DNA of 43,512 bases from Candidatus Uhrbacteria bacterium RIFCSPHIGHO2_01_FULL_63_20 (GTDB lineage Bacteria; Patescibacteriota; Patescibacteriia; UBA9934; GWF2-40-263), in assembly GCA_001791045.1 (NCBI GenBank), contig MGDT01000007.1, positions 155,922-199,433 on the forward strand, written 5' to 3'. The translations under genes and the position numbers were made by a program. Shown piece by piece: positions 1 through 43,512 of this stretch (position 1 is the stretch's first letter; the number at the start of each line of letters is the position of its first letter). The notes under the pieces were generated by a model. It worked only from the letters and a program-made list of their open reading frames with translations, did no database searches and had not been told where the DNA came from.

Positions 1-2
1 TC

Positions 3-1112
3 GACCGGAAATTCCCCACCGACATCCGTCGCGACGCGATCCCGCTTCCCGACGGTCTCGTCCCGAGTGAGCACGGGGAAGGGGATTGGCATCTGGAAGA
101 GGAGCGCCGCCTGTTCTACGTCGCCATGACACGCGCGAAGCATGGCCTGTTCTTCACGTCCGCGGACGATTACGGTGGAGCACGGAAACGCAAGGTGTCA
201 CGATTCCTGGCCGAGATCGCGATGGAGCCCACGCGCACGCCGTCTCCGTCAGCGAAGGACCTGTTCGCTTCCGATGAAGAGTCGGGCGGAATCGTGCTCT
301 CTGACACCGAAGTGACCGTGCATGTCCCCAAGCATTTCTCCTTCTCGCAGCTCGTCGCGTTCCGCGCCTGTCCGCTCCAATACAAGTTCGCGCACATCCT
401 CAAGATCCCCGTGTTCGGGAAGGGGACGTTCTCGTTCGGAAAGACGATGCACAACACGCTCCACCAGTTCCTGCTCGCGTGGATGGAACGGACAGGCGTG
501 AGGCAGGAATCGCTGTTCGGAGCGGCCGGGGCGCCGAAGCCCGGGGAAATCCCGGTGTCGTTTGACGAGATGCTCGCCCTGTATGAATCATCCTGGATCG
601 ACGATTGGTATCGCAACGACAAGGAGCGCGAGGAGTATCGCGCAGAGGGCCGCGAATCGTTGAAGACCATATACGGCCGGTTCAAGCAACAGTTGCCAAA
701 GCCGCACATGCTTGAGCAGGCGTTCACGCTCAAGATCGGCGACATCACCATCAAAGGACGCATCGACCGCATCGACTCGTTGCCCGAAGGTGGGTTCGAA
801 ATCATCGATTACAAGACCGGCACGCCCAAGACCGAGGACAAGATGAAGAAGGAGGACAAGGAGCAGCTGTATCTGTACCAGATGGCCGCGCAGGACCTGC
901 TCGGGCTCGAAGTGAAGAAGCTCACGTATCATTACCTCAAGGATCATTCGACCGTGTCGTTCATGGGGACGCCCGAGGATCTGCTCACGCTGCGCGAAGA
1001 GATCGTGGAACGCATCGGCCGCATCCGCGGAAGCGCGTTCAAGGAGACGCCCAACCAGTTCACGTGCGGCAGCTGCGATTTCCGGGATATCTGCGAACAC
1101 AGCCAGGCGTAA
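3..1112 (+). CDS. UvrD/AddA-type helicase C-terminus with PD-(D/E)XK Fe-S nuclease domain (5' partial)
   Basis: The gene enters from the left edge; the frame is open from base 3. The visible N-terminal part carries helicase motif VI of superfamily 1 (EERRLFYVAMTRAK, about residues 34-47 of this fragment), the arginine-finger motif of UvrD/Rep/AddA helicases. The C-terminal part is a RecB/AddB-type nuclease: a first Cys in FRACPLQYKF, then GRIDRID, EIIDYKTG and a QLYLYQ-type motif, and finally CGSCDFRDIC (C-x2-C-x5-C). One distant Cys plus three clustered Cys is the arrangement that binds a 4Fe-4S cluster in AddB and Cas4 nucleases. The likely role is processing or repair of DNA ends. The ATP-binding motifs would lie outside the window. 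Helicase and nuclease in one chain resembles AddA, but the Fe-S staple is an AddB/Cas4 trait. The family call is firm, the exact pathway inferred. Confidence 0.85.
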   Translation, partial: DRKFPTDIRRDAIPLPDGLVPSEHGEGDWHLEEERRLFYVAMTRAKHGLFFTSADDYGGARKRKVSRFLAEIAMEPTRTPSPSAKDLFASDEESGGIVLSDTEVTVHVPKHFSFSQLVAFRACPLQYKFAHILKIPVFGKGTFSFGKTMHNTLHQFLLAWMERTGVRQESLFGAAGAPKPGEIPVSFDEMLALYESSWIDDWYRNDKEREEYRAEGRESLKTIYGRFKQQLPKPHMLEQAFTLKIGDITIKGRIDRIDSLPEGGFEIIDYKTGTPKTEDKMKKEDKEQLYLYQMAAQDLLGLEVKKLTYHYLKDHSTVSFMGTPEDLLTLREEIVERIGRIRGSAFKETPNQFTCGSCDFRDICEHSQA

Positions 1113-1113
1113 T

Positions 1114-1443
1114 ATGATGTTCTCGATGAAGGACCTGCTGCCGGATTCCTTGCGACGGGCGCACATCACCGAGCAGGTGGCGATCGTGCGCGCGCTCGAA
1201 GGGGCGAACCGGGCCATCGCCCAGGCGCTTCCGGCCGGCCACGGCGGGGATGCGCGCGCCGTCTCGTTGCGCGAGGGGACGATCACGGTCGCCTGCCTCA
1301 ATTCCCCGGCCATGCACGTGATCTCCCGCAAGGAGATCGAGCTCGTGACGGCCGCGCTTCGCGAGGCGCCGAAGGCGGACATCCGGCACGTGCGCGTGCG
1401 GCTCGTGCAACGGCTCGGGGGCGGTGACGATGTGATAGAATGA
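1114..1443 (+). CDS. DUF721 (DciA-like) protein
   Basis: This is a 109-residue protein beginning one base after the stop of the helicase/nuclease gene. It has the DUF721 pattern: an N-terminal helix, then a hydrophobic strand-strand-helix core (ITVACLNSPAMHVISRKEIELVTAALREA, read in two halves around residues 55-83) and a basic C-terminal strand (RHVRVRLVQ). DUF721 includes DciA, which loads or recruits the replicative helicase in many bacteria without DnaC. The protein is much shorter than typical DciA, so the helicase-loader role is only a possibility here. Its position beside a DNA repair helicase agrees with a nucleic-acid function. A second in-frame ATG at codon 5 is an alternative start. 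Confidence 0.6.
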   Translation: MMFSMKDLLPDSLRRAHITEQVAIVRALEGANRAIAQALPAGHGGDARAVSLREGTITVACLNSPAMHVISRKEIELVTAALREAPKADIRHVRVRLVQRLGGGDDVIE

Positions 1444-1450
1444 CGGCGAT

Positions 1451-1834
1451 ATGACGTTCCGCGGCTACCTCGCCGTCATGGCGCTCGCCTCGGTCGCCGC
1501 GTGGCTGTCGTGGATCATCGTGCTCGTGGCGATCGACCCGTCGGCCGCCGGACCGATCGGATTCGTGTTCTTTTACCTCACGCTCTCCGCCGCGCTCGTG
1601 GGCACGCTCGCGACCGCGCTTTCCGGCATCCGTGCCTGGGCCCGCTCCGAAGAGCTCCCGTCCCGCCACGTGTCCCGTTCGCTGCGCCAGGCGATCCTGG
1701 TGGCCGCGCTGGTGCTGGTCGCGCTCCTGTTGCTTCCGAAAGGGCTGCTCACCTGGTGGACGGCCGTCCTGCTCGTCCTGTTCTTCTCAATCCTGGAACT
1801 TGCCTTCGTTTCGGCCCAAAAGGGGAGGGGATAA
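1451..1834 (+). CDS. Small integral membrane protein, unknown family
   Basis: This 127-residue protein has four predicted membrane segments (about residues 4-28, 36-59, 79-97 and 100-120) separated by short basic loops (for example RAWARSEELPSRHVSRSLRQ before segment 3). I recognise no family. It starts 7 bases after the DUF721 gene and lies directly before mreB, so it may be carried in the same transcript. GC-rich third codon positions like those of its neighbours support a real gene. No function can be assigned. Confidence 0.65.
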   Translation: MTFRGYLAVMALASVAAWLSWIIVLVAIDPSAAGPIGFVFFYLTLSAALVGTLATALSGIRAWARSEELPSRHVSRSLRQAILVAALVLVALLLLPKGLLTWWTAVLLVLFFSILELAFVSAQKGRG

Positions 1835-1890
1835 GGCGTGTATGGATTCCCTTGTGCCCGGTCCCGGGCTTGGTTAAGCTTCCTGCGCCT

Positions 1891-2940
1891 ATGCTGGACC
1901 GATTCTTCGGACGATTCTCAAAGGACCTCGGCATCGACCTCGGGACGTCGAACACCCTTGTATTTTCGCAGGAGCGGGGAATCGTGATCAACGAGCCGTC
2001 CATCGTGGCCGTGAACACGCGGACCGACCAGATCCTGGCCGTGGGGCGCGACGCGAAGGACATGCTCGGGAAGACCCCGCCGCACATCCAGATCACCAAG
2101 CCGCTCAACAAAGGGGTGATATCGGATTTCGAGGTGACCGAGAAGATGCTCAAGTATTTCATCGACCAAGTGCACAAGGAATCGTTCACGATCGTGCCCC
2201 GCCCGCGCGTGGTGATCGGCGTGCCGCTGGAGACCACCGAGGTGGAGCGCAAGGCGATCGAGGACGCCGCGCTTTCGGCCGGCGCGCGTCAGGTGTTCAT
2301 GGTGCAGAACCCGCTGCTGGCCGCGCTCGGGGCGCGGCTCCCCATCACGGATTCGGTCGGGACCATGGTGGTCGACGTCGGCGGAGGCACCACCGAGATC
2401 GCCGTGCTTTCGCTCGCCGGCATCGTGACCTGGAAATCGCTGCCGGTCGCCGGGGAGGAGATGAACAAGAACATCATCCAGTACGCCCGCGACGTGTTCA
2501 ACCTGTTGCTTGGGGAGAGAAACGCCGAACAGGTCAAGATCCGGATCGGCACGGCCGTCCCGCAGGAAGACCTCATGTCGCTCGACATGCGCGGCCGCGA
2601 CCTCGTGACCGGGCTTCCGCGCGAGATCCCGATAAGCGACGGGCAGATCCGCGAAGCGTTGCGCCGATCCATTTCCACCATCATCGAGAACGTGAAGGCG
2701 ACGCTCGAGGTGACCCCGCCCGAGCTCGTGGCCGACATCTACGAACGCGGCGTGGTCTTGACCGGAGGCGGGGCGCTGCTCAAGGGTCTCGACACGCTCA
2801 TCTCGCGCGAAGCCGCCATCCCCGTGCGCGTGGCCGAGGATCCGCTCACCTGCGTGGTGCGCGGGGCCGGCGCGCTCCTGGACGACGAGGCCTTGCTGAA
2901 GGACATCGCGATGCCCTCCAGCCAGGGGCCTGTCTCATAG
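1891..2940 (+). CDS. mreB: Rod shape-determining protein MreB
   Basis: This is a 349-residue bacterial actin. The actin/Hsp70 nucleotide-binding motifs are present: GIDLGTSNTLVF near residue 13 (phosphate 1), VVDVGGGTTEIAV near residue 160 (phosphate 2) and LTGGGALLKGL near residue 290 (adenosine). It forms membrane-associated filaments that direct the elongasome along the sidewall. The start ATG at 1891 gives MLDRFFGRFSKDLGIDLG, the usual N-terminus with a short amphipathic stretch; the frame stays open far upstream but that part overlaps the preceding membrane-protein gene and is not MreB-like. The gene leads a mreB-mreC-mreD-PBP2 cluster with spacings under 10 bases except before mreD. A short palindrome (1856-1869) lies just upstream; no convincing promoter was found. 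Confidence 0.97.
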   Translation: MLDRFFGRFSKDLGIDLGTSNTLVFSQERGIVINEPSIVAVNTRTDQILAVGRDAKDMLGKTPPHIQITKPLNKGVISDFEVTEKMLKYFIDQVHKESFTIVPRPRVVIGVPLETTEVERKAIEDAALSAGARQVFMVQNPLLAALGARLPITDSVGTMVVDVGGGTTEIAVLSLAGIVTWKSLPVAGEEMNKNIIQYARDVFNLLLGERNAEQVKIRIGTAVPQEDLMSLDMRGRDLVTGLPREIPISDGQIREALRRSISTIIENVKATLEVTPPELVADIYERGVVLTGGGALLKGLDTLISREAAIPVRVAEDPLTCVVRGAGALLDDEALLKDIAMPSSQGPVS

Positions 2941-2946
2941 TCCTCC

Positions 2947-3741
2947 ATGCGCCGCGACGCCGCCCGCCTCACCCGCTCCGCCGCCGTCTGCGTGGTCGCG
3001 CTCGCGGCCTTGTTCTTCTTGCGTTCGCCGCTCCTGTCCGCGTTCGCTTCCGCCGCCCGTCCGCTCGCCGGAGCCGGCGCGTGGGTCAGCGACCGGTTGG
3101 GATGGATCACGGTCGGGAAGGGGGAAATGGCGCGGCGGCTTGAGGAACGCACCGCGCAGCGCGACGCGCTCGCGCTCGATGGCGCCGAACTCGAACGGCT
3201 CCGCGACGAGAACGCCGAGCTGCGCGATCGCCTGTCGTTCGTCGAGCGCACGCGGTTCGACGCCGTCCAGGCGTCCATCGTCATGCGCGACGACGCGTCG
3301 CAGACGCGCCGCCTGACGCTGGACCGCGGTTCAGACGACGGCGTGGTGGCGGGCGTGGCCGTGACCGCCGGCAACGGGTTGTACGTGGGGAAGGTGATCG
3401 CCGTCACCGCGGCCACGGCGACCGTCGCGGTCGCGGCCGCGCCGGGGGAGAGGACCGCCGTGACCATGCTCACGCTCACGCGTACGATCGGGCTCGCCGA
3501 GGGGACCGGCGGGCCGCTGCTCTCCATGCAGTTCATCCCGCACGACCAGAGGATCGAGGTGAACGACCTGGTGGTGACCTCGGGGCTCGAGGACCGCGTC
3601 CCGGCCGGCCTCGCGGTCGGATTGGTCAACGCGGTCAAGAGCGACCCGACCTCGCCGTTCCAACAGGCGATGGTCGAGCCGCTCGCCTACCTGCGCCGGG
3701 AAACCACGCTCTCCATCCTCCTCGACCGGGCCTCGCCATGA
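2947..3741 (+). CDS. mreC: Rod shape-determining protein MreC
   Basis: This is a 264-residue membrane-anchored elongasome scaffold. There is an N-terminal membrane anchor (about residues 11-30), then a charged coiled coil (about residues 60-100, with LERLRDENAELRDRL) and the MreC beta-barrel domain (RLTLDRGSDDGVVAGVAVTAGNGLYVGKV and VNDLVVTSGLEDRVPAGLAVG are characteristic). MreC links MreB inside the cell to PBP2 outside. It begins 6 bases after mreB. Its stop codon overlaps an ATG (ATGA at 3738-3741) that would open a 36-codon frame, not mreD itself. Confidence 0.93.
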   Translation: MRRDAARLTRSAAVCVVALAALFFLRSPLLSAFASAARPLAGAGAWVSDRLGWITVGKGEMARRLEERTAQRDALALDGAELERLRDENAELRDRLSFVERTRFDAVQASIVMRDDASQTRRLTLDRGSDDGVVAGVAVTAGNGLYVGKVIAVTAATATVAVAAAPGERTAVTMLTLTRTIGLAEGTGGPLLSMQFIPHDQRIEVNDLVVTSGLEDRVPAGLAVGLVNAVKSDPTSPFQQAMVEPLAYLRRETTLSILLDRASP

Positions 3742-3848
3742 CCCGGTGGTACAACTCTGGAGACCGACGAGAGTCGTTCAGCATCCTGTTTGTGACAGCC
3801 ATCCGTATGCCGTCAGTGATCGAGAGAATGTTGTCCCACCGGATATGA
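3738..3848 (+). other. Possible 36-codon ORF bridging mreC and mreD
   Basis: A frame beginning MTRWYNSGDRRESF starts with the ATGA that ends mreC and stops with TGA overlapping the mreD ATG (ATGA at 3845-3848). Both ends therefore have the geometry of translational coupling. The stretch is less GC-rich at third codon positions than its neighbours, and the peptide matches nothing I know. It may instead be an untranslated spacer. Listed because it explains the otherwise unusual 100-base gap in a tight operon. Confidence 0.25.
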
Positions 3849-4360
3849 TCCGCTACGCGACATCCGGCGTGGTGTTCCTCGCGCTGTTCCTGGCCGAACG
3901 CGCGTTCATCGCCTCGCTCCCGGCCCCGTTCGCGGCCGCACCGCTCGTGCTCGCCGCCGGCGTGTACGCCGTGCAGCACCTGTCGCTCCCCGACGGCGTG
4001 GCGTGGATCCTCCTCGGGGGGATCGCGAGCGACGCGCTCGCGCTTACGCCGTTCCCGTACGCGACCGCGTCCTCGGTCGCCGCCTCCGCGTGCGCCGTGT
4101 CCTTGTCGCGTTCGGTGTTCACGAACCGCTCCATCTACGGGATCCTCGCCTGCGGGAGCGCGGCCATCGTCGCGAAGGCCCTTGCCGGCGCGTCCGTGCT
4201 CGCCGTGCTCGGCCTCGGCGGACCGGGCAGCGGGTGGTTCTCGCCGATCGCGGAACTCCCGCTCGCGCTCGCGCTCGGCGTCCTGTCGCTCGCGCTCCTC
4301 TTCCGTTTCGCAAAGCGCATCCGCCGCATGCTCTCGTCCATCGTCATGGTCACCCCGTAG
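3845..4360 (+). CDS. mreD: MreD-like rod-shape membrane protein
   Basis: This 171-residue protein has five or so hydrophobic segments and no large soluble domain. Size, topology and its place between mreC and the PBP2 gene identify it as MreD, whose sequence is poorly conserved; there are no invariant residues to check. The start at 3845 gives MIRYATSGVVFLALFLAER, which enters the first membrane segment at once; the frame is open from 3746, but those 33 codons are hydrophilic and lack GC-rich third positions. MreD belongs to the elongasome and is thought to act with MreC on PBP2. It ends 8 bases before the likely GTG start of the PBP2 gene. Confidence 0.75.
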   Translation: MIRYATSGVVFLALFLAERAFIASLPAPFAAAPLVLAAGVYAVQHLSLPDGVAWILLGGIASDALALTPFPYATASSVAASACAVSLSRSVFTNRSIYGILACGSAAIVAKALAGASVLAVLGLGGPGSGWFSPIAELPLALALGVLSLALLFRFAKRIRRMLSSIVMVTP

Positions 4361-4368
4361 CGCATCCT

Positions 4369-6321
4369 GTGTCCTCGTCCGACGGATCCCCCCCGGCCGC
4401 ACACCCGTTCCACGTCCAGACGGACGGTCCGTTCGGGTCGCTCACGCGTTCGGACAAGACGATGGATCCCGGCATGCTGATCGAGGAAGCCGCGTTGGGG
4501 GCGATGGGGAGGGGGGGCGGGAAACTGGGCATCACGATCCCGGCCCGTCGGTTCCGGATCGCGGCATGGTGCACGGCAGGCGTCATCGCGCTGCTCGGCG
4601 GCCGTTGTGTCCATCTGCAGGTCGTGGAGGGGAAGACCTACCTGGCCCTCGCCGAAGGGAACCGAGCCGAGGAACGGGTGGTCCCGGCCCCGCGAGGCGT
4701 CATCGCCGACCGCCATGGGAAGGTGCTCGCCCGCAACGTATCCTCGTTCATGCTCACCCTGACGGCCGGGGATCTTCCGGATGAGGATGAAGGACGCTCG
4801 CGAGTACTCGACCGCGCGGCCGACCTCGCCGGGCTCGTGCGGACGGACATCGACCTGTTGCTCGCCGAGGCCATGGCAGCCCCCGACGTCCCGCTGCCGG
4901 TCAAGCGCGGCATCCCGTATGAGGCGGCCATGCGGCTCGCCGTCGAGACCTCGCGGCTCCCCGGGTTCGCGCTCGAGACGTCGCTCTCCCGCGCGTACGA
5001 GACGGGCGCCTCGTCGCTGTCGCACGTGCTCGGATACACCGGACGCATCAACGCGAAGGAACGTCCCGATCGTCCCGATTACCTCATCACCGACGACATC
5101 GGCCGATCCGGCGTCGAACGCGGGGCGGAACTCCTGCTGCGCGGCGCGCCCGGGCATACCGTGGTCGAGGTGGACGCGCTCGGTCACGAGCTGTCACTCG
5201 TGTCGAAGACCGACCCGGTGCCCGGAGCCAACCTCATCCTCTCCATCGACGCCGACTTCCAGGCCTACGTCGAGGAACGCGTGGAGGCCACCTTCCGCGC
5301 GACCGGCACGTCGCGCGCGTCGGTGGTGGCGATCGATCCGCAAACCGGAGGGGTCCGCGCGCTCGTGAGCCTTCCGTCCTACGACAGCAACAGCTTCGCG
5401 CAGGGGATCGACCGCGTCACCTACCAGCGCCTGCTGGACGATCCGGACCAACCGCTGTTCCCGCGCGCCGTGTCCGGGGAATTCCCGAGCGGGTCGGTGT
5501 TCAAGCCGTTCGTCGCCTTCGCCGCGCTCAAGGAGGGCGTGATTTCCGAGCACACCAGTTTCCTCTCGAGCGGCGGCATCTCGGTCGGTCCGTGGTATTT
5601 CCCGGACTGGAAGGCCGGCGGCCACGGCGTCACCGATGTCCGGAAGGCGCTGGCCGATTCGGTCAACACCTTTTTCTACATCGTCGGCGGCGGGCTCGAC
5701 CAGGTGACCGGGCTGGGCGTGGAGCGCATCACCGGGTACGCCCGGGCGTTCGGGTTCGGGCAGAAGACCGGGATCGAACTGCCGGCGGAAGCCGACGGGT
5801 TCCTCCCGTCCAAGGAATGGAAGGTCGAAGCGAAGGGCGAGCCGTGGTACGTGGGCGACACCTACCACCTCGCCATCGGTCAGGGCGACCTGCTCGTGAC
5901 CCCGCTCCAGATGGCGACCGCGATCGCCGCGATCGCGAACGGCGGACAGCTCGTGGCCCCGCGGCTCATCGAAGGGATCGACGGGGCCGCCGTGACCCCC
6001 GCATCGCTCCCGGCTCGACGCGAACCGTCCGCGCCGCTCGACGCGGACCTGATCCGGATCGTCCGGGAAGGGATGCGCCAAGGCGTCACGCGCGGCAGCT
6101 CGCGATCCCTCCTGTCCGCCTCCATGAACCTCGCCGGAAAGACCGGCACGGCGCAGACGCCGCTTGACAAACCGACGCACGCCTGGTGGGCCGGATTCGG
6201 CCCATACGAAAACCCCACCCTCGCGGTGGTGGTGCTCATCGAGAACGGCGGGGAGGGGTCGACCGTGGCGGTCCCGATCGCCCGCGACATCTTCGATTGG
6301 TGGGCGCTGTACGGGGATTGA
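4369..6321 (+). CDS. mrdA: Penicillin-binding protein 2, peptidoglycan DD-transpeptidase
   Basis: About 650 residues if the GTG at 4369 is used. Near residue 60-80 lies the membrane anchor, then the PBP dimerisation domain (RGVIADRHGKVLARN) and the transpeptidase domain. Catalytic motifs are all present: SVFK (Ser376, Lys379), SVN (431-433) and KTG (591-593). It cross-links peptidoglycan during elongation, with RodA as partner; no rodA is in the window. ATG 4462 is the alternative start and would remove 31 residues. I prefer GTG 4369 because it sits 8 bases after mreD and gives a proline-containing cytoplasmic tail (HPFHVQT) of the kind I recall from related PBP2 proteins. The gene ends the cluster, 4 bases from a convergent gene, without a clear terminator. 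Confidence 0.92.
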   Translation: MSSSDGSPPAAHPFHVQTDGPFGSLTRSDKTMDPGMLIEEAALGAMGRGGGKLGITIPARRFRIAAWCTAGVIALLGGRCVHLQVVEGKTYLALAEGNRAEERVVPAPRGVIADRHGKVLARNVSSFMLTLTAGDLPDEDEGRSRVLDRAADLAGLVRTDIDLLLAEAMAAPDVPLPVKRGIPYEAAMRLAVETSRLPGFALETSLSRAYETGASSLSHVLGYTGRINAKERPDRPDYLITDDIGRSGVERGAELLLRGAPGHTVVEVDALGHELSLVSKTDPVPGANLILSIDADFQAYVEERVEATFRATGTSRASVVAIDPQTGGVRALVSLPSYDSNSFAQGIDRVTYQRLLDDPDQPLFPRAVSGEFPSGSVFKPFVAFAALKEGVISEHTSFLSSGGISVGPWYFPDWKAGGHGVTDVRKALADSVNTFFYIVGGGLDQVTGLGVERITGYARAFGFGQKTGIELPAEADGFLPSKEWKVEAKGEPWYVGDTYHLAIGQGDLLVTPLQMATAIAAIANGGQLVAPRLIEGIDGAAVTPASLPARREPSAPLDADLIRIVREGMRQGVTRGSSRSLLSASMNLAGKTGTAQTPLDKPTHAWWAGFGPYENPTLAVVVLIENGGEGSTVAVPIARDIFDWWALYGD

Positions 6322-6325
6322 GGCT

Positions 6326-7144
6326 TCACGCCTTGCGGATCCCGCTCACGAGCGAGGTGGCCGCGAACAGCGCCGTCGCGGCGAGCACGATCGGCGCGCC
6401 GGACGGAAGCCCGAAACGGATGGAGGACCAAAGCCCGATGAGCACGGCGAGCTCGGCGATGACGACGGTGGCGACCATCGTCCCCTTGAACGTCCCGGCG
6501 ACCTGGCGGGCGGCGGCGGCAGGCGTGACCAACAAGGCGGACACCAGGATGAGCCCGACCAGCTTCACGCCGAACACGATCGCGGCGGCGAGCGAAAGAT
6601 AGAGGAGCAGGGTATGCAGCCCCACGTTCACCCCGTTCACGAACGCGGAATCCTTGGAAAGGGACAGGAAGGTAAGCGAGCGGCCCGCAAAGAGGAGCCA
6701 GCCGAAGATGACGATGGCCGCGACGACGGCAAGCGCGAGATCGAGTCCGCTCACGGAAAATACGCTGCCGAACAAGGTCTCTTCCAGCACCTCAAGCCCT
6801 TCATCCCCCGTGAACACGGAAAACAACACGATCCCGAGCGCCATGCTCGTGGTGAACAGCATCCCGAGCACGGAGTCCGGCGGCAGCTTGGTGGACCGTT
6901 CGAGGTGGTACAGGACGAACGCGACCAGGACCCCCCAGGCGAGCGCGACCGGCAATGGCGCGAGCCCGGCGATCACCGCGACGGCGACGCCGGCGAGCGA
7001 GGCGTGCCCGATCCCTTCACCGAACAGGGCCATGCGGCGCAGGGTCGCGAAGACGCCAAGCGACGCGATGAGCGGCGCGATGAGGATCCCGGCGGCGAAC
7101 GCGCGGGCCACGGGATCGGCGAACAGGACGGAAACCGGTTCCAT
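6326..7144 (-). CDS. znuB: Metal ABC transporter permease (ZnuB/MntB family)
   Basis: This is a 272-residue protein with about eight membrane segments. The family signature is clear: LGVFATLRRMALFGEGIGHASLAGVAVA near residue 30 and KLPPDSVLGMLFTTSMALGIVLFS mid-protein, the cytoplasmic coupling region of ABC-3 permeases for zinc, manganese or iron. The ATG lies 3 bases after the stop of the ATPase gene, so the two are co-transcribed. No substrate-binding lipoprotein (ZnuA type) is in the window. Zinc is the more likely substrate given the His-rich ATPase partner, but metal choice cannot be read from the permease by eye. Confidence 0.88.
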   Translation of the reverse strand: MEPVSVLFADPVARAFAAGILIAPLIASLGVFATLRRMALFGEGIGHASLAGVAVAVIAGLAPLPVALAWGVLVAFVLYHLERSTKLPPDSVLGMLFTTSMALGIVLFSVFTGDEGLEVLEETLFGSVFSVSGLDLALAVVAAIVIFGWLLFAGRSLTFLSLSKDSAFVNGVNVGLHTLLLYLSLAAAIVFGVKLVGLILVSALLVTPAAAARQVAGTFKGTMVATVVIAELAVLIGLWSSIRFGLPSGAPIVLAATALFAATSLVSGIRKA

Positions 7145-7147
7145 AGG

Positions 7148-7927
7148 TCAGGATCCACGGTGGGAATGATGGACGAAGGGGTGCGAGGAGTGCTCGTAGA
7201 CGTCGACGGCCTGGCCGTACAGGTCGCTGACCGCTTTTTGCGATAGGGCCTTGGCGGGCGGACCGGCGCACAGGAGCTTGCGGTTCAGGCACAGCACCTC
7301 GTCCACGATCTTCGCGATCACCGACACGTCATGGCTCACGATGAGCACCGTGGTCCCGTGTTCGTGGTTCAGATGCTCCAGCACCTCGTAGAACGCCGCT
7401 TCGCCGGCCACGTCCACGCCGGTCGACGGTTCGTCGAGCACGAGGAGCGGCGGATTGTTGAGGATGGCCTGGGCGATGAGCACGCGCTGCAGCTGCCCGC
7501 CGGAGAGGGATCCGAGGCGTTCGCTCAAGATGCCCACGGGGAGGCCTACGTCCGAGATCGCCTGGTCCGGCGAACAGCTGTCGCACGCCTTCCGGCGGGA
7601 AAGCGACATGAATTCGCCCACGGTGATGGGGAACTCGGCATCGAACCCGAACCGCTGCGGGACGTACCCGATGTCGCCGCGCGCGTCGTGCGGGTGGCGG
7701 CCGAACACGGTCACGGATCCCTTGGTCGTGGGCTGCAACCCCAGGATGGCGCGCAGCATGGTGGTCTTTCCCGACCCGTTGGGACCGATGAGCGCGGTGA
7801 TGGATCCCTCCTTCACCTCGAACGAGACGTCGTCGACCGCCGCGTTCTGTCCGAACGCGATGGTGACGTGTTCCGCGCGCACGGCCGGGACCTGCTTCTT
7901 CGCGTGGGTGTGGCGGTGGATGGACAT
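7148..7927 (-). CDS. znuC: Metal ABC transporter ATP-binding protein (ZnuC family), His-rich ends
   Basis: This is a 259-residue ABC ATPase with Walker A GPNGSGKTT, signature LSGGQLQRVLIAQ, Walker B LLVLDEPSTGVD and H-loop VSHD. It powers the neighbouring permease from the cytoplasmic side. Both ends are rich in histidine: MSIHRHTHAKK at the N-terminus and HSSHPFVHHSHRGS at the C-terminus, which suggests metal sensing or binding. The start at 7927 was chosen because a consensus promoter (TTGACG, 17 bases, GATAAT) ends 13 bases before it; the longer frame from 7969 would begin upstream of the predicted transcript. First gene of a two-gene operon divergent from the gene at 8013. Confidence 0.9.
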   Translation of the reverse strand: MSIHRHTHAKKQVPAVRAEHVTIAFGQNAAVDDVSFEVKEGSITALIGPNGSGKTTMLRAILGLQPTTKGSVTVFGRHPHDARGDIGYVPQRFGFDAEFPITVGEFMSLSRRKACDSCSPDQAISDVGLPVGILSERLGSLSGGQLQRVLIAQAILNNPPLLVLDEPSTGVDVAGEAAFYEVLEHLNHEHGTTVLIVSHDVSVIAKIVDEVLCLNRKLLCAGPPAKALSQKAVSDLYGQAVDVYEHSSHPFVHHSHRGS

Positions 7928-7940
7928 AGAATTGCTATCG

Positions 7941-7969
7941 ATTATCACCGGAATCGACGGCAACGTCAA
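7941..7969 (-). promoter_or_regulatory. Promoter of znuC-znuB
   Basis: On the minus strand TTGACG (7969-7964), a 17-base spacer and GATAAT (7946-7941) match the sigma-70 consensus closely. The predicted transcription start is near 7934, only about 7 bases before the ATG. No clear Zur-type palindrome is visible. Confidence 0.75.
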
Positions 7970-7994
7970 TCATGGTCCGCCTGAATGAAGGGTA

Positions 7995-8003
7995 TGTTAG
8001 GAT
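7995..8003 (+). promoter_or_regulatory. Extended -10 element before the YibE/F-like gene
   Basis: TG-T-TAGGAT (7995-8003) resembles an extended -10. No -35 was recognised. The expected start, about 8010, is 3 bases before the ATG at 8013. Confidence 0.4.
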
Positions 8004-8012
8004 GTCCACCAT

Positions 8013-9128
8013 ATGAAACGGATCGCGTCTTTCCTGTTCATCCTCCTCCTCCCGATTTCGGTTTTCGCGCAGGAGCCTGCGGCGTCCGCGCCGAGCGAAA
8101 GCAGGGAAGAGCAGGCGGTCGTACAACGGATCCTGGAGGAGCGGGGCGAGGATGGCGTGCGTCAGATGCGGTTCGAGGCGAAGACCGATGCGGGAGAGAC
8201 CTTCGTCGTGGACACCAGCTCCTCGTATACCGAAGGCCTGCGTTACGCTGTCCGCCCTGGTGACCGCGTGATCCTCGCCCTGTTCCCGAACACCGAAGGC
8301 GGGTACGACGCCCAGATCGCCGACGTCGTGCGCACGGGCGGACTCGCGCTCGTATTCGCCCTGTTCGCGCTGCTCACGGTCGCCGTGGGATTCCTGCGCG
8401 GGTTCTCCTCGCTGCTCGGGCTAGGCGTGACGCTCGCCATCCTGTTCGCGGTCGTATTCCCCCGCATCCTCGACGGGGCTGATCCGGTTCTCACCATCGC
8501 CCTGGGCGGAGCGGCGATCCTGGCCGTGAACATGCATCTGTCCCACGGGTTCAACCGCCGCACATTCGTCGCCTTCGCCTCCACGCTCGTCGCGCTGGGT
8601 CTTGCCGTCGTGTTCGCCGAACTGTTCGTGGCGTGGGGAAGGTTGTCGGGACTCGCGTCAGAGGAATCCGTGTTCCTGTACTGGCAGGTGGGGAACGCCA
8701 CGCTCGACCCGCGGGGGATCCTGCTCGCCGGCATCATCCTGGGCGCGGTGGGCGTGCTCGACGACATAGCGGTCACGCAGGGAGAGACCGTGGCCGAACT
8801 CAAGGACGCGAACCCGGGCCTGTCGCCCAACGAGCTGTTCGCGCGCGCGATGCGCGTGGGCCGCCACCACATCGCCTCCACGGTGAACACGCTCGTGCTC
8901 GCCTATGCCGGCGCGTCGCTCCCGTTGTTCCTGTTGTTCCTCAACTCCTCGGTCAGCATGCGGGCGTTCATGAACACCGAGCTGGTGGCCGAGGAAATCG
9001 TCCGCACGCTCGCCGGCACGGCCGCGCTCGTCCTGTCCGTCCCCATCTCCACGCTGCTTGCCGCCAGATTCGCCACGTCGGAATCCCCTGTGCATAATCG
9101 GCTTGACGGGGAGGGAAGCGCCCGGTAG
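8013..9128 (+). CDS. YibE/F-like multi-pass membrane protein
   Basis: This is a 371-residue protein. A signal peptide (MKRIASFLFILLLPISVFA, cleavage near residue 19) is followed by an extracytoplasmic domain of about 80 residues and seven or eight membrane segments. The features GVLDDIAVTQGETVAELKDANP, MRVGRHHIASTVNTLVLAYAGASLPLFLLF and NTELVAEEIVRTLAGT are characteristic of the YibE/F family. The function of this family is not established; some Gram-positive members are next to transport or exporter genes. The gene is divergent from the zinc-type ABC operon, which may hint at a shared theme but proves nothing. Single gene, followed by a 55-base gap before greA. Confidence 0.82.
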   Translation: MKRIASFLFILLLPISVFAQEPAASAPSESREEQAVVQRILEERGEDGVRQMRFEAKTDAGETFVVDTSSSYTEGLRYAVRPGDRVILALFPNTEGGYDAQIADVVRTGGLALVFALFALLTVAVGFLRGFSSLLGLGVTLAILFAVVFPRILDGADPVLTIALGGAAILAVNMHLSHGFNRRTFVAFASTLVALGLAVVFAELFVAWGRLSGLASEESVFLYWQVGNATLDPRGILLAGIILGAVGVLDDIAVTQGETVAELKDANPGLSPNELFARAMRVGRHHIASTVNTLVLAYAGASLPLFLLFLNSSVSMRAFMNTELVAEEIVRTLAGTAALVLSVPISTLLAARFATSESPVHNRLDGEGSAR

Positions 9129-9148
9129 CGTTTCAAGCATCCAAATCC

Positions 9149-9172
9149 GCTCGTGGCCGCTCGGCCGCGAGC
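9149..9172 (+). other. Hairpin in the greA upstream region
   Basis: GCTCGTGGCCG (9149-9159), a 2-base loop and CGGCCGCGAGC (9162-9172) form a strong GC stem with one mismatch, 11 bases before the greA start. There is no T-run, so it is unlikely to be an intrinsic terminator. It could affect ribosome access or processing. Confidence 0.4.
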
Positions 9173-9183
9173 ATTGCGTTCAT

Positions 9184-9636
9184 ATGCCCACCTATCTCTC
9201 CAAGGATAAATTCGCCGAGTTGCAACAGGAGCTCGAGACCCGCCGGAGCGTGACGCGCCGCGAGATCGCGGGGCGCATCGAGGCGGCCAAGGAACTCGGG
9301 GACCTTTCCGAGAATTTCGAATACCACGAGGCCAAGGACCAGCAGGCGCTCAACGAGACGCGCATCGTTGACCTGGAAGGGATGATCAAGGACGCGGTCC
9401 TCGTCGAGCAAAAATCCGGCGGGGAAATCGGGCTCGGCTCGAGCTTCGTGGCCGAGGCGGGCGGGACACGCAAGGCGTTCGAGATCGTCGGGTCCAACGA
9501 GGCGGATCCCCTGGCAGGGAAGATCAGCAACGAGTCCCCGATCGGGCAGGCGTTCATGGGGCGCGGGACCGGCGACGTCGTGGAAATCTCGGTCCCTTCG
9601 GGCGTGATGCGCTATACTATCCTCGAAGTGAGGTAA
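9184..9636 (+). CDS. greA: Transcription elongation factor GreA
   Basis: This is a 150-residue protein with an N-terminal coiled coil and a C-terminal FKBP-like domain. The coiled-coil tip GDLSENFEYHEAKDQQ (near residue 40-55) holds the acidic residues that enter the polymerase secondary channel and stimulate transcript cleavage. The end SPIGQAFMGRGTGDVVEISVP is the usual C-terminal domain. It rescues backtracked RNA polymerase. ATG 9184 gives MPTYLSKDKFAEL, matching the normal start; upstream codons in frame are not GreA-like. It lies 2 bases before lysS, so the two are probably co-transcribed. Confidence 0.96.
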   Translation: MPTYLSKDKFAELQQELETRRSVTRREIAGRIEAAKELGDLSENFEYHEAKDQQALNETRIVDLEGMIKDAVLVEQKSGGEIGLGSSFVAEAGGTRKAFEIVGSNEADPLAGKISNESPIGQAFMGRGTGDVVEISVPSGVMRYTILEVR

Positions 9637-9638
9637 GT

Positions 9639-11111
9639 ATGATCGACGAAGAGGTGGTGCGACGGGAACGTCTGGCGAAGCTGCGAGCGGCCGGGGAAGA
9701 CCCGTATCCGGCGCGCGTGAAGCGCACCCATGAAATCGCGGGCTACCTCGCGCGGTTCGACGCGCTCCTGGCGTCGAAGGAGCCGGCGACCCTCGTCGGC
9801 CGCGTGAAGACCATCCGCAAGCATGGCGGGCTCACGTTCGCGCACATCGAGGACGGGACCGGCATCGTGCAGGTCGCGCTTCATCGCGACGTCGTGGGTT
9901 CCGAGCGCTACGCGTTCTTCCACGCGACGGCGGACATGGGCGATTTCCTCGAGGTGACCGGGACGGCGTTCGTCACGCGAAAGGGCGAGAACTCCATCGA
10001 CGCCTCGGCGTGGCGCATCATCACGAAGACGCTCCTCCCGATGCCGGAAAAGTGGCACGGCCTGAACGACGTCGAGATCCGCTACCGCAAACGCTATCTC
10101 GACCTGATCGCGAACCCTGACGTGCGCAGGATCTTCCGCATGCGGGCGGTCATCCTGAAGACGATGCGGGAGCACCTCGACCGCCACGGCTACCTCGAGG
10201 TGGAGACGCCGGTGCTGCAAGCCGTGCCCGGCGGGGCCGCGGCGCGTCCGTTCGTGACCCATCACAACGCGCTCGACATCGACATGTACCTGCGCATCGC
10301 GCCCGAGCTGTACCTGAAGCGCCTCACGGTGGGCGGCTACGAACGGGTGTATGAGGTGGCGCGCTGTTTCCGCAACGAGGGGATCGACCACATGCACAAC
10401 CCCGAGTTCACGCAGGTCGAAGGGTACGCGGCCTACATGGATTACGCGGATCTCATGGCCTTCCTCGAGGGAATGGTGTTCGACATCGTGAAGGCGTGCG
10501 GACATGATCCCGCCAAGGTTCCGTTCCAGGGTTCATCGCTCGATTTCACCCCGCCCTGGCCGCGCGTCACCTTCCGCGACGCGCTCATCCGGTACGCCGG
10601 CGTGGACATCGAGAAATTCCCCGACCGCGCCGCGATCTCGAAGGAGGCGCAACGCCTGGGCGTCCCGGTGGCCAACGCCGACAGCCACACCACCATCATC
10701 GACAACATCTACAAGCATTTCGTGCGCACGAAGATCGTGCAGCCCACCTATCTCATCGACTATCCGGTCGAAATCTCCCCGCTCGCCAAGCGCAAGGGCG
10801 AGGACCCGCGATACGTGGAGATGTTCCAGCTCGTGTACGGCCCGGGCGTGGAGAACGTGAAGGCGTTCACCGAGCTCAACGACCCGCTCGACCAGGAGGA
10901 ACGCTTCCGCGTCCAGGATGAGGCGCGCGAGAAGGGCGACCTTGAGGCGCAATACGGCGACGCGGATTACGTCGAGGCGCTCAAGCACGGGATGCCGCCC
11001 ACCTCCGGGTTCGGCATCGGCATCGACCGGCTGACCGCGACGCTCACGGATTCGCACAGCCTGAAGGAGGTGATCCTGTTCCCGACGCTGCGTCCCGAAT
11101 CCTCGCATTGA
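9639..11111 (+). CDS. lysS: Lysyl-tRNA synthetase, class II
   Basis: This is a 490-residue class II enzyme that charges tRNA-Lys. The N-terminal OB-fold (about residues 45-150, [24 protein letters not shown]) binds the anticodon. Catalytic motifs are present: motif 2 [16 protein letters not shown] near residue 240 and motif 3 [14 protein letters not shown] near residue 455. The length is usual for the family. It follows greA by 2 bases. Confidence 0.96.
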
Positions 11112-11131
11112 CAGATCCGCCGCCTCTGACG

Positions 11132-11983
11132 ATGACCAAACGTCCACGGTTCCTGCATCGGGTGGCCCGCGAACGCTATGATTCGCGGCGGTTCGCGAAC
11201 CCGTATTTCACGCACGGCAAGCCGCGGAATCGCAGGAAGGCCCTCGTCGCCGCCGCGTTCGCGCTGACCGTGGGGGGACTCCTGGGCGCGACGGGATACC
11301 TGTTCGCTTCGCCGCGGTTCGACGTGGCCGAGGTGGGCGTCGAAGGGTGCCGCACCATCGCGCCCGAGGCCGTAAGGGCGATCGTGGACCAGGAACTCGA
11401 TCGCCGCGCGTACCTGTTCCTCGACCGACGCAACCGGTTCCTGTTCGATCCCGAACCGGTGCGCGCGGCGATCAACGCGTCGTTCTCCCTCGACCGGTTG
11501 GAGGTGACCAGGGAAGGGAAGCGCGTGCTCGTGACCCTGTCCGAGAAGGTGTCGCAGATCGTGTGGAAGAGCGCGGACGCGCGCTTCCTCGTCGACCTGC
11601 AGGGAACGGTGCTGCGCGAGCTCGGCGACGACGAGCCGCTGCCCGACCTGGGCAAACCGCTGCCCGCCTTCATCGACGTGAACCGCGTCCCCCCGAGCGT
11701 CGGAGGCACGGTATTGAGCGCGGACGAGGTCGCGGGGATCTTCTCGTTCCACGAATGGCTCACGAGGCTCGGCATCCTGTTCGGGACCACGCGCGTGGAC
11801 CGGTTGGCCGGGAAATGGATGAGCGTGGAGACCGCCGACGGATATGACGTGCTGTTCGACCCGCTGGGTGACGTGCAGGCGCAGGCCGAGAACCTGAACG
11901 CGGTGTTGCACGACCAGGTGAAGGACCCGGGCAAACTCCAGTACGTGGACCTCCGCTTCGGGGACCACGTATACTTCAAATAG
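11132..11983 (+). CDS. ftsQ: FtsQ-like division protein with POTRA domain
   Basis: About 283 residues. A basic cytoplasmic tail (to about residue 40) is followed by one membrane segment (ALVAAAFALTVGGLLGATGYLF), then a POTRA-like domain (FDVAEVGVEGCRTIAPEAVRAIV) and a beta domain ending DLRFGDHVYFK. This is the layout of FtsQ/DivIB, which joins FtsL/FtsB in the divisome. Sequence conservation is low, so the call rests on architecture. Two starts are possible: ATG 11132 (chosen) and TTG 11108, which overlaps the lysS stop. There are no other division genes alongside, which is unusual since ftsQ is commonly near ftsZ or mur genes. The stop codon abuts the repeat at 11984. Confidence 0.72.
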   Translation: MTKRPRFLHRVARERYDSRRFANPYFTHGKPRNRRKALVAAAFALTVGGLLGATGYLFASPRFDVAEVGVEGCRTIAPEAVRAIVDQELDRRAYLFLDRRNRFLFDPEPVRAAINASFSLDRLEVTREGKRVLVTLSEKVSQIVWKSADARFLVDLQGTVLRELGDDEPLPDLGKPLPAFIDVNRVPPSVGGTVLSADEVAGIFSFHEWLTRLGILFGTTRVDRLAGKWMSVETADGYDVLFDPLGDVQAQAENLNAVLHDQVKDPGKLQYVDLRFGDHVYFK

Positions 11984-12048
11984 CGTAGGTTCGAGGATCC
12001 GCAGGTTCGCAGGGTTTTCCTGCGTGCCTGCGACCCTGCGTGCCTGCG
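11984..12048. repeat. Palindromic tandem-repeat element filling the ftsQ-pgi gap
   Basis: Left arm (11984-12013) and right arm (12019-12048) are 30 bases each and complementary at about 20 positions around a GTTTT loop. Each arm is itself two units of roughly 16 bases; the right arm repeats CCTGCGTGCCTGCGA twice. The left arm begins directly after the ftsQ stop, and the pgi ATG follows 5 bases after the right arm. Because the units repeat, more than one hairpin register is possible. No T-run follows. Confidence 0.75.
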
Positions 12049-12053
12049 ACCCT

Positions 12054-13352
12054 ATGAATTACCTGTCCTACGACGACGCCAACATGTTCTCCGACGCCTG
12101 CGGGGCTCTCGGAGCGAAACGGCACGAACTCTCGGACGCGCGCGAGCGTCTTGAGGCCGCCCATGCGCGGCTCGAGGAGATCCGGCGCGACGGCGCGCAG
12201 GGTTTTTTCGACCTGCCGTCCGACACCAAAGGGATCGCCTCCGCCCTTCAGGCCGCGCAGCGCGCCAAGAAACGGTTCTCCACGCTGCTCGTGATCGGCA
12301 TCGGCGGCTCCGACCTTGCCGCGCGGACCATCGTCCAAGCGCTCGCGGACAGGGAAGAGGGGATGCAGGTGCGGTTCCTCTCCGTCCCGGATCCCGAGGC
12401 GGTCGCCCCGATCCTCGCGGACGCGGACCTGCTGAAGGACGCCGCCGTGAACGTGGTGTCCAAATCCGGTTCCACGCTCGAGACCGTGTCGCTGTTCCTC
12501 ACCGTGCGCGAGGCGTTGATCAGGGCCGTTGGGATGGAGAAGCACCGCGACCAGGTGTTCGTGACCACGGATCCCGCCGACGGGCCGCTGAACCAGATGG
12601 CGAAGGAGGAGCGCTATGAGATCCTGGACCATCCGCTCAACGTGGGCGGGCGGTTCTCGGCGCTCTCGGTCGTCGGCCTGTTCCCGGCGGCCTGCGCGGG
12701 CGTTGACGTGAAAGGGCTGCTCGAAGGAGCCGCCTGGATCGAGGAGAAGCGACGTGCCGACAAGGCCTCCTCCATGCCAGCCACGTTCGCGGCGCTCCAC
12801 GCGCTCGCGATGGCGAACCACGCGCAGGATATCCACGTGCTCATGCCATACGCGGCCAAGCTGTCGCACTTCGCGCACTGGTACCGCCAGATCTGGGCCG
12901 AATCGCTTGGAAAACGGAAAGGGAACAAGCATGTGGGTCCCACGCCGGTCGCGGCGCTCGGGCCCACCGACCAGCACTCGCAGATCCAGCTGTACCAGGA
13001 CGGACCGGCGAACAAGGTGGTGACCTTCATCGAGGTGGCCGAATTCCGCGAAGAGCTCCGCGTGCCGAAAAGCGGCATCCCCGACGCGTTTTCTCTCATG
13101 AAGGGGCTCGATTTCGCGGACATCATGCATGCCGAACGCGCAGGCACGGCGAACGCGCTCGCGCGGGCCCGCCGGCCCAACGGCACGCTGCGCATCCCGT
13201 CGGTGAGCGCCGAGTCGCTGGGGGCGCTGTTCCAGTTTTACATGACCGCGACGGCCTACATGGGCGAGCTCATGGGCGTGAACGCCTACGACCAGCCTGG
13301 GGTGGAATCCGGCAAACAGGAGGCCAAACTCATCCTCGAGGGGCTCGTATGA
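12054..13352 (+). CDS. pgi: Glucose-6-phosphate isomerase
   Basis: This is a 432-residue protein with the sugar isomerase (SIS) folds of Pgi. The sequence shows VIGIGGSDLAARTI near residue 80, NVVSKSGSTLETVSLF near residue 140 (phosphate binding), GGRFSALSVVGLFP near residue 198 and GPTDQHSQIQLYQDGP near residue 303 with the catalytic His region. It interconverts glucose-6-phosphate and fructose-6-phosphate in the cytoplasm. It is shorter than the E. coli enzyme (about 550) but normal for the compact bacterial form. The start at 12054 gives MNYLSYDDANMF; an ATG 30 bases upstream lies inside the repeat and is unlikely. The stop overlaps the next start (ATGA). Confidence 0.95.
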   Translation: MNYLSYDDANMFSDACGALGAKRHELSDARERLEAAHARLEEIRRDGAQGFFDLPSDTKGIASALQAAQRAKKRFSTLLVIGIGGSDLAARTIVQALADREEGMQVRFLSVPDPEAVAPILADADLLKDAAVNVVSKSGSTLETVSLFLTVREALIRAVGMEKHRDQVFVTTDPADGPLNQMAKEERYEILDHPLNVGGRFSALSVVGLFPAACAGVDVKGLLEGAAWIEEKRRADKASSMPATFAALHALAMANHAQDIHVLMPYAAKLSHFAHWYRQIWAESLGKRKGNKHVGPTPVAALGPTDQHSQIQLYQDGPANKVVTFIEVAEFREELRVPKSGIPDAFSLMKGLDFADIMHAERAGTANALARARRPNGTLRIPSVSAESLGALFQFYMTATAYMGELMGVNAYDQPGVESGKQEAKLILEGLV

Positions 13353-13756
13353 CCATCGCGCGCGCCCTGGCCGTCATGGCCGCCATCTACGTCGCCCAGA
13401 TCGTGTTGGTCGAGTCGCTCGACATCTACTCCCGATGGCCCGATTTCGACGTCCTGATGCATTTCCTCGGTGGAGCAGGGGCAGGGCTCCTGGGCATCGC
13501 CCTGCACGAGCGCTGGACCACCAGGAAGCATCGCGAGGAGCTGCCAAGGGCCTACCACGGGCTGTTCGTGATCGGCGTGGTGATGGGGATCGCGCTCGCC
13601 TGGGAATTCCACGAATTCATCCTCGACGCCTTGAATGCCGGCTCCGAAGGGTGGCGCCTGATGCAGCCGTCGATCGCGGACACCATGCTGGACCTCCTCA
13701 TGGGACTCGTGGGCGGGGGAGCGGTATTCGCGTGGTATTCAAAAAACAAGCGCTAG
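13349..13756 (+). CDS. Small membrane protein, DUF2238/VanZ-like pattern
   Basis: This 135-residue protein has four membrane segments. Polar residues recur inside them: FDVLMHFLGGAGAGLLG, LAWEFHEFILD and DTMLDLLMGLVGGGAVFAW. The H-x2-GG, WE-x-HE and D-x3-D-x3-G pattern resembles DUF2238 (YjdF) membrane proteins, though the match is by eye only. Its ATG overlaps the pgi stop, so it is co-translated with pgi. No function is known. Confidence 0.6.
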   Translation: MTIARALAVMAAIYVAQIVLVESLDIYSRWPDFDVLMHFLGGAGAGLLGIALHERWTTRKHREELPRAYHGLFVIGVVMGIALAWEFHEFILDALNAGSEGWRLMQPSIADTMLDLLMGLVGGGAVFAWYSKNKR

Positions 13757-13790
13757 GCCTGTTTCAGACATTATGCGTCGCACATTATAT

Positions 13791-13837
13791 GTTAGACGAC
13801 ACATACAATGAATTCGCACGGCATGTGTCGGTCTAAC
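13791..13837. repeat. Large imperfect hairpin 1 between convergent genes
   Basis: GTTAGACGACACAT (from 13791) pairs with ATGTGTCGGTCTAAC (13823-13837) with one bulged base around a 17-19 base loop. It lies in an AT-richer gap of about 150 bases between two convergent membrane-protein genes. There is no T-run on either strand. Confidence 0.6.
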
Positions 13838-13840
13838 ATC

Positions 13841-13901
13841 GCTCGTATTGTCTCGACATCTACCCTAATGCTCCTCGTGGCAGGAGTCGGACAATACGAG
13901 C
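13841..13901. repeat. Large hairpin 2 with nested stem
   Basis: GCTCGTATTGTC (13841-13852) pairs perfectly with GACAATACGAGC (13890-13901). Inside lies a second stem, CTCCT (13871-13875) with AGGAG (13882-13886). It begins 3 bases after hairpin 1 and ends 6 bases before the stop of the minus-strand gene. It may be a bidirectional terminator, a structured RNA or a remnant of a mobile element. Confidence 0.6.
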
Positions 13902-13907
13902 CGCGCG

Positions 13908-14123
13908 TTAGATTCCGACCAATAGATCCGTCCCGTACACGATGGCGAGCAACACGGCCCCGACGATGAACACGGTCGAGAACAGGAACACGAGCATCTG
14001 GACCAGGCCGTCCTCCTTGGCCACGCCCAGGAACATGTGGCTCGCGACGAACGTGAACAATCCGACCGGCACGAGCACGAACGCCCATCCAAGCAGTTTC
14101 ACGACCAGCTCAAGGGTCACCAT
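13908..14123 (-). CDS. Small membrane protein, two segments, unknown
   Basis: This 71-residue protein starts MVTLELVVKLLGWAFVLV and has two membrane segments (about residues 5-30 and 42-66) joined by a short loop with GVAKEDG. I recognise no family. It lies 25 bases downstream of the M23 peptidase gene on the same strand and may belong to its operon. GC-rich third codon positions support it being real. Confidence 0.6.
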   Translation of the reverse strand: MVTLELVVKLLGWAFVLVPVGLFTFVASHMFLGVAKEDGLVQMLVFLFSTVFIVGAVLLAIVYGTDLLVGI

Positions 14124-14148
14124 AATGAGGTCATTCGCCCTTCCCTGT

Positions 14149-15420
14149 TCAGGGCGGCGAAACCATGAAGGGCATCGGATTCACCGGAATCCCGTTCTTA
14201 CGCACCTCGAAGTGCAGATGCGGCCCGGTCGAGAGCCCGGCGCCTTTGGTGCCGGGCATGCCGCCCGAAAGCCCGATCGGCTGTCCGCGCGTCACGAACT
14301 GGTCGGCCTTCACGGAAACCTTCGACAGGTGGGCATACAAGGTCGCGAGACCGTTCCGGTGGATCACCATCACGTAGTTGCCGTACATGCTGCCCACGCG
14401 GGTCCAGGCCACGTAGCCGGGAGCCGCGGCCTCGACCGGCGTCCCTTGCGGCTGCGGGATATCAAGCCCCGAATGTTCGAACAGGTGCCGGAACGGGTAG
14501 GTCGGGTCATGGAACAGCGTGGAAATCCCCTTATATCCCGCGTTCACGGGCCAGGACATGACCGACGCGTCTCCCACTTCGTCGTTCACGCTCAACTTCG
14601 CCTCGATTTCGCCCTGCAGGAGCGCGACCTGCTGGCTGATGAACGCCTCTTCCTCCCGAAGGTTCGCAAGCAGCGTCCGGTATTGGGCCTCCGACGCCAG
14701 GCTCTCGCCCAACAGCGATTCCTTGGCCGCGCGCTCCTCGTCCAACCGGCGACGGCTTTCGATGAGCGACGCCTGCAACTCGCCCAACTTCGCCCGTTTC
14801 CCTTCGGTGTCCGTGCGGGTGGCGATCAGCCGGTCGCGGGTGGCTTTCGCGAGTTCCAGGGCCTGGGACAGCTCGTCGTTCACGTTCTCGAGGTATTGGA
14901 TCTGATCGAACAGGTCTGCGAGGGATCGGCTCGAGAATATGGCTTCCAGCAACAGATCGCCGTCCGAGGCGTCCATGGTCCGGATGATCTCGGCCATCAA
15001 CAGCTTTTGACGCTCCAGCTGCGCCTCGTAGGCGTTCGTTTCGGCGTCCAGCACCCTGATCTGGCCGTTGACCAGGCTGATGCGCGCCTCGTTGGACTGG
15101 ATGTCGAGCTCGGTCTTCGCGACCCGGTTCTCGAGCAACCCGACCTGGTCGCCCAGCGTGGCCGCCTCGGCCTGTTTCTTGGCGATCTGCGTCTTATACG
15201 TCTCGATCCGGTCCTGCAGCTGGTCCACGGCCGCCTGCTTTTCCCGGATCTCATCGTTGAGCTCGTTGATCTCCCCCGCGAGCGCCGCATCGTCCACCAC
15301 GACCTCGGGACCGGCCGTGGCCGTGAACCCGGTCGCGATATGCAAACAGCCCGCGAGGAACGCGGCGGACAGGACCGACAGGCCCGCGAGTCGAAGATTG
15401 TCCCTCCGTACGGTCATCAT
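14149..15420 (-). CDS. EnvC-like murein endopeptidase, coiled coil plus M23 domain
   Basis: This is a 423-residue exported protein. The N-terminus has a signal sequence ending LSAAFLAGC, a plausible lipobox, so it may be a lipoprotein. A long coiled coil (about residues 45-275) precedes an M23/LytM domain (about 295-418). Zinc ligands look complete: His and Asp in EHSGLD and the HLHFEV motif near the end. With intact ligands it should be an active peptidoglycan endopeptidase rather than a degenerate activator such as EnvC, whose layout it shares. The start overlaps the gltX stop (ATGA), so it is translated from the same message. Confidence 0.9.
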   Translation of the reverse strand: MMTVRRDNLRLAGLSVLSAAFLAGCLHIATGFTATAGPEVVVDDAALAGEINELNDEIREKQAAVDQLQDRIETYKTQIAKKQAEAATLGDQVGLLENRVAKTELDIQSNEARISLVNGQIRVLDAETNAYEAQLERQKLLMAEIIRTMDASDGDLLLEAIFSSRSLADLFDQIQYLENVNDELSQALELAKATRDRLIATRTDTEGKRAKLGELQASLIESRRRLDEERAAKESLLGESLASEAQYRTLLANLREEEAFISQQVALLQGEIEAKLSVNDEVGDASVMSWPVNAGYKGISTLFHDPTYPFRHLFEHSGLDIPQPQGTPVEAAAPGYVAWTRVGSMYGNYVMVIHRNGLATLYAHLSKVSVKADQFVTRGQPIGLSGGMPGTKGAGLSTGPHLHFEVRKNGIPVNPMPFMVSPP

Positions 15421-16892
15421 GCGGACAAGAGCGCGATGGCGCGCGACAAGCGATCGACGGTTTCCTGCTTCCCGAGGACCCAGGCGAGCTCGAACGGGCT
15501 TGGCGAGGCGCTGCGTCCGGAAAGCGCGACACGCAACGGCCAGAGCACGTTCCCTTTTTGGAGCCCGTTCTCCTCAATATACTTGAGAATCGCCCCCTCG
15601 ACCATTGCGGACGCGGCGAAATCGTTTTCCGAAAGGGATCCTATCCTGGTCCGGATGGCCTGCAGGTTCTTGAGCGCATCCGCCTGGTCGGACTTCTTCC
15701 AAACCAACAGCGACGCTTCGTATCCGGACAAAACGAGGAACGAATCGACGGCTTCGACGATGTCGGAGAGCTTGGTCATCCGCTCGCGTTCGATTGAACA
15801 CATTTTTTGCAGGAGATCGGGATCCACCCTCTTCCCTGCTCGTTCCAAAAATGGGACGCACAACGCGGCAAGCTCGGCCGGGGATTTCGCTCGGATGTAC
15901 TGGCCGTTCATCCAGTCCAGTTTCTCCAGGTTGAACACGGCGCCGGACTTGTTGACCTTCGGGAGGTCGAAGCCGTTCATGAGTTCCTCCCGCGTGTAGA
16001 TTTCCTTGTCGCCGGACGGATTGAATCCCATGAGCGCCACGAAATTGACAAGCGCCTCGGGCAGATAGCCCTTTTCAAGGTAATCCTCCACCGCCACGTC
16101 CCCCTGACGCTTGGAAAGCTTCGAACGATCCGCGTTCAGGATGAGCGGAAGATGCGCGAATACGGGCACGTCCCAGCCGAACGCCTGGTACAGGATGACA
16201 TGCTTGGGCGCGCTTGAGATCCATTCCTCACCGCGGATGACGTGGGTTACCTCCATCAGGTGGTCGTCCACCACGTTCGCCAGGTGATAGGTCGGGAATC
16301 CGTCGGATTTGACCAACACCTGGTCGTCCAGTTCCTGGGTATCGATCTCGATCCTCCCGCGGATGGCGTCATCAAACGCGGTCTTCCCTGCCGGGATTTT
16401 CAAACGAATCACCGATGGTTCGCCTGCAGACATTTTTTGTTCAATCTCCTGTGGAGACAACGAAGCGCAATGGCGGTCGTACTTCGTGTTGCGTTTGGCC
16501 AGTTCCTGCTGTTTCCGGAGAGCATCAAGGCGTTCCTTGGAGCAAAAACAACGATAGGCCATCCCTTTTTCAAGCAGGACCCGCGCATGCTCCTCGTGGA
16601 GAGCCTTGCGCTGCGACTGGATGTAGGGCCCGTGAGTCCCCTTCTCTGCTAATTTCCCACCGGAATCGAGCACGGGGCCCTCGTCGTAATCCAATCCGAC
16701 CGCATCGAGCGCGCGGATGAGCGATTCCACGGCGCCAGGGACCAGGCGCTCCCGATCGGTGTCCTCGATGCGCAATACGAACGTGCCGCCATGTTTCCTG
16801 GCGTACAGCCAGTTATACAGCGCGGTGCGGAGCCCGCCGATGTGCAGGTATCCGGTCGGCGACGGCGGGAATCGAGTGACGATGGTATTCAT
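15417..16892 (-). CDS. gltX: Glutamyl-tRNA synthetase, in frame with an upstream glycosyltransferase
   Basis: The GluRS part is 491 residues, the normal length. It begins MNTIVTRFPPSPTGYLHIGG with the HIGH-type signature, has the zinc motif CFC...YDRHC (about residues 100-130) and the KLSKR form of the KMSKS loop. It charges tRNA-Glu, and in organisms without GlnRS also tRNA-Gln for GatCAB; no gat genes are in the window. Its reading frame has no stop upstream until well before 17708, so it is continuous with the WecG/TagA-like sequence at 16893-17708. Either a 760-residue fusion is made, or translation starts anew at 16892. No Shine-Dalgarno sequence precedes 16892. The end overlaps the M23 gene. 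Confidence 0.93.
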   Translation of the reverse strand: MNTIVTRFPPSPTGYLHIGGLRTALYNWLYARKHGGTFVLRIEDTDRERLVPGAVESLIRALDAVGLDYDEGPVLDSGGKLAEKGTHGPYIQSQRKALHEEHARVLLEKGMAYRCFCSKERLDALRKQQELAKRNTKYDRHCASLSPQEIEQKMSAGEPSVIRLKIPAGKTAFDDAIRGRIEIDTQELDDQVLVKSDGFPTYHLANVVDDHLMEVTHVIRGEEWISSAPKHVILYQAFGWDVPVFAHLPLILNADRSKLSKRQGDVAVEDYLEKGYLPEALVNFVALMGFNPSGDKEIYTREELMNGFDLPKVNKSGAVFNLEKLDWMNGQYIRAKSPAELAALCVPFLERAGKRVDPDLLQKMCSIERERMTKLSDIVEAVDSFLVLSGYEASLLVWKKSDQADALKNLQAIRTRIGSLSENDFAASAMVEGAILKYIEENGLQKGNVLWPLRVALSGRSASPSPFELAWVLGKQETVDRLSRAIALLSA

Positions 16893-17708
16893 AGACGGTC
16901 GGAGGATGGGTATTCGGATGGAGCCGAGCGGTCGGAGACCCCGCGAGGCGACAGACGAATGCCCATCCGACGGACGAATGCTATCCCATGTCGCGAGAAT
17001 CGGAAAGACGATCGTCGCGTTAAAAATCCGGCCGAGGCGATGCGGTTCCTGGATGAGCCGCCACAGCCACTCAAGCCCCATCTTGCGCATCCGCTGGGGC
17101 GCACGGCGAACGCGTCCGGAAAGGAACGCGAGCGTTCCTCCCACCCCCAAGGCAACACGGACACTTGGCATCTGCGGCAAGTGGTCGGCGATCCACGTTT
17201 CCTGCTTCCCATGTCCGAACGCGACCGCAAGGATCTCAGGCTTTTCCGCGTTCATCCGCTCAATCAGATCCACCGGCATGTCCCAGCTCCCGTCCGGACG
17301 AAGCGCAACCCTTCCCCCACCCTCGGCGATGAACCGCGCGTGGGGGAACCGTGCAGCTGCCTCGCGCGCCGCGTTCCGCGCCTCCCCTTCCCGCCCGCCC
17401 AAGAACATCACGGACAAACCGCGTGCATCCGCTTCTCTCATCAGCACGTCCAGGGTTTCGACACCCGTAAGTCGTTCGACAGGACGCCCAAGACGGAGCG
17501 TCGTCGCCCATCGCACACCAATCCCGTCCGCGACCACGACCGCCTTGTTGATCGCTGCGCGGAGTCTCGCATCATGGCGGGCCTCAAGCGCCATTTCGGG
17601 GTTCAGCGTGACCACCTGGGACGGACGGTCGCCATCAAGCGATCGCAACACGTCGCCAGACGGGTCATTCGCGGAAATCCTTGATATTTCTATACCGAAC
17701 AGCTTCAT
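16893..17708 (-). CDS. WecG/TagA/CpsF-family glycosyltransferase, no stop before gltX
   Basis: This stretch encodes about 272 residues beginning MKLFGIEISR. Family features are clear: VTLNPEMALEARHDARLRAA, VVADGIGVRWA, RLTGVETLDVLM, VMFLGG, VAFGHGKQE and LGVGGTLAFLSGRVRRAP. WecG and TagA transfer N-acetylmannosaminuronic acid or N-acetylmannosamine to a lipid-linked sugar at the inner face of the membrane, early in surface-polymer or teichoic-acid synthesis. The sequence ends its homologous part near EPHRLGRIFNATIVFPILATW, where a stop is expected. None occurs, and the frame runs through about 33 linker residues into gltX. The start at 17708 is preceded by TATGAT (17721-17716), giving a nearly leaderless message; ATG 17720 is an alternative. 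Confidence 0.8.
16896..16981. repeat. Tandem-inverted repeat at the WecG-GltX junction
   Basis: On the plus strand CGGTCGGAG occurs at 16896-16904 and 16929-16937, and CGAC-R-GACGAATGC at 16949-16962 and 16968-16981. GGATGGGTATTCG (16904-16916) is the near-complement of CGAATGCCCATCC (16956-16968). The layout is the same as at 11984-12048 but the sequence is unrelated. It supplies the linker that leaves the glycosyltransferase frame open into gltX. Confidence 0.6.
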
Positions 17709-17730
17709 GCGCCCCATCATACACGGTTCG

Positions 17731-17758
17731 TTGACAAGGCTCATTAGCACTCTATAAT
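17731..17758 (+). promoter_or_regulatory. Promoter of clpB
   Basis: TTGACA (17731-17736), a 16-base spacer and a perfect TATAAT (17753-17758) form a strong sigma-70-type promoter. The predicted start, about 17765, is 8 bases before the clpB ATG. The -10 lies inside the CIRCE spacer, so repressor binding would block it. Confidence 0.88.
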
Positions 17759-17770
17759 AGCGAGTGCTAA
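17744..17770. promoter_or_regulatory. CIRCE operator (HrcA binding site)
   Basis: TTAGCACTC (17744-17752), nine bases and GAGTGCTAA (17762-17770) match the CIRCE consensus at every position. CIRCE is bound by the heat-shock repressor HrcA, classically at groESL and dnaK. Here it covers the clpB promoter and may also affect a weak divergent minus-strand promoter (TCGGCA, 17 bases, TATTAT at 17759-17754) facing the WecG-GltX gene. hrcA is not in the window. Confidence 0.95.
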
Positions 17771-17772
17771 CT

Positions 17773-20412
17773 ATGTTGCCGAATAATTTCACGCTCAAAT
17801 CCCAGGAGGCGCTCCAGCAGGCCCATGCCATCGCGCTTGAGAACGGCCAGCAGGCGCTTGAGCCGTTGCACGTGCTCGCCTCATTGCTCGCCCAGGACGA
17901 CGGCGTCGTGGTCGTCGTGGTGAACAAGGTGACGCAGGACCGCGTGGCGCTGCGCGCCGACGTGGACGCGGCGATCGACTCGCTCCCGAAGGCCAAGGGC
18001 AGACCCATGGCCTCCGGCCCCGTCCAGGTGTATCTCACCCCGGAGACCGCCGCGGTCCTTTCGGAGGCCGCGAAGAAGGCCAAGGAGTTCAACGACGAGT
18101 TCATCTCCACCGAACATCTCCTGCTCGGGTTGCTCGCGTCGAAAACGGGCCCCCTGCTCTCCCGCTACGGCGTGAACGAACAGACCGTGATGCGCGCGCT
18201 CAAGGACATCCGCGGGGCCCAGCGCGTGGACGGCCCCGAGCCGGAAGCCCGTTACCAGGCGCTCACCAAGTACGGCCGCAACCTTACGGACGCCGCGCGC
18301 GCCGGCGAGCTTGATCCCATCATCGGCCGCGACGCCGAGATCCGCCGCATCATGCAGGTGCTGTGCCGCCGCACGAAGAACAACCCGGTGCTGGTGGGCG
18401 AGGCCGGGGTGGGCAAGACCGCCATCGTGGAAGGGCTCGCGCAGCGCATCGTCTCGGGCGACGTCCCCGAACTCCTCAAAGACAAGGATGTGGTGTCGCT
18501 CGACCTGGGGAGCATGGTGGCCGGGACCAAATACCGCGGCGAGTTCGAAGACCGCCTCAAGGCCGTCGTGAAGGAAATCGAGCAGTCCGGGGGGAAGATC
18601 GTGCTGTTCATCGACGAGCTGCACACGCTGGTGGGCGCCGGCACCACCGAGGGGAGCCCGCTCGACGCGTCGAACATGCTCAAGCCGGCGCTCTCGCGCG
18701 GCAAACTGCGCGCGATCGGCGCCACCACCAACAAGGAATACCAGCGTCACATCGAAAAGGACCCCGCGCTCGAACGCCGGTTCCAGCCCGTCATGGTGGA
18801 AGAACCGACCGTGGAGGACACGATCGCGATCTTGCGCGGCATCAAGGAAAAATACGAGCTGCACCACGGCGTGCGCGTGAGCGATCCGGCCATCGTCGCC
18901 GCCGCCACCCTTTCCTCCCGGTACATCACCGATCGCCATCTGCCCGACAAGGCCGTGGACCTCATCGACGAGGCCGGGAGCGGGCTTCGCATGCAGATCG
19001 ACTCCATGCCCGAGGAGCTTGATATCATCAAGCGGGACCTGATGCGCCTTGAGATCGAGCGGAAGGCGCTCGAAAAAGAGGAGGACAAGGATTCCAAGAC
19101 GCGGCGGTCGGAAATCGAGCGTCAGATCGCCGACGTGCGCGAGCGAGCCGACGCGCTGGAGGGCCGCTGGAAGAATGAAAAGGACAAGATCGAGGAGATC
19201 CGCAAGATCAAGGCCGAAATCGAGAACGCCAAGCAGAATGCCGAGCTGGCCGAACGCAAGGGGGACCTTGATGCGGTGGCGGCCCTGCGCTACGGCTTCG
19301 TCCCCCAGCACGAGGCGCGGCTCGCGCTCGTCGAGGAACAGCTCCAAGCGCTGCAGTCCGAACGCGGGATGCTGAAACAGACCGTGACCGAGGAGGAAAT
19401 CGCCGGCGTGGTCTCACGCTGGACGCACATCCCGGTGTCCAAGATGCTGGAGTCCGAGCTCTCCAAACTCGCCCGCATGGAGGATGAGCTCAGAAAGCGT
19501 GTGGTGGGCCAGGAAGAAGCGATCCGTGCGGTATCCAATGCCCTGCGCCGCAGCCGCGCGGGCATCAGCGAGGAAAACCGGCCGATCGGCAGCTTCATCT
19601 TCCTGGGCCCCACCGGGGTCGGTAAGACCGAACTTGCCCGGGCGCTGGCCGCCTTCATGTTCAACGACGAACACTCCCTCATCCGCCTCGACATGAGCGA
19701 GTACATGGAGCGCCATTCGACCGCCAAGATCATCGGTTCCCCGCCCGGCTACGTGGGCTACGACGAGGGCGGACAGCTCACCGAACTCGTGCGCCGCCGT
19801 CCCTACTCCGTCGTCCTGTTCGACGAGATCGAAAAGGCCCATCCGGACGCCTTCAATTTGCTCCTCCAAATCCTGGACGACGGCCATCTCACCGACTCCA
19901 AGGGTCGCAAGGTCAACTTCAAGAACACGGTGATCATCATGACCAGCAACCTTGGGTCTGACGTGATCCTGAACGCGGGGACGCAGAAGGCGATCGGATT
20001 CGAGGGGAACGAGGAGCGCGGCGGGCTTGAAGAGCTTGAGGTTCGGGACCGGGTGATGGGACTCCTCAAGGACCACTTCCGGCCGGAGTTCCTCAACCGC
20101 GTGGACGAGGCCATCGTGTTCCATTCCCTCACCCAGGAGGAAATCGGCCATATCGTGGAGTTGCAGCTGACCCGCGTGTTCGACCGGCTCAAGAAGCAGC
20201 GGGATATCACCCTCTCCGTAAGCCCGGCGGCCAAGAAGCTGCTGGCCGAAAAGGGCTATGACCCGTCCTATGGGGCCCGCCCGCTCAAACGGGTGGTCCA
20301 GAGCCTCATCCTGGACCCCCTTTCCCTGATGCTCATCAAAGGCGAGATTACCGACGGCGCTGGCGTCACGATCGGGGCCAAAGGGGACGAGATTTCCATC
20401 CAGGCTAAATAA
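17773..20412 (+). CDS. clpB: ATP-dependent chaperone ClpB
   Basis: This is an 879-residue Hsp100 disaggregase. It has an N-domain, a first AAA+ module (Walker [10 protein letters not shown] near residue 210), a long charged middle coiled coil (about residues 400-530) and a second AAA+ module (Walker [10 protein letters not shown] near residue 612, [12 protein letters not shown]). The full middle domain separates ClpB from ClpA and ClpC. It resolubilises aggregated proteins with DnaK. ATG 17773 gives [14 protein letters not shown], a usual ClpB start; a GTG at 17764 lies inside the CIRCE arm. Regulation is by CIRCE/HrcA, and an intrinsic terminator follows at once, so it is a one-gene unit. 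Confidence 0.96.
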
Positions 20413-20416
20413 GATC

Positions 20417-20443
20417 GAAAACGACCCGCTGGGTCGTTTTCTT
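20417..20443 (+). terminator. Intrinsic terminator of clpB
   Basis: GAAAACGACCC (20417-20427), loop GCT and GGGTCGTTTTC (20431-20441) form a perfect 11-base stem running into T-rich sequence, 4 bases after the clpB stop. Confidence 0.9.
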
Positions 20444-20491
20444 GTTCAATCAAATTTGGCTGATTTGAGCGCAATTATCTTGGTTCCCCTC

Positions 20492-20520
20492 TTGACAAAA
20501 TAGCAAAAAAGTGGTATATT
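20492..20520 (+). promoter_or_regulatory. Strong promoter for the 3D-protein leader RNA
   Basis: TTGACA (20492-20497), a 17-base spacer and TATATT (20515-20520) are near consensus, in an A-rich context unlike the surrounding DNA. The predicted start, about 20527, leaves a leader of about 165 bases before the ATG at 20692. Confidence 0.9.
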
Positions 20521-20526
20521 TATCGT

Positions 20527-20691
20527 GTCGAAATGATCGACATTAGGGCAGCACCCCAGGAGGGGTCAGGGAGTTCGAAGGCCCTGCGAGCCCGTCAATC
20601 AAACGAAGGAGAGAGACAGAGGACCTGTTTGTATGGGTCTCGCCGTCTCGCGAGGTACAAACCGGTTTTTTGTATCCCTAAAACAAAAACT
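20527..20691 (+). ncRNA. Structured 5' leader, candidate riboregulator
   Basis: The first part folds on paper as a three-way junction. A closing stem is GATCGAC (20535-20541) with GTCAATC (20594-20600), continued by GGGC (20546-20549) with GCCC (20590-20593). Two arms follow: CCCC/GGGG (20554-20557/20562-20565, loop AGGA) and CAGGG/CCCTG (20567-20571/20582-20586). A purine-rich link (about 20601-20620) leads to a terminator-like hairpin at 20624-20671. The layout of junction plus terminator is that of a riboswitch or other cis-regulator. I compared it with the c-di-AMP (ydaO) class, which often controls 3D and cell-wall hydrolase genes, and the conserved motifs do not match. The ligand is unknown and the fold unverified. 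Confidence 0.5.
20624..20674 (+). terminator. Terminator/attenuator in the leader with competing hairpin
   Basis: CCTGTTTGTA (20624-20633) pairs with TACAAACCGG (20656-20665) with one mismatch, enclosing an inner stem CTCGC/GCGAG (20639-20643/20650-20654), followed by six Ts (20666-20671). TACAAA (20656-20661) can instead pair with TTTGTA (20669-20674), which would destroy the terminator. Mutually exclusive hairpins suggest conditional read-through into the gene at 20692. Confidence 0.6.
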
Positions 20692-21168
20692 ATGAACATC
20701 TTCAATGCCATCGTCGCCTCCCTGGTGCTCATGGCCGGCGTCAACGCCGTGCCGACGGACCAGAAGGCTGCTGTGCCTGTGACCCCGGTCGCGGTGGCCG
20801 AGACGGCGAAGACCCCGGCCATGGTCGAGACCGAACAGGTCCAGACCCCGGCCAAGCCCAGGGTGATCGGCCGCATCGTCACGGTGACGGCCTACACCTC
20901 GGAGGTCGGCCAGACCGACTCCACCCCGTGTATTTCCGCCGACGGCTCTGACATCTGCGTGAAGTATGCGGCCGGCGAGAAGATCTGTGCCACCAACGAC
21001 CACCCCATGCACGCCAAGCTCCACATCGAGGGCTACGGCGAATGCACGGTGCGTGACCGCATGAACAAGCGTTATACGGGTACCGGCCGCGTGGACATTT
21101 ACCTCGGCCGCGATACCCCCGCTGCATTCCAGTGGGGCGCGCGCCATGTGGCCGTGTCCCGCCTGTAA
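20692..21168 (+). CDS. Secreted 3D-domain protein
   Basis: This 158-residue protein has a signal peptide (MNIFNAIVASLVLMAGVNA), a Pro/Ala/Thr/Val-rich linker (about residues 20-58) and a 3D domain (about 59-158). The three Asp-containing motifs are QTDSTPC, TVRDRM and RVDIYLG; the ending WGARHVAVSRL is typical. 3D domains form a double-psi beta barrel in MltA-like and Rpf/YabE-type peptidoglycan-cleaving enzymes. Four Cys suggest disulphides outside the cell. ATG 20692 lacks a Shine-Dalgarno sequence; an A-rich stretch precedes it. A strong promoter with a 165-base structured leader makes this the most heavily signalled gene in the window. It may cleave glycan strands or act with the neighbour at 21320. 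Confidence 0.82.
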   Translation: MNIFNAIVASLVLMAGVNAVPTDQKAAVPVTPVAVAETAKTPAMVETEQVQTPAKPRVIGRIVTVTAYTSEVGQTDSTPCISADGSDICVKYAAGEKICATNDHPMHAKLHIEGYGECTVRDRMNKRYTGTGRVDIYLGRDTPAAFQWGARHVAVSRL

Positions 21169-21181
21169 GGCGGCAAGGGAT

Positions 21182-21211
21182 CCCCCGCACCTTGCGAGCA
21201 AGGTGCGGGGG
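21182..21211. terminator. Strong GC hairpin after the first 3D gene
   Basis: CCCCCGCACCTTG (21182-21194), loop CGAG and CAAGGTGCGGGGG (21199-21211) form a perfect 13-base stem 13 bases after the stop. No T-run follows, so it may be an mRNA 3'-end stabiliser or a weak terminator that reduces expression of the next gene. The rest of the gap to 21319 shows only a possible TATACA -10 at 21302-21307. Confidence 0.55.
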
Positions 21212-21319
21212 GATTCCCTCGAGGGACGGAACGAGGCATCTGCCCAGTTCTGTCCTTCAAGGGAGTCCGCTCATTCCCGCATCAGTTCATCGACTCGTAC
21301 CTATACAACGGAGGATCCA

Positions 21320-22261
21320 ATGCAAGTGTCGACCTTCATGGTCAGCGTGATCGGTTCGGCAATGGTGCTCGGCGGCCTGTACAACTACGCCGGGTGCACC
21401 TTCCTGGACGGAGCCGCGGGCCACGTCCGCGACTTCGCGGATCAGGCGTCGTCCGGCAGCCGGACCGAGACCTACCTGGTCACGGCCTACAGCTCGGAAC
21501 GACGGCAGACGGATGACACGCCCTGCTTTGCTGAACCAAGCAAGACGGAGGTGTGCAGGGCGTTCCATGAGCAGAACAAGCTCGTGTGCGCCAGCAACGA
21601 CTTCGATATCGGGATCACCTTGGACGTGCCGGGATACGGGACGTGCACGGTGCTCGACCGGATGGCGGAGCGTGGCAAGATCGACGTCTACTTCGGTGGA
21701 TGCGATGTCGCCGTGGACAAGTCCGATGCCTGCAAGGAGCGTTCCGACGTCGCAAGACGCAAGGCGCTCGAGTGGGGGTCGCAGACGCTGCTCGTCACGA
21801 TCAGATCGATCGTGTTCGAGGCCTGCCCGACCGTGGTTCCCAAGATCACGTCGGGCTATGGGTGGCGGAAAAAGCCACGCCATAGATTCCATGACGGTTG
21901 GGACATGAAGGCCGCTCGCGGGAGCCCCGTCTACGCCGCACACGACGGCAAGGTGGTCGTGAAAAGATTGGATGCGGACGGGTGCGGAAAGTACCTGGAC
22001 ATCGAGTTTGCCTCCGACCCCGATCTCAAGACCCGATACTGCCACCTGGACCGATACCATGGCGGCCTCGAGGTCGGCTCGATGGTCAAGGCCGGAGAGC
22101 TGATCGGCCTGGCTGGATCGACCGGCAACGCCAAGGAGGACGAGCCGCACCTGCACTTCGAGGTGAAACTCGAAGGGCAGGATCGGAATCCGGATCCGGC
22201 CAGGTATCTCCACAGGAGATGCTGGAGCCAGGAAGCGGACGTCCGAATCGCCCGCAACTGA
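21320..22261 (+). CDS. Secreted bifunctional 3D-domain and M23 peptidase protein
   Basis: This is a 313-residue protein. An N-terminal hydrophobic segment (about residues 4-27) exports or anchors it; YAGC is a poor lipobox. A 3D domain follows (about 50-155: QTDDTPC, TVLDRMAE, KIDVYFGG, then ALEWGSQTLLV), and an M23/LytM domain (about 175-300) with HDGWD and HLHFEV supplying zinc ligands. It could therefore act on both glycan and peptide bonds of peptidoglycan. The 3D part is related to the gene just upstream, so a duplication followed by fusion to M23 is likely. GGAGG at 21310-21314, 5 bases before ATG, is one of the few strong Shine-Dalgarno sequences here and fixes the start. Confidence 0.85.
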   Translation: MQVSTFMVSVIGSAMVLGGLYNYAGCTFLDGAAGHVRDFADQASSGSRTETYLVTAYSSERRQTDDTPCFAEPSKTEVCRAFHEQNKLVCASNDFDIGITLDVPGYGTCTVLDRMAERGKIDVYFGGCDVAVDKSDACKERSDVARRKALEWGSQTLLVTIRSIVFEACPTVVPKITSGYGWRKKPRHRFHDGWDMKAARGSPVYAAHDGKVVVKRLDADGCGKYLDIEFASDPDLKTRYCHLDRYHGGLEVGSMVKAGELIGLAGSTGNAKEDEPHLHFEVKLEGQDRNPDPARYLHRRCWSQEADVRIARN

Positions 22262-22368
22262 TCCTTCAGAGCTCGCCCCGAACCCATACCGTCGTGAGAC
22301 GGAACGGACGCCGGGGCCTCTACCCGAGCAAGCGTACGCGGTGTACGTTTTCTCAGGAGGAGTGCCAA

Positions 22369-22515
22369 ATGTACGATTCTCGATCCCGTCCACCGACGGA
22401 CCTCAACCGAATCCCCCGAAAGCGCGACATGGCGCCGCTCGTGTGGATCATGGGATCCATCGGCGTCGGCATCGTCGTGGCGCTCGTGGTTCTCGTGGTC
22501 GTCTGGCTCAAGTGA
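22369..22515 (+). CDS. 48-residue single-pass membrane protein
   Basis: MYDSRSRPPTDLNR opens a hydrophilic, basic N-terminus (about 22 residues) followed by one membrane segment rich in Val and Ile, ending VVVWLK. A strong Shine-Dalgarno sequence (AGGAGGAG, 22356-22363) lies 5 bases upstream, and an intrinsic terminator follows within 30 bases, so this is very likely a real small protein despite its length. No family is recognised. A short hairpin with TTTT (22333-22351) precedes the gene. The position after two secreted peptidoglycan enzymes suggests an envelope role. Confidence 0.75.
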   Translation: MYDSRSRPPTDLNRIPRKRDMAPLVWIMGSIGVGIVVALVVLVVVWLK

Positions 22516-22544
22516 ACCGGACGTCCTCCCCTCCCCCCTGCTTC

Positions 22545-22585
22545 CCCCCTGCCCGACGTTCGGTCGCGGCAGGGGGCGTTTTTTT
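22545..22585 (+). terminator. Intrinsic terminator after the small membrane protein
   Basis: CCCCCTGCC (22545-22553) pairs with GGCAGGGGG (22568-22576), extended inward by CGAC/GTCG, followed by CG and seven Ts (22579-22585). It ends the 3D-protein transcript. Confidence 0.92.
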
Positions 22586-22601
22586 GTCCCGACGGATGCG
22601 G

Positions 22602-22607
22602 TATACT
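22602..22607 (+). promoter_or_regulatory. -10 element TATACT before the transglycosylase-like gene
   Basis: TATACT (22602-22607) differs from consensus at one base. The expected start, about 22614, is 3 bases before the ATG at 22617. No good -35 is visible; the T-run of the preceding terminator occupies that position. Confidence 0.5.
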
Positions 22608-22616
22608 CCCGTGCAT

Positions 22617-23633
22617 ATGATTCGTGGGGCCGCGACCATCCTTTTGGCGTCGCTTGTGCTGGGGCTCTTTCCGGCCGTTCCCGTCCGCGCGGCAGAGGCC
22701 GTGGACCCAGATCGACTCGTGCCGGACTCCTGGATGGAGGACGCGTACTCGATGACGAAGGACGAGCTGGGGCGGTTCCTAAGGCGCGGCACGCTCGCCT
22801 CCTACCAGACGAAGGACGTGTACGGACAGGTGAAGGACGCGGCCGACATCATCTGGGAGGCTTCGCAGCGCTTTTCCCTCAATCCGCAGTTCCTTCTCGC
22901 CCTGCTCCAGCGCGAGCAATCCCTGGTGGAAGACCCGTTTCCCAGCCGCGCCCAGCTGGATTGGGCCATGGGATACGCCGTGTGCGACGATTGTTCGAAG
23001 CAGGATCCGGCCATCCAAAAGTTCCGAGGATTCGGCCCGCAGGTCCATTACGCGGCGCAACGCATCCGCGAATCCTACCTTGCCGACCTCGCGCGCGTGG
23101 GCGAGACCGTCTCGGGCATGGGAGTGGGGATTCCCACGCTCATCGACGGCCTGCTGGTCGTCCCGCAGAACCTGGCCACGGCCGTGCTGTACACTTATAC
23201 CCCCCACCTGCAAGGCAACCAAAACCTCGCCCGGCTTTGGAAGCGCTGGTTCGGCGGCGGGAACGAGGACGGCCGCATCGCCAACTATTCGCTGTTGCGC
23301 TCTCCGCGCGGGACGGTGTTCCTGACCGTGGGCGACATGCGCCGCGGCTTCCCTTCCCGCGACGTGCTGCGCGCGCACGGATTCGTCCCCGATGAGATCC
23401 AGGATGTCGGATGGGACGTGCTTTCGGCATACCACGACGGGCCGCCCGTGGGATTCCCCGACGGCACGCTCGTCCGTTCCCATGACAGGCCGGACGTGTT
23501 CCTGATATCGCAGGGCGAACGACGGCCCATCCTGAGCGAACGCACCTTCCTCGAACGCGGGTGGACCTGGGACCTGATCCTCTGGACCGACGAGCGCACG
23601 GTCGCGCTCGAACCGCTTGGCGAGGCGCTCTAG
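22617..23633 (+). CDS. Secreted lytic-transglycosylase-like protein with C-terminal repeats
   Basis: This is a 338-residue protein with a signal peptide (MIRGAATILLASLVLGLFPAVPVRA). The central part (about residues 60-205) looks like a lysozyme-fold domain: FLLALLQREQSLVEDPF contains a Glu in the position of the catalytic acid, followed by LDWAMGYAVCDDC and FGPQVHYAAQRIRESY. The C-terminal third has two repeat-like blocks (RGTVFLTVGDMRRGFPS and RPDVFLISQGERRPILSERTFLERGW) of the sort found in wall-binding repeats. It probably cleaves glycan strands, but the fold is judged from motifs only. Transcribed separately after a terminator. It ends 1 base before the next gene. Confidence 0.7.
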   Translation: MIRGAATILLASLVLGLFPAVPVRAAEAVDPDRLVPDSWMEDAYSMTKDELGRFLRRGTLASYQTKDVYGQVKDAADIIWEASQRFSLNPQFLLALLQREQSLVEDPFPSRAQLDWAMGYAVCDDCSKQDPAIQKFRGFGPQVHYAAQRIRESYLADLARVGETVSGMGVGIPTLIDGLLVVPQNLATAVLYTYTPHLQGNQNLARLWKRWFGGGNEDGRIANYSLLRSPRGTVFLTVGDMRRGFPSRDVLRAHGFVPDEIQDVGWDVLSAYHDGPPVGFPDGTLVRSHDRPDVFLISQGERRPILSERTFLERGWTWDLILWTDERTVALEPLGEAL

Positions 23634-23634
23634 T

Positions 23635-24426
23635 ATGTTGTCCTTCGCCGCATTCACCCCGCACTCGCCGCTCATCGTGCCATCCGTGGGCCGCGATGCG
23701 CGGAACCGGATGTCATCCACCATCCAGGCGATGTGCCGGCTTGAGGAAGAATTGTATTCAGCCATGCCGGAAACGGTCATCGTCATTTCCTCGCACTCCA
23801 TCCAGTTCCCGAACGCCTTCTCGGTAAACCTCCACGACGAGTATACGGCGAGTCTCGCCGAATTCGGGGATCTGTCCGCGCCCGTCTGTTTCCGGCCCGA
23901 TCTCGGACTCATCGACTCCATGCAACGGGCGTTGCGCCGCGGCGGCATCCCGCTTTCGCTCAACTCCACGCATGCGCTCGATCACGGGACCAGCGTCCCG
24001 CTCCTTCTGCTGGCCTCGCGTCTGAAGGACGTGCGCGTGATCCCGATTTCCTATTCGGGACTCGGGCCCAAGGAGCATTTCGCCTTCGGTCGGACGCTCA
24101 AGGAGGTGGTGATGTGTTCCCCTCGGCGCATCGCGGTGATCGCCTCGGGCGACCTGTCGCACGCGCTCTCGAGCGACGCCCCTGCCGGGTATCGGGCCGA
24201 AGGGGCGGTGTTCGACGAGCTCGTGAGTCAGAGCGTGTCGAACGTGTCAGCGGCCAAACTCCTTTCCGCATCCCCCGAACTGGTGGAAGCGGCGAGCGAC
24301 TGCGGCTACCGGCCGCTGCTCGTGCTGTTCGGCCTGCTCGATCACATGAACGTGCGTCCCGAGATCCTTTCGTACGAGGCCCCCTTCGGCGTGGGGTACA
24401 TGGTCGCGCAGTTCCATCTGGGCTAG
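23635..24426 (+). CDS. LigB/MEMO-fold protein (extradiol dioxygenase class III family)
   Basis: This is a 263-residue protein. The LigB-type fold is suggested by four spaced motifs: FTPHSPLIVP near residue 8, VIVISSHSIQFP near residue 45, THALDHGTSVPL near residue 110 and VIASGDLSHAL near residue 170. His residues in these places would form the non-haem iron site in true dioxygenases; in MEMO homologues the metal role differs. This lineage has no evident aromatic degradation, so a MEMO-like or AmmeMemoRadiSam B-like role is more plausible. The start at 23635 follows the previous stop by one base; codons upstream in frame overlap that gene. It precedes priA by 11 bases. Confidence 0.72.
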   Translation: MLSFAAFTPHSPLIVPSVGRDARNRMSSTIQAMCRLEEELYSAMPETVIVISSHSIQFPNAFSVNLHDEYTASLAEFGDLSAPVCFRPDLGLIDSMQRALRRGGIPLSLNSTHALDHGTSVPLLLLASRLKDVRVIPISYSGLGPKEHFAFGRTLKEVVMCSPRRIAVIASGDLSHALSSDAPAGYRAEGAVFDELVSQSVSNVSAAKLLSASPELVEAASDCGYRPLLVLFGLLDHMNVRPEILSYEAPFGVGYMVAQFHLG

Positions 24427-24437
24427 GCTTGAACGGT

Positions 24438-26063
24438 ATGTTCGCGGAGGTCTATCCTCTGGCCCGTCTCCCCCGCCGTTTCAAGGCATTCGACTACGCC
24501 GTCCCCGAGGGGATGGTTGTTTCGTGCGGGTCGTTCGTGATGATCCCGCTTCGGGGGAAATCGGTGGTCGGGATCGTGAAAGCCGTGAAACAGGAGGCGC
24601 CGTCCGGAATCAAGACGAAACCGATCATGAGCGTCCTTCCGGCTTCCGTGACTCAACGGGAGCTGGCCGTTTACGAAGGACTCGCCTCGGATCTGGTGCA
24701 GTCGGTCTCCTCGGTCCTGGACGCGGTCATCCCGACCCCACCGAAACGACTGCGCGAGCTCCCCCTTACCAAGGGAGAGTATGAGGGGGTCTCGAGATCA
24801 TCTCTGACGATCCCCTCCGATTACGCGCAAGACGTTACCGAGACGGTCCGGTTCATCCAAGCGCGTCCAGGTTGTTTCGTCCGTTCGCCGGACCTTCGCC
24901 ATTCGGCCGCGGTCATTGCCACGTATCGTCGTTCCAGACCCGGCCCGGTCCGAGTCGCCGCCCCGAATGTCCGCGACGCGCTGCTCCTTCACGCCGCCCT
25001 GGAAGGCGAACTGTTGACGGGAGAGGAGACGAACAACGCCCGTTTCAACGCCTGGCAGGAGTTTCGAAACGCGAAAGATGGTCTTCTTGTCGGCACCCGG
25101 CTCGTTTCCATGCTTGAACACAAGGATGGTTCGAACCTCTTCCTCGTCCGCAGCGGTCATGAGAACCATCATCAGGCCGACCGCAATCCGCGATATGATT
25201 CCCGCCGCAGCGGCCAGCAGTGGATGAGGCATGGCGGTCGCCTCGTGTGCCTCGATGCCTTTCCCCGCCCTGACGATGTTCACGTGTTCGGTGACGCCGT
25301 GCGTTGCCCGCCGATCGGCGAGGTGCGTGCCGTCGGGATGGAGGGACGGGAGACCTGGACCCATCCGTTCGTTTCCCCGCCCGTGTTCGAGGCGGTTCAG
25401 GACGCCATGGAGTCCGGTGAACGCGTGCTGCTCGCCTTCAACAGGAAAGGGATGGCACGGGTGCTCACATGCCGCGGCTGCGGATGGACCATTCCGCTTT
25501 CGGGTGCCGAACCGCCGCGCTTTTGCGATTCCTGTCACTCGCGCGATTTCGAGCAACGCGGCTACGGCACGCGCGCGATCGCGAAGGCGTTCCAAGGCGC
25601 GTTCCCGGGCGCGAGCGTTGCCGTATGCGAGAAAGGCGAAGCGACGACGGACGCTCGCATCGTCGTGGCCACCAAGCATTATCTGGAGAACATCTTCGAC
25701 CCGTTCCGCCCCGAGTCCTTCGCCTTGGTGGCGGATCTGGATGCGGACAGCGGACTCGCAGACCGTTCCTTCCGCGCCCAAGAAAAGACCGTTCGGACCG
25801 CTGCCGATTGGCATGGAGTGGCCAGGACTTCCCGCGCCCAGTTCCTGCTCCAAACCGCAACGCCAGGCCTGTTTTCAGGCGCTTTCCATGACCCCGTCGC
25901 TGCCATGACCCAAGAGCTTGAAAACCGTCGTTCCTATGGCCTGGAGCCCTCCGTACGGTGGATCACGGTCGATGGTCAGGAACGGGCGATCCCCGACGGG
26001 ATCCCTGCCGAATTACGCTCTCTCCCTGATTCGGTCGTGATTGACACCAACGCGTTTTCGTGA
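24438..26063 (+). CDS. priA: PriA-like primosomal protein N', degenerate (no ATPase motifs)
   Basis: This is a 541-residue protein. The N-terminal part (VYPLARLPRRFKAFDYAVPEG...GSFVMIPLRGKSVVGIV) is the PriA DNA-binding domain. The helicase core is recognisable (VGTRLVSMLEH, NPRYDSRR, LLAFNRKGMARVLTCRGCGW) but Walker A (GxTGSGKT) is absent, and the DEEH Walker B position reads roughly VRSGHEN. Only four of the usual eight zinc Cys remain (CRGC and CDSC). It is also shorter than E. coli PriA (about 730). It can be expected to bind forked DNA or the replisome but not to unwind DNA. It sits ahead of def and fmt, the common priA-def-fmt order. Confidence 0.85.
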   Translation: MFAEVYPLARLPRRFKAFDYAVPEGMVVSCGSFVMIPLRGKSVVGIVKAVKQEAPSGIKTKPIMSVLPASVTQRELAVYEGLASDLVQSVSSVLDAVIPTPPKRLRELPLTKGEYEGVSRSSLTIPSDYAQDVTETVRFIQARPGCFVRSPDLRHSAAVIATYRRSRPGPVRVAAPNVRDALLLHAALEGELLTGEETNNARFNAWQEFRNAKDGLLVGTRLVSMLEHKDGSNLFLVRSGHENHHQADRNPRYDSRRSGQQWMRHGGRLVCLDAFPRPDDVHVFGDAVRCPPIGEVRAVGMEGRETWTHPFVSPPVFEAVQDAMESGERVLLAFNRKGMARVLTCRGCGWTIPLSGAEPPRFCDSCHSRDFEQRGYGTRAIAKAFQGAFPGASVAVCEKGEATTDARIVVATKHYLENIFDPFRPESFALVADLDADSGLADRSFRAQEKTVRTAADWHGVARTSRAQFLLQTATPGLFSGAFHDPVAAMTQELENRRSYGLEPSVRWITVDGQERAIPDGIPAELRSLPDSVVIDTNAFS

Positions 26064-26069
26064 GAATAT
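26041..26069 (+). promoter_or_regulatory. Possible promoter for def-fmt
   Basis: TTGACA (26041-26046) and GAATAT (26064-26069) are 17 bases apart, within the last codons of priA. The predicted start is about 5 bases before the def ATG. The -35 is perfect, the -10 weak. Confidence 0.45.
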
Positions 26070-26080
26070 CCGCCACTGAT

Positions 26081-26554
26081 ATGTCCCATTTGCGCGTGCT
26101 GCACGATCCGGAACCGACCTTGCGAGAGCCCTCCATCGAGGTGCCGGTTTCCGATATCGGATCCGAGCGTTTGGCCAAGCTCGCCGAGGACATGGTGGAA
26201 ACCATGCGCCTGGAGAACGGGGTGGGCATCGCCGCGCCGCAGGTCGGCGTCAACGAACGCGTGATCATCGTGGAGACCGGCAAGGGACCCGAGGCGTTCG
26301 TGAACCCGAGGATCATCAAGCGCTCGTTCACGAAGGTGGACAGCGAAGAAGGATGCCTGTCGGTGCCGGGCGTGTTCGGGATCGTGAAGCGGCATAGGAA
26401 GATCCGTCTGGAGGCGTTCACCCAGAAGGGCGAGAAGCTCTCGATGGACGTGGACGGGTTCCCGGCCATCATCTTCCAGCACGAGATTGACCACCTCGAC
26501 GGCGTGCTGTTCGTGGATCGCGTGGTGCGATATACGCAGGCGCCGAAACTGTAG
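26081..26554 (+). CDS. def: Peptide deformylase
   Basis: This is a 157-residue enzyme that removes the formyl group from nascent N-terminal methionine. All three motifs are intact: GVGIAAPQVG near residue 50, EGCLSVPG near residue 92 with the metal Cys, and QHEIDHLDGVLFVDR near residue 135 with both metal His and the catalytic Glu. ATG 26081 gives MSHLRVLHDPEPTL; a GTG at 26060 overlaps priA and is less likely. It pairs with fmt, which begins 2 bases after its stop. Confidence 0.96.
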   Translation: MSHLRVLHDPEPTLREPSIEVPVSDIGSERLAKLAEDMVETMRLENGVGIAAPQVGVNERVIIVETGKGPEAFVNPRIIKRSFTKVDSEEGCLSVPGVFGIVKRHRKIRLEAFTQKGEKLSMDVDGFPAIIFQHEIDHLDGVLFVDRVVRYTQAPKL

Positions 26555-26556
26555 AT

Positions 26557-27489
26557 GTGAAAATCGTCTTCTTCGGCACGCCCTCCCTCGCGGTCCCGTT
26601 CCTCGAAACGCTCGTGGATAATCCTGGTATTCAAGTCGTGGCCGCGGTCACGCAGCCGGACAAACCGGTTGGGAGACGTCATGAACTTGCCCCTTCCCCG
26701 CTAAAGCGTTCGGCACAGATGCGCGGCATCCCCGTGTTCGAGTTCGCGTCACTCAAGAAGGATCCGTCCGCCGTCGAAACGCTCAAGGCGCTCGGGGCGG
26801 ATGCGTTCGTGGTGGTGGCGTACGGCAAGCTCATCCCTGCCGATATCCTGAACATCCCGCGGCTCGGGTGCGTGAACGTCCATCCTTCCCTGCTCCCGAA
26901 ATACCGCGGCCCGTCCCCCATGCAGTGGGCCATCGCCAACGGTGACCCCGACACCGGCGTCACCATCATGCAGCTCGATGAGGGAATGGACACCGGCCCC
27001 ATCCTCGCGTTCGAGACCATCGGGCTGGACGATACCGAGACGCTCACCTCGCTCACGAAAAAGGTGATGGCCACGGGCCCTGCCCTCCTTACCTCGACGC
27101 TCAAGCGCTTCGCGGCCGGGGAGATCACCCCGATCAAACAGGATGAATCCAAGGCGACGATCACGAACCTGTTGGACCGAGAAGACGGGCGTATCGATTG
27201 GAAGAAAGGCGTGGCTGGAATCGAACGGATGGTGCGCGCCTACGAAGGCTGGCCTGGGACCTGGACCGAATGGAATGGGAAGCGGCTCAAGGTCCTCTCC
27301 GTGCAACCCACGGACCTGAAAGCGGACTTCCCGCCCGGCACCGTGCAGGTGAAGGACGGTCGGCTGATGGTGGAAGGCGGCGACGGCACGCTCGAGATCC
27401 TCACGATCCAGCCCGAAGGGAAAGCCGCCATGCCGGCCTCCGCGTTCCTCGCGGGCTACTCCGAAATCAACGGGGCGACGCTCGCCTGA
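26557..27489 (+). CDS. fmt: Methionyl-tRNA formyltransferase
   Basis: This is a 310-residue enzyme that formylates initiator Met-tRNA. MKIVFFGTPSLAVPFLETL begins the formyl-transferase fold, NVHPSLLPKYRGPSPMQWAI and GVTIMQLDEGMDTGPIL are the catalytic and folate-site motifs (slightly changed from the common NIHPSLLPRYRGAAPI), and a C-terminal OB-like domain binds tRNA. The start is GTG at 26557. The last 34 bases overlap the end of the convergent polymerase/ligase gene. Confidence 0.95.
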   Translation: MKIVFFGTPSLAVPFLETLVDNPGIQVVAAVTQPDKPVGRRHELAPSPLKRSAQMRGIPVFEFASLKKDPSAVETLKALGADAFVVVAYGKLIPADILNIPRLGCVNVHPSLLPKYRGPSPMQWAIANGDPDTGVTIMQLDEGMDTGPILAFETIGLDDTETLTSLTKKVMATGPALLTSTLKRFAAGEITPIKQDESKATITNLLDREDGRIDWKKGVAGIERMVRAYEGWPGTWTEWNGKRLKVLSVQPTDLKADFPPGTVQVKDGRLMVEGGDGTLEILTIQPEGKAAMPASAFLAGYSEINGATLA

Positions 27490-28979
27490 ATCACCTGTTG
27501 GGAAGCCTCCGCGTGAGCGGGAGTTTTCGTTTTCATGAACGGGAGCACGAACAGGAGGAGCCCGAGCCCCAGCGGATGGTTGAGGTACGGCGAGAACGCG
27601 TGCGTCGCGGCGAGCATGGCAAGCGAGGCGATGAGGCCGGCGCAAAGCCACGCGTGATCCCCGCCCAGACCGCGCCACAATCCGCGCACGGCCGACGCGA
27701 ACAACCACAGGAACGCCACGATCCCCACGATCCCGAACTTGATCCAGATGTCCAGCCACCCCCATTCGAACGCATAGGTGGTCCAGAGGCCGTCGGGATT
27801 CGTCTCGCGCACGCGCGGGTCGTCGGACACGAACGAGATGGTCTTGCCGAAGCCATACCCGATGAGCGGGTTCTCCCGCACCGCATCGAGCATGGGGACG
27901 AGCAGCTTCTTGCGGCTGTCGATCGCCGCTTCGACCGTGCCCGTCGCGCGCTGCGAGAACAATCCCGTCAGGTCGCCAAAGGAGACTCCGTTGGGCGGCG
28001 GGATCGGAAAGAACAGCGCGGCCACGATAAGCGCGATGCCGAACAGCTTTCCGCCGAGCATCGCGCCGATGCCAGGGATCGTCCGTTTCAGCGAGACGCG
28101 CGCGCGGACGAACAGAAGCAGGAGAAGCGTCAACGCCCCGGCGACGGCGCCGACCCAGAAGGACCGCGACAGGCTCACCAGGATCACGGAAAACAGCGCC
28201 CCGAACGAGACGATCGTCGCGATGAACGCGCGCCGTCCCTTCACGCCCACGAGCGCGAGCGAGGCGACAAGGAGCGCCGCGACCACGGTCGTGAACTGCG
28301 CCTGCAGGAACACGCGGAAGATCCCAGGCGCCATCTGCGTGAGCTCTCCCGTGCGCGTGTCGCGGATGAACCTGTACACGCTCCCGAGCCAGGTGCCGGG
28401 GAGATGGCCGAACAGGTACACGAGCCCCACCGAAAGCGCGCACACCCAGGCCGCGGCAGCCGCGAGGGTCTGGAGCAGCAGCCGCTTCCCCACCGCATCC
28501 CATCGCGCGGACAAGATCGGGAACACGTACGCGGCGTACAGATACGCGTTGCCGTCCGAAAACGCGCTTCCCATCCCATTGAGCCGGTAGCCAATCATGA
28601 AGGCGGCCGTGGCCGCGGCGAACAGCAGGATGAACGGGCCCAGACGCTCGTCGGCAAGCGAAAGCCGCGCCTTGCGACGCGTGAGCAGGACGAGGTATGC
28701 CGCCATCACCGCGACGAACACCGCCATGCGGCTCGAGAACGCGAACCCACCGATGAACGCGTCTGCCAGATGGCCATGGGAGTTCGCGAACAGCTCGGCG
28801 AATGCCGCGGCCAATCCCCATTCCAGTTTCTTCAACGCGAGGATGAAGACGAGGATCACCGTGGCGAAGACGAGCGCGGCCGCGAACGGGGTCTTGAACG
28901 CGAGCGCGGCAAGCGCGAAATATCCCGCGAGGCACGCGAGGATGACCTTGAACTCACGCCCGAAGAATTGTTCCATCAT
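27456..28979 (-). CDS. O-antigen ligase/Wzy-type polysaccharide polymerase
   Basis: This 507-residue protein has about twelve membrane segments and one large extracytoplasmic loop (roughly residues 330-385) before ENPLIGYGFGKTISF, a motif region of the Wzy_C/O-antigen ligase family. Members join undecaprenyl-linked glycan units or transfer them to an acceptor outside the membrane. In a Patescibacteria-like cell without lipopolysaccharide, polymerisation or attachment to another anchor is more likely. ATG 28979 overlaps the stop of the preceding glycosyltransferase (ATGA). Last gene of a five-gene minus-strand surface-glycan cluster. Confidence 0.8.
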   Translation of the reverse strand: MMEQFFGREFKVILACLAGYFALAALAFKTPFAAALVFATVILVFILALKKLEWGLAAAFAELFANSHGHLADAFIGGFAFSSRMAVFVAVMAAYLVLLTRRKARLSLADERLGPFILLFAAATAAFMIGYRLNGMGSAFSDGNAYLYAAYVFPILSARWDAVGKRLLLQTLAAAAAWVCALSVGLVYLFGHLPGTWLGSVYRFIRDTRTGELTQMAPGIFRVFLQAQFTTVVAALLVASLALVGVKGRRAFIATIVSFGALFSVILVSLSRSFWVGAVAGALTLLLLLFVRARVSLKRTIPGIGAMLGGKLFGIALIVAALFFPIPPPNGVSFGDLTGLFSQRATGTVEAAIDSRKKLLVPMLDAVRENPLIGYGFGKTISFVSDDPRVRETNPDGLWTTYAFEWGWLDIWIKFGIVGIVAFLWLFASAVRGLWRGLGGDHAWLCAGLIASLAMLAATHAFSPYLNHPLGLGLLLFVLPFMKTKTPAHAEASQQVIQASVAPLISE

Positions 28980-29737
28980 ACCCAGTGCTTCCGTGCGTAT
29001 CGCGACAGGCTCCGCAACACCATGAGCTGCTTCTTCCATGTTCGGATGGTCCCGAAGCTGCTGCCGCGCGTGTGCCGGGCGGACACATCCGCATAATAGC
29101 GCGTCTTCCATCCCGCGTCCGCGGCGCGTTTGGCGAAATCCACCTCCTCGTACCACATGAAGAACCCGTCATCGAGCGGTCCGATCTCCTCCAGCAGTTT
29201 CCGACGGACGCAAAAGAACGCGCCCATCACCTGGTCTACGTCCTGCGTCTTCGAATAATCGAAATCCAACATCCTCCAGCGACGGTTCGGCCCCACGTTC
29301 GGGAACAGGTGCGGGACCTTGAGGAGCATGAGCAGCTGGTCCATCGGCCGCGGGAATCGCCACACGCACGGCTGTTGCGTGCCGTCCTCGTTCTTCAGGC
29401 TGATGCCTCCGATCCCCACCTCGGGGTCCGCATCCATGCGTTTCACGAGTTCGCAGGCAGCGTCGGAATCAAAGATGATGTCCGGGTTCACCAAGAGGAT
29501 GTAGTCCCCCCTCGCCTGTATGATCGCCGTATTGCAGCCGCCGGCGAAGCCGAGATTCGTTTTATTGAGAATCAATCTCATCTGAGCATGCTTCTCAGAT
29601 AGATCGGACAGGTCATCACCCGAACCGTTCTCAACCACGAACACCTCGGCCTCGCATTTGAGATGCGCGAACAGGCTTTCGAGCATGCGCGCGAGGTATT
29701 TTTTCGTCTTGTAGTTGACGGTTACGATAGAAATCAC
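28976..29737 (-). CDS. Glycosyltransferase family 2 (rhamnosyltransferase-like)
   Basis: This is a 253-residue GT-A enzyme. ISIVTVNYKTKKYL and VENGSGD form the nucleotide-binding start, NLGFAGGCNTAI is the usual second motif, LLVNPDIIF is the DXD-like site, and DQVMGAFFCVRRKLLEEIGPLDDGFFMWYEEVDFAKR is the acceptor region typical of WbbL-like rhamnosyltransferases. It starts with GTG overlapping the previous stop (GTGA). Substrate cannot be assigned. A local low-GC stretch with a 7-base hairpin occurs within it near 29580. Confidence 0.88.
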   Translation of the reverse strand: MISIVTVNYKTKKYLARMLESLFAHLKCEAEVFVVENGSGDDLSDLSEKHAQMRLILNKTNLGFAGGCNTAIIQARGDYILLVNPDIIFDSDAACELVKRMDADPEVGIGGISLKNEDGTQQPCVWRFPRPMDQLLMLLKVPHLFPNVGPNRRWRMLDFDYSKTQDVDQVMGAFFCVRRKLLEEIGPLDDGFFMWYEEVDFAKRAADAGWKTRYYADVSARHTRGSSFGTIRTWKKQLMVLRSLSRYARKHWV

Positions 29738-30441
29738 AACCGATGTTTCTTCACGATCACCGCCTTCGCCTCCTTGAATGTCCGCACCGAAGACGGCATC
29801 CATCCGAGCCACTCCCACGGGATGCGGTAGGCGAGGCTCGGGAGCCAACGCGAGATCCCCACGCGCCCATGCGCGTCCACGATACGGATGAGTTCGCCCT
29901 CCACGAACACGCCCTCCTTGCCCTGCTCGAGCATGGTGAGCCACAGGTCCCAGTCCTGCAGCCGTTTCACGCGCTCGTCGAAACCCGGGAAGTCCGGACG
30001 ACGGATGAGGCTCGTGGTGTGGATGTAATTCATGCGGCGCAAACGCTCGGCGGAAAACGGGAAGCTCGCGAACGACTTCCAGCCGAATCGGAACCCGCTG
30101 TAGGCGTAGGACGCCTTCGGGTGATGTTCGAGCGCCTGCTCGAAATGCTCAAGCGTGTCCGGACGCAACAGGGCATCCGCGTCGCAGAACATCACGAGTT
30201 GCCCGCTCGACGCCTTGAACCCCGTATTGCGCGCCTGGTTCGACCCGTGGTTCTCGGTCCGGATCACCTGCACGCCACGCGCACGGAACGGCTCAAGCAC
30301 CATCGGCGTCCCGTCGACGCTTCCGTCGTCCACCACGATCACCTCGTCGGGCTTGCGCGTCTGCGTGAGCACGGACTCCAAGCACTCCGGCAACGTGGCG
30401 GCGTGCTGATAGGTCGGGATGATGACGGAGAGGCGGGACAT
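29734..30441 (-). CDS. Glycosyltransferase family 2
   Basis: This is a 235-residue GT-A protein with SVIIPTYQHAATLPECLESVL, VIVVDDGSVDGT, ARNTGFKASSGQLVMFCDAD (DXD-type metal site in CDAD) and RLQDWDLWLTML, matching the GT2 pattern. It adds a sugar from a nucleotide donor in the cytoplasm, presumably to the lipid-linked glycan built by this cluster. There is a 12-base gap after the GT4 gene, occupied by a period-9 repeat. The stop overlaps the start of the next glycosyltransferase. Confidence 0.88.
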   Translation of the reverse strand: MSRLSVIIPTYQHAATLPECLESVLTQTRKPDEVIVVDDGSVDGTPMVLEPFRARGVQVIRTENHGSNQARNTGFKASSGQLVMFCDADALLRPDTLEHFEQALEHHPKASYAYSGFRFGWKSFASFPFSAERLRRMNYIHTTSLIRRPDFPGFDERVKRLQDWDLWLTMLEQGKEGVFVEGELIRIVDAHGRVGISRWLPSLAYRIPWEWLGWMPSSVRTFKEAKAVIVKKHRL

Positions 30442-30444
30442 GAA

Positions 30445-30471
30445 CGTGAGGAGCTAGAGGAGCTTGAGGAG
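30445..30471. repeat. Period-9 tandem repeat at the end of the GT4 gene
   Basis: Three 9-base units of the form NNNGAGGAG (30445-30453, 30454-30462, 30463-30471) cover the last codons, the stop codon (30454-30456) and the spacer of the GT4 gene. The gene's final residues LLKLL come from the repeat. Confidence 0.5.
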
Positions 30472-31602
30472 AGGGCCGAAGGATTTTTCGACGGTGAAAT
30501 CCCGCGCTGCACGTTCGCGCGCGTTCGCCCCGAGGCGCGAAAGCTCGGTTCGATCGGCATGCAACCGGAAGATCGTTCCCGCAAGCGCGTTCACGTCCCC
30601 GTCGCTCACGAGCACGCCCGTGTCCCCGTCGATCACGGCCTCATCCACGCCCGGGAGGTTCGAGGCGAGGCTCGGGACGCCGTAGCTCGCGGCTTCCAGA
30701 TACACCATCCCGAACCCTTCGCGGTCGGCCCCGTTCGCGGAAGTGGGCATCACGAACAGGTCGGCCCATTCATACAGCTGGCCGAGCTCGTCGTCAGACA
30801 CCTCCCGCATGAACGTGACGAGGTCGGACAGGCCGAATTCGTCGATCGTCTCGCGCATGGCGCCCTCCATGTCCCCCGCCCCGACGATGCGGTACCCCGA
30901 GACGGCCTCGCCGCGTCCGGAATCACGCAACAGCTTCAGGGCGGCCAGGATGCGAAGATGCCCTTTGCGTCGGACGAGGCGGGAGACGGTGAGGAGACGA
31001 AGGCCGAACGGGTCCTGTCTCGGTGTTTCCCCGCCCGTCGTGTCCTCGCTGCGCTGCGGGCCTCCGGGCGGGGTCCCCACACCGAGCCACCCGTTCGTCC
31101 TTAACGGAGGATAGGAGACCACGGTCCGCTCGACGCGGAACGACTCGCGCACGTCACGCTCCAGCGCCTTGGAATTCGCGATCACTCCCTTCGCGTCACG
31201 AAGCACCACGCCGGCGAGCAAGCGCTTCCACGGGTGGCGCTTGGCGAGCCCCACGTCCAATCCGTGCACGATCACCACGTATGGCCGCTTGGTGAAATGC
31301 GACGCGATCCATGCCGCGGTGCCGGAAGGAAGCACGTGGCTCACGACGGCGATGTCGTACTCGTCCGAGCGTCGGACGAGCTCGGCGAACATCGGGATCC
31401 AGCGCGGCCAGAACCACTTCACCACGAGCTGGGTGCGCACCACGCGGTAGCCGCAAGACGCATCGAACGCTTCCGATCCGATCTCGGGAGCCGCGACCAC
31501 CGTGATCGAGTCACGAAAAAACGAAGCGAACGCGTCGAGATAGCGCGCGACCCCGCCGCGTCTTGGCGGGAAATCAGGCGTCAGCAGGAGGAGCCTCGGC
31601 AT
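30454..31602 (-). CDS. Glycosyltransferase family 4 (GT-B) with hairpin-encoded insert
   Basis: This is a 382-residue protein. The N-terminal GT-B half begins RLLLLTPDFPPRRGGVARYLDAFASFF; the C-terminal half has LLTVSRLVRRKGH, YRIVGAGDMEG, VMPTSANGADREGFGMVYLEAASYGVPSLAS and the EX7E-type site of GT4. It transfers a sugar from a nucleotide donor at the membrane surface. Between the halves (about residues 172-196) is an odd insert rich in Gly, Pro, Thr and Arg, encoded by a perfect palindrome (31019-31086). Otherwise the length is normal. The start overlaps the end of the flippase gene by 29 bases. Confidence 0.88.
   Translation of the reverse strand: MPRLLLLTPDFPPRRGGVARYLDAFASFFRDSITVVAAPEIGSEAFDASCGYRVVRTQLVVKWFWPRWIPMFAELVRRSDEYDIAVVSHVLPSGTAAWIASHFTKRPYVVIVHGLDVGLAKRHPWKRLLAGVVLRDAKGVIANSKALERDVRESFRVERTVVSYPPLRTNGWLGVGTPPGGPQRSEDTTGGETPRQDPFGLRLLTVSRLVRRKGHLRILAALKLLRDSGRGEAVSGYRIVGAGDMEGAMRETIDEFGLSDLVTFMREVSDDELGQLYEWADLFVMPTSANGADREGFGMVYLEAASYGVPSLASNLPGVDEAVIDGDTGVLVSDGDVNALAGTIFRLHADRTELSRLGANARERAARDFTVEKSFGPLLKLL
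31019..31086. repeat. Long hairpin inserted in the GT4 coding region
   Basis: CTCGGTGT (31019-31026) pairs with ACACCGAG (31079-31086), and CCCCGCCCG (31029-31037) with CGGGCGGGG (31065-31073): 17 perfect pairs around a 27-base loop. It resembles a REP- or MITE-like element inserted in frame at the linker between the two domains of the glycosyltransferase. Confidence 0.7.
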
Positions 31603-33058
31603 ATGTTTTCTCCCGTTTGAACAAGAGGATCAGTCCCTTCGCGTCGGCGACCGAAATGGCCCCCGTCGCGAACAGCATTCCTGCGTACACGAGGGCGCCC
31701 ACGGCGACGGCCGCGACAAGCGACAGCCGTCCGAGCGCGTCGACATCGGTGACCGAACGCGCCGCGACGCCCATCACCGCCCCGCTCGCCAAGATCTTCA
31801 CGGCCGTGACGAGCAAGCGCGATCCGCGGAACCCGTGGACGATCTTGGGGACGAACCGCAGTCCGCACAGCACCAAAAACCAGGTGCTCGCGATCGACGC
31901 CGCGGCCGCGCCCATCATCCCGAACCGAGGGATCAGTACCCAGTTGAGTCCGGCGTTCACGAGCATGGTGACGCCGAAAATCGCGGTCTTTGTCCCTTGC
32001 CGTCCGGAGGCGTTCAACAGCGATCCGATCGGGAAATCCAGGAACGCCGGGACGAGCACGAACGCGAACAGGCTGAGCACCGGAACGGCCGCGACATACT
32101 CGGGTCCCACGAGAGCCACGGCCTGGGCGGCCACGGCCCACAACCCGAACGCGAGCGGCGCGGCGAGAAGCAGCATGTACCACATGGCGCGCTCGAACAG
32201 CGTCGCGAGCCCGGCCTCATCCTTCCCCACCCGGGCGCTCATCCCCGGATACAACGCGGCCACGAACGCGAGCGGGAGGAACTGGAACGCGTACACGTAT
32301 TTGTACGCCACGCTGTACACGCCCACGGCCGCTGCGCCCAGGTAATGGTTGAGGAACTGCACGTCCACGTAGCTGTACGCCTTCACGAACAGCCCGGCGA
32401 GCAGGAACGGGGCCGCGTGACGCACGAGCGCGCGCGTGCCATGCAGATCCCAGGACGGCATGAGCACAGAGCGGCCCAGACGCCGCGCCGCCATGACGGC
32501 CGCGTAGATGAGGTTGAAGCTTGAGCCCACGAGCAACGCGATGATGAGCAGCGGCAGGCTCGGCGAAGTGGTGAGCACGAATCCTCCAACAACGAGCGTG
32601 AGCGACATCCCCACAAATAGGCCGATGGACTCGTACGAGAGCTTGCGCAACCCGCGTAACACGCCGTAATAGAATTGCGAGAACGTGTCCGCGGCCATCA
32701 CGAGCACCGCGAGCGCGACCAGCATCTGCACCTCCGGCGCGTAGCCGAGCAACTTGGCCGCGCCGAACGCGAACGCGGCACCCAAGAGCGTGGTGAGCAG
32801 CTTGAGCGCAAGCGCGCGGCGGACGAGCCCGACGTCGTCGGGCTTTTTCGCGACCTCGCGGATCAGTACGGAGTTCGTGCCGAAGTCGGAGACGACCAGC
32901 GCGACCGTGATCACGGAAAGCGCGAGGAAATATCCCCCCGTCGCCTCGGGCTTCATCACCCGGGCGATCAGCAGGAAATAGACGAAGGACAGCACCTTCT
33001 GCCCCACCGAGGCCAGCGTCAGGTACAGCGTGTTTTTGGCGACATCCGAACCGCTCAT
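31574..33058 (-). CDS. Polysaccharide flippase (Wzx/MATE-like, MOP superfamily)
   Basis: This 494-residue protein has about fourteen membrane segments. KNTLYLTLASVGQKVLSFVYFLLIARVM at the start and FGTNSVLIREVAKKP after the second segment are characteristic of Wzx-type flippases. It moves lipid-linked glycan units across the membrane for the polymerase/ligase at 27456. First gene of the cluster. Upstream TGGACA and TAAGCT-like sequences could be a promoter but the match is poor. Confidence 0.88.
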   Translation of the reverse strand: MSGSDVAKNTLYLTLASVGQKVLSFVYFLLIARVMKPEATGGYFLALSVITVALVVSDFGTNSVLIREVAKKPDDVGLVRRALALKLLTTLLGAAFAFGAAKLLGYAPEVQMLVALAVLVMAADTFSQFYYGVLRGLRKLSYESIGLFVGMSLTLVVGGFVLTTSPSLPLLIIALLVGSSFNLIYAAVMAARRLGRSVLMPSWDLHGTRALVRHAAPFLLAGLFVKAYSYVDVQFLNHYLGAAAVGVYSVAYKYVYAFQFLPLAFVAALYPGMSARVGKDEAGLATLFERAMWYMLLLAAPLAFGLWAVAAQAVALVGPEYVAAVPVLSLFAFVLVPAFLDFPIGSLLNASGRQGTKTAIFGVTMLVNAGLNWVLIPRFGMMGAAAASIASTWFLVLCGLRFVPKIVHGFRGSRLLVTAVKILASGAVMGVAARSVTDVDALGRLSLVAAVAVGALVYAGMLFATGAISVADAKGLILLFKREKTYAEAPPADA

Positions 33059-33340
33059 ATTGGGCCAAGCTTATGCGTTTTTTGGTTCATTGTCCATCGG
33101 CGGGTTACGTCTTGACCGAATGCGAGTATGTTGCTCAGAGGCGGCAATAATCTATACAAGCGCCAGGAGAGGTGGTCGATCTCCGTCACGCGCATGATGA
33201 AAAAGGTATGGCAAAAATCAAAGGGAACCAAGATGGCCCGAATGCTAGGAATGAGACCTATAAAATAGGCTCTCGCGCCTCCGTAATATCGTGCCGCAGT
33301 TGATAGGCTGCAATGCCTGTAGAATTCTAGGATAGGGGAG
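33059..33340. other. AT-richer intergenic region without a convincing gene
   Basis: About 280 bases between the flippase start and the HicA terminator. Base composition is visibly lower in GC than the rest. Frames here are short or have codon use unlike neighbours. One small palindrome (CCTAT-AAA-ATAGG near 33255) is present. It probably holds the flippase promoter plus remnants of acquired DNA. Confidence 0.5.
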
Positions 33341-33368
33341 TAAACACCGGCCAATCGGCGGGTGTTTA
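33341..33368 (-). terminator. Hairpin overlapping the hicA stop
   Basis: TAAACACCGGCC (33341-33352) and GGCGGGTGTTTA (33357-33368) pair with one mismatch around AATC. On the minus strand the stem ends in TTTA and includes the hicA stop codon. A weak intrinsic terminator is likely. Confidence 0.6.
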
Positions 33369-33620
33369 TAACTCCCGCTTGATTCTCTCCCACGTTACAT
33401 CACCATTCGAGTACATCTCGATTTCCTTCAGGATGTAGCGCAACTGATCTTTGCGCACCATCTCACCATCAACAGTCACGGACTTTTGGGTTCGGGGCCA
33501 TGTCACCTTGAAGTGATCGCCCTTCCCTCCGACCGTACTGATGGTGAAACCGATTCGACTCAGTGCCCGCAAAAGTTTTCTCCGAGATAAATCACCGGGC
33601 AGGTCACTATGCGAAGGCAT
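33366..33620 (-). CDS. hicA: HicA-family toxin (mRNA interferase)
   Basis: This is an 84-residue protein, typical of HicA. LSRRKLLRALSRIGFTISTVGGKGDHFKV contains the conserved His on the second strand of the dsRBD-like fold (GDHFKV), followed by SVTVDGEMVRKDQLRYILKEI. HicA cleaves mRNA and is neutralised by HicB. It overlaps the upstream partner by 14 bases, so the two are translationally coupled. The order is antitoxin first, the less common arrangement for hicAB. The AT-richer composition suggests horizontal acquisition. Confidence 0.85.
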   Translation of the reverse strand: MPSHSDLPGDLSRRKLLRALSRIGFTISTVGGKGDHFKVTWPRTQKSVTVDGEMVRKDQLRYILKEIEMYSNGDVTWERIKREL

Positions 33621-33930
33621 ATTCCTTCTCGCCTACGCGATGGACATTCGCTTCTTTTTCGTACGAAGACGGTACCTCGAAGGCCGTTAGGATGGCGTCC
33701 TTGATTTTTTCATTCAATTCGCTCGCATCCACTGCGGACGTGAGGATGCTTCCATAGATAAAATTCTCACTGATTGCCACGAGTGAACCATCTTCCTGCT
33801 TCTCGATTCGAAAATTAATCGGATCGTGAAGTCGGAAATAATTGTTCAGCTCTACAAGACCGCGAGGACGCGTATCACCGTCCAAAAGCTGACGAATTAG
33901 CCAATCTTTTGTTTGTTTATATACGCTCAT
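33607..33930 (-). CDS. hicB: HicB-like antitoxin
   Basis: This is a 107-residue protein. The central part (FRIEKQEDGSLVAISENFIYGSILTSAVDASELNEKIKDAI, read around residues 39-79) fits the partial RNase H fold of HicB. No clear DNA-binding domain is present at the C-terminus, so autoregulation might use another surface. ATG 33930 was chosen since it follows GATAAT by 13 bases; the longer frame upstream runs into the ribosomal terminator. It is upstream of and overlaps hicA. Confidence 0.7.
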   Translation of the reverse strand: MSVYKQTKDWLIRQLLDGDTRPRGLVELNNYFRLHDPINFRIEKQEDGSLVAISENFIYGSILTSAVDASELNEKIKDAILTAFEVPSSYEKEANVHRVGEKEYAFA

Positions 33931-33943
33931 AATTTGACTACAA

Positions 33944-33949
33944 ATTATC
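33944..33949 (-). promoter_or_regulatory. -10 element of hicBA
   Basis: GATAAT on the minus strand (33949-33944), 13 bases before the hicB ATG, the same spacing as for znuC. The -35 region is weak (GTGGAA-like). The predicted leader is about 7 bases. Confidence 0.45.
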
Positions 33950-33981
33950 ACGAATCGATTGGAATTTCCACCCGTCGTCAC

Positions 33982-34005
33982 AAAACCCCGCCAATGGCGG
34001 GGTTT
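33982..34005 (-). terminator. Intrinsic terminator of the ribosomal protein operon
   Basis: AAACCCCGCC (33983-33992), loop AAT and GGCGGGGTTT (33996-34005) form a perfect 10-base stem. On the minus strand it ends in TTTTG, 8 bases after the rpsI stop. Confidence 0.9.
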
Positions 34006-34013
34006 CGGAATCG

Positions 34014-34418
34014 TTAGCGCTTGGCCCACTGCGGGGAACGGCGCGCGCCCTTCTTTCCGTACTTCTTGCGCTCGCGCTTTCGCGCGTCGCGGGTCAGGAA
34101 CCGCGACTTCTTGAGCACCGCGCGGTAGTCGGGGTTGAACTCGAGCAGCGCGCGGCTGATGCCCAGGCGGATCGCGTCGGCCTGGCCGGTGATGCCGCCG
34201 CCCTCGGTCGCGGCGTTCACGTCGAACTTCCCTTCCATGCCGACCGTGGTGAACGGGCGGATCACGTTCTGGCGCAGGATGTCGGTGCCGAAATACTTGC
34301 TCAGGTCCTTCCCGTTCACGGTGACCTTGCCGGTGCCGCCGGGGGTGAGGTGCACGCGGGCCGTGGACGTCTTCCGACGACCGAGGCCGTAGTACTGGTT
34401 GTCTTTCGTTTCTGCCAT
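34014..34418 (-). CDS. rpsI: 30S ribosomal protein uS9
   Basis: This is a 134-residue protein. YYGLGRRKTSTARVHLTPGGTGKVTVNG and the C-terminal tail RDARKRERKKYGKKGARRSPQWAKR are diagnostic; the Arg-tipped tail reaches the ribosomal P site tRNA. The family usually ends in KR, as here. Last gene of the operon, 1 base after rplM. Confidence 0.97.
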   Translation of the reverse strand: MAETKDNQYYGLGRRKTSTARVHLTPGGTGKVTVNGKDLSKYFGTDILRQNVIRPFTTVGMEGKFDVNAATEGGGITGQADAIRLGISRALLEFNPDYRAVLKKSRFLTRDARKRERKKYGKKGARRSPQWAKR

Positions 34419-34419
34419 A

Positions 34420-34779
34420 TCAGGCCTTCACGGTCAGCCGCTTCAAACGCGGGGTTCGGTGGCTGTTCTTGGGAAGCATGCGCGAGACGGCGCGGGTGAT
34501 CACCTGCGTCGGGTCCTCGACCATGGCGGTCGAGAGCATCTTGGTGCGCAAGCCGCCCGGGGCGCCGGTGTGGTGGTAATAGGCCTTCTGTTCCAGCTTC
34601 TGGCCCGAGATCTTCACCTTGGAGGCGTTGACCACTTCCACGCTGTCGCCGGCATCCACGTTCGGCAGGAACGTGACCTTGTGCTTGCCGATGAGCAGGT
34701 GCGCGATCTGCGAAGCCAAGCGTCCCGGTGCTTGGCCGGTCGCGTCGAGGACGTGATGCGCGCGTTCGATCTTGGCCAT
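34420..34779 (-). CDS. rplM: 50S ribosomal protein uL13
   Basis: This is a 119-residue protein, somewhat shorter than the E. coli protein (142). LDATGQAPGRLASQIAHLLIGKHKVTF and QKAYYHHTGAPGGLRTK are the family signatures. An early assembly protein of the large subunit. It pairs with rpsI, as usual. It begins 1 base after rplQ. Confidence 0.97.
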   Translation of the reverse strand: MAKIERAHHVLDATGQAPGRLASQIAHLLIGKHKVTFLPNVDAGDSVEVVNASKVKISGQKLEQKAYYHHTGAPGGLRTKMLSTAMVEDPTQVITRAVSRMLPKNSHRTPRLKRLTVKA

Positions 34780-34780
34780 A

Positions 34781-35131
34781 CTAGACGAGTTCGATCTGCA
34801 CCATGTCGGCCGCGTCGTTGAGCCGATGGCCGAGCTTGGTGATGCGCGTGTAGCCGCCCGGACGGGTGGCGTAGCGCGGGCTCACCACCTCGAGGATCTT
34901 GCGCACCGGATGCTCGGTGTAGAAAAACGCCATCAGCTTGCGGCGGGAGGCCAGCGTGTTGGTCTTGCCGGTGGTGATCATCTTCTCGACGATCGGCTTC
35001 ACCGCCTTGGCCTTGGCCTCGGTGGTCTTCACCTTCTCGTACAAAATGACGGACGCCGCAAGATTGCGAAGCAGGGCCTCGCGGGAAGCCTTCTCACGAC
35101 CGAGAATGACGCCTTTCTTGCGGTGACGCAT
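34781..35131 (-). CDS. rplQ: 50S ribosomal protein bL17
   Basis: This is a 116-residue protein starting MRHRKKGVILGREKASREALLRNLAASVILYEKV, the conserved N-terminal half of L17. It lines the peptide tunnel exit region. It follows rpoA by 6 bases, the standard order. Confidence 0.97.
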   Translation of the reverse strand: MRHRKKGVILGREKASREALLRNLAASVILYEKVKTTEAKAKAVKPIVEKMITTGKTNTLASRRKLMAFFYTEHPVRKILEVVSPRYATRPGGYTRITKLGHRLNDAADMVQIELV

Positions 35132-35137
35132 ACCTGG

Positions 35138-35866
35138 TTATTCGGCCGCCTCTTCGGCTTTCGCCGCGGGCTCAGCCGCCGAATCCTGAAGCAGGATGGA
35201 GAAATAGTCAATGAGGGTCTTGGCGGCGCTCTTCACGGCCTCGTCGGGCGTGATGGTGCCGTCGGTCTCGATGGTCATGGTGAGCTTGTCGTAGTTGGTG
35301 ATTTCGCCCACGCGGGTGTTCTCCACCTTGTAGCCCACGGTGCGCACCGGCGAGAACAGCGAATCGATCGCGATGGTGCCCAGCTCGGCCCCTTCGCTGT
35401 GGCGCTCCTCGGTCGGGCTGTAGCCGCGGCCGCGGGAAACGGTGATCTCCATCTCGAGCGTCGCCTTGGCATCCGTGAGGGTCGCGATCTTGAGGTCGCG
35501 ATTCACGATGTCCACGTCGGCATTCTTGTCGATGTCGTCGGCGGTGACCACTCCTTCGCCCTTGGCCTTCAGCGTGAGCTTGACCGGCTGGTCGCTGTGG
35601 CACTTGAGGCGAAGCCCCTTGAGATTCAGGATGATCTCCAGCACGTCTTCCTTCACGCCGTCGATCGCCTGGAACTCGTGCGTGGCGCCCTTGATGCGCA
35701 CGGCCGTGACCGCGGCGCCGGTGAGCGAGGAGAGCAGCACGCGGCGCAGGGCGTTGCCCAGCGTCGTTCCGTACCCGTGGAAGCACGGCTCCACCACGAG
35801 GATGCCCTCGTTGGGGTTGTGCCCCGCTTCGATGCGGATGGCCGAAGGGAGAAGGATGTTCTCCAT
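35138..35866 (-). CDS. rpoA: RNA polymerase alpha subunit lacking the C-terminal domain
   Basis: This is a 242-residue protein; usual length is 310-330. The N-terminal domain is complete, with EPCFHGYGTTLGNALRRVLLSSLTGAAV (dimer and beta-contact region) and the insert domain up to TMTIETDGTITPDEAVKSAAKTLIDYFSIL. It then ends in a short Ala/Glu tail (EPAAKAEEAAE) where the linker and the helix-hairpin-helix CTD should be. The stop is followed within 6 bases by rplQ, so the truncation is not an obvious frameshift. It nucleates polymerase assembly, but UP-element binding and CTD-contacting activators would be impossible. Confidence 0.95.
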   Translation of the reverse strand: MENILLPSAIRIEAGHNPNEGILVVEPCFHGYGTTLGNALRRVLLSSLTGAAVTAVRIKGATHEFQAIDGVKEDVLEIILNLKGLRLKCHSDQPVKLTLKAKGEGVVTADDIDKNADVDIVNRDLKIATLTDAKATLEMEITVSRGRGYSPTEERHSEGAELGTIAIDSLFSPVRTVGYKVENTRVGEITNYDKLTMTIETDGTITPDEAVKSAAKTLIDYFSILLQDSAAEPAAKAEEAAE

Positions 35867-35888
35867 AAAGGCGTGGGGATTATCCCGG

Positions 35889-36509
35889 CTAGCGGGAGTA
35901 AAATTCGACGATCATGGTGGGGTCGAACACGGAGCGGAGGTCTTCGCCTTCCGGCATGCCCGACACCTTGCCGCTCATGGGACCGGCGTCCAACGAGAGC
36001 CACTTGGGCGGCTCGGACTTGGCGAGACGCTCATTCATGCCCTGCATGAGCCCTTTGTCCTTCTTGCTGTCCTTGAAGGCGATCACGTCGCCCACGCGCA
36101 GGCGGTAGGACGGGATGTTCACGCTCTTGCCGTTCACCGTGAAGAACCCGTGGCCGGTCATCTGCCGCGCCTGGCGGCGGGTCTTCGCGAAGCCCAGGCG
36201 GTACGCGGCGTTGTCGAGGCGAAGCTCCAACAGCTGCACCAGCCGGGTGGCGGTGTTGCCCTTCTGCGTGGAGGCTTCCTCGAAATACTTGCGGAACTGG
36301 CGCTCCATCACGTTGTACAGGCGCTTGGCCTTCTGCTTCTCGCGCAGCTGCAGCCCGTATGAGGACATGCGGGGCTTGCGCATGCTCTGCGCGGGACCGT
36401 GCACGCCCGGCGGGAACGGCCGGCGCTTGGCCGCGCACTTCTCGCGTCCGCACAGGGACACGCCCTCGCGGCGGCACATCTTGCAGGTGGTCTTCAAGGT
36501 CTTGCCCAT
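35889..36509 (-). CDS. rpsD: 30S ribosomal protein uS4, zinc-finger form
   Basis: This is a 206-residue protein. The N-terminus CKMCRREGVSLCGREKC has four Cys spaced as a zinc site. An S4 RNA-binding domain (RLDNAAYRLGFAKTRRQARQMTGHGFFTVNGK) follows near residue 95-125. It initiates small-subunit assembly on 16S rRNA. Four bases after rpsK. Confidence 0.97.
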   Translation of the reverse strand: MGKTLKTTCKMCRREGVSLCGREKCAAKRRPFPPGVHGPAQSMRKPRMSSYGLQLREKQKAKRLYNVMERQFRKYFEEASTQKGNTATRLVQLLELRLDNAAYRLGFAKTRRQARQMTGHGFFTVNGKSVNIPSYRLRVGDVIAFKDSKKDKGLMQGMNERLAKSEPPKWLSLDAGPMSGKVSGMPEGEDLRSVFDPTMIVEFYSR

Positions 36510-36513
36510 AGGA

Positions 36514-36948
36514 TTACACGCGGCGGGCGCGGCGAGGCCGGCAGCCGTTATGCGGGAGCGGAGTCAGGTCCTTGATCGAAAGCACGTTGAAGCCGTTCGC
36601 GTTCAGCGCACGCACCGCGCTGTCGCGGCCGCTGCCCACGCCCTTCACGAACACGGAGAGGTCGCGCACGCCGAAGTCCTTCACCTTGTCGGCGACGGCC
36701 TTCGCGATCACGCCCGCGGCGTACGGCGTGGCCTTCTTCGGGCCGCGGAACCCGGCGCCGCCGGCGCTCGCCCACGCGAGCGTGTTCCCGTTCAGGTCGG
36801 TGAGCGTGATGATGGTGTTGTTGAACGTGGCGTGCACGAACGCGCAGCCGTGCGGGACGCTGCGGACGTTCTTCGCCTTCTTGCGGGCGGCGGGTTTTGC
36901 GGCGGCGACGGCCTCCTCCGTCGTCGCGGCTTTCTTCTCTTCGCTCAT
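36514..36948 (-). CDS. rpsK: 30S ribosomal protein uS11
   Basis: This is a 144-residue protein. An Ala/Lys-rich N-terminal extension (about 25 residues) precedes the conserved core with FVHATFNNTIITLTD, WASAGGAGFRGPKKATPYAA and the ending PHNGCRPRRARRV. It forms part of the platform near the E site. Nine bases after rpsM. Confidence 0.97.
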   Translation of the reverse strand: MSEEKKAATTEEAVAAAKPAARKKAKNVRSVPHGCAFVHATFNNTIITLTDLNGNTLAWASAGGAGFRGPKKATPYAAGVIAKAVADKVKDFGVRDLSVFVKGVGSGRDSAVRALNANGFNVLSIKDLTPLPHNGCRPRRARRV

Positions 36949-36957
36949 AGCGGAGGA

Positions 36958-37344
36958 TTAGGTCTTCGTCAGCACGCGCTTGCCACTGCCCATGGTCTTG
37001 CGCACGTTGCCGCGCACCGAGCGCGAATTCGTGCGGGTACGCTGGCCGCGCACCGGGAGGCGGCGGGTGTGCCGCACGCCGCGGTAGGACCCGATGTCCT
37101 TGAGGCGCTTGATATTGCCCAACACGTCGCGACGCAGGTCGCCTTCAAGCTTATGTCCCTTCTCAAGCAAGGTGCGGATGTCGTTCACCTGGGCCTCGGT
37201 GAGGTCCTTCACGCGGATGTCCTCACTGACCTTGGCAGCCGCAAGCACCTTCTTCGCGGTCGGCAACCCCACCCCATAGATATAGGTGAGGGCGATCACG
37301 ACGCGCTTGTTGTTGAGGAGGGTCACTCCGGCGATACGTGCCAT
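36958..37344 (-). CDS. rpsM: 30S ribosomal protein uS13
   Basis: This is a 128-residue protein starting [24 protein letters not shown], with [22 protein letters not shown] near the C-terminus. It contacts tRNA and the large subunit through the head bridge. Eight bases after rpmJ. Confidence 0.97.
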
Positions 37345-37352
37345 AGTGGAAG

Positions 37353-37466
37353 TTATCCCTGGCGCTGCTTATGGCGCGGGTTCTTACAAATCACGACCAC
37401 CCGACCCTTGCGGCGGGTGACCTTGCAGTCGCGGCAGATGGCTTTGACGGACGCGCGCACTTTCAT
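37353..37466 (-). CDS. rpmJ: 50S ribosomal protein bL36
   Basis: This is a 37-residue protein, [15 protein letters not shown] at the start and [11 protein letters not shown] at the end. The zinc ligands C-x2-C, C and H are all there, so it is the zinc-binding form. It lies between infA and rpsM in the normal order. Confidence 0.96.
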
Positions 37467-37485
37467 AATCAGCTCAAACGCGAAA

Positions 37486-37509
37486 CGCCTTCGGGCAAAG
37501 CCCAAGGCG
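37486..37509 (-). other. Hairpin between infA and rpmJ
   Basis: CGCCTTCGGGC (37486-37496), loop AAA and GCCCAAGGCG (37500-37509) form a stem with one bulge in the 50-base gap between infA and rpmJ. On the minus strand it is followed by TTTCGCGTTT, too mixed for a standard terminator. It may attenuate or be an mRNA processing point separating infA from the ribosomal genes. Confidence 0.5.
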
Positions 37510-37516
37510 TGGGACT

Positions 37517-37741
37517 CTAGAAACGATAGACGATGCGGCCCTTGGTCAGATCGTAGGGGCTCAGCTCGACTTTCACCTCGTCGCCGGGGAGGATGCGGAT
37601 CCGGTTCATGCGCATCTTGCCCGACAGGTGACCAAGGATCTCCTGGCCGTTCTCGAGACGGATTTTGAAATTCGCCGCCGGCATCAGCTCCAGGACCGAA
37701 CCACGCATCTCGATGAACTGCTTCGAACCGTTGTCGGCCAT
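37517..37741 (-). CDS. infA: Translation initiation factor IF-1
   Basis: This is a 74-residue OB-fold protein. [61 protein letters not shown] (read across residues 10-70) matches IF-1 throughout. It occupies the ribosomal A site during initiation. First gene of the operon, starting 11 bases after one -10 element and about 70 bases after a stronger one. Confidence 0.97.
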
Positions 37742-37752
37742 AATCGACCGAA

Positions 37753-37781
37753 ATCCTATCAGTTGAGCGCAATTCAGGCAA
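37753..37781 (-). promoter_or_regulatory. infA promoter P2 (proximal)
   Basis: On the minus strand TTGCCT (37781-37776), 17 bases, then TAGGAT (37758-37753) preceded by TGA, an extended -10. The predicted start is about 5 bases before the infA ATG. Confidence 0.6.
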
Positions 37782-37809
37782 GTGGGCTGTGGACGCGACG
37801 AGTGGCCGT

Positions 37810-37838
37810 ATGATACTCGCGAGCCTTCCGAGTGTCAA
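37810..37838 (-). promoter_or_regulatory. infA promoter P1 (distal, strong)
   Basis: On the minus strand TTGACA (37838-37833), 17 bases, TATCAT (37815-37810). A second TTGACA lies 13 bases further upstream (37851-37846). The -35 sits between GAGTG/CACTC inverted arms. The predicted leader is about 60 bases. Confidence 0.8.
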
Positions 37839-37877
37839 GCCACTCTGTCAAGTAGCACTGTGGATGGATTTTTTGGC

Positions 37878-39719
37878 TTACTTGAGCGGCTCATTGGCCG
37901 CCACCGCGGCCTTGATGCGACGGACTCCGGCGGCCACCGCCTCCTCCTTTTGGATGACAAGTCCCTTGAGTTCCCCGGTCCGCTCCACATGCGGCCCTCC
38001 GCACACCTCGGCGCTCACGTAGTCGCCCAGTGCCTGGTCGCCCACGAAATACACCTTGATCTTCCCCCCGAGCTGGGCGTAGGTGTCCTCGAACAGCCCG
38101 ATCGCGCCGCGTTTCTTCGCCTCGGAGAGATCCAGGATCTCGTAGTGCACGGGCAGGTCGCGTTCGATGATCCCGTTCACGATATCCTCCACCTCCTTGA
38201 TCTGCTCCTTGGTCATCTTTTCCGGGTGCGAGAAATCGAACCGCAACCGCTCGCGGGTGATGTTGCTTCCCTTCTGCGCCACGTGGCCGCCCAGCACGGT
38301 GCGGAGCGCCTGATGCAGCAGGTGCGTCGCGGTGTGGAGGCGCGTGCACTCCGCGCTGTGATCGGCGAGCCCGCCCGCGAACTTCTGTTCCGCACCGGTG
38401 CGGGAAAGGTCCTGGTGCTTGCGGAATTCCGCCTCGAACGCCGCGCGATCCACCTTTTGCCCCTTGTCGCGCGCGATCTCCTCGGTGAGTTCCAGCGGGA
38501 ACCCGTACGTCGAGTGCAGCACGAACGCATCGTCTCCAGTCACCTTCCCGGATTTCCCGAACAGCTTCTCGAACTCGCGCAGCCCTTTCTCCAAGGTCTT
38601 TCCGAACTTTTCCTCCTCCTTGGTGAGCTCGTTCACGATGCGCTCCTTGTGGGTGATGAGCTCGGGGTATGCCCCATCGAAGCTGGCCGCGACCGTGTCG
38701 TAGAGCTTGCCCAGGAACGCGCCGTGGAGCCCAAGCGACAACCCATGACGGACGCTCCGACGGATGAGGCGGCGCAGCACGTATCCTTGGTCCTTGTTGG
38801 ACGGGAGGATGCCATCGGCGATGAGGAACATCGCCGTGCGCACATGATCGGCCACGATGCGCATGGAACGCTCATTGGTCGTATTGGTCCTATAGGACCT
38901 ATGCGTCATCCGCTCGATTTCCTGGATGATCGGCGCGAACAGGTCCGTATCGAACACGTTGTCGAGCCCGTTCTTCACGGTCGTGATGCGCTCGAGCCCC
39001 ATGCCGGTGTCCACGTTCTTCTGCTTGAGCGGAACGAACTTCCTGTCAGACGTCTTCTCGTACTGCATGAACACGTCGTTCCAGATCTCGATGAACCGTC
39101 CGCAATCGCAAGACGGGTGACAAGCTTCGCCGAATGCCTTGTCGTGCGCAAGGCCGGTGTCGTAGTACATCTCCGTATCCGGGCCGCACGGACCGGTCGC
39201 GCCTGCCGGGCCCCACCAGTTGCTCTTCTTCGAGTACGGGAAGATGCGCTCTCCGACCTCAGCCTTCATCCCGACCGTTGCGAACGCCTTTTTCCAAAGC
39301 TCGATGGATTCCTCGTCGCGCGGCGCGTCGTCGTCGCCCTCGAACACGGACACGTACAAGCGCTCCGGGTCCAGCGCCAGCCACTCCTTCCCCGTCAGGA
39401 ACTCGAAACTCCACTCGATCGCCTCCTTCTTGAAGTAGTCGCCCAGCGACCAATTCCCCAGCATCTCGAAAAAGGTGAGGTGACGATTGTCGCCCACGTC
39501 ATCGATGTCGCCGGTGCGCAGGCATTTTTGCACGTCGGTGAGCCGCTTCCCGCCCGGATGCTTTTCGCCAAGCAAATACGGGACGAGCGGGTGCATGCCG
39601 GCCGTGGTGAACAACACGGTCGGGTCGTTCTCCGGGACAAGCGAAGCGGACGGGATCACCGTGTGACCCTTGGAACGGAAGAACTCGAGGAATTTCTGTC
39701 GGATCTGTACCGAGGTCAT
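37878..39719 (-). CDS. alaS: Alanyl-tRNA synthetase lacking the C-Ala domain
   Basis: This is about 613 residues against about 875 for E. coli. The class II catalytic domain is complete (TTAGMHPLVPYL, RHLTFFEMLGNWSLGDYF, GMGLERI), as is the editing domain with HTATHLLH and CGGPHVERTGEL supplying the metal ligands. The dimerising C-Ala (DHHA1) domain is missing; the protein ends RRIKAAVAANEPLK. It charges tRNA-Ala and should still clear mischarged Ser or Gly. A 9-base tandem repeat (38874-38909) encodes a loop with RSY, RTN and TTN triplets. The start could be ATG 39719 (MTSVQIRQKFLEFF, chosen) or 39731. Confidence 0.93.
   Translation of the reverse strand: MTSVQIRQKFLEFFRSKGHTVIPSASLVPENDPTVLFTTAGMHPLVPYLLGEKHPGGKRLTDVQKCLRTGDIDDVGDNRHLTFFEMLGNWSLGDYFKKEAIEWSFEFLTGKEWLALDPERLYVSVFEGDDDAPRDEESIELWKKAFATVGMKAEVGERIFPYSKKSNWWGPAGATGPCGPDTEMYYDTGLAHDKAFGEACHPSCDCGRFIEIWNDVFMQYEKTSDRKFVPLKQKNVDTGMGLERITTVKNGLDNVFDTDLFAPIIQEIERMTHRSYRTNTTNERSMRIVADHVRTAMFLIADGILPSNKDQGYVLRRLIRRSVRHGLSLGLHGAFLGKLYDTVAASFDGAYPELITHKERIVNELTKEEEKFGKTLEKGLREFEKLFGKSGKVTGDDAFVLHSTYGFPLELTEEIARDKGQKVDRAAFEAEFRKHQDLSRTGAEQKFAGGLADHSAECTRLHTATHLLHQALRTVLGGHVAQKGSNITRERLRFDFSHPEKMTKEQIKEVEDIVNGIIERDLPVHYEILDLSEAKKRGAIGLFEDTYAQLGGKIKVYFVGDQALGDYVSAEVCGGPHVERTGELKGLVIQKEEAVAAGVRRIKAAVAANEPLK
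38874..38909. repeat. Period-9 palindromic repeat inside alaS
   Basis: Units ATTGGTCGT, ATTGGTCCT, ATAGGACCT and a degraded ATGCGTCAT run from 38874 to 38909. GGTCCTATAGGACC (38886-38899) is a perfect palindrome. The 9-base period keeps the alaS frame and adds three-residue repeats in a loop ahead of the conserved IVADHVRTAMFLIADG. Confidence 0.7.
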
Positions 39720-39761
39720 ATCGCGCGTCATTGTGGGACAAACGGGCGTGGTGAGCAAGGG

Positions 39762-41384
39762 CTAGGCCGCGCCGCCGTCGGCCGGGGGGATCGCTTCTTC
39801 CGGAACGGCTTTGCGCAGCACCTTGCGCCGCATCCCTTCCATGAGGTCGTGCAGTTCTTGCGTGCGCAGGAACCAGCAGATGGCCACGTACGAGGCGAGC
39901 CCGAGGCCGCCGGCGATGAACCCTTGCCCGAACACGCCGAAGAACGTGTCGATCGAGAACAAGGAGAGCACGAGCGGCTTGGTGGCCTGCATCACGGCGG
40001 CCGCGACCATGGCTGCGATCGCGATCTTCACGAGCGACGGGAACATGCCCGCTTCGCCGAGCGCCCCTACGCGTCCTCGCAGCGTGACCCACAGGAGCGC
40101 CGCGTTCGCCGCCGACGCGAGCGAGAACGCGATGGCGAGCCCCGCGACCCCGAACGGGCCCGTGAGCCAGAGCGCGGTCACCACGCCGAGGACTCCCGAC
40201 ACCACGCCCACCGCGAGCGGGGTCACGGTGTCGTGCAGGGCGAAGAACGCGCGCGAAAGCAGGTACACGAGCGACTGCGGGACGAAGGACAGGGCGAAGA
40301 ACGCGAGCGTGTCCGCCGTGACGATGGTAGAGGGCCAATCGAACGCGCCGGCGCCGACGACGACGCGCACCACCTGCGCGCGCACGATCAGGAACAGCAC
40401 CGTGAGCGGGACGATGAAGAACAGCATCTGGCGCACCGACGTGGCGAACGCCTCCACGAAGCGATCGTTCTCCTTCTTGGCCGCATGGTCGGCGAGCGAC
40501 GGGAACGCGGCGATGGCGAAGGACACGCCCACGATCCCCACCGGGAAGAACTGGATGTTGTAGGCGAACTGGAACACGGTCACCGACCCTTCGCCCAGCG
40601 TGGACGCGATCACGGCGAGCGCCACGAACGTGAGCTGCGCCACCGCGATCCCGATCATGCGCGGAGCGGTGAGGCGGAACACCTCGCGCACGTCGCGGTC
40701 CAGGATGGGACGCTTGAAGGCAGGCCGCCACCCGGCGTTCCACACGCCGATCCCCTGCACGAGCGCGTGCAGCCCTGCACCCAGCACCACGCCCCAGGCA
40801 AGCCCGATGGGCCCCATCTCCCGCACGAACGCCACGGCGCCCACGATGATCCCGAGGTTATAAAGCACGGGCGCGCTCGCGTAGAGCACGAACCGCTTCA
40901 TCCCCTGCAAGGCGCTCCCGAACACGATGGAGAACGAAAGGATCGCCTGCGCGAGCAGCATCACCCTCATGAGTTCGGCGACCAACGCCTGCTTCTCTGG
41001 CGGGAATCCCGGCGCGACCAGTGCCGCGATCGGGGTCGCGAGCGCGGCGGCCACGAGCGCGACCACTCCCATGCCCGCCACCACGACGGCGAGCACATGC
41101 GAGGTGAGGCGCCAGGCGCGTTCATGCGTGTGCGGATTCCCCCAGTAAGAGGTGAACAGCGGGATGAACCCGGCGGAAAGCGATCCGACCACGATGAGCG
41201 CGAACAACAGGTCCGGTACCTTGAACGCGGCGTAATAGGCGTCGAGCGTGTCCCCCGCTCCGAATTCGCCGGCAAGCACGCGGTCGCGGATGAGCCCCAG
41301 GAACCGGCTCGCGAACGAAAGGACGCCGACGATGGTCGCGGCGCCCACGATGGTCTTTGACTCGGCGTTCAAGAACTTGAACAC
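39762..41384 (-). CDS. murJ: Lipid II flippase MurJ
   Basis: This 540-residue protein of the MOP superfamily has about fourteen membrane segments. Typical MurJ features are SFASRFLGLIRDRVLAGEFGAGDTLDAYYAAFKVPDLLFAL (with the Arg pair and Asp in segments 1-2) and IAAFPSLADHAAKKENDRF in the middle. It flips lipid II to the outer face for PBP2. GTG 41384 is the start: AGGAGG lies 6 bases upstream and the preceding stop is 1 base away; the 28 earlier codons overlap the previous gene. It ends 42-54 bases before alaS. Confidence 0.94.
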   Translation of the reverse strand: MFKFLNAESKTIVGAATIVGVLSFASRFLGLIRDRVLAGEFGAGDTLDAYYAAFKVPDLLFALIVVGSLSAGFIPLFTSYWGNPHTHERAWRLTSHVLAVVVAGMGVVALVAAALATPIAALVAPGFPPEKQALVAELMRVMLLAQAILSFSIVFGSALQGMKRFVLYASAPVLYNLGIIVGAVAFVREMGPIGLAWGVVLGAGLHALVQGIGVWNAGWRPAFKRPILDRDVREVFRLTAPRMIGIAVAQLTFVALAVIASTLGEGSVTVFQFAYNIQFFPVGIVGVSFAIAAFPSLADHAAKKENDRFVEAFATSVRQMLFFIVPLTVLFLIVRAQVVRVVVGAGAFDWPSTIVTADTLAFFALSFVPQSLVYLLSRAFFALHDTVTPLAVGVVSGVLGVVTALWLTGPFGVAGLAIAFSLASAANAALLWVTLRGRVGALGEAGMFPSLVKIAIAAMVAAAVMQATKPLVLSLFSIDTFFGVFGQGFIAGGLGLASYVAICWFLRTQELHDLMEGMRRKVLRKAVPEEAIPPADGGAA

Positions 41385-41385
41385 A

Positions 41386-42663
41386 CTATTCCTCCTGTCG
41401 CACCGAGAGCTTGCGGGATTTCTTCGACGCGAAGGGATCTTCCTCAAGCTCATCAAGCTCCTCTTCACCCTCTTCTACCCCTTCCAGCACCGCGTCCATG
41501 TCCCGCTCCTTGTGGACGGCGAAGGTGAACCGCAGCGCCATGAACAGCGCGGCAAGGAGCGCGAGCGCGAGCAGCGCCACGGCGCCCATCACCCACGGGT
41601 TCCCCAGGCTGAAAAACGGCACGTGCACCCGCGTCTCATCCTTCGACTCGGTGCCGGCCGGGTCCGTCACGGTCAGCCGCACCGTGTACATGCCGGCCGA
41701 GGCGTACGCGTGTTCGAGCGAATGGCGGCTGGAGGTCACCGCGTCCCCCAGATCCCATTCGAGACGGTAGCCGGGCAAGGCCGGCGTGAGCGCGGTGAAG
41801 GTGAAACGGTTCCAGGCGTCCCGACGATAGGTGAACACGGCGGATGGCGAAGTCTGCGTCGCGGCATCCCCTGAGATCGTCGGAGGGGGGACGGCATCGG
41901 CTTCCTGAGTTTCGACAGGCCCGGACGACGGATCAACGGCCTCGGCGGCGAGCGCGACCGGCACGCTTGGGATCGGCGCGGGAGCGGGCTTGGGCGCGGG
42001 GGCTGCGGGGGGAGCCGGAGGAGGCGGTGGCTGTTTGGACCTGGTGGGATCCAACGGGAACACGTCGTCCTTGTCCGAGACGCCGTCGCCGTCGGTGTCA
42101 GCCTTGGTCGGGCTCGTCCCCAGTTCCTTCTCGACTTCGTCGGAAAGCCCGTCGTTGTCGTCGTCCTCGTCGCAGGCGTCGCCCGAGCCGTCCTTGTCGG
42201 CATCCTGCTGGTCGGCGTTCTTCGTCGAAGGGCAATCGTCCTCGTCATCCTCCACCCCGTCGTGGTCGGCATCCTGGACGGGATCGAACAGCCCGGTGAT
42301 GGCAACGTCGTTTCCGGCATTGGCATCCTGGGGATCGGTCCCCTTGATCTCGGCACGGATGTTGAAGGTCGCGTTTGGGACGACGAAATCCACGAACACC
42401 TCTTCGGGGACGCCCCCTTCCCGCACCGAGATCACCTGGCTGTCGTCGATGGGGATCGTACCCTGGAAGAACGACACGTACCCGCTCACGTCCACGTCAC
42501 CCGTGTTGCGTACGGTGGCATAGATGCGCACGTGGTCTCCCGAGACGAGCGTCTTCTGCGAAAAGGAGATGTCCGCCGCGCGAATCGCCAAATCGGCGCC
42601 GGCGGCGTGCGCGACGGTGGGAGCCAGGAAAACGGCGATGGCGATGGCCGACAGGCGGATCAT
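41386..42663 (-). CDS. Membrane-anchored surface protein with CARDB, thrombospondin-3 and PKD domains
   Basis: This is about 425 residues: signal peptide (MIRLSAIAIAVFLAPTVAHA), CARDB-like beta domain (about residues 25-125), thrombospondin type 3 calcium repeats (about 128-200, many D-x-D-x-DG motifs such as DADHDGVEDDEDDCP), a Pro-rich spacer with a polyproline run, a PKD domain (about 270-355, WDLGDAVTSSRHSLEHAYASAGMYTVRLTVTD), one membrane segment (about 362-385) and an acidic cytoplasmic tail. It is displayed outside the cell, probably calcium-stiffened, and could serve adhesion or wall organisation. It precedes murJ with a 1-base gap, so the two are co-expressed. TATGAT ends 6 bases upstream, favouring the ATG at 42663 over 42669. 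Confidence 0.88.
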   Translation of the reverse strand: MIRLSAIAIAVFLAPTVAHAAGADLAIRAADISFSQKTLVSGDHVRIYATVRNTGDVDVSGYVSFFQGTIPIDDSQVISVREGGVPEEVFVDFVVPNATFNIRAEIKGTDPQDANAGNDVAITGLFDPVQDADHDGVEDDEDDCPSTKNADQQDADKDGSGDACDEDDDNDGLSDEVEKELGTSPTKADTDGDGVSDKDDVFPLDPTRSKQPPPPPAPPAAPAPKPAPAPIPSVPVALAAEAVDPSSGPVETQEADAVPPPTISGDAATQTSPSAVFTYRRDAWNRFTFTALTPALPGYRLEWDLGDAVTSSRHSLEHAYASAGMYTVRLTVTDPAGTESKDETRVHVPFFSLGNPWVMGAVALLALALLAALFMALRFTFAVHKERDMDAVLEGVEEGEEELDELEEDPFASKKSRKLSVRQEE

Positions 42664-42669
42664 GCCCAT

Positions 42670-42675
42670 ATCATA
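42670..42675 (-). promoter_or_regulatory. Extended -10 before the surface-protein gene
   Basis: TGG-TATGAT on the minus strand with the hexamer at 42675-42670. No -35 is visible. The expected start coincides with the ATG at 42663, which would make a leaderless transcript. Confidence 0.4.
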
Positions 42676-42678
42676 CCA

Positions 42679-43236
42679 TCAACCGGGCTTCGCGAGATGG
42701 GCGGTATCCCCGGTGTGGACCCACAGTTCGGCGGCCTCGTCGGGAGACAGGTGGCATTCCAAGGCGAACGTGGGATGGACCCGCACCAGCACCTGTTCGA
42801 TGCGCCTGTGCCCGTCCACCTCGAGCGTGACCACGTCGTTGTGGGAGACCCCCAGACGCGTGGCATCGGCCAGGTCCGCGTGCAGGTGGCGGACCGGGAT
42901 GATGGCGCAACGTCGGCGTACTTCCCCCTTGGGGCCCTTCAGCTTCACCGTCGCGGCGCGTGCGAGATCCCCGCTCGAACGCACGGGCGCGTCGAGCCCG
43001 AGCGCGATCGCCTCTACCGGGGAGAGCTCCAATTGCGTCTCGTCGCGGGACGGACCGAGCACGCGCACGCGCTCGAGCACGCCACGCTCGCCGACCACGT
43101 CCACGGTCTCCTGATACGCGTGCTGCCCCTTGTGTCCGAGGTCGGACAGGGGGGTCATCTTCGGACCGAACAACGCATCCATGTCCTTCTTGGACAAGTG
43201 GACGTGCCGATGATGGACCACGATGGGGATGCGCAT
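42679..43236 (-). CDS. pduL: Phosphate propanoyltransferase/phosphotransacetylase, PduL type
   Basis: This is a 185-residue protein with two PduL domains. Metal and active-site His motifs are HHRHVHLSKKD near residue 8 and VRHLHADLADA near residue 114; RVRVLGPSRDETQLELSPVEAIALG and PVRSSGD are also diagnostic. It converts acetyl-CoA (or propionyl-CoA) and phosphate to the acyl phosphate, which acetate kinase can use to make ATP. There is no N-terminal encapsulation peptide and no shell gene nearby, so it is a free cytoplasmic enzyme. It ends 16 bases before the surface-protein gene. Confidence 0.93.
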   Translation of the reverse strand: MRIPIVVHHRHVHLSKKDMDALFGPKMTPLSDLGHKGQHAYQETVDVVGERGVLERVRVLGPSRDETQLELSPVEAIALGLDAPVRSSGDLARAATVKLKGPKGEVRRRCAIIPVRHLHADLADATRLGVSHNDVVTLEVDGHRRIEQVLVRVHPTFALECHLSPDEAAELWVHTGDTAHLAKPG

Positions 43237-43239
43237 AAG

Positions 43240-43311
43240 AAGTGCGTAGTGCGTAGTGCGTAGTCGGTAGGGGAAATTCCCTACGCACTACGTACTACCC
43301 CCTACTCCCTA
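43240..43311. repeat. Palindromic tandem-repeat element upstream of pduL
   Basis: Left arm (43240-43272) and right arm (43279-43311) are 33 bases each, complementary at about 24 positions around GAAATT. The left arm is made of 8-base units of the GTAGTGCG type, repeated about three times. The stop codon of the next minus-strand gene (43295-43297) lies within the right arm. Confidence 0.78.
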
Positions 43312-43510
43312 TTTTCCCATGCCCGAAACGGTAATTGAACAACGAATGACGGATCGGACCGAGCGCTGCCAGATGGAGCTCGGCCAGCATGAACTTGAGC
43401 GCGATGAGAGCGCGGCCGTCGCGGTCGAGGCGACGCACGGACACCGGCACCTTCATCGGCAGGAAGCCGAAACGGCCGACGCGCGAGACGCGACGCGCGG
43501 AATCATGGTC
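43295..43510 (-). CDS. C-terminus of an unrecognised protein (5' partial)
   Basis: An open frame enters from the right edge and stops at 43295. The 71 visible residues include RFGFLPMKVPVSVRRLD, LIALKFMLAELHLAAL and SLFNYRFGHGK. GC-rich third positions match neighbouring genes, so it is very likely coding. No family is recognised from this fragment. The final residues and stop come from the repeat element. Confidence 0.6.
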   Translation of the reverse strand, partial: DHDSARRVSRVGRFGFLPMKVPVSVRRLDRDGRALIALKFMLAELHLAALGPIRHSLFNYRFGHGKIGSRG

Positions 43511-43512
43511 TT

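Follow-up and report, generated by a model that had tools for sequence, protein, structure and literature searches.

The leader RNA ahead of a 3D-domain-like gene in Candidatus Uhrbacteria bacterium RIFCSPHIGHO2_01_FULL_63_20 is, on balance, probably a cis-acting transcription attenuator and a member of an undescribed RNA family distributed across this Patescibacteria class, in which pairing of an upstream purine motif with the terminator loop would oppose termination. The leader was studied in the window, i.e. the whole stretch of 43,512 nucleotides that was analysed, and positions given without another label refer to it. Patescibacteria are ultrasmall, mostly host-dependent bacteria with genomes of about 1 Mb and, to our knowledge, their gene regulation is poorly known. 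A recurrent RNA attenuator in about one third of the sampled class genomes would be among the first Patescibacteria-specific regulatory RNA families. Its members also point out native promoters that are strong and terminators that may be switchable, and they offer a directly testable case of a specific mechanism, the pairing of an upstream strand with a terminator loop. The features of the leader and of the genes behind it are the following.

20492–20520, + strand: promoter (TTGACA, 17 nt, TATATT) with an extended -10 (TGG), of a type common to the whole RNA family
20527–20541, + strand: 5' hairpin GUCG...CGAC at the predicted RNA start
20546–20593, + strand: three-way junction with compensatory changes in four copies
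20546–20549/20590–20593, + strand: P1 of the junction
20553–20557/20562–20566, + strand: P2 of the junction
20567–20571/20582–20586, + strand: P3 of the junction
20572–20581, + strand: P3 loop AGUUCGAAGG, invariant as AGUUCGAAGR in all eight close copies
20608–20617, + strand: purine motif GGAGAGAG(AC), complementary to the terminator loop, with GGAGAGAG itself at 20608–20615
20623–20671, + strand: intrinsic terminator, stem ACCUGUUUGUA/UACAAACCGGU, U-tract at 20666–20671
20692–21168, + strand: controlled gene, 3D-domain-like (cell-wall) protein of 158 aa, without a clear Shine-Dalgarno sequence
21320–22261, + strand: gene of an M23 peptidase protein with a clear M23 domain

The near-consensus promoter of the original prediction could be confirmed with 11 of 12 matches and was the sole promoter found between 19500 and 22500; the leader of about 165 nt, running up to the ATG at 20692, and the terminator hairpin with six Ts were likewise present. 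The start codon of the 3D gene lies approximately 20 nt past the terminator, so that a second promoter has no room in the window. Since this gap is so short and a terminator-like hairpin follows clpB (20417–20441, placed on the minus strand by the scan), transcription should have to pass the leader terminator for the 3D gene to be expressed. We infer that the M23 gene belongs to the same transcript. Of the two products, viewed earlier as peptidoglycan-remodelling proteins, the M23 protein has the clear domain; the 3D assignment is weak and comes from the orthologue, which matched PF06725 with E = 0.0011, below the curated cut-off. A Pfam search with the window 3D protein gave no match, and its PHROG match was 'L-alanyl-D-glutamate peptidase' (E = 3e-8). 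Upstream of its start codon, the reading frame of the 3D gene continues without a stop across the terminator as far as an ATG at 20533 (20533–21168, 211 codons); this is probably chance, because a TAG right after the purine motif closes the extended frame in the same-genus orthologue. Folded as a single sequence, the whole leader was only moderately better than shuffles (z = -2.63) and the 20527–20610 segment was not exceptional (z = -1.17). The 5' hairpin, which on inspection is a GUCGAA/UUCGAC helix in the same-genus orthologue, is partly exclusive with the outer junction stem GAU.../...AUC.

Close copies of the leader were sought by DNA, protein, model and pattern searches. The DNA search revealed a second copy in the window's own genome at 73% identity, an orthologue between clpB and the 3D gene was found in a relative of the same genus, and a search with the 3D protein led to a third genome of another genus (G008), in which the leader of the 3D gene is shorter and carries this hairpin loop too. 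The leader was therefore present upstream of 3D orthologues in the same-genus genome and in G008, a presence that the original prediction had set as a check against chance folding. With the copies added by model and pattern searches, there are eight close copies in three genomes, and they occupy three conserved positions. The first, seen in three genomes, lies between clpB and the 3D gene, with the terminator recurring in the two genomes besides that of the window; the second, also seen in three, is in divergent orientation to holB; the third, seen in two, adjoins pyrG. The genes downstream differ at the holB and pyrG places, and the genes downstream of the copies share no common metabolic theme. 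A three-sequence model (R1) missed the junction-less copies. Three further candidates were rejected: L003 had only the promoter in common, and L006 and L007 were short matches not recognised as leader copies. Scanning of about 85,000 species genomes with the strict loop, in a collection from which the genome of the window and its nearest neighbours may be missing, gave 26 matches, and only three had the promoter, a paired P3 and a terminator, all in JAHJAM01, which is identical to G008. Other 3D genes of the family had no strict-loop copy in their leaders, and a similarity search of plasmid and phage DNA gave no match. Pattern scans of IMG/VR gave nothing or chance matches without promoter and terminator, and those read lay in apparent coding DNA.

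The closed three-way junction proposed earlier was substantiated by compensatory changes in P1, P2 and P3. P1 and P2 occur in four copies of the window's genus, from two loci in each of two genomes; in these, 56 of 56 cells were paired and 9 of 14 pairs had changed on both sides, as counted in a hand-guided alignment fitted to the structure, in which the copies were brought into register by N padding. None of 500 shuffles was as good, and slid controls scored far lower. The P3 hairpin stands alone, without P1 and P2, in the pyrG copy of G001 (the fifth of the window's genus) and in the three G008 copies. Across all eight copies its AGUUCGAAGR loop is kept while the stem varies, with 97.5% of cells paired and 11 cells changed on both sides, which was not equalled in 500 shuffles. 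Since the helices change in a compensatory way, the idea of a DNA operator was set aside.

In each of the eight close copies the stretch from P3 to the terminator contains a purine motif, GGAGAGAG or a variant, and each terminator loop holds a stretch complementary to the motif of its own copy, variants included (AGGGGGA/UCCCCCU, CGGGGAG/CUCCCCG and AGAGAUAGG/CCUGUCUCU covary). In the window the terminator loop presents GUCUC twice, at 20637–20641 and at 20645–20649, and the conserved alternative pairing joins 20608–20617 with either of them. This pairing replaces the switch first proposed, an alternative hairpin at 20656–20674 that the window has but that is not conserved, the same-genus orthologue by inspection reading UAACAAACUGGUUUUUUAUAU there; the broader claim of a structured, attenuator-like leader outside known families stood. 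The summed motif-loop duplex energy of the eight copies was -97 kcal/mol, compared to a mean of -57 and a best of -82 kcal/mol over 500 sets of shuffled loops preserving composition only, none of which matched the own loops. When partners were swapped between copies the mean was -82 kcal/mol (permutation p = 0.007). Folding of the RNA before the terminator 3' arm exists gave 6–11 motif-loop pairs in the optimum of every copy; compared to shuffled loops, six of the eight copies were in the top 7%, G1_309 was at 15%, and in copy C6 the predicted pairing was no better than with shuffled loops. Inspection of the eight copies revealed no conserved ORF (leader peptide) after the purine motif.

The comparative data show conserved junction and hairpin helices, purine-loop complementarity and placement, and they suggest the following course of events. 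The strong promoter would start an RNA composed of a 5' hairpin domain, GGAGAGAG and the intrinsic terminator; the 5' domain, in the window the three-way junction ending in the AGUUCGAAGR loop, would be the variable part of the family. Before the 3' arm of the terminator is made, the purine motif would pair with the pyrimidines of the future terminator loop, and this pairing, with the loop as toehold, could hinder the terminator and permit read-through into the gene. A ligand, protein or RNA engaging the 5' domain or the purine motif might then restore termination. An intrinsic terminator sits between promoter and gene in all eight copies and in most members of the wider family described below, and the conserved alternative pairing involves the terminator. 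As the pairing is conserved and is predicted to dominate before the terminator is complete, an antiterminating, toehold-like role would be its most economical reading. Against the attenuator stands the position of the complementary stretch, which in most copies lies in the loop, outside the stem arm, so that the pairing need not destroy the terminator and could equally stabilise a pseudoknot; the behaviour of C6 also speaks against it.

A wider family could be detected with a pattern consisting of TTGACA, 17 nt, TA, then 41–101 nt and the exact GGAGAGAG. Among genomes that are mostly metagenome assemblies, it occurred in 117 of 383 class-level relatives, compared to 5 for the reversed pattern, and in 33 of the 43 genomes of the window's own family; outside the class the signal was weak (29 of 347 genomes, 8 for the reversed pattern). 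A terminator followed in 60 of the 90 matches read, and these wide-family statistics rest on the exact GGAGAGAG and one home-made terminator finder script. The architecture that is widespread in the class consists of an extended -10 promoter, GGAGAGAG and a terminator with UCUCUC(C) in its loop. A hairpin-plus-motif model gave two weak matches within the same family, L120 and L137, which have other 5' loops together with the promoter, motif and terminator design of the window leader. Because promoter, motif and terminator are shared, the wide family is likely homologous to the window leader, beyond a similar design. Among 46 strong terminators, a count that includes near-identical members, a perfect complement to GGAGAGAG, 5 nt or longer, occupies the centre in 36 (mean 3.45 and maximum 11 in shuffles), with a summed duplex energy of -621 kcal/mol compared to -361 kcal/mol in shuffles. 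Pre-terminator folds contained on average 6.9 motif-loop pairs, 1.9 being expected. Pairing between the two flanks of a member's motif is better than pairing with flanks taken from other members (0 of 5000 permutations, near-identical members having been thinned from 52 to 47); this signal is driven by a subset such as L151, L152, L154, L180 and L189, so some members appear to present the motif in the loop of a hairpin. CGAAG was found in the loop of a 5' hairpin in 4 of 54 members (0.27 expected). The reading of GGAGAGAG as the ribosome-binding site of a leader ORF was rejected, as an ATG or GTG within 3–16 nt after it occurred in 22 of the 90 matches, not above the chance value of about one third (hand calculation). 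Alike predicted helical proteins of 214–233 aa are encoded downstream of leaders in different genomes (L241, L243 and L246), and a Pfam search of those from L241 and L246 gave no match.

Other sequences were noted around the copies. Lipoprotein-like proteins that start alike (...CEGRT, ...CAGRA, ...CDGRT) are encoded in clusters downstream of leader copies, and a Pfam/PHROG search of the proteins gave no match.

14898–16226 of L107, - strand: lipoprotein-like gene downstream of a leader copy
5424–6725 of L102, + strand: lipoprotein-like gene downstream of a leader copy
7431–9158 of L103, + strand: lipoprotein-like gene downstream of a leader copy

The pyrG copy of G008 (L104 10210–12740, G008:C25) precedes the gene of a 193-aa protein, behind which lie genes for a bAvd-like protein and a reverse transcriptase, a neighbourhood that is probably a diversity-generating retroelement. 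At the holB locus of the window's genome (G000) and of G001, the leader terminator is followed by a second, larger element, about 170 nt long (UCUGGAGGAGAGAGUCCC ... CAGGUCACUGGCC ... CCUCCAGAU). It is closed by a long stem, is without an Rfam match and could be another conserved RNA.

1695–1868 of L056, + strand: second element of the holB locus
1262–1432 of L002, - strand: second element of the holB locus; L213 and L209 contain comparable stretches

In the window's own genome, G000:C6:93691–93804 contains a promoter-like sequence followed by two tandem GAGGAGAGAG motifs, and G001:C1:351346–351438 resembles this stretch.

The very strong promoters and terminators of all copies would also suit a family of stand-alone small RNAs, in which the terminated transcript of about 150–200 nt is the product, stabilised by a pseudoknot between motif and loop or acting through them in trans on other RNAs. 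The loop complementarity fits a pseudoknot, and in several members of the wide family the next gene starts hundreds of nt downstream, which also weighs against the attenuator. However, the leader ends about 10–35 nt before the 3D start codon in three genomes, leaving no room for another promoter, and its position ahead of codirectional genes is kept, so that this reading is considered unlikely. Still less probable is a metabolite riboswitch, in which the 5' domain, made up of the junction and the hairpin with the AGUUCGAAGR loop, would be the small-molecule sensor that governs the terminator. An invariant 10-nt loop atop a covarying stem, a modular 5' domain and a terminator platform are what such a switch would offer, but the junction is absent from four of the eight close copies, the loop changes in the wider family, and the genes behind the leaders are a mixed set that ranges from 3D/M23 and lipoprotein-like proteins to a retroelement neighbour. 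Of the aptamer-plus-expression-platform geometry in the original prediction, the aptamer is unproven: among the copies read closely, the junction occurs only in four of one genus, and the others keep just the P3 hairpin with its invariant loop.

Conservation of the loop and motif sequence exceeds the need of pairing alone, which would be explained by an RNA-binding protein or antiterminator recognising the hairpin loop, GGAGAGAG or both; this protein-bound leader is regarded as very improbable. Processive antitermination of the RfaH/LoaP type is disfavoured by a single NusG per genome: a search for NusG paralogues found none, with one PF02357 match per genome in the 38 family genomes with a match. 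The attenuator remains the preferred reading. In a bolder version of it, put forward tentatively and with less than even confidence, the purine segment, which often sits in a hairpin loop, would contact the terminator loop by kissing or as a toehold and thereby determine how far accessory and surface gene clusters are read through. Such a system would be Patescibacteria-specific, widespread in one class and equipped with interchangeable 5' sensors, and would constitute a new riboswitch class or an RNA-only attenuation mechanism.

As to known families, Rfam 15 at the gathering threshold gave no match to the window or the leader loci, with ydaO, T-box and other riboswitches included, and only tRNAs elsewhere in some loci; the leader accordingly matches no known family, as originally proposed. 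A permissive search of the window gave one chance-level match (E = 2.5), and other loci were likewise at chance level only. The ydaO c-di-AMP riboswitch is located upstream of peptidoglycan-remodelling genes elsewhere; unlike it, the window leader has no match to this family in either mode, and the suggested c-di-AMP link is unsupported. JUMPstart/ops-RfaH and LoaP leaders are short conserved elements before long surface or accessory gene clusters, a likeness to the elements found here; the present leader differs in sequence, in the strong terminator inside it and in the lack of a NusG paralogue. No description of such a leader was found in the open literature, where PMC11665869 mentions riboswitches as tools only. 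We class the leader as a new RNA family whose functional kind, the attenuator leader, is known, and not as a proven riboswitch. With trp/TRAP, the rplJL leader (PMC4538822) and terminator-controlled riboswitches it shares a 5' structured domain followed by an intrinsic terminator. An alternative upstream pairing that excludes or modulates the terminator is established in those systems and would operate here by analogy; in contrast to them, the present leader has no known aptamer or protein site and no Rfam match, and the target of its conserved alternative pairing is the loop of the terminator rather than an arm. The aptamer of the HMP-PP (thiS) riboswitch is reported to be embedded in the terminator (PMC6478431), so that the terminator hairpin itself is part of the regulatory interaction, as would be the case here; in contrast, the present leader, again without an Rfam match, uses a separate upstream purine strand that pairs with the terminator loop.
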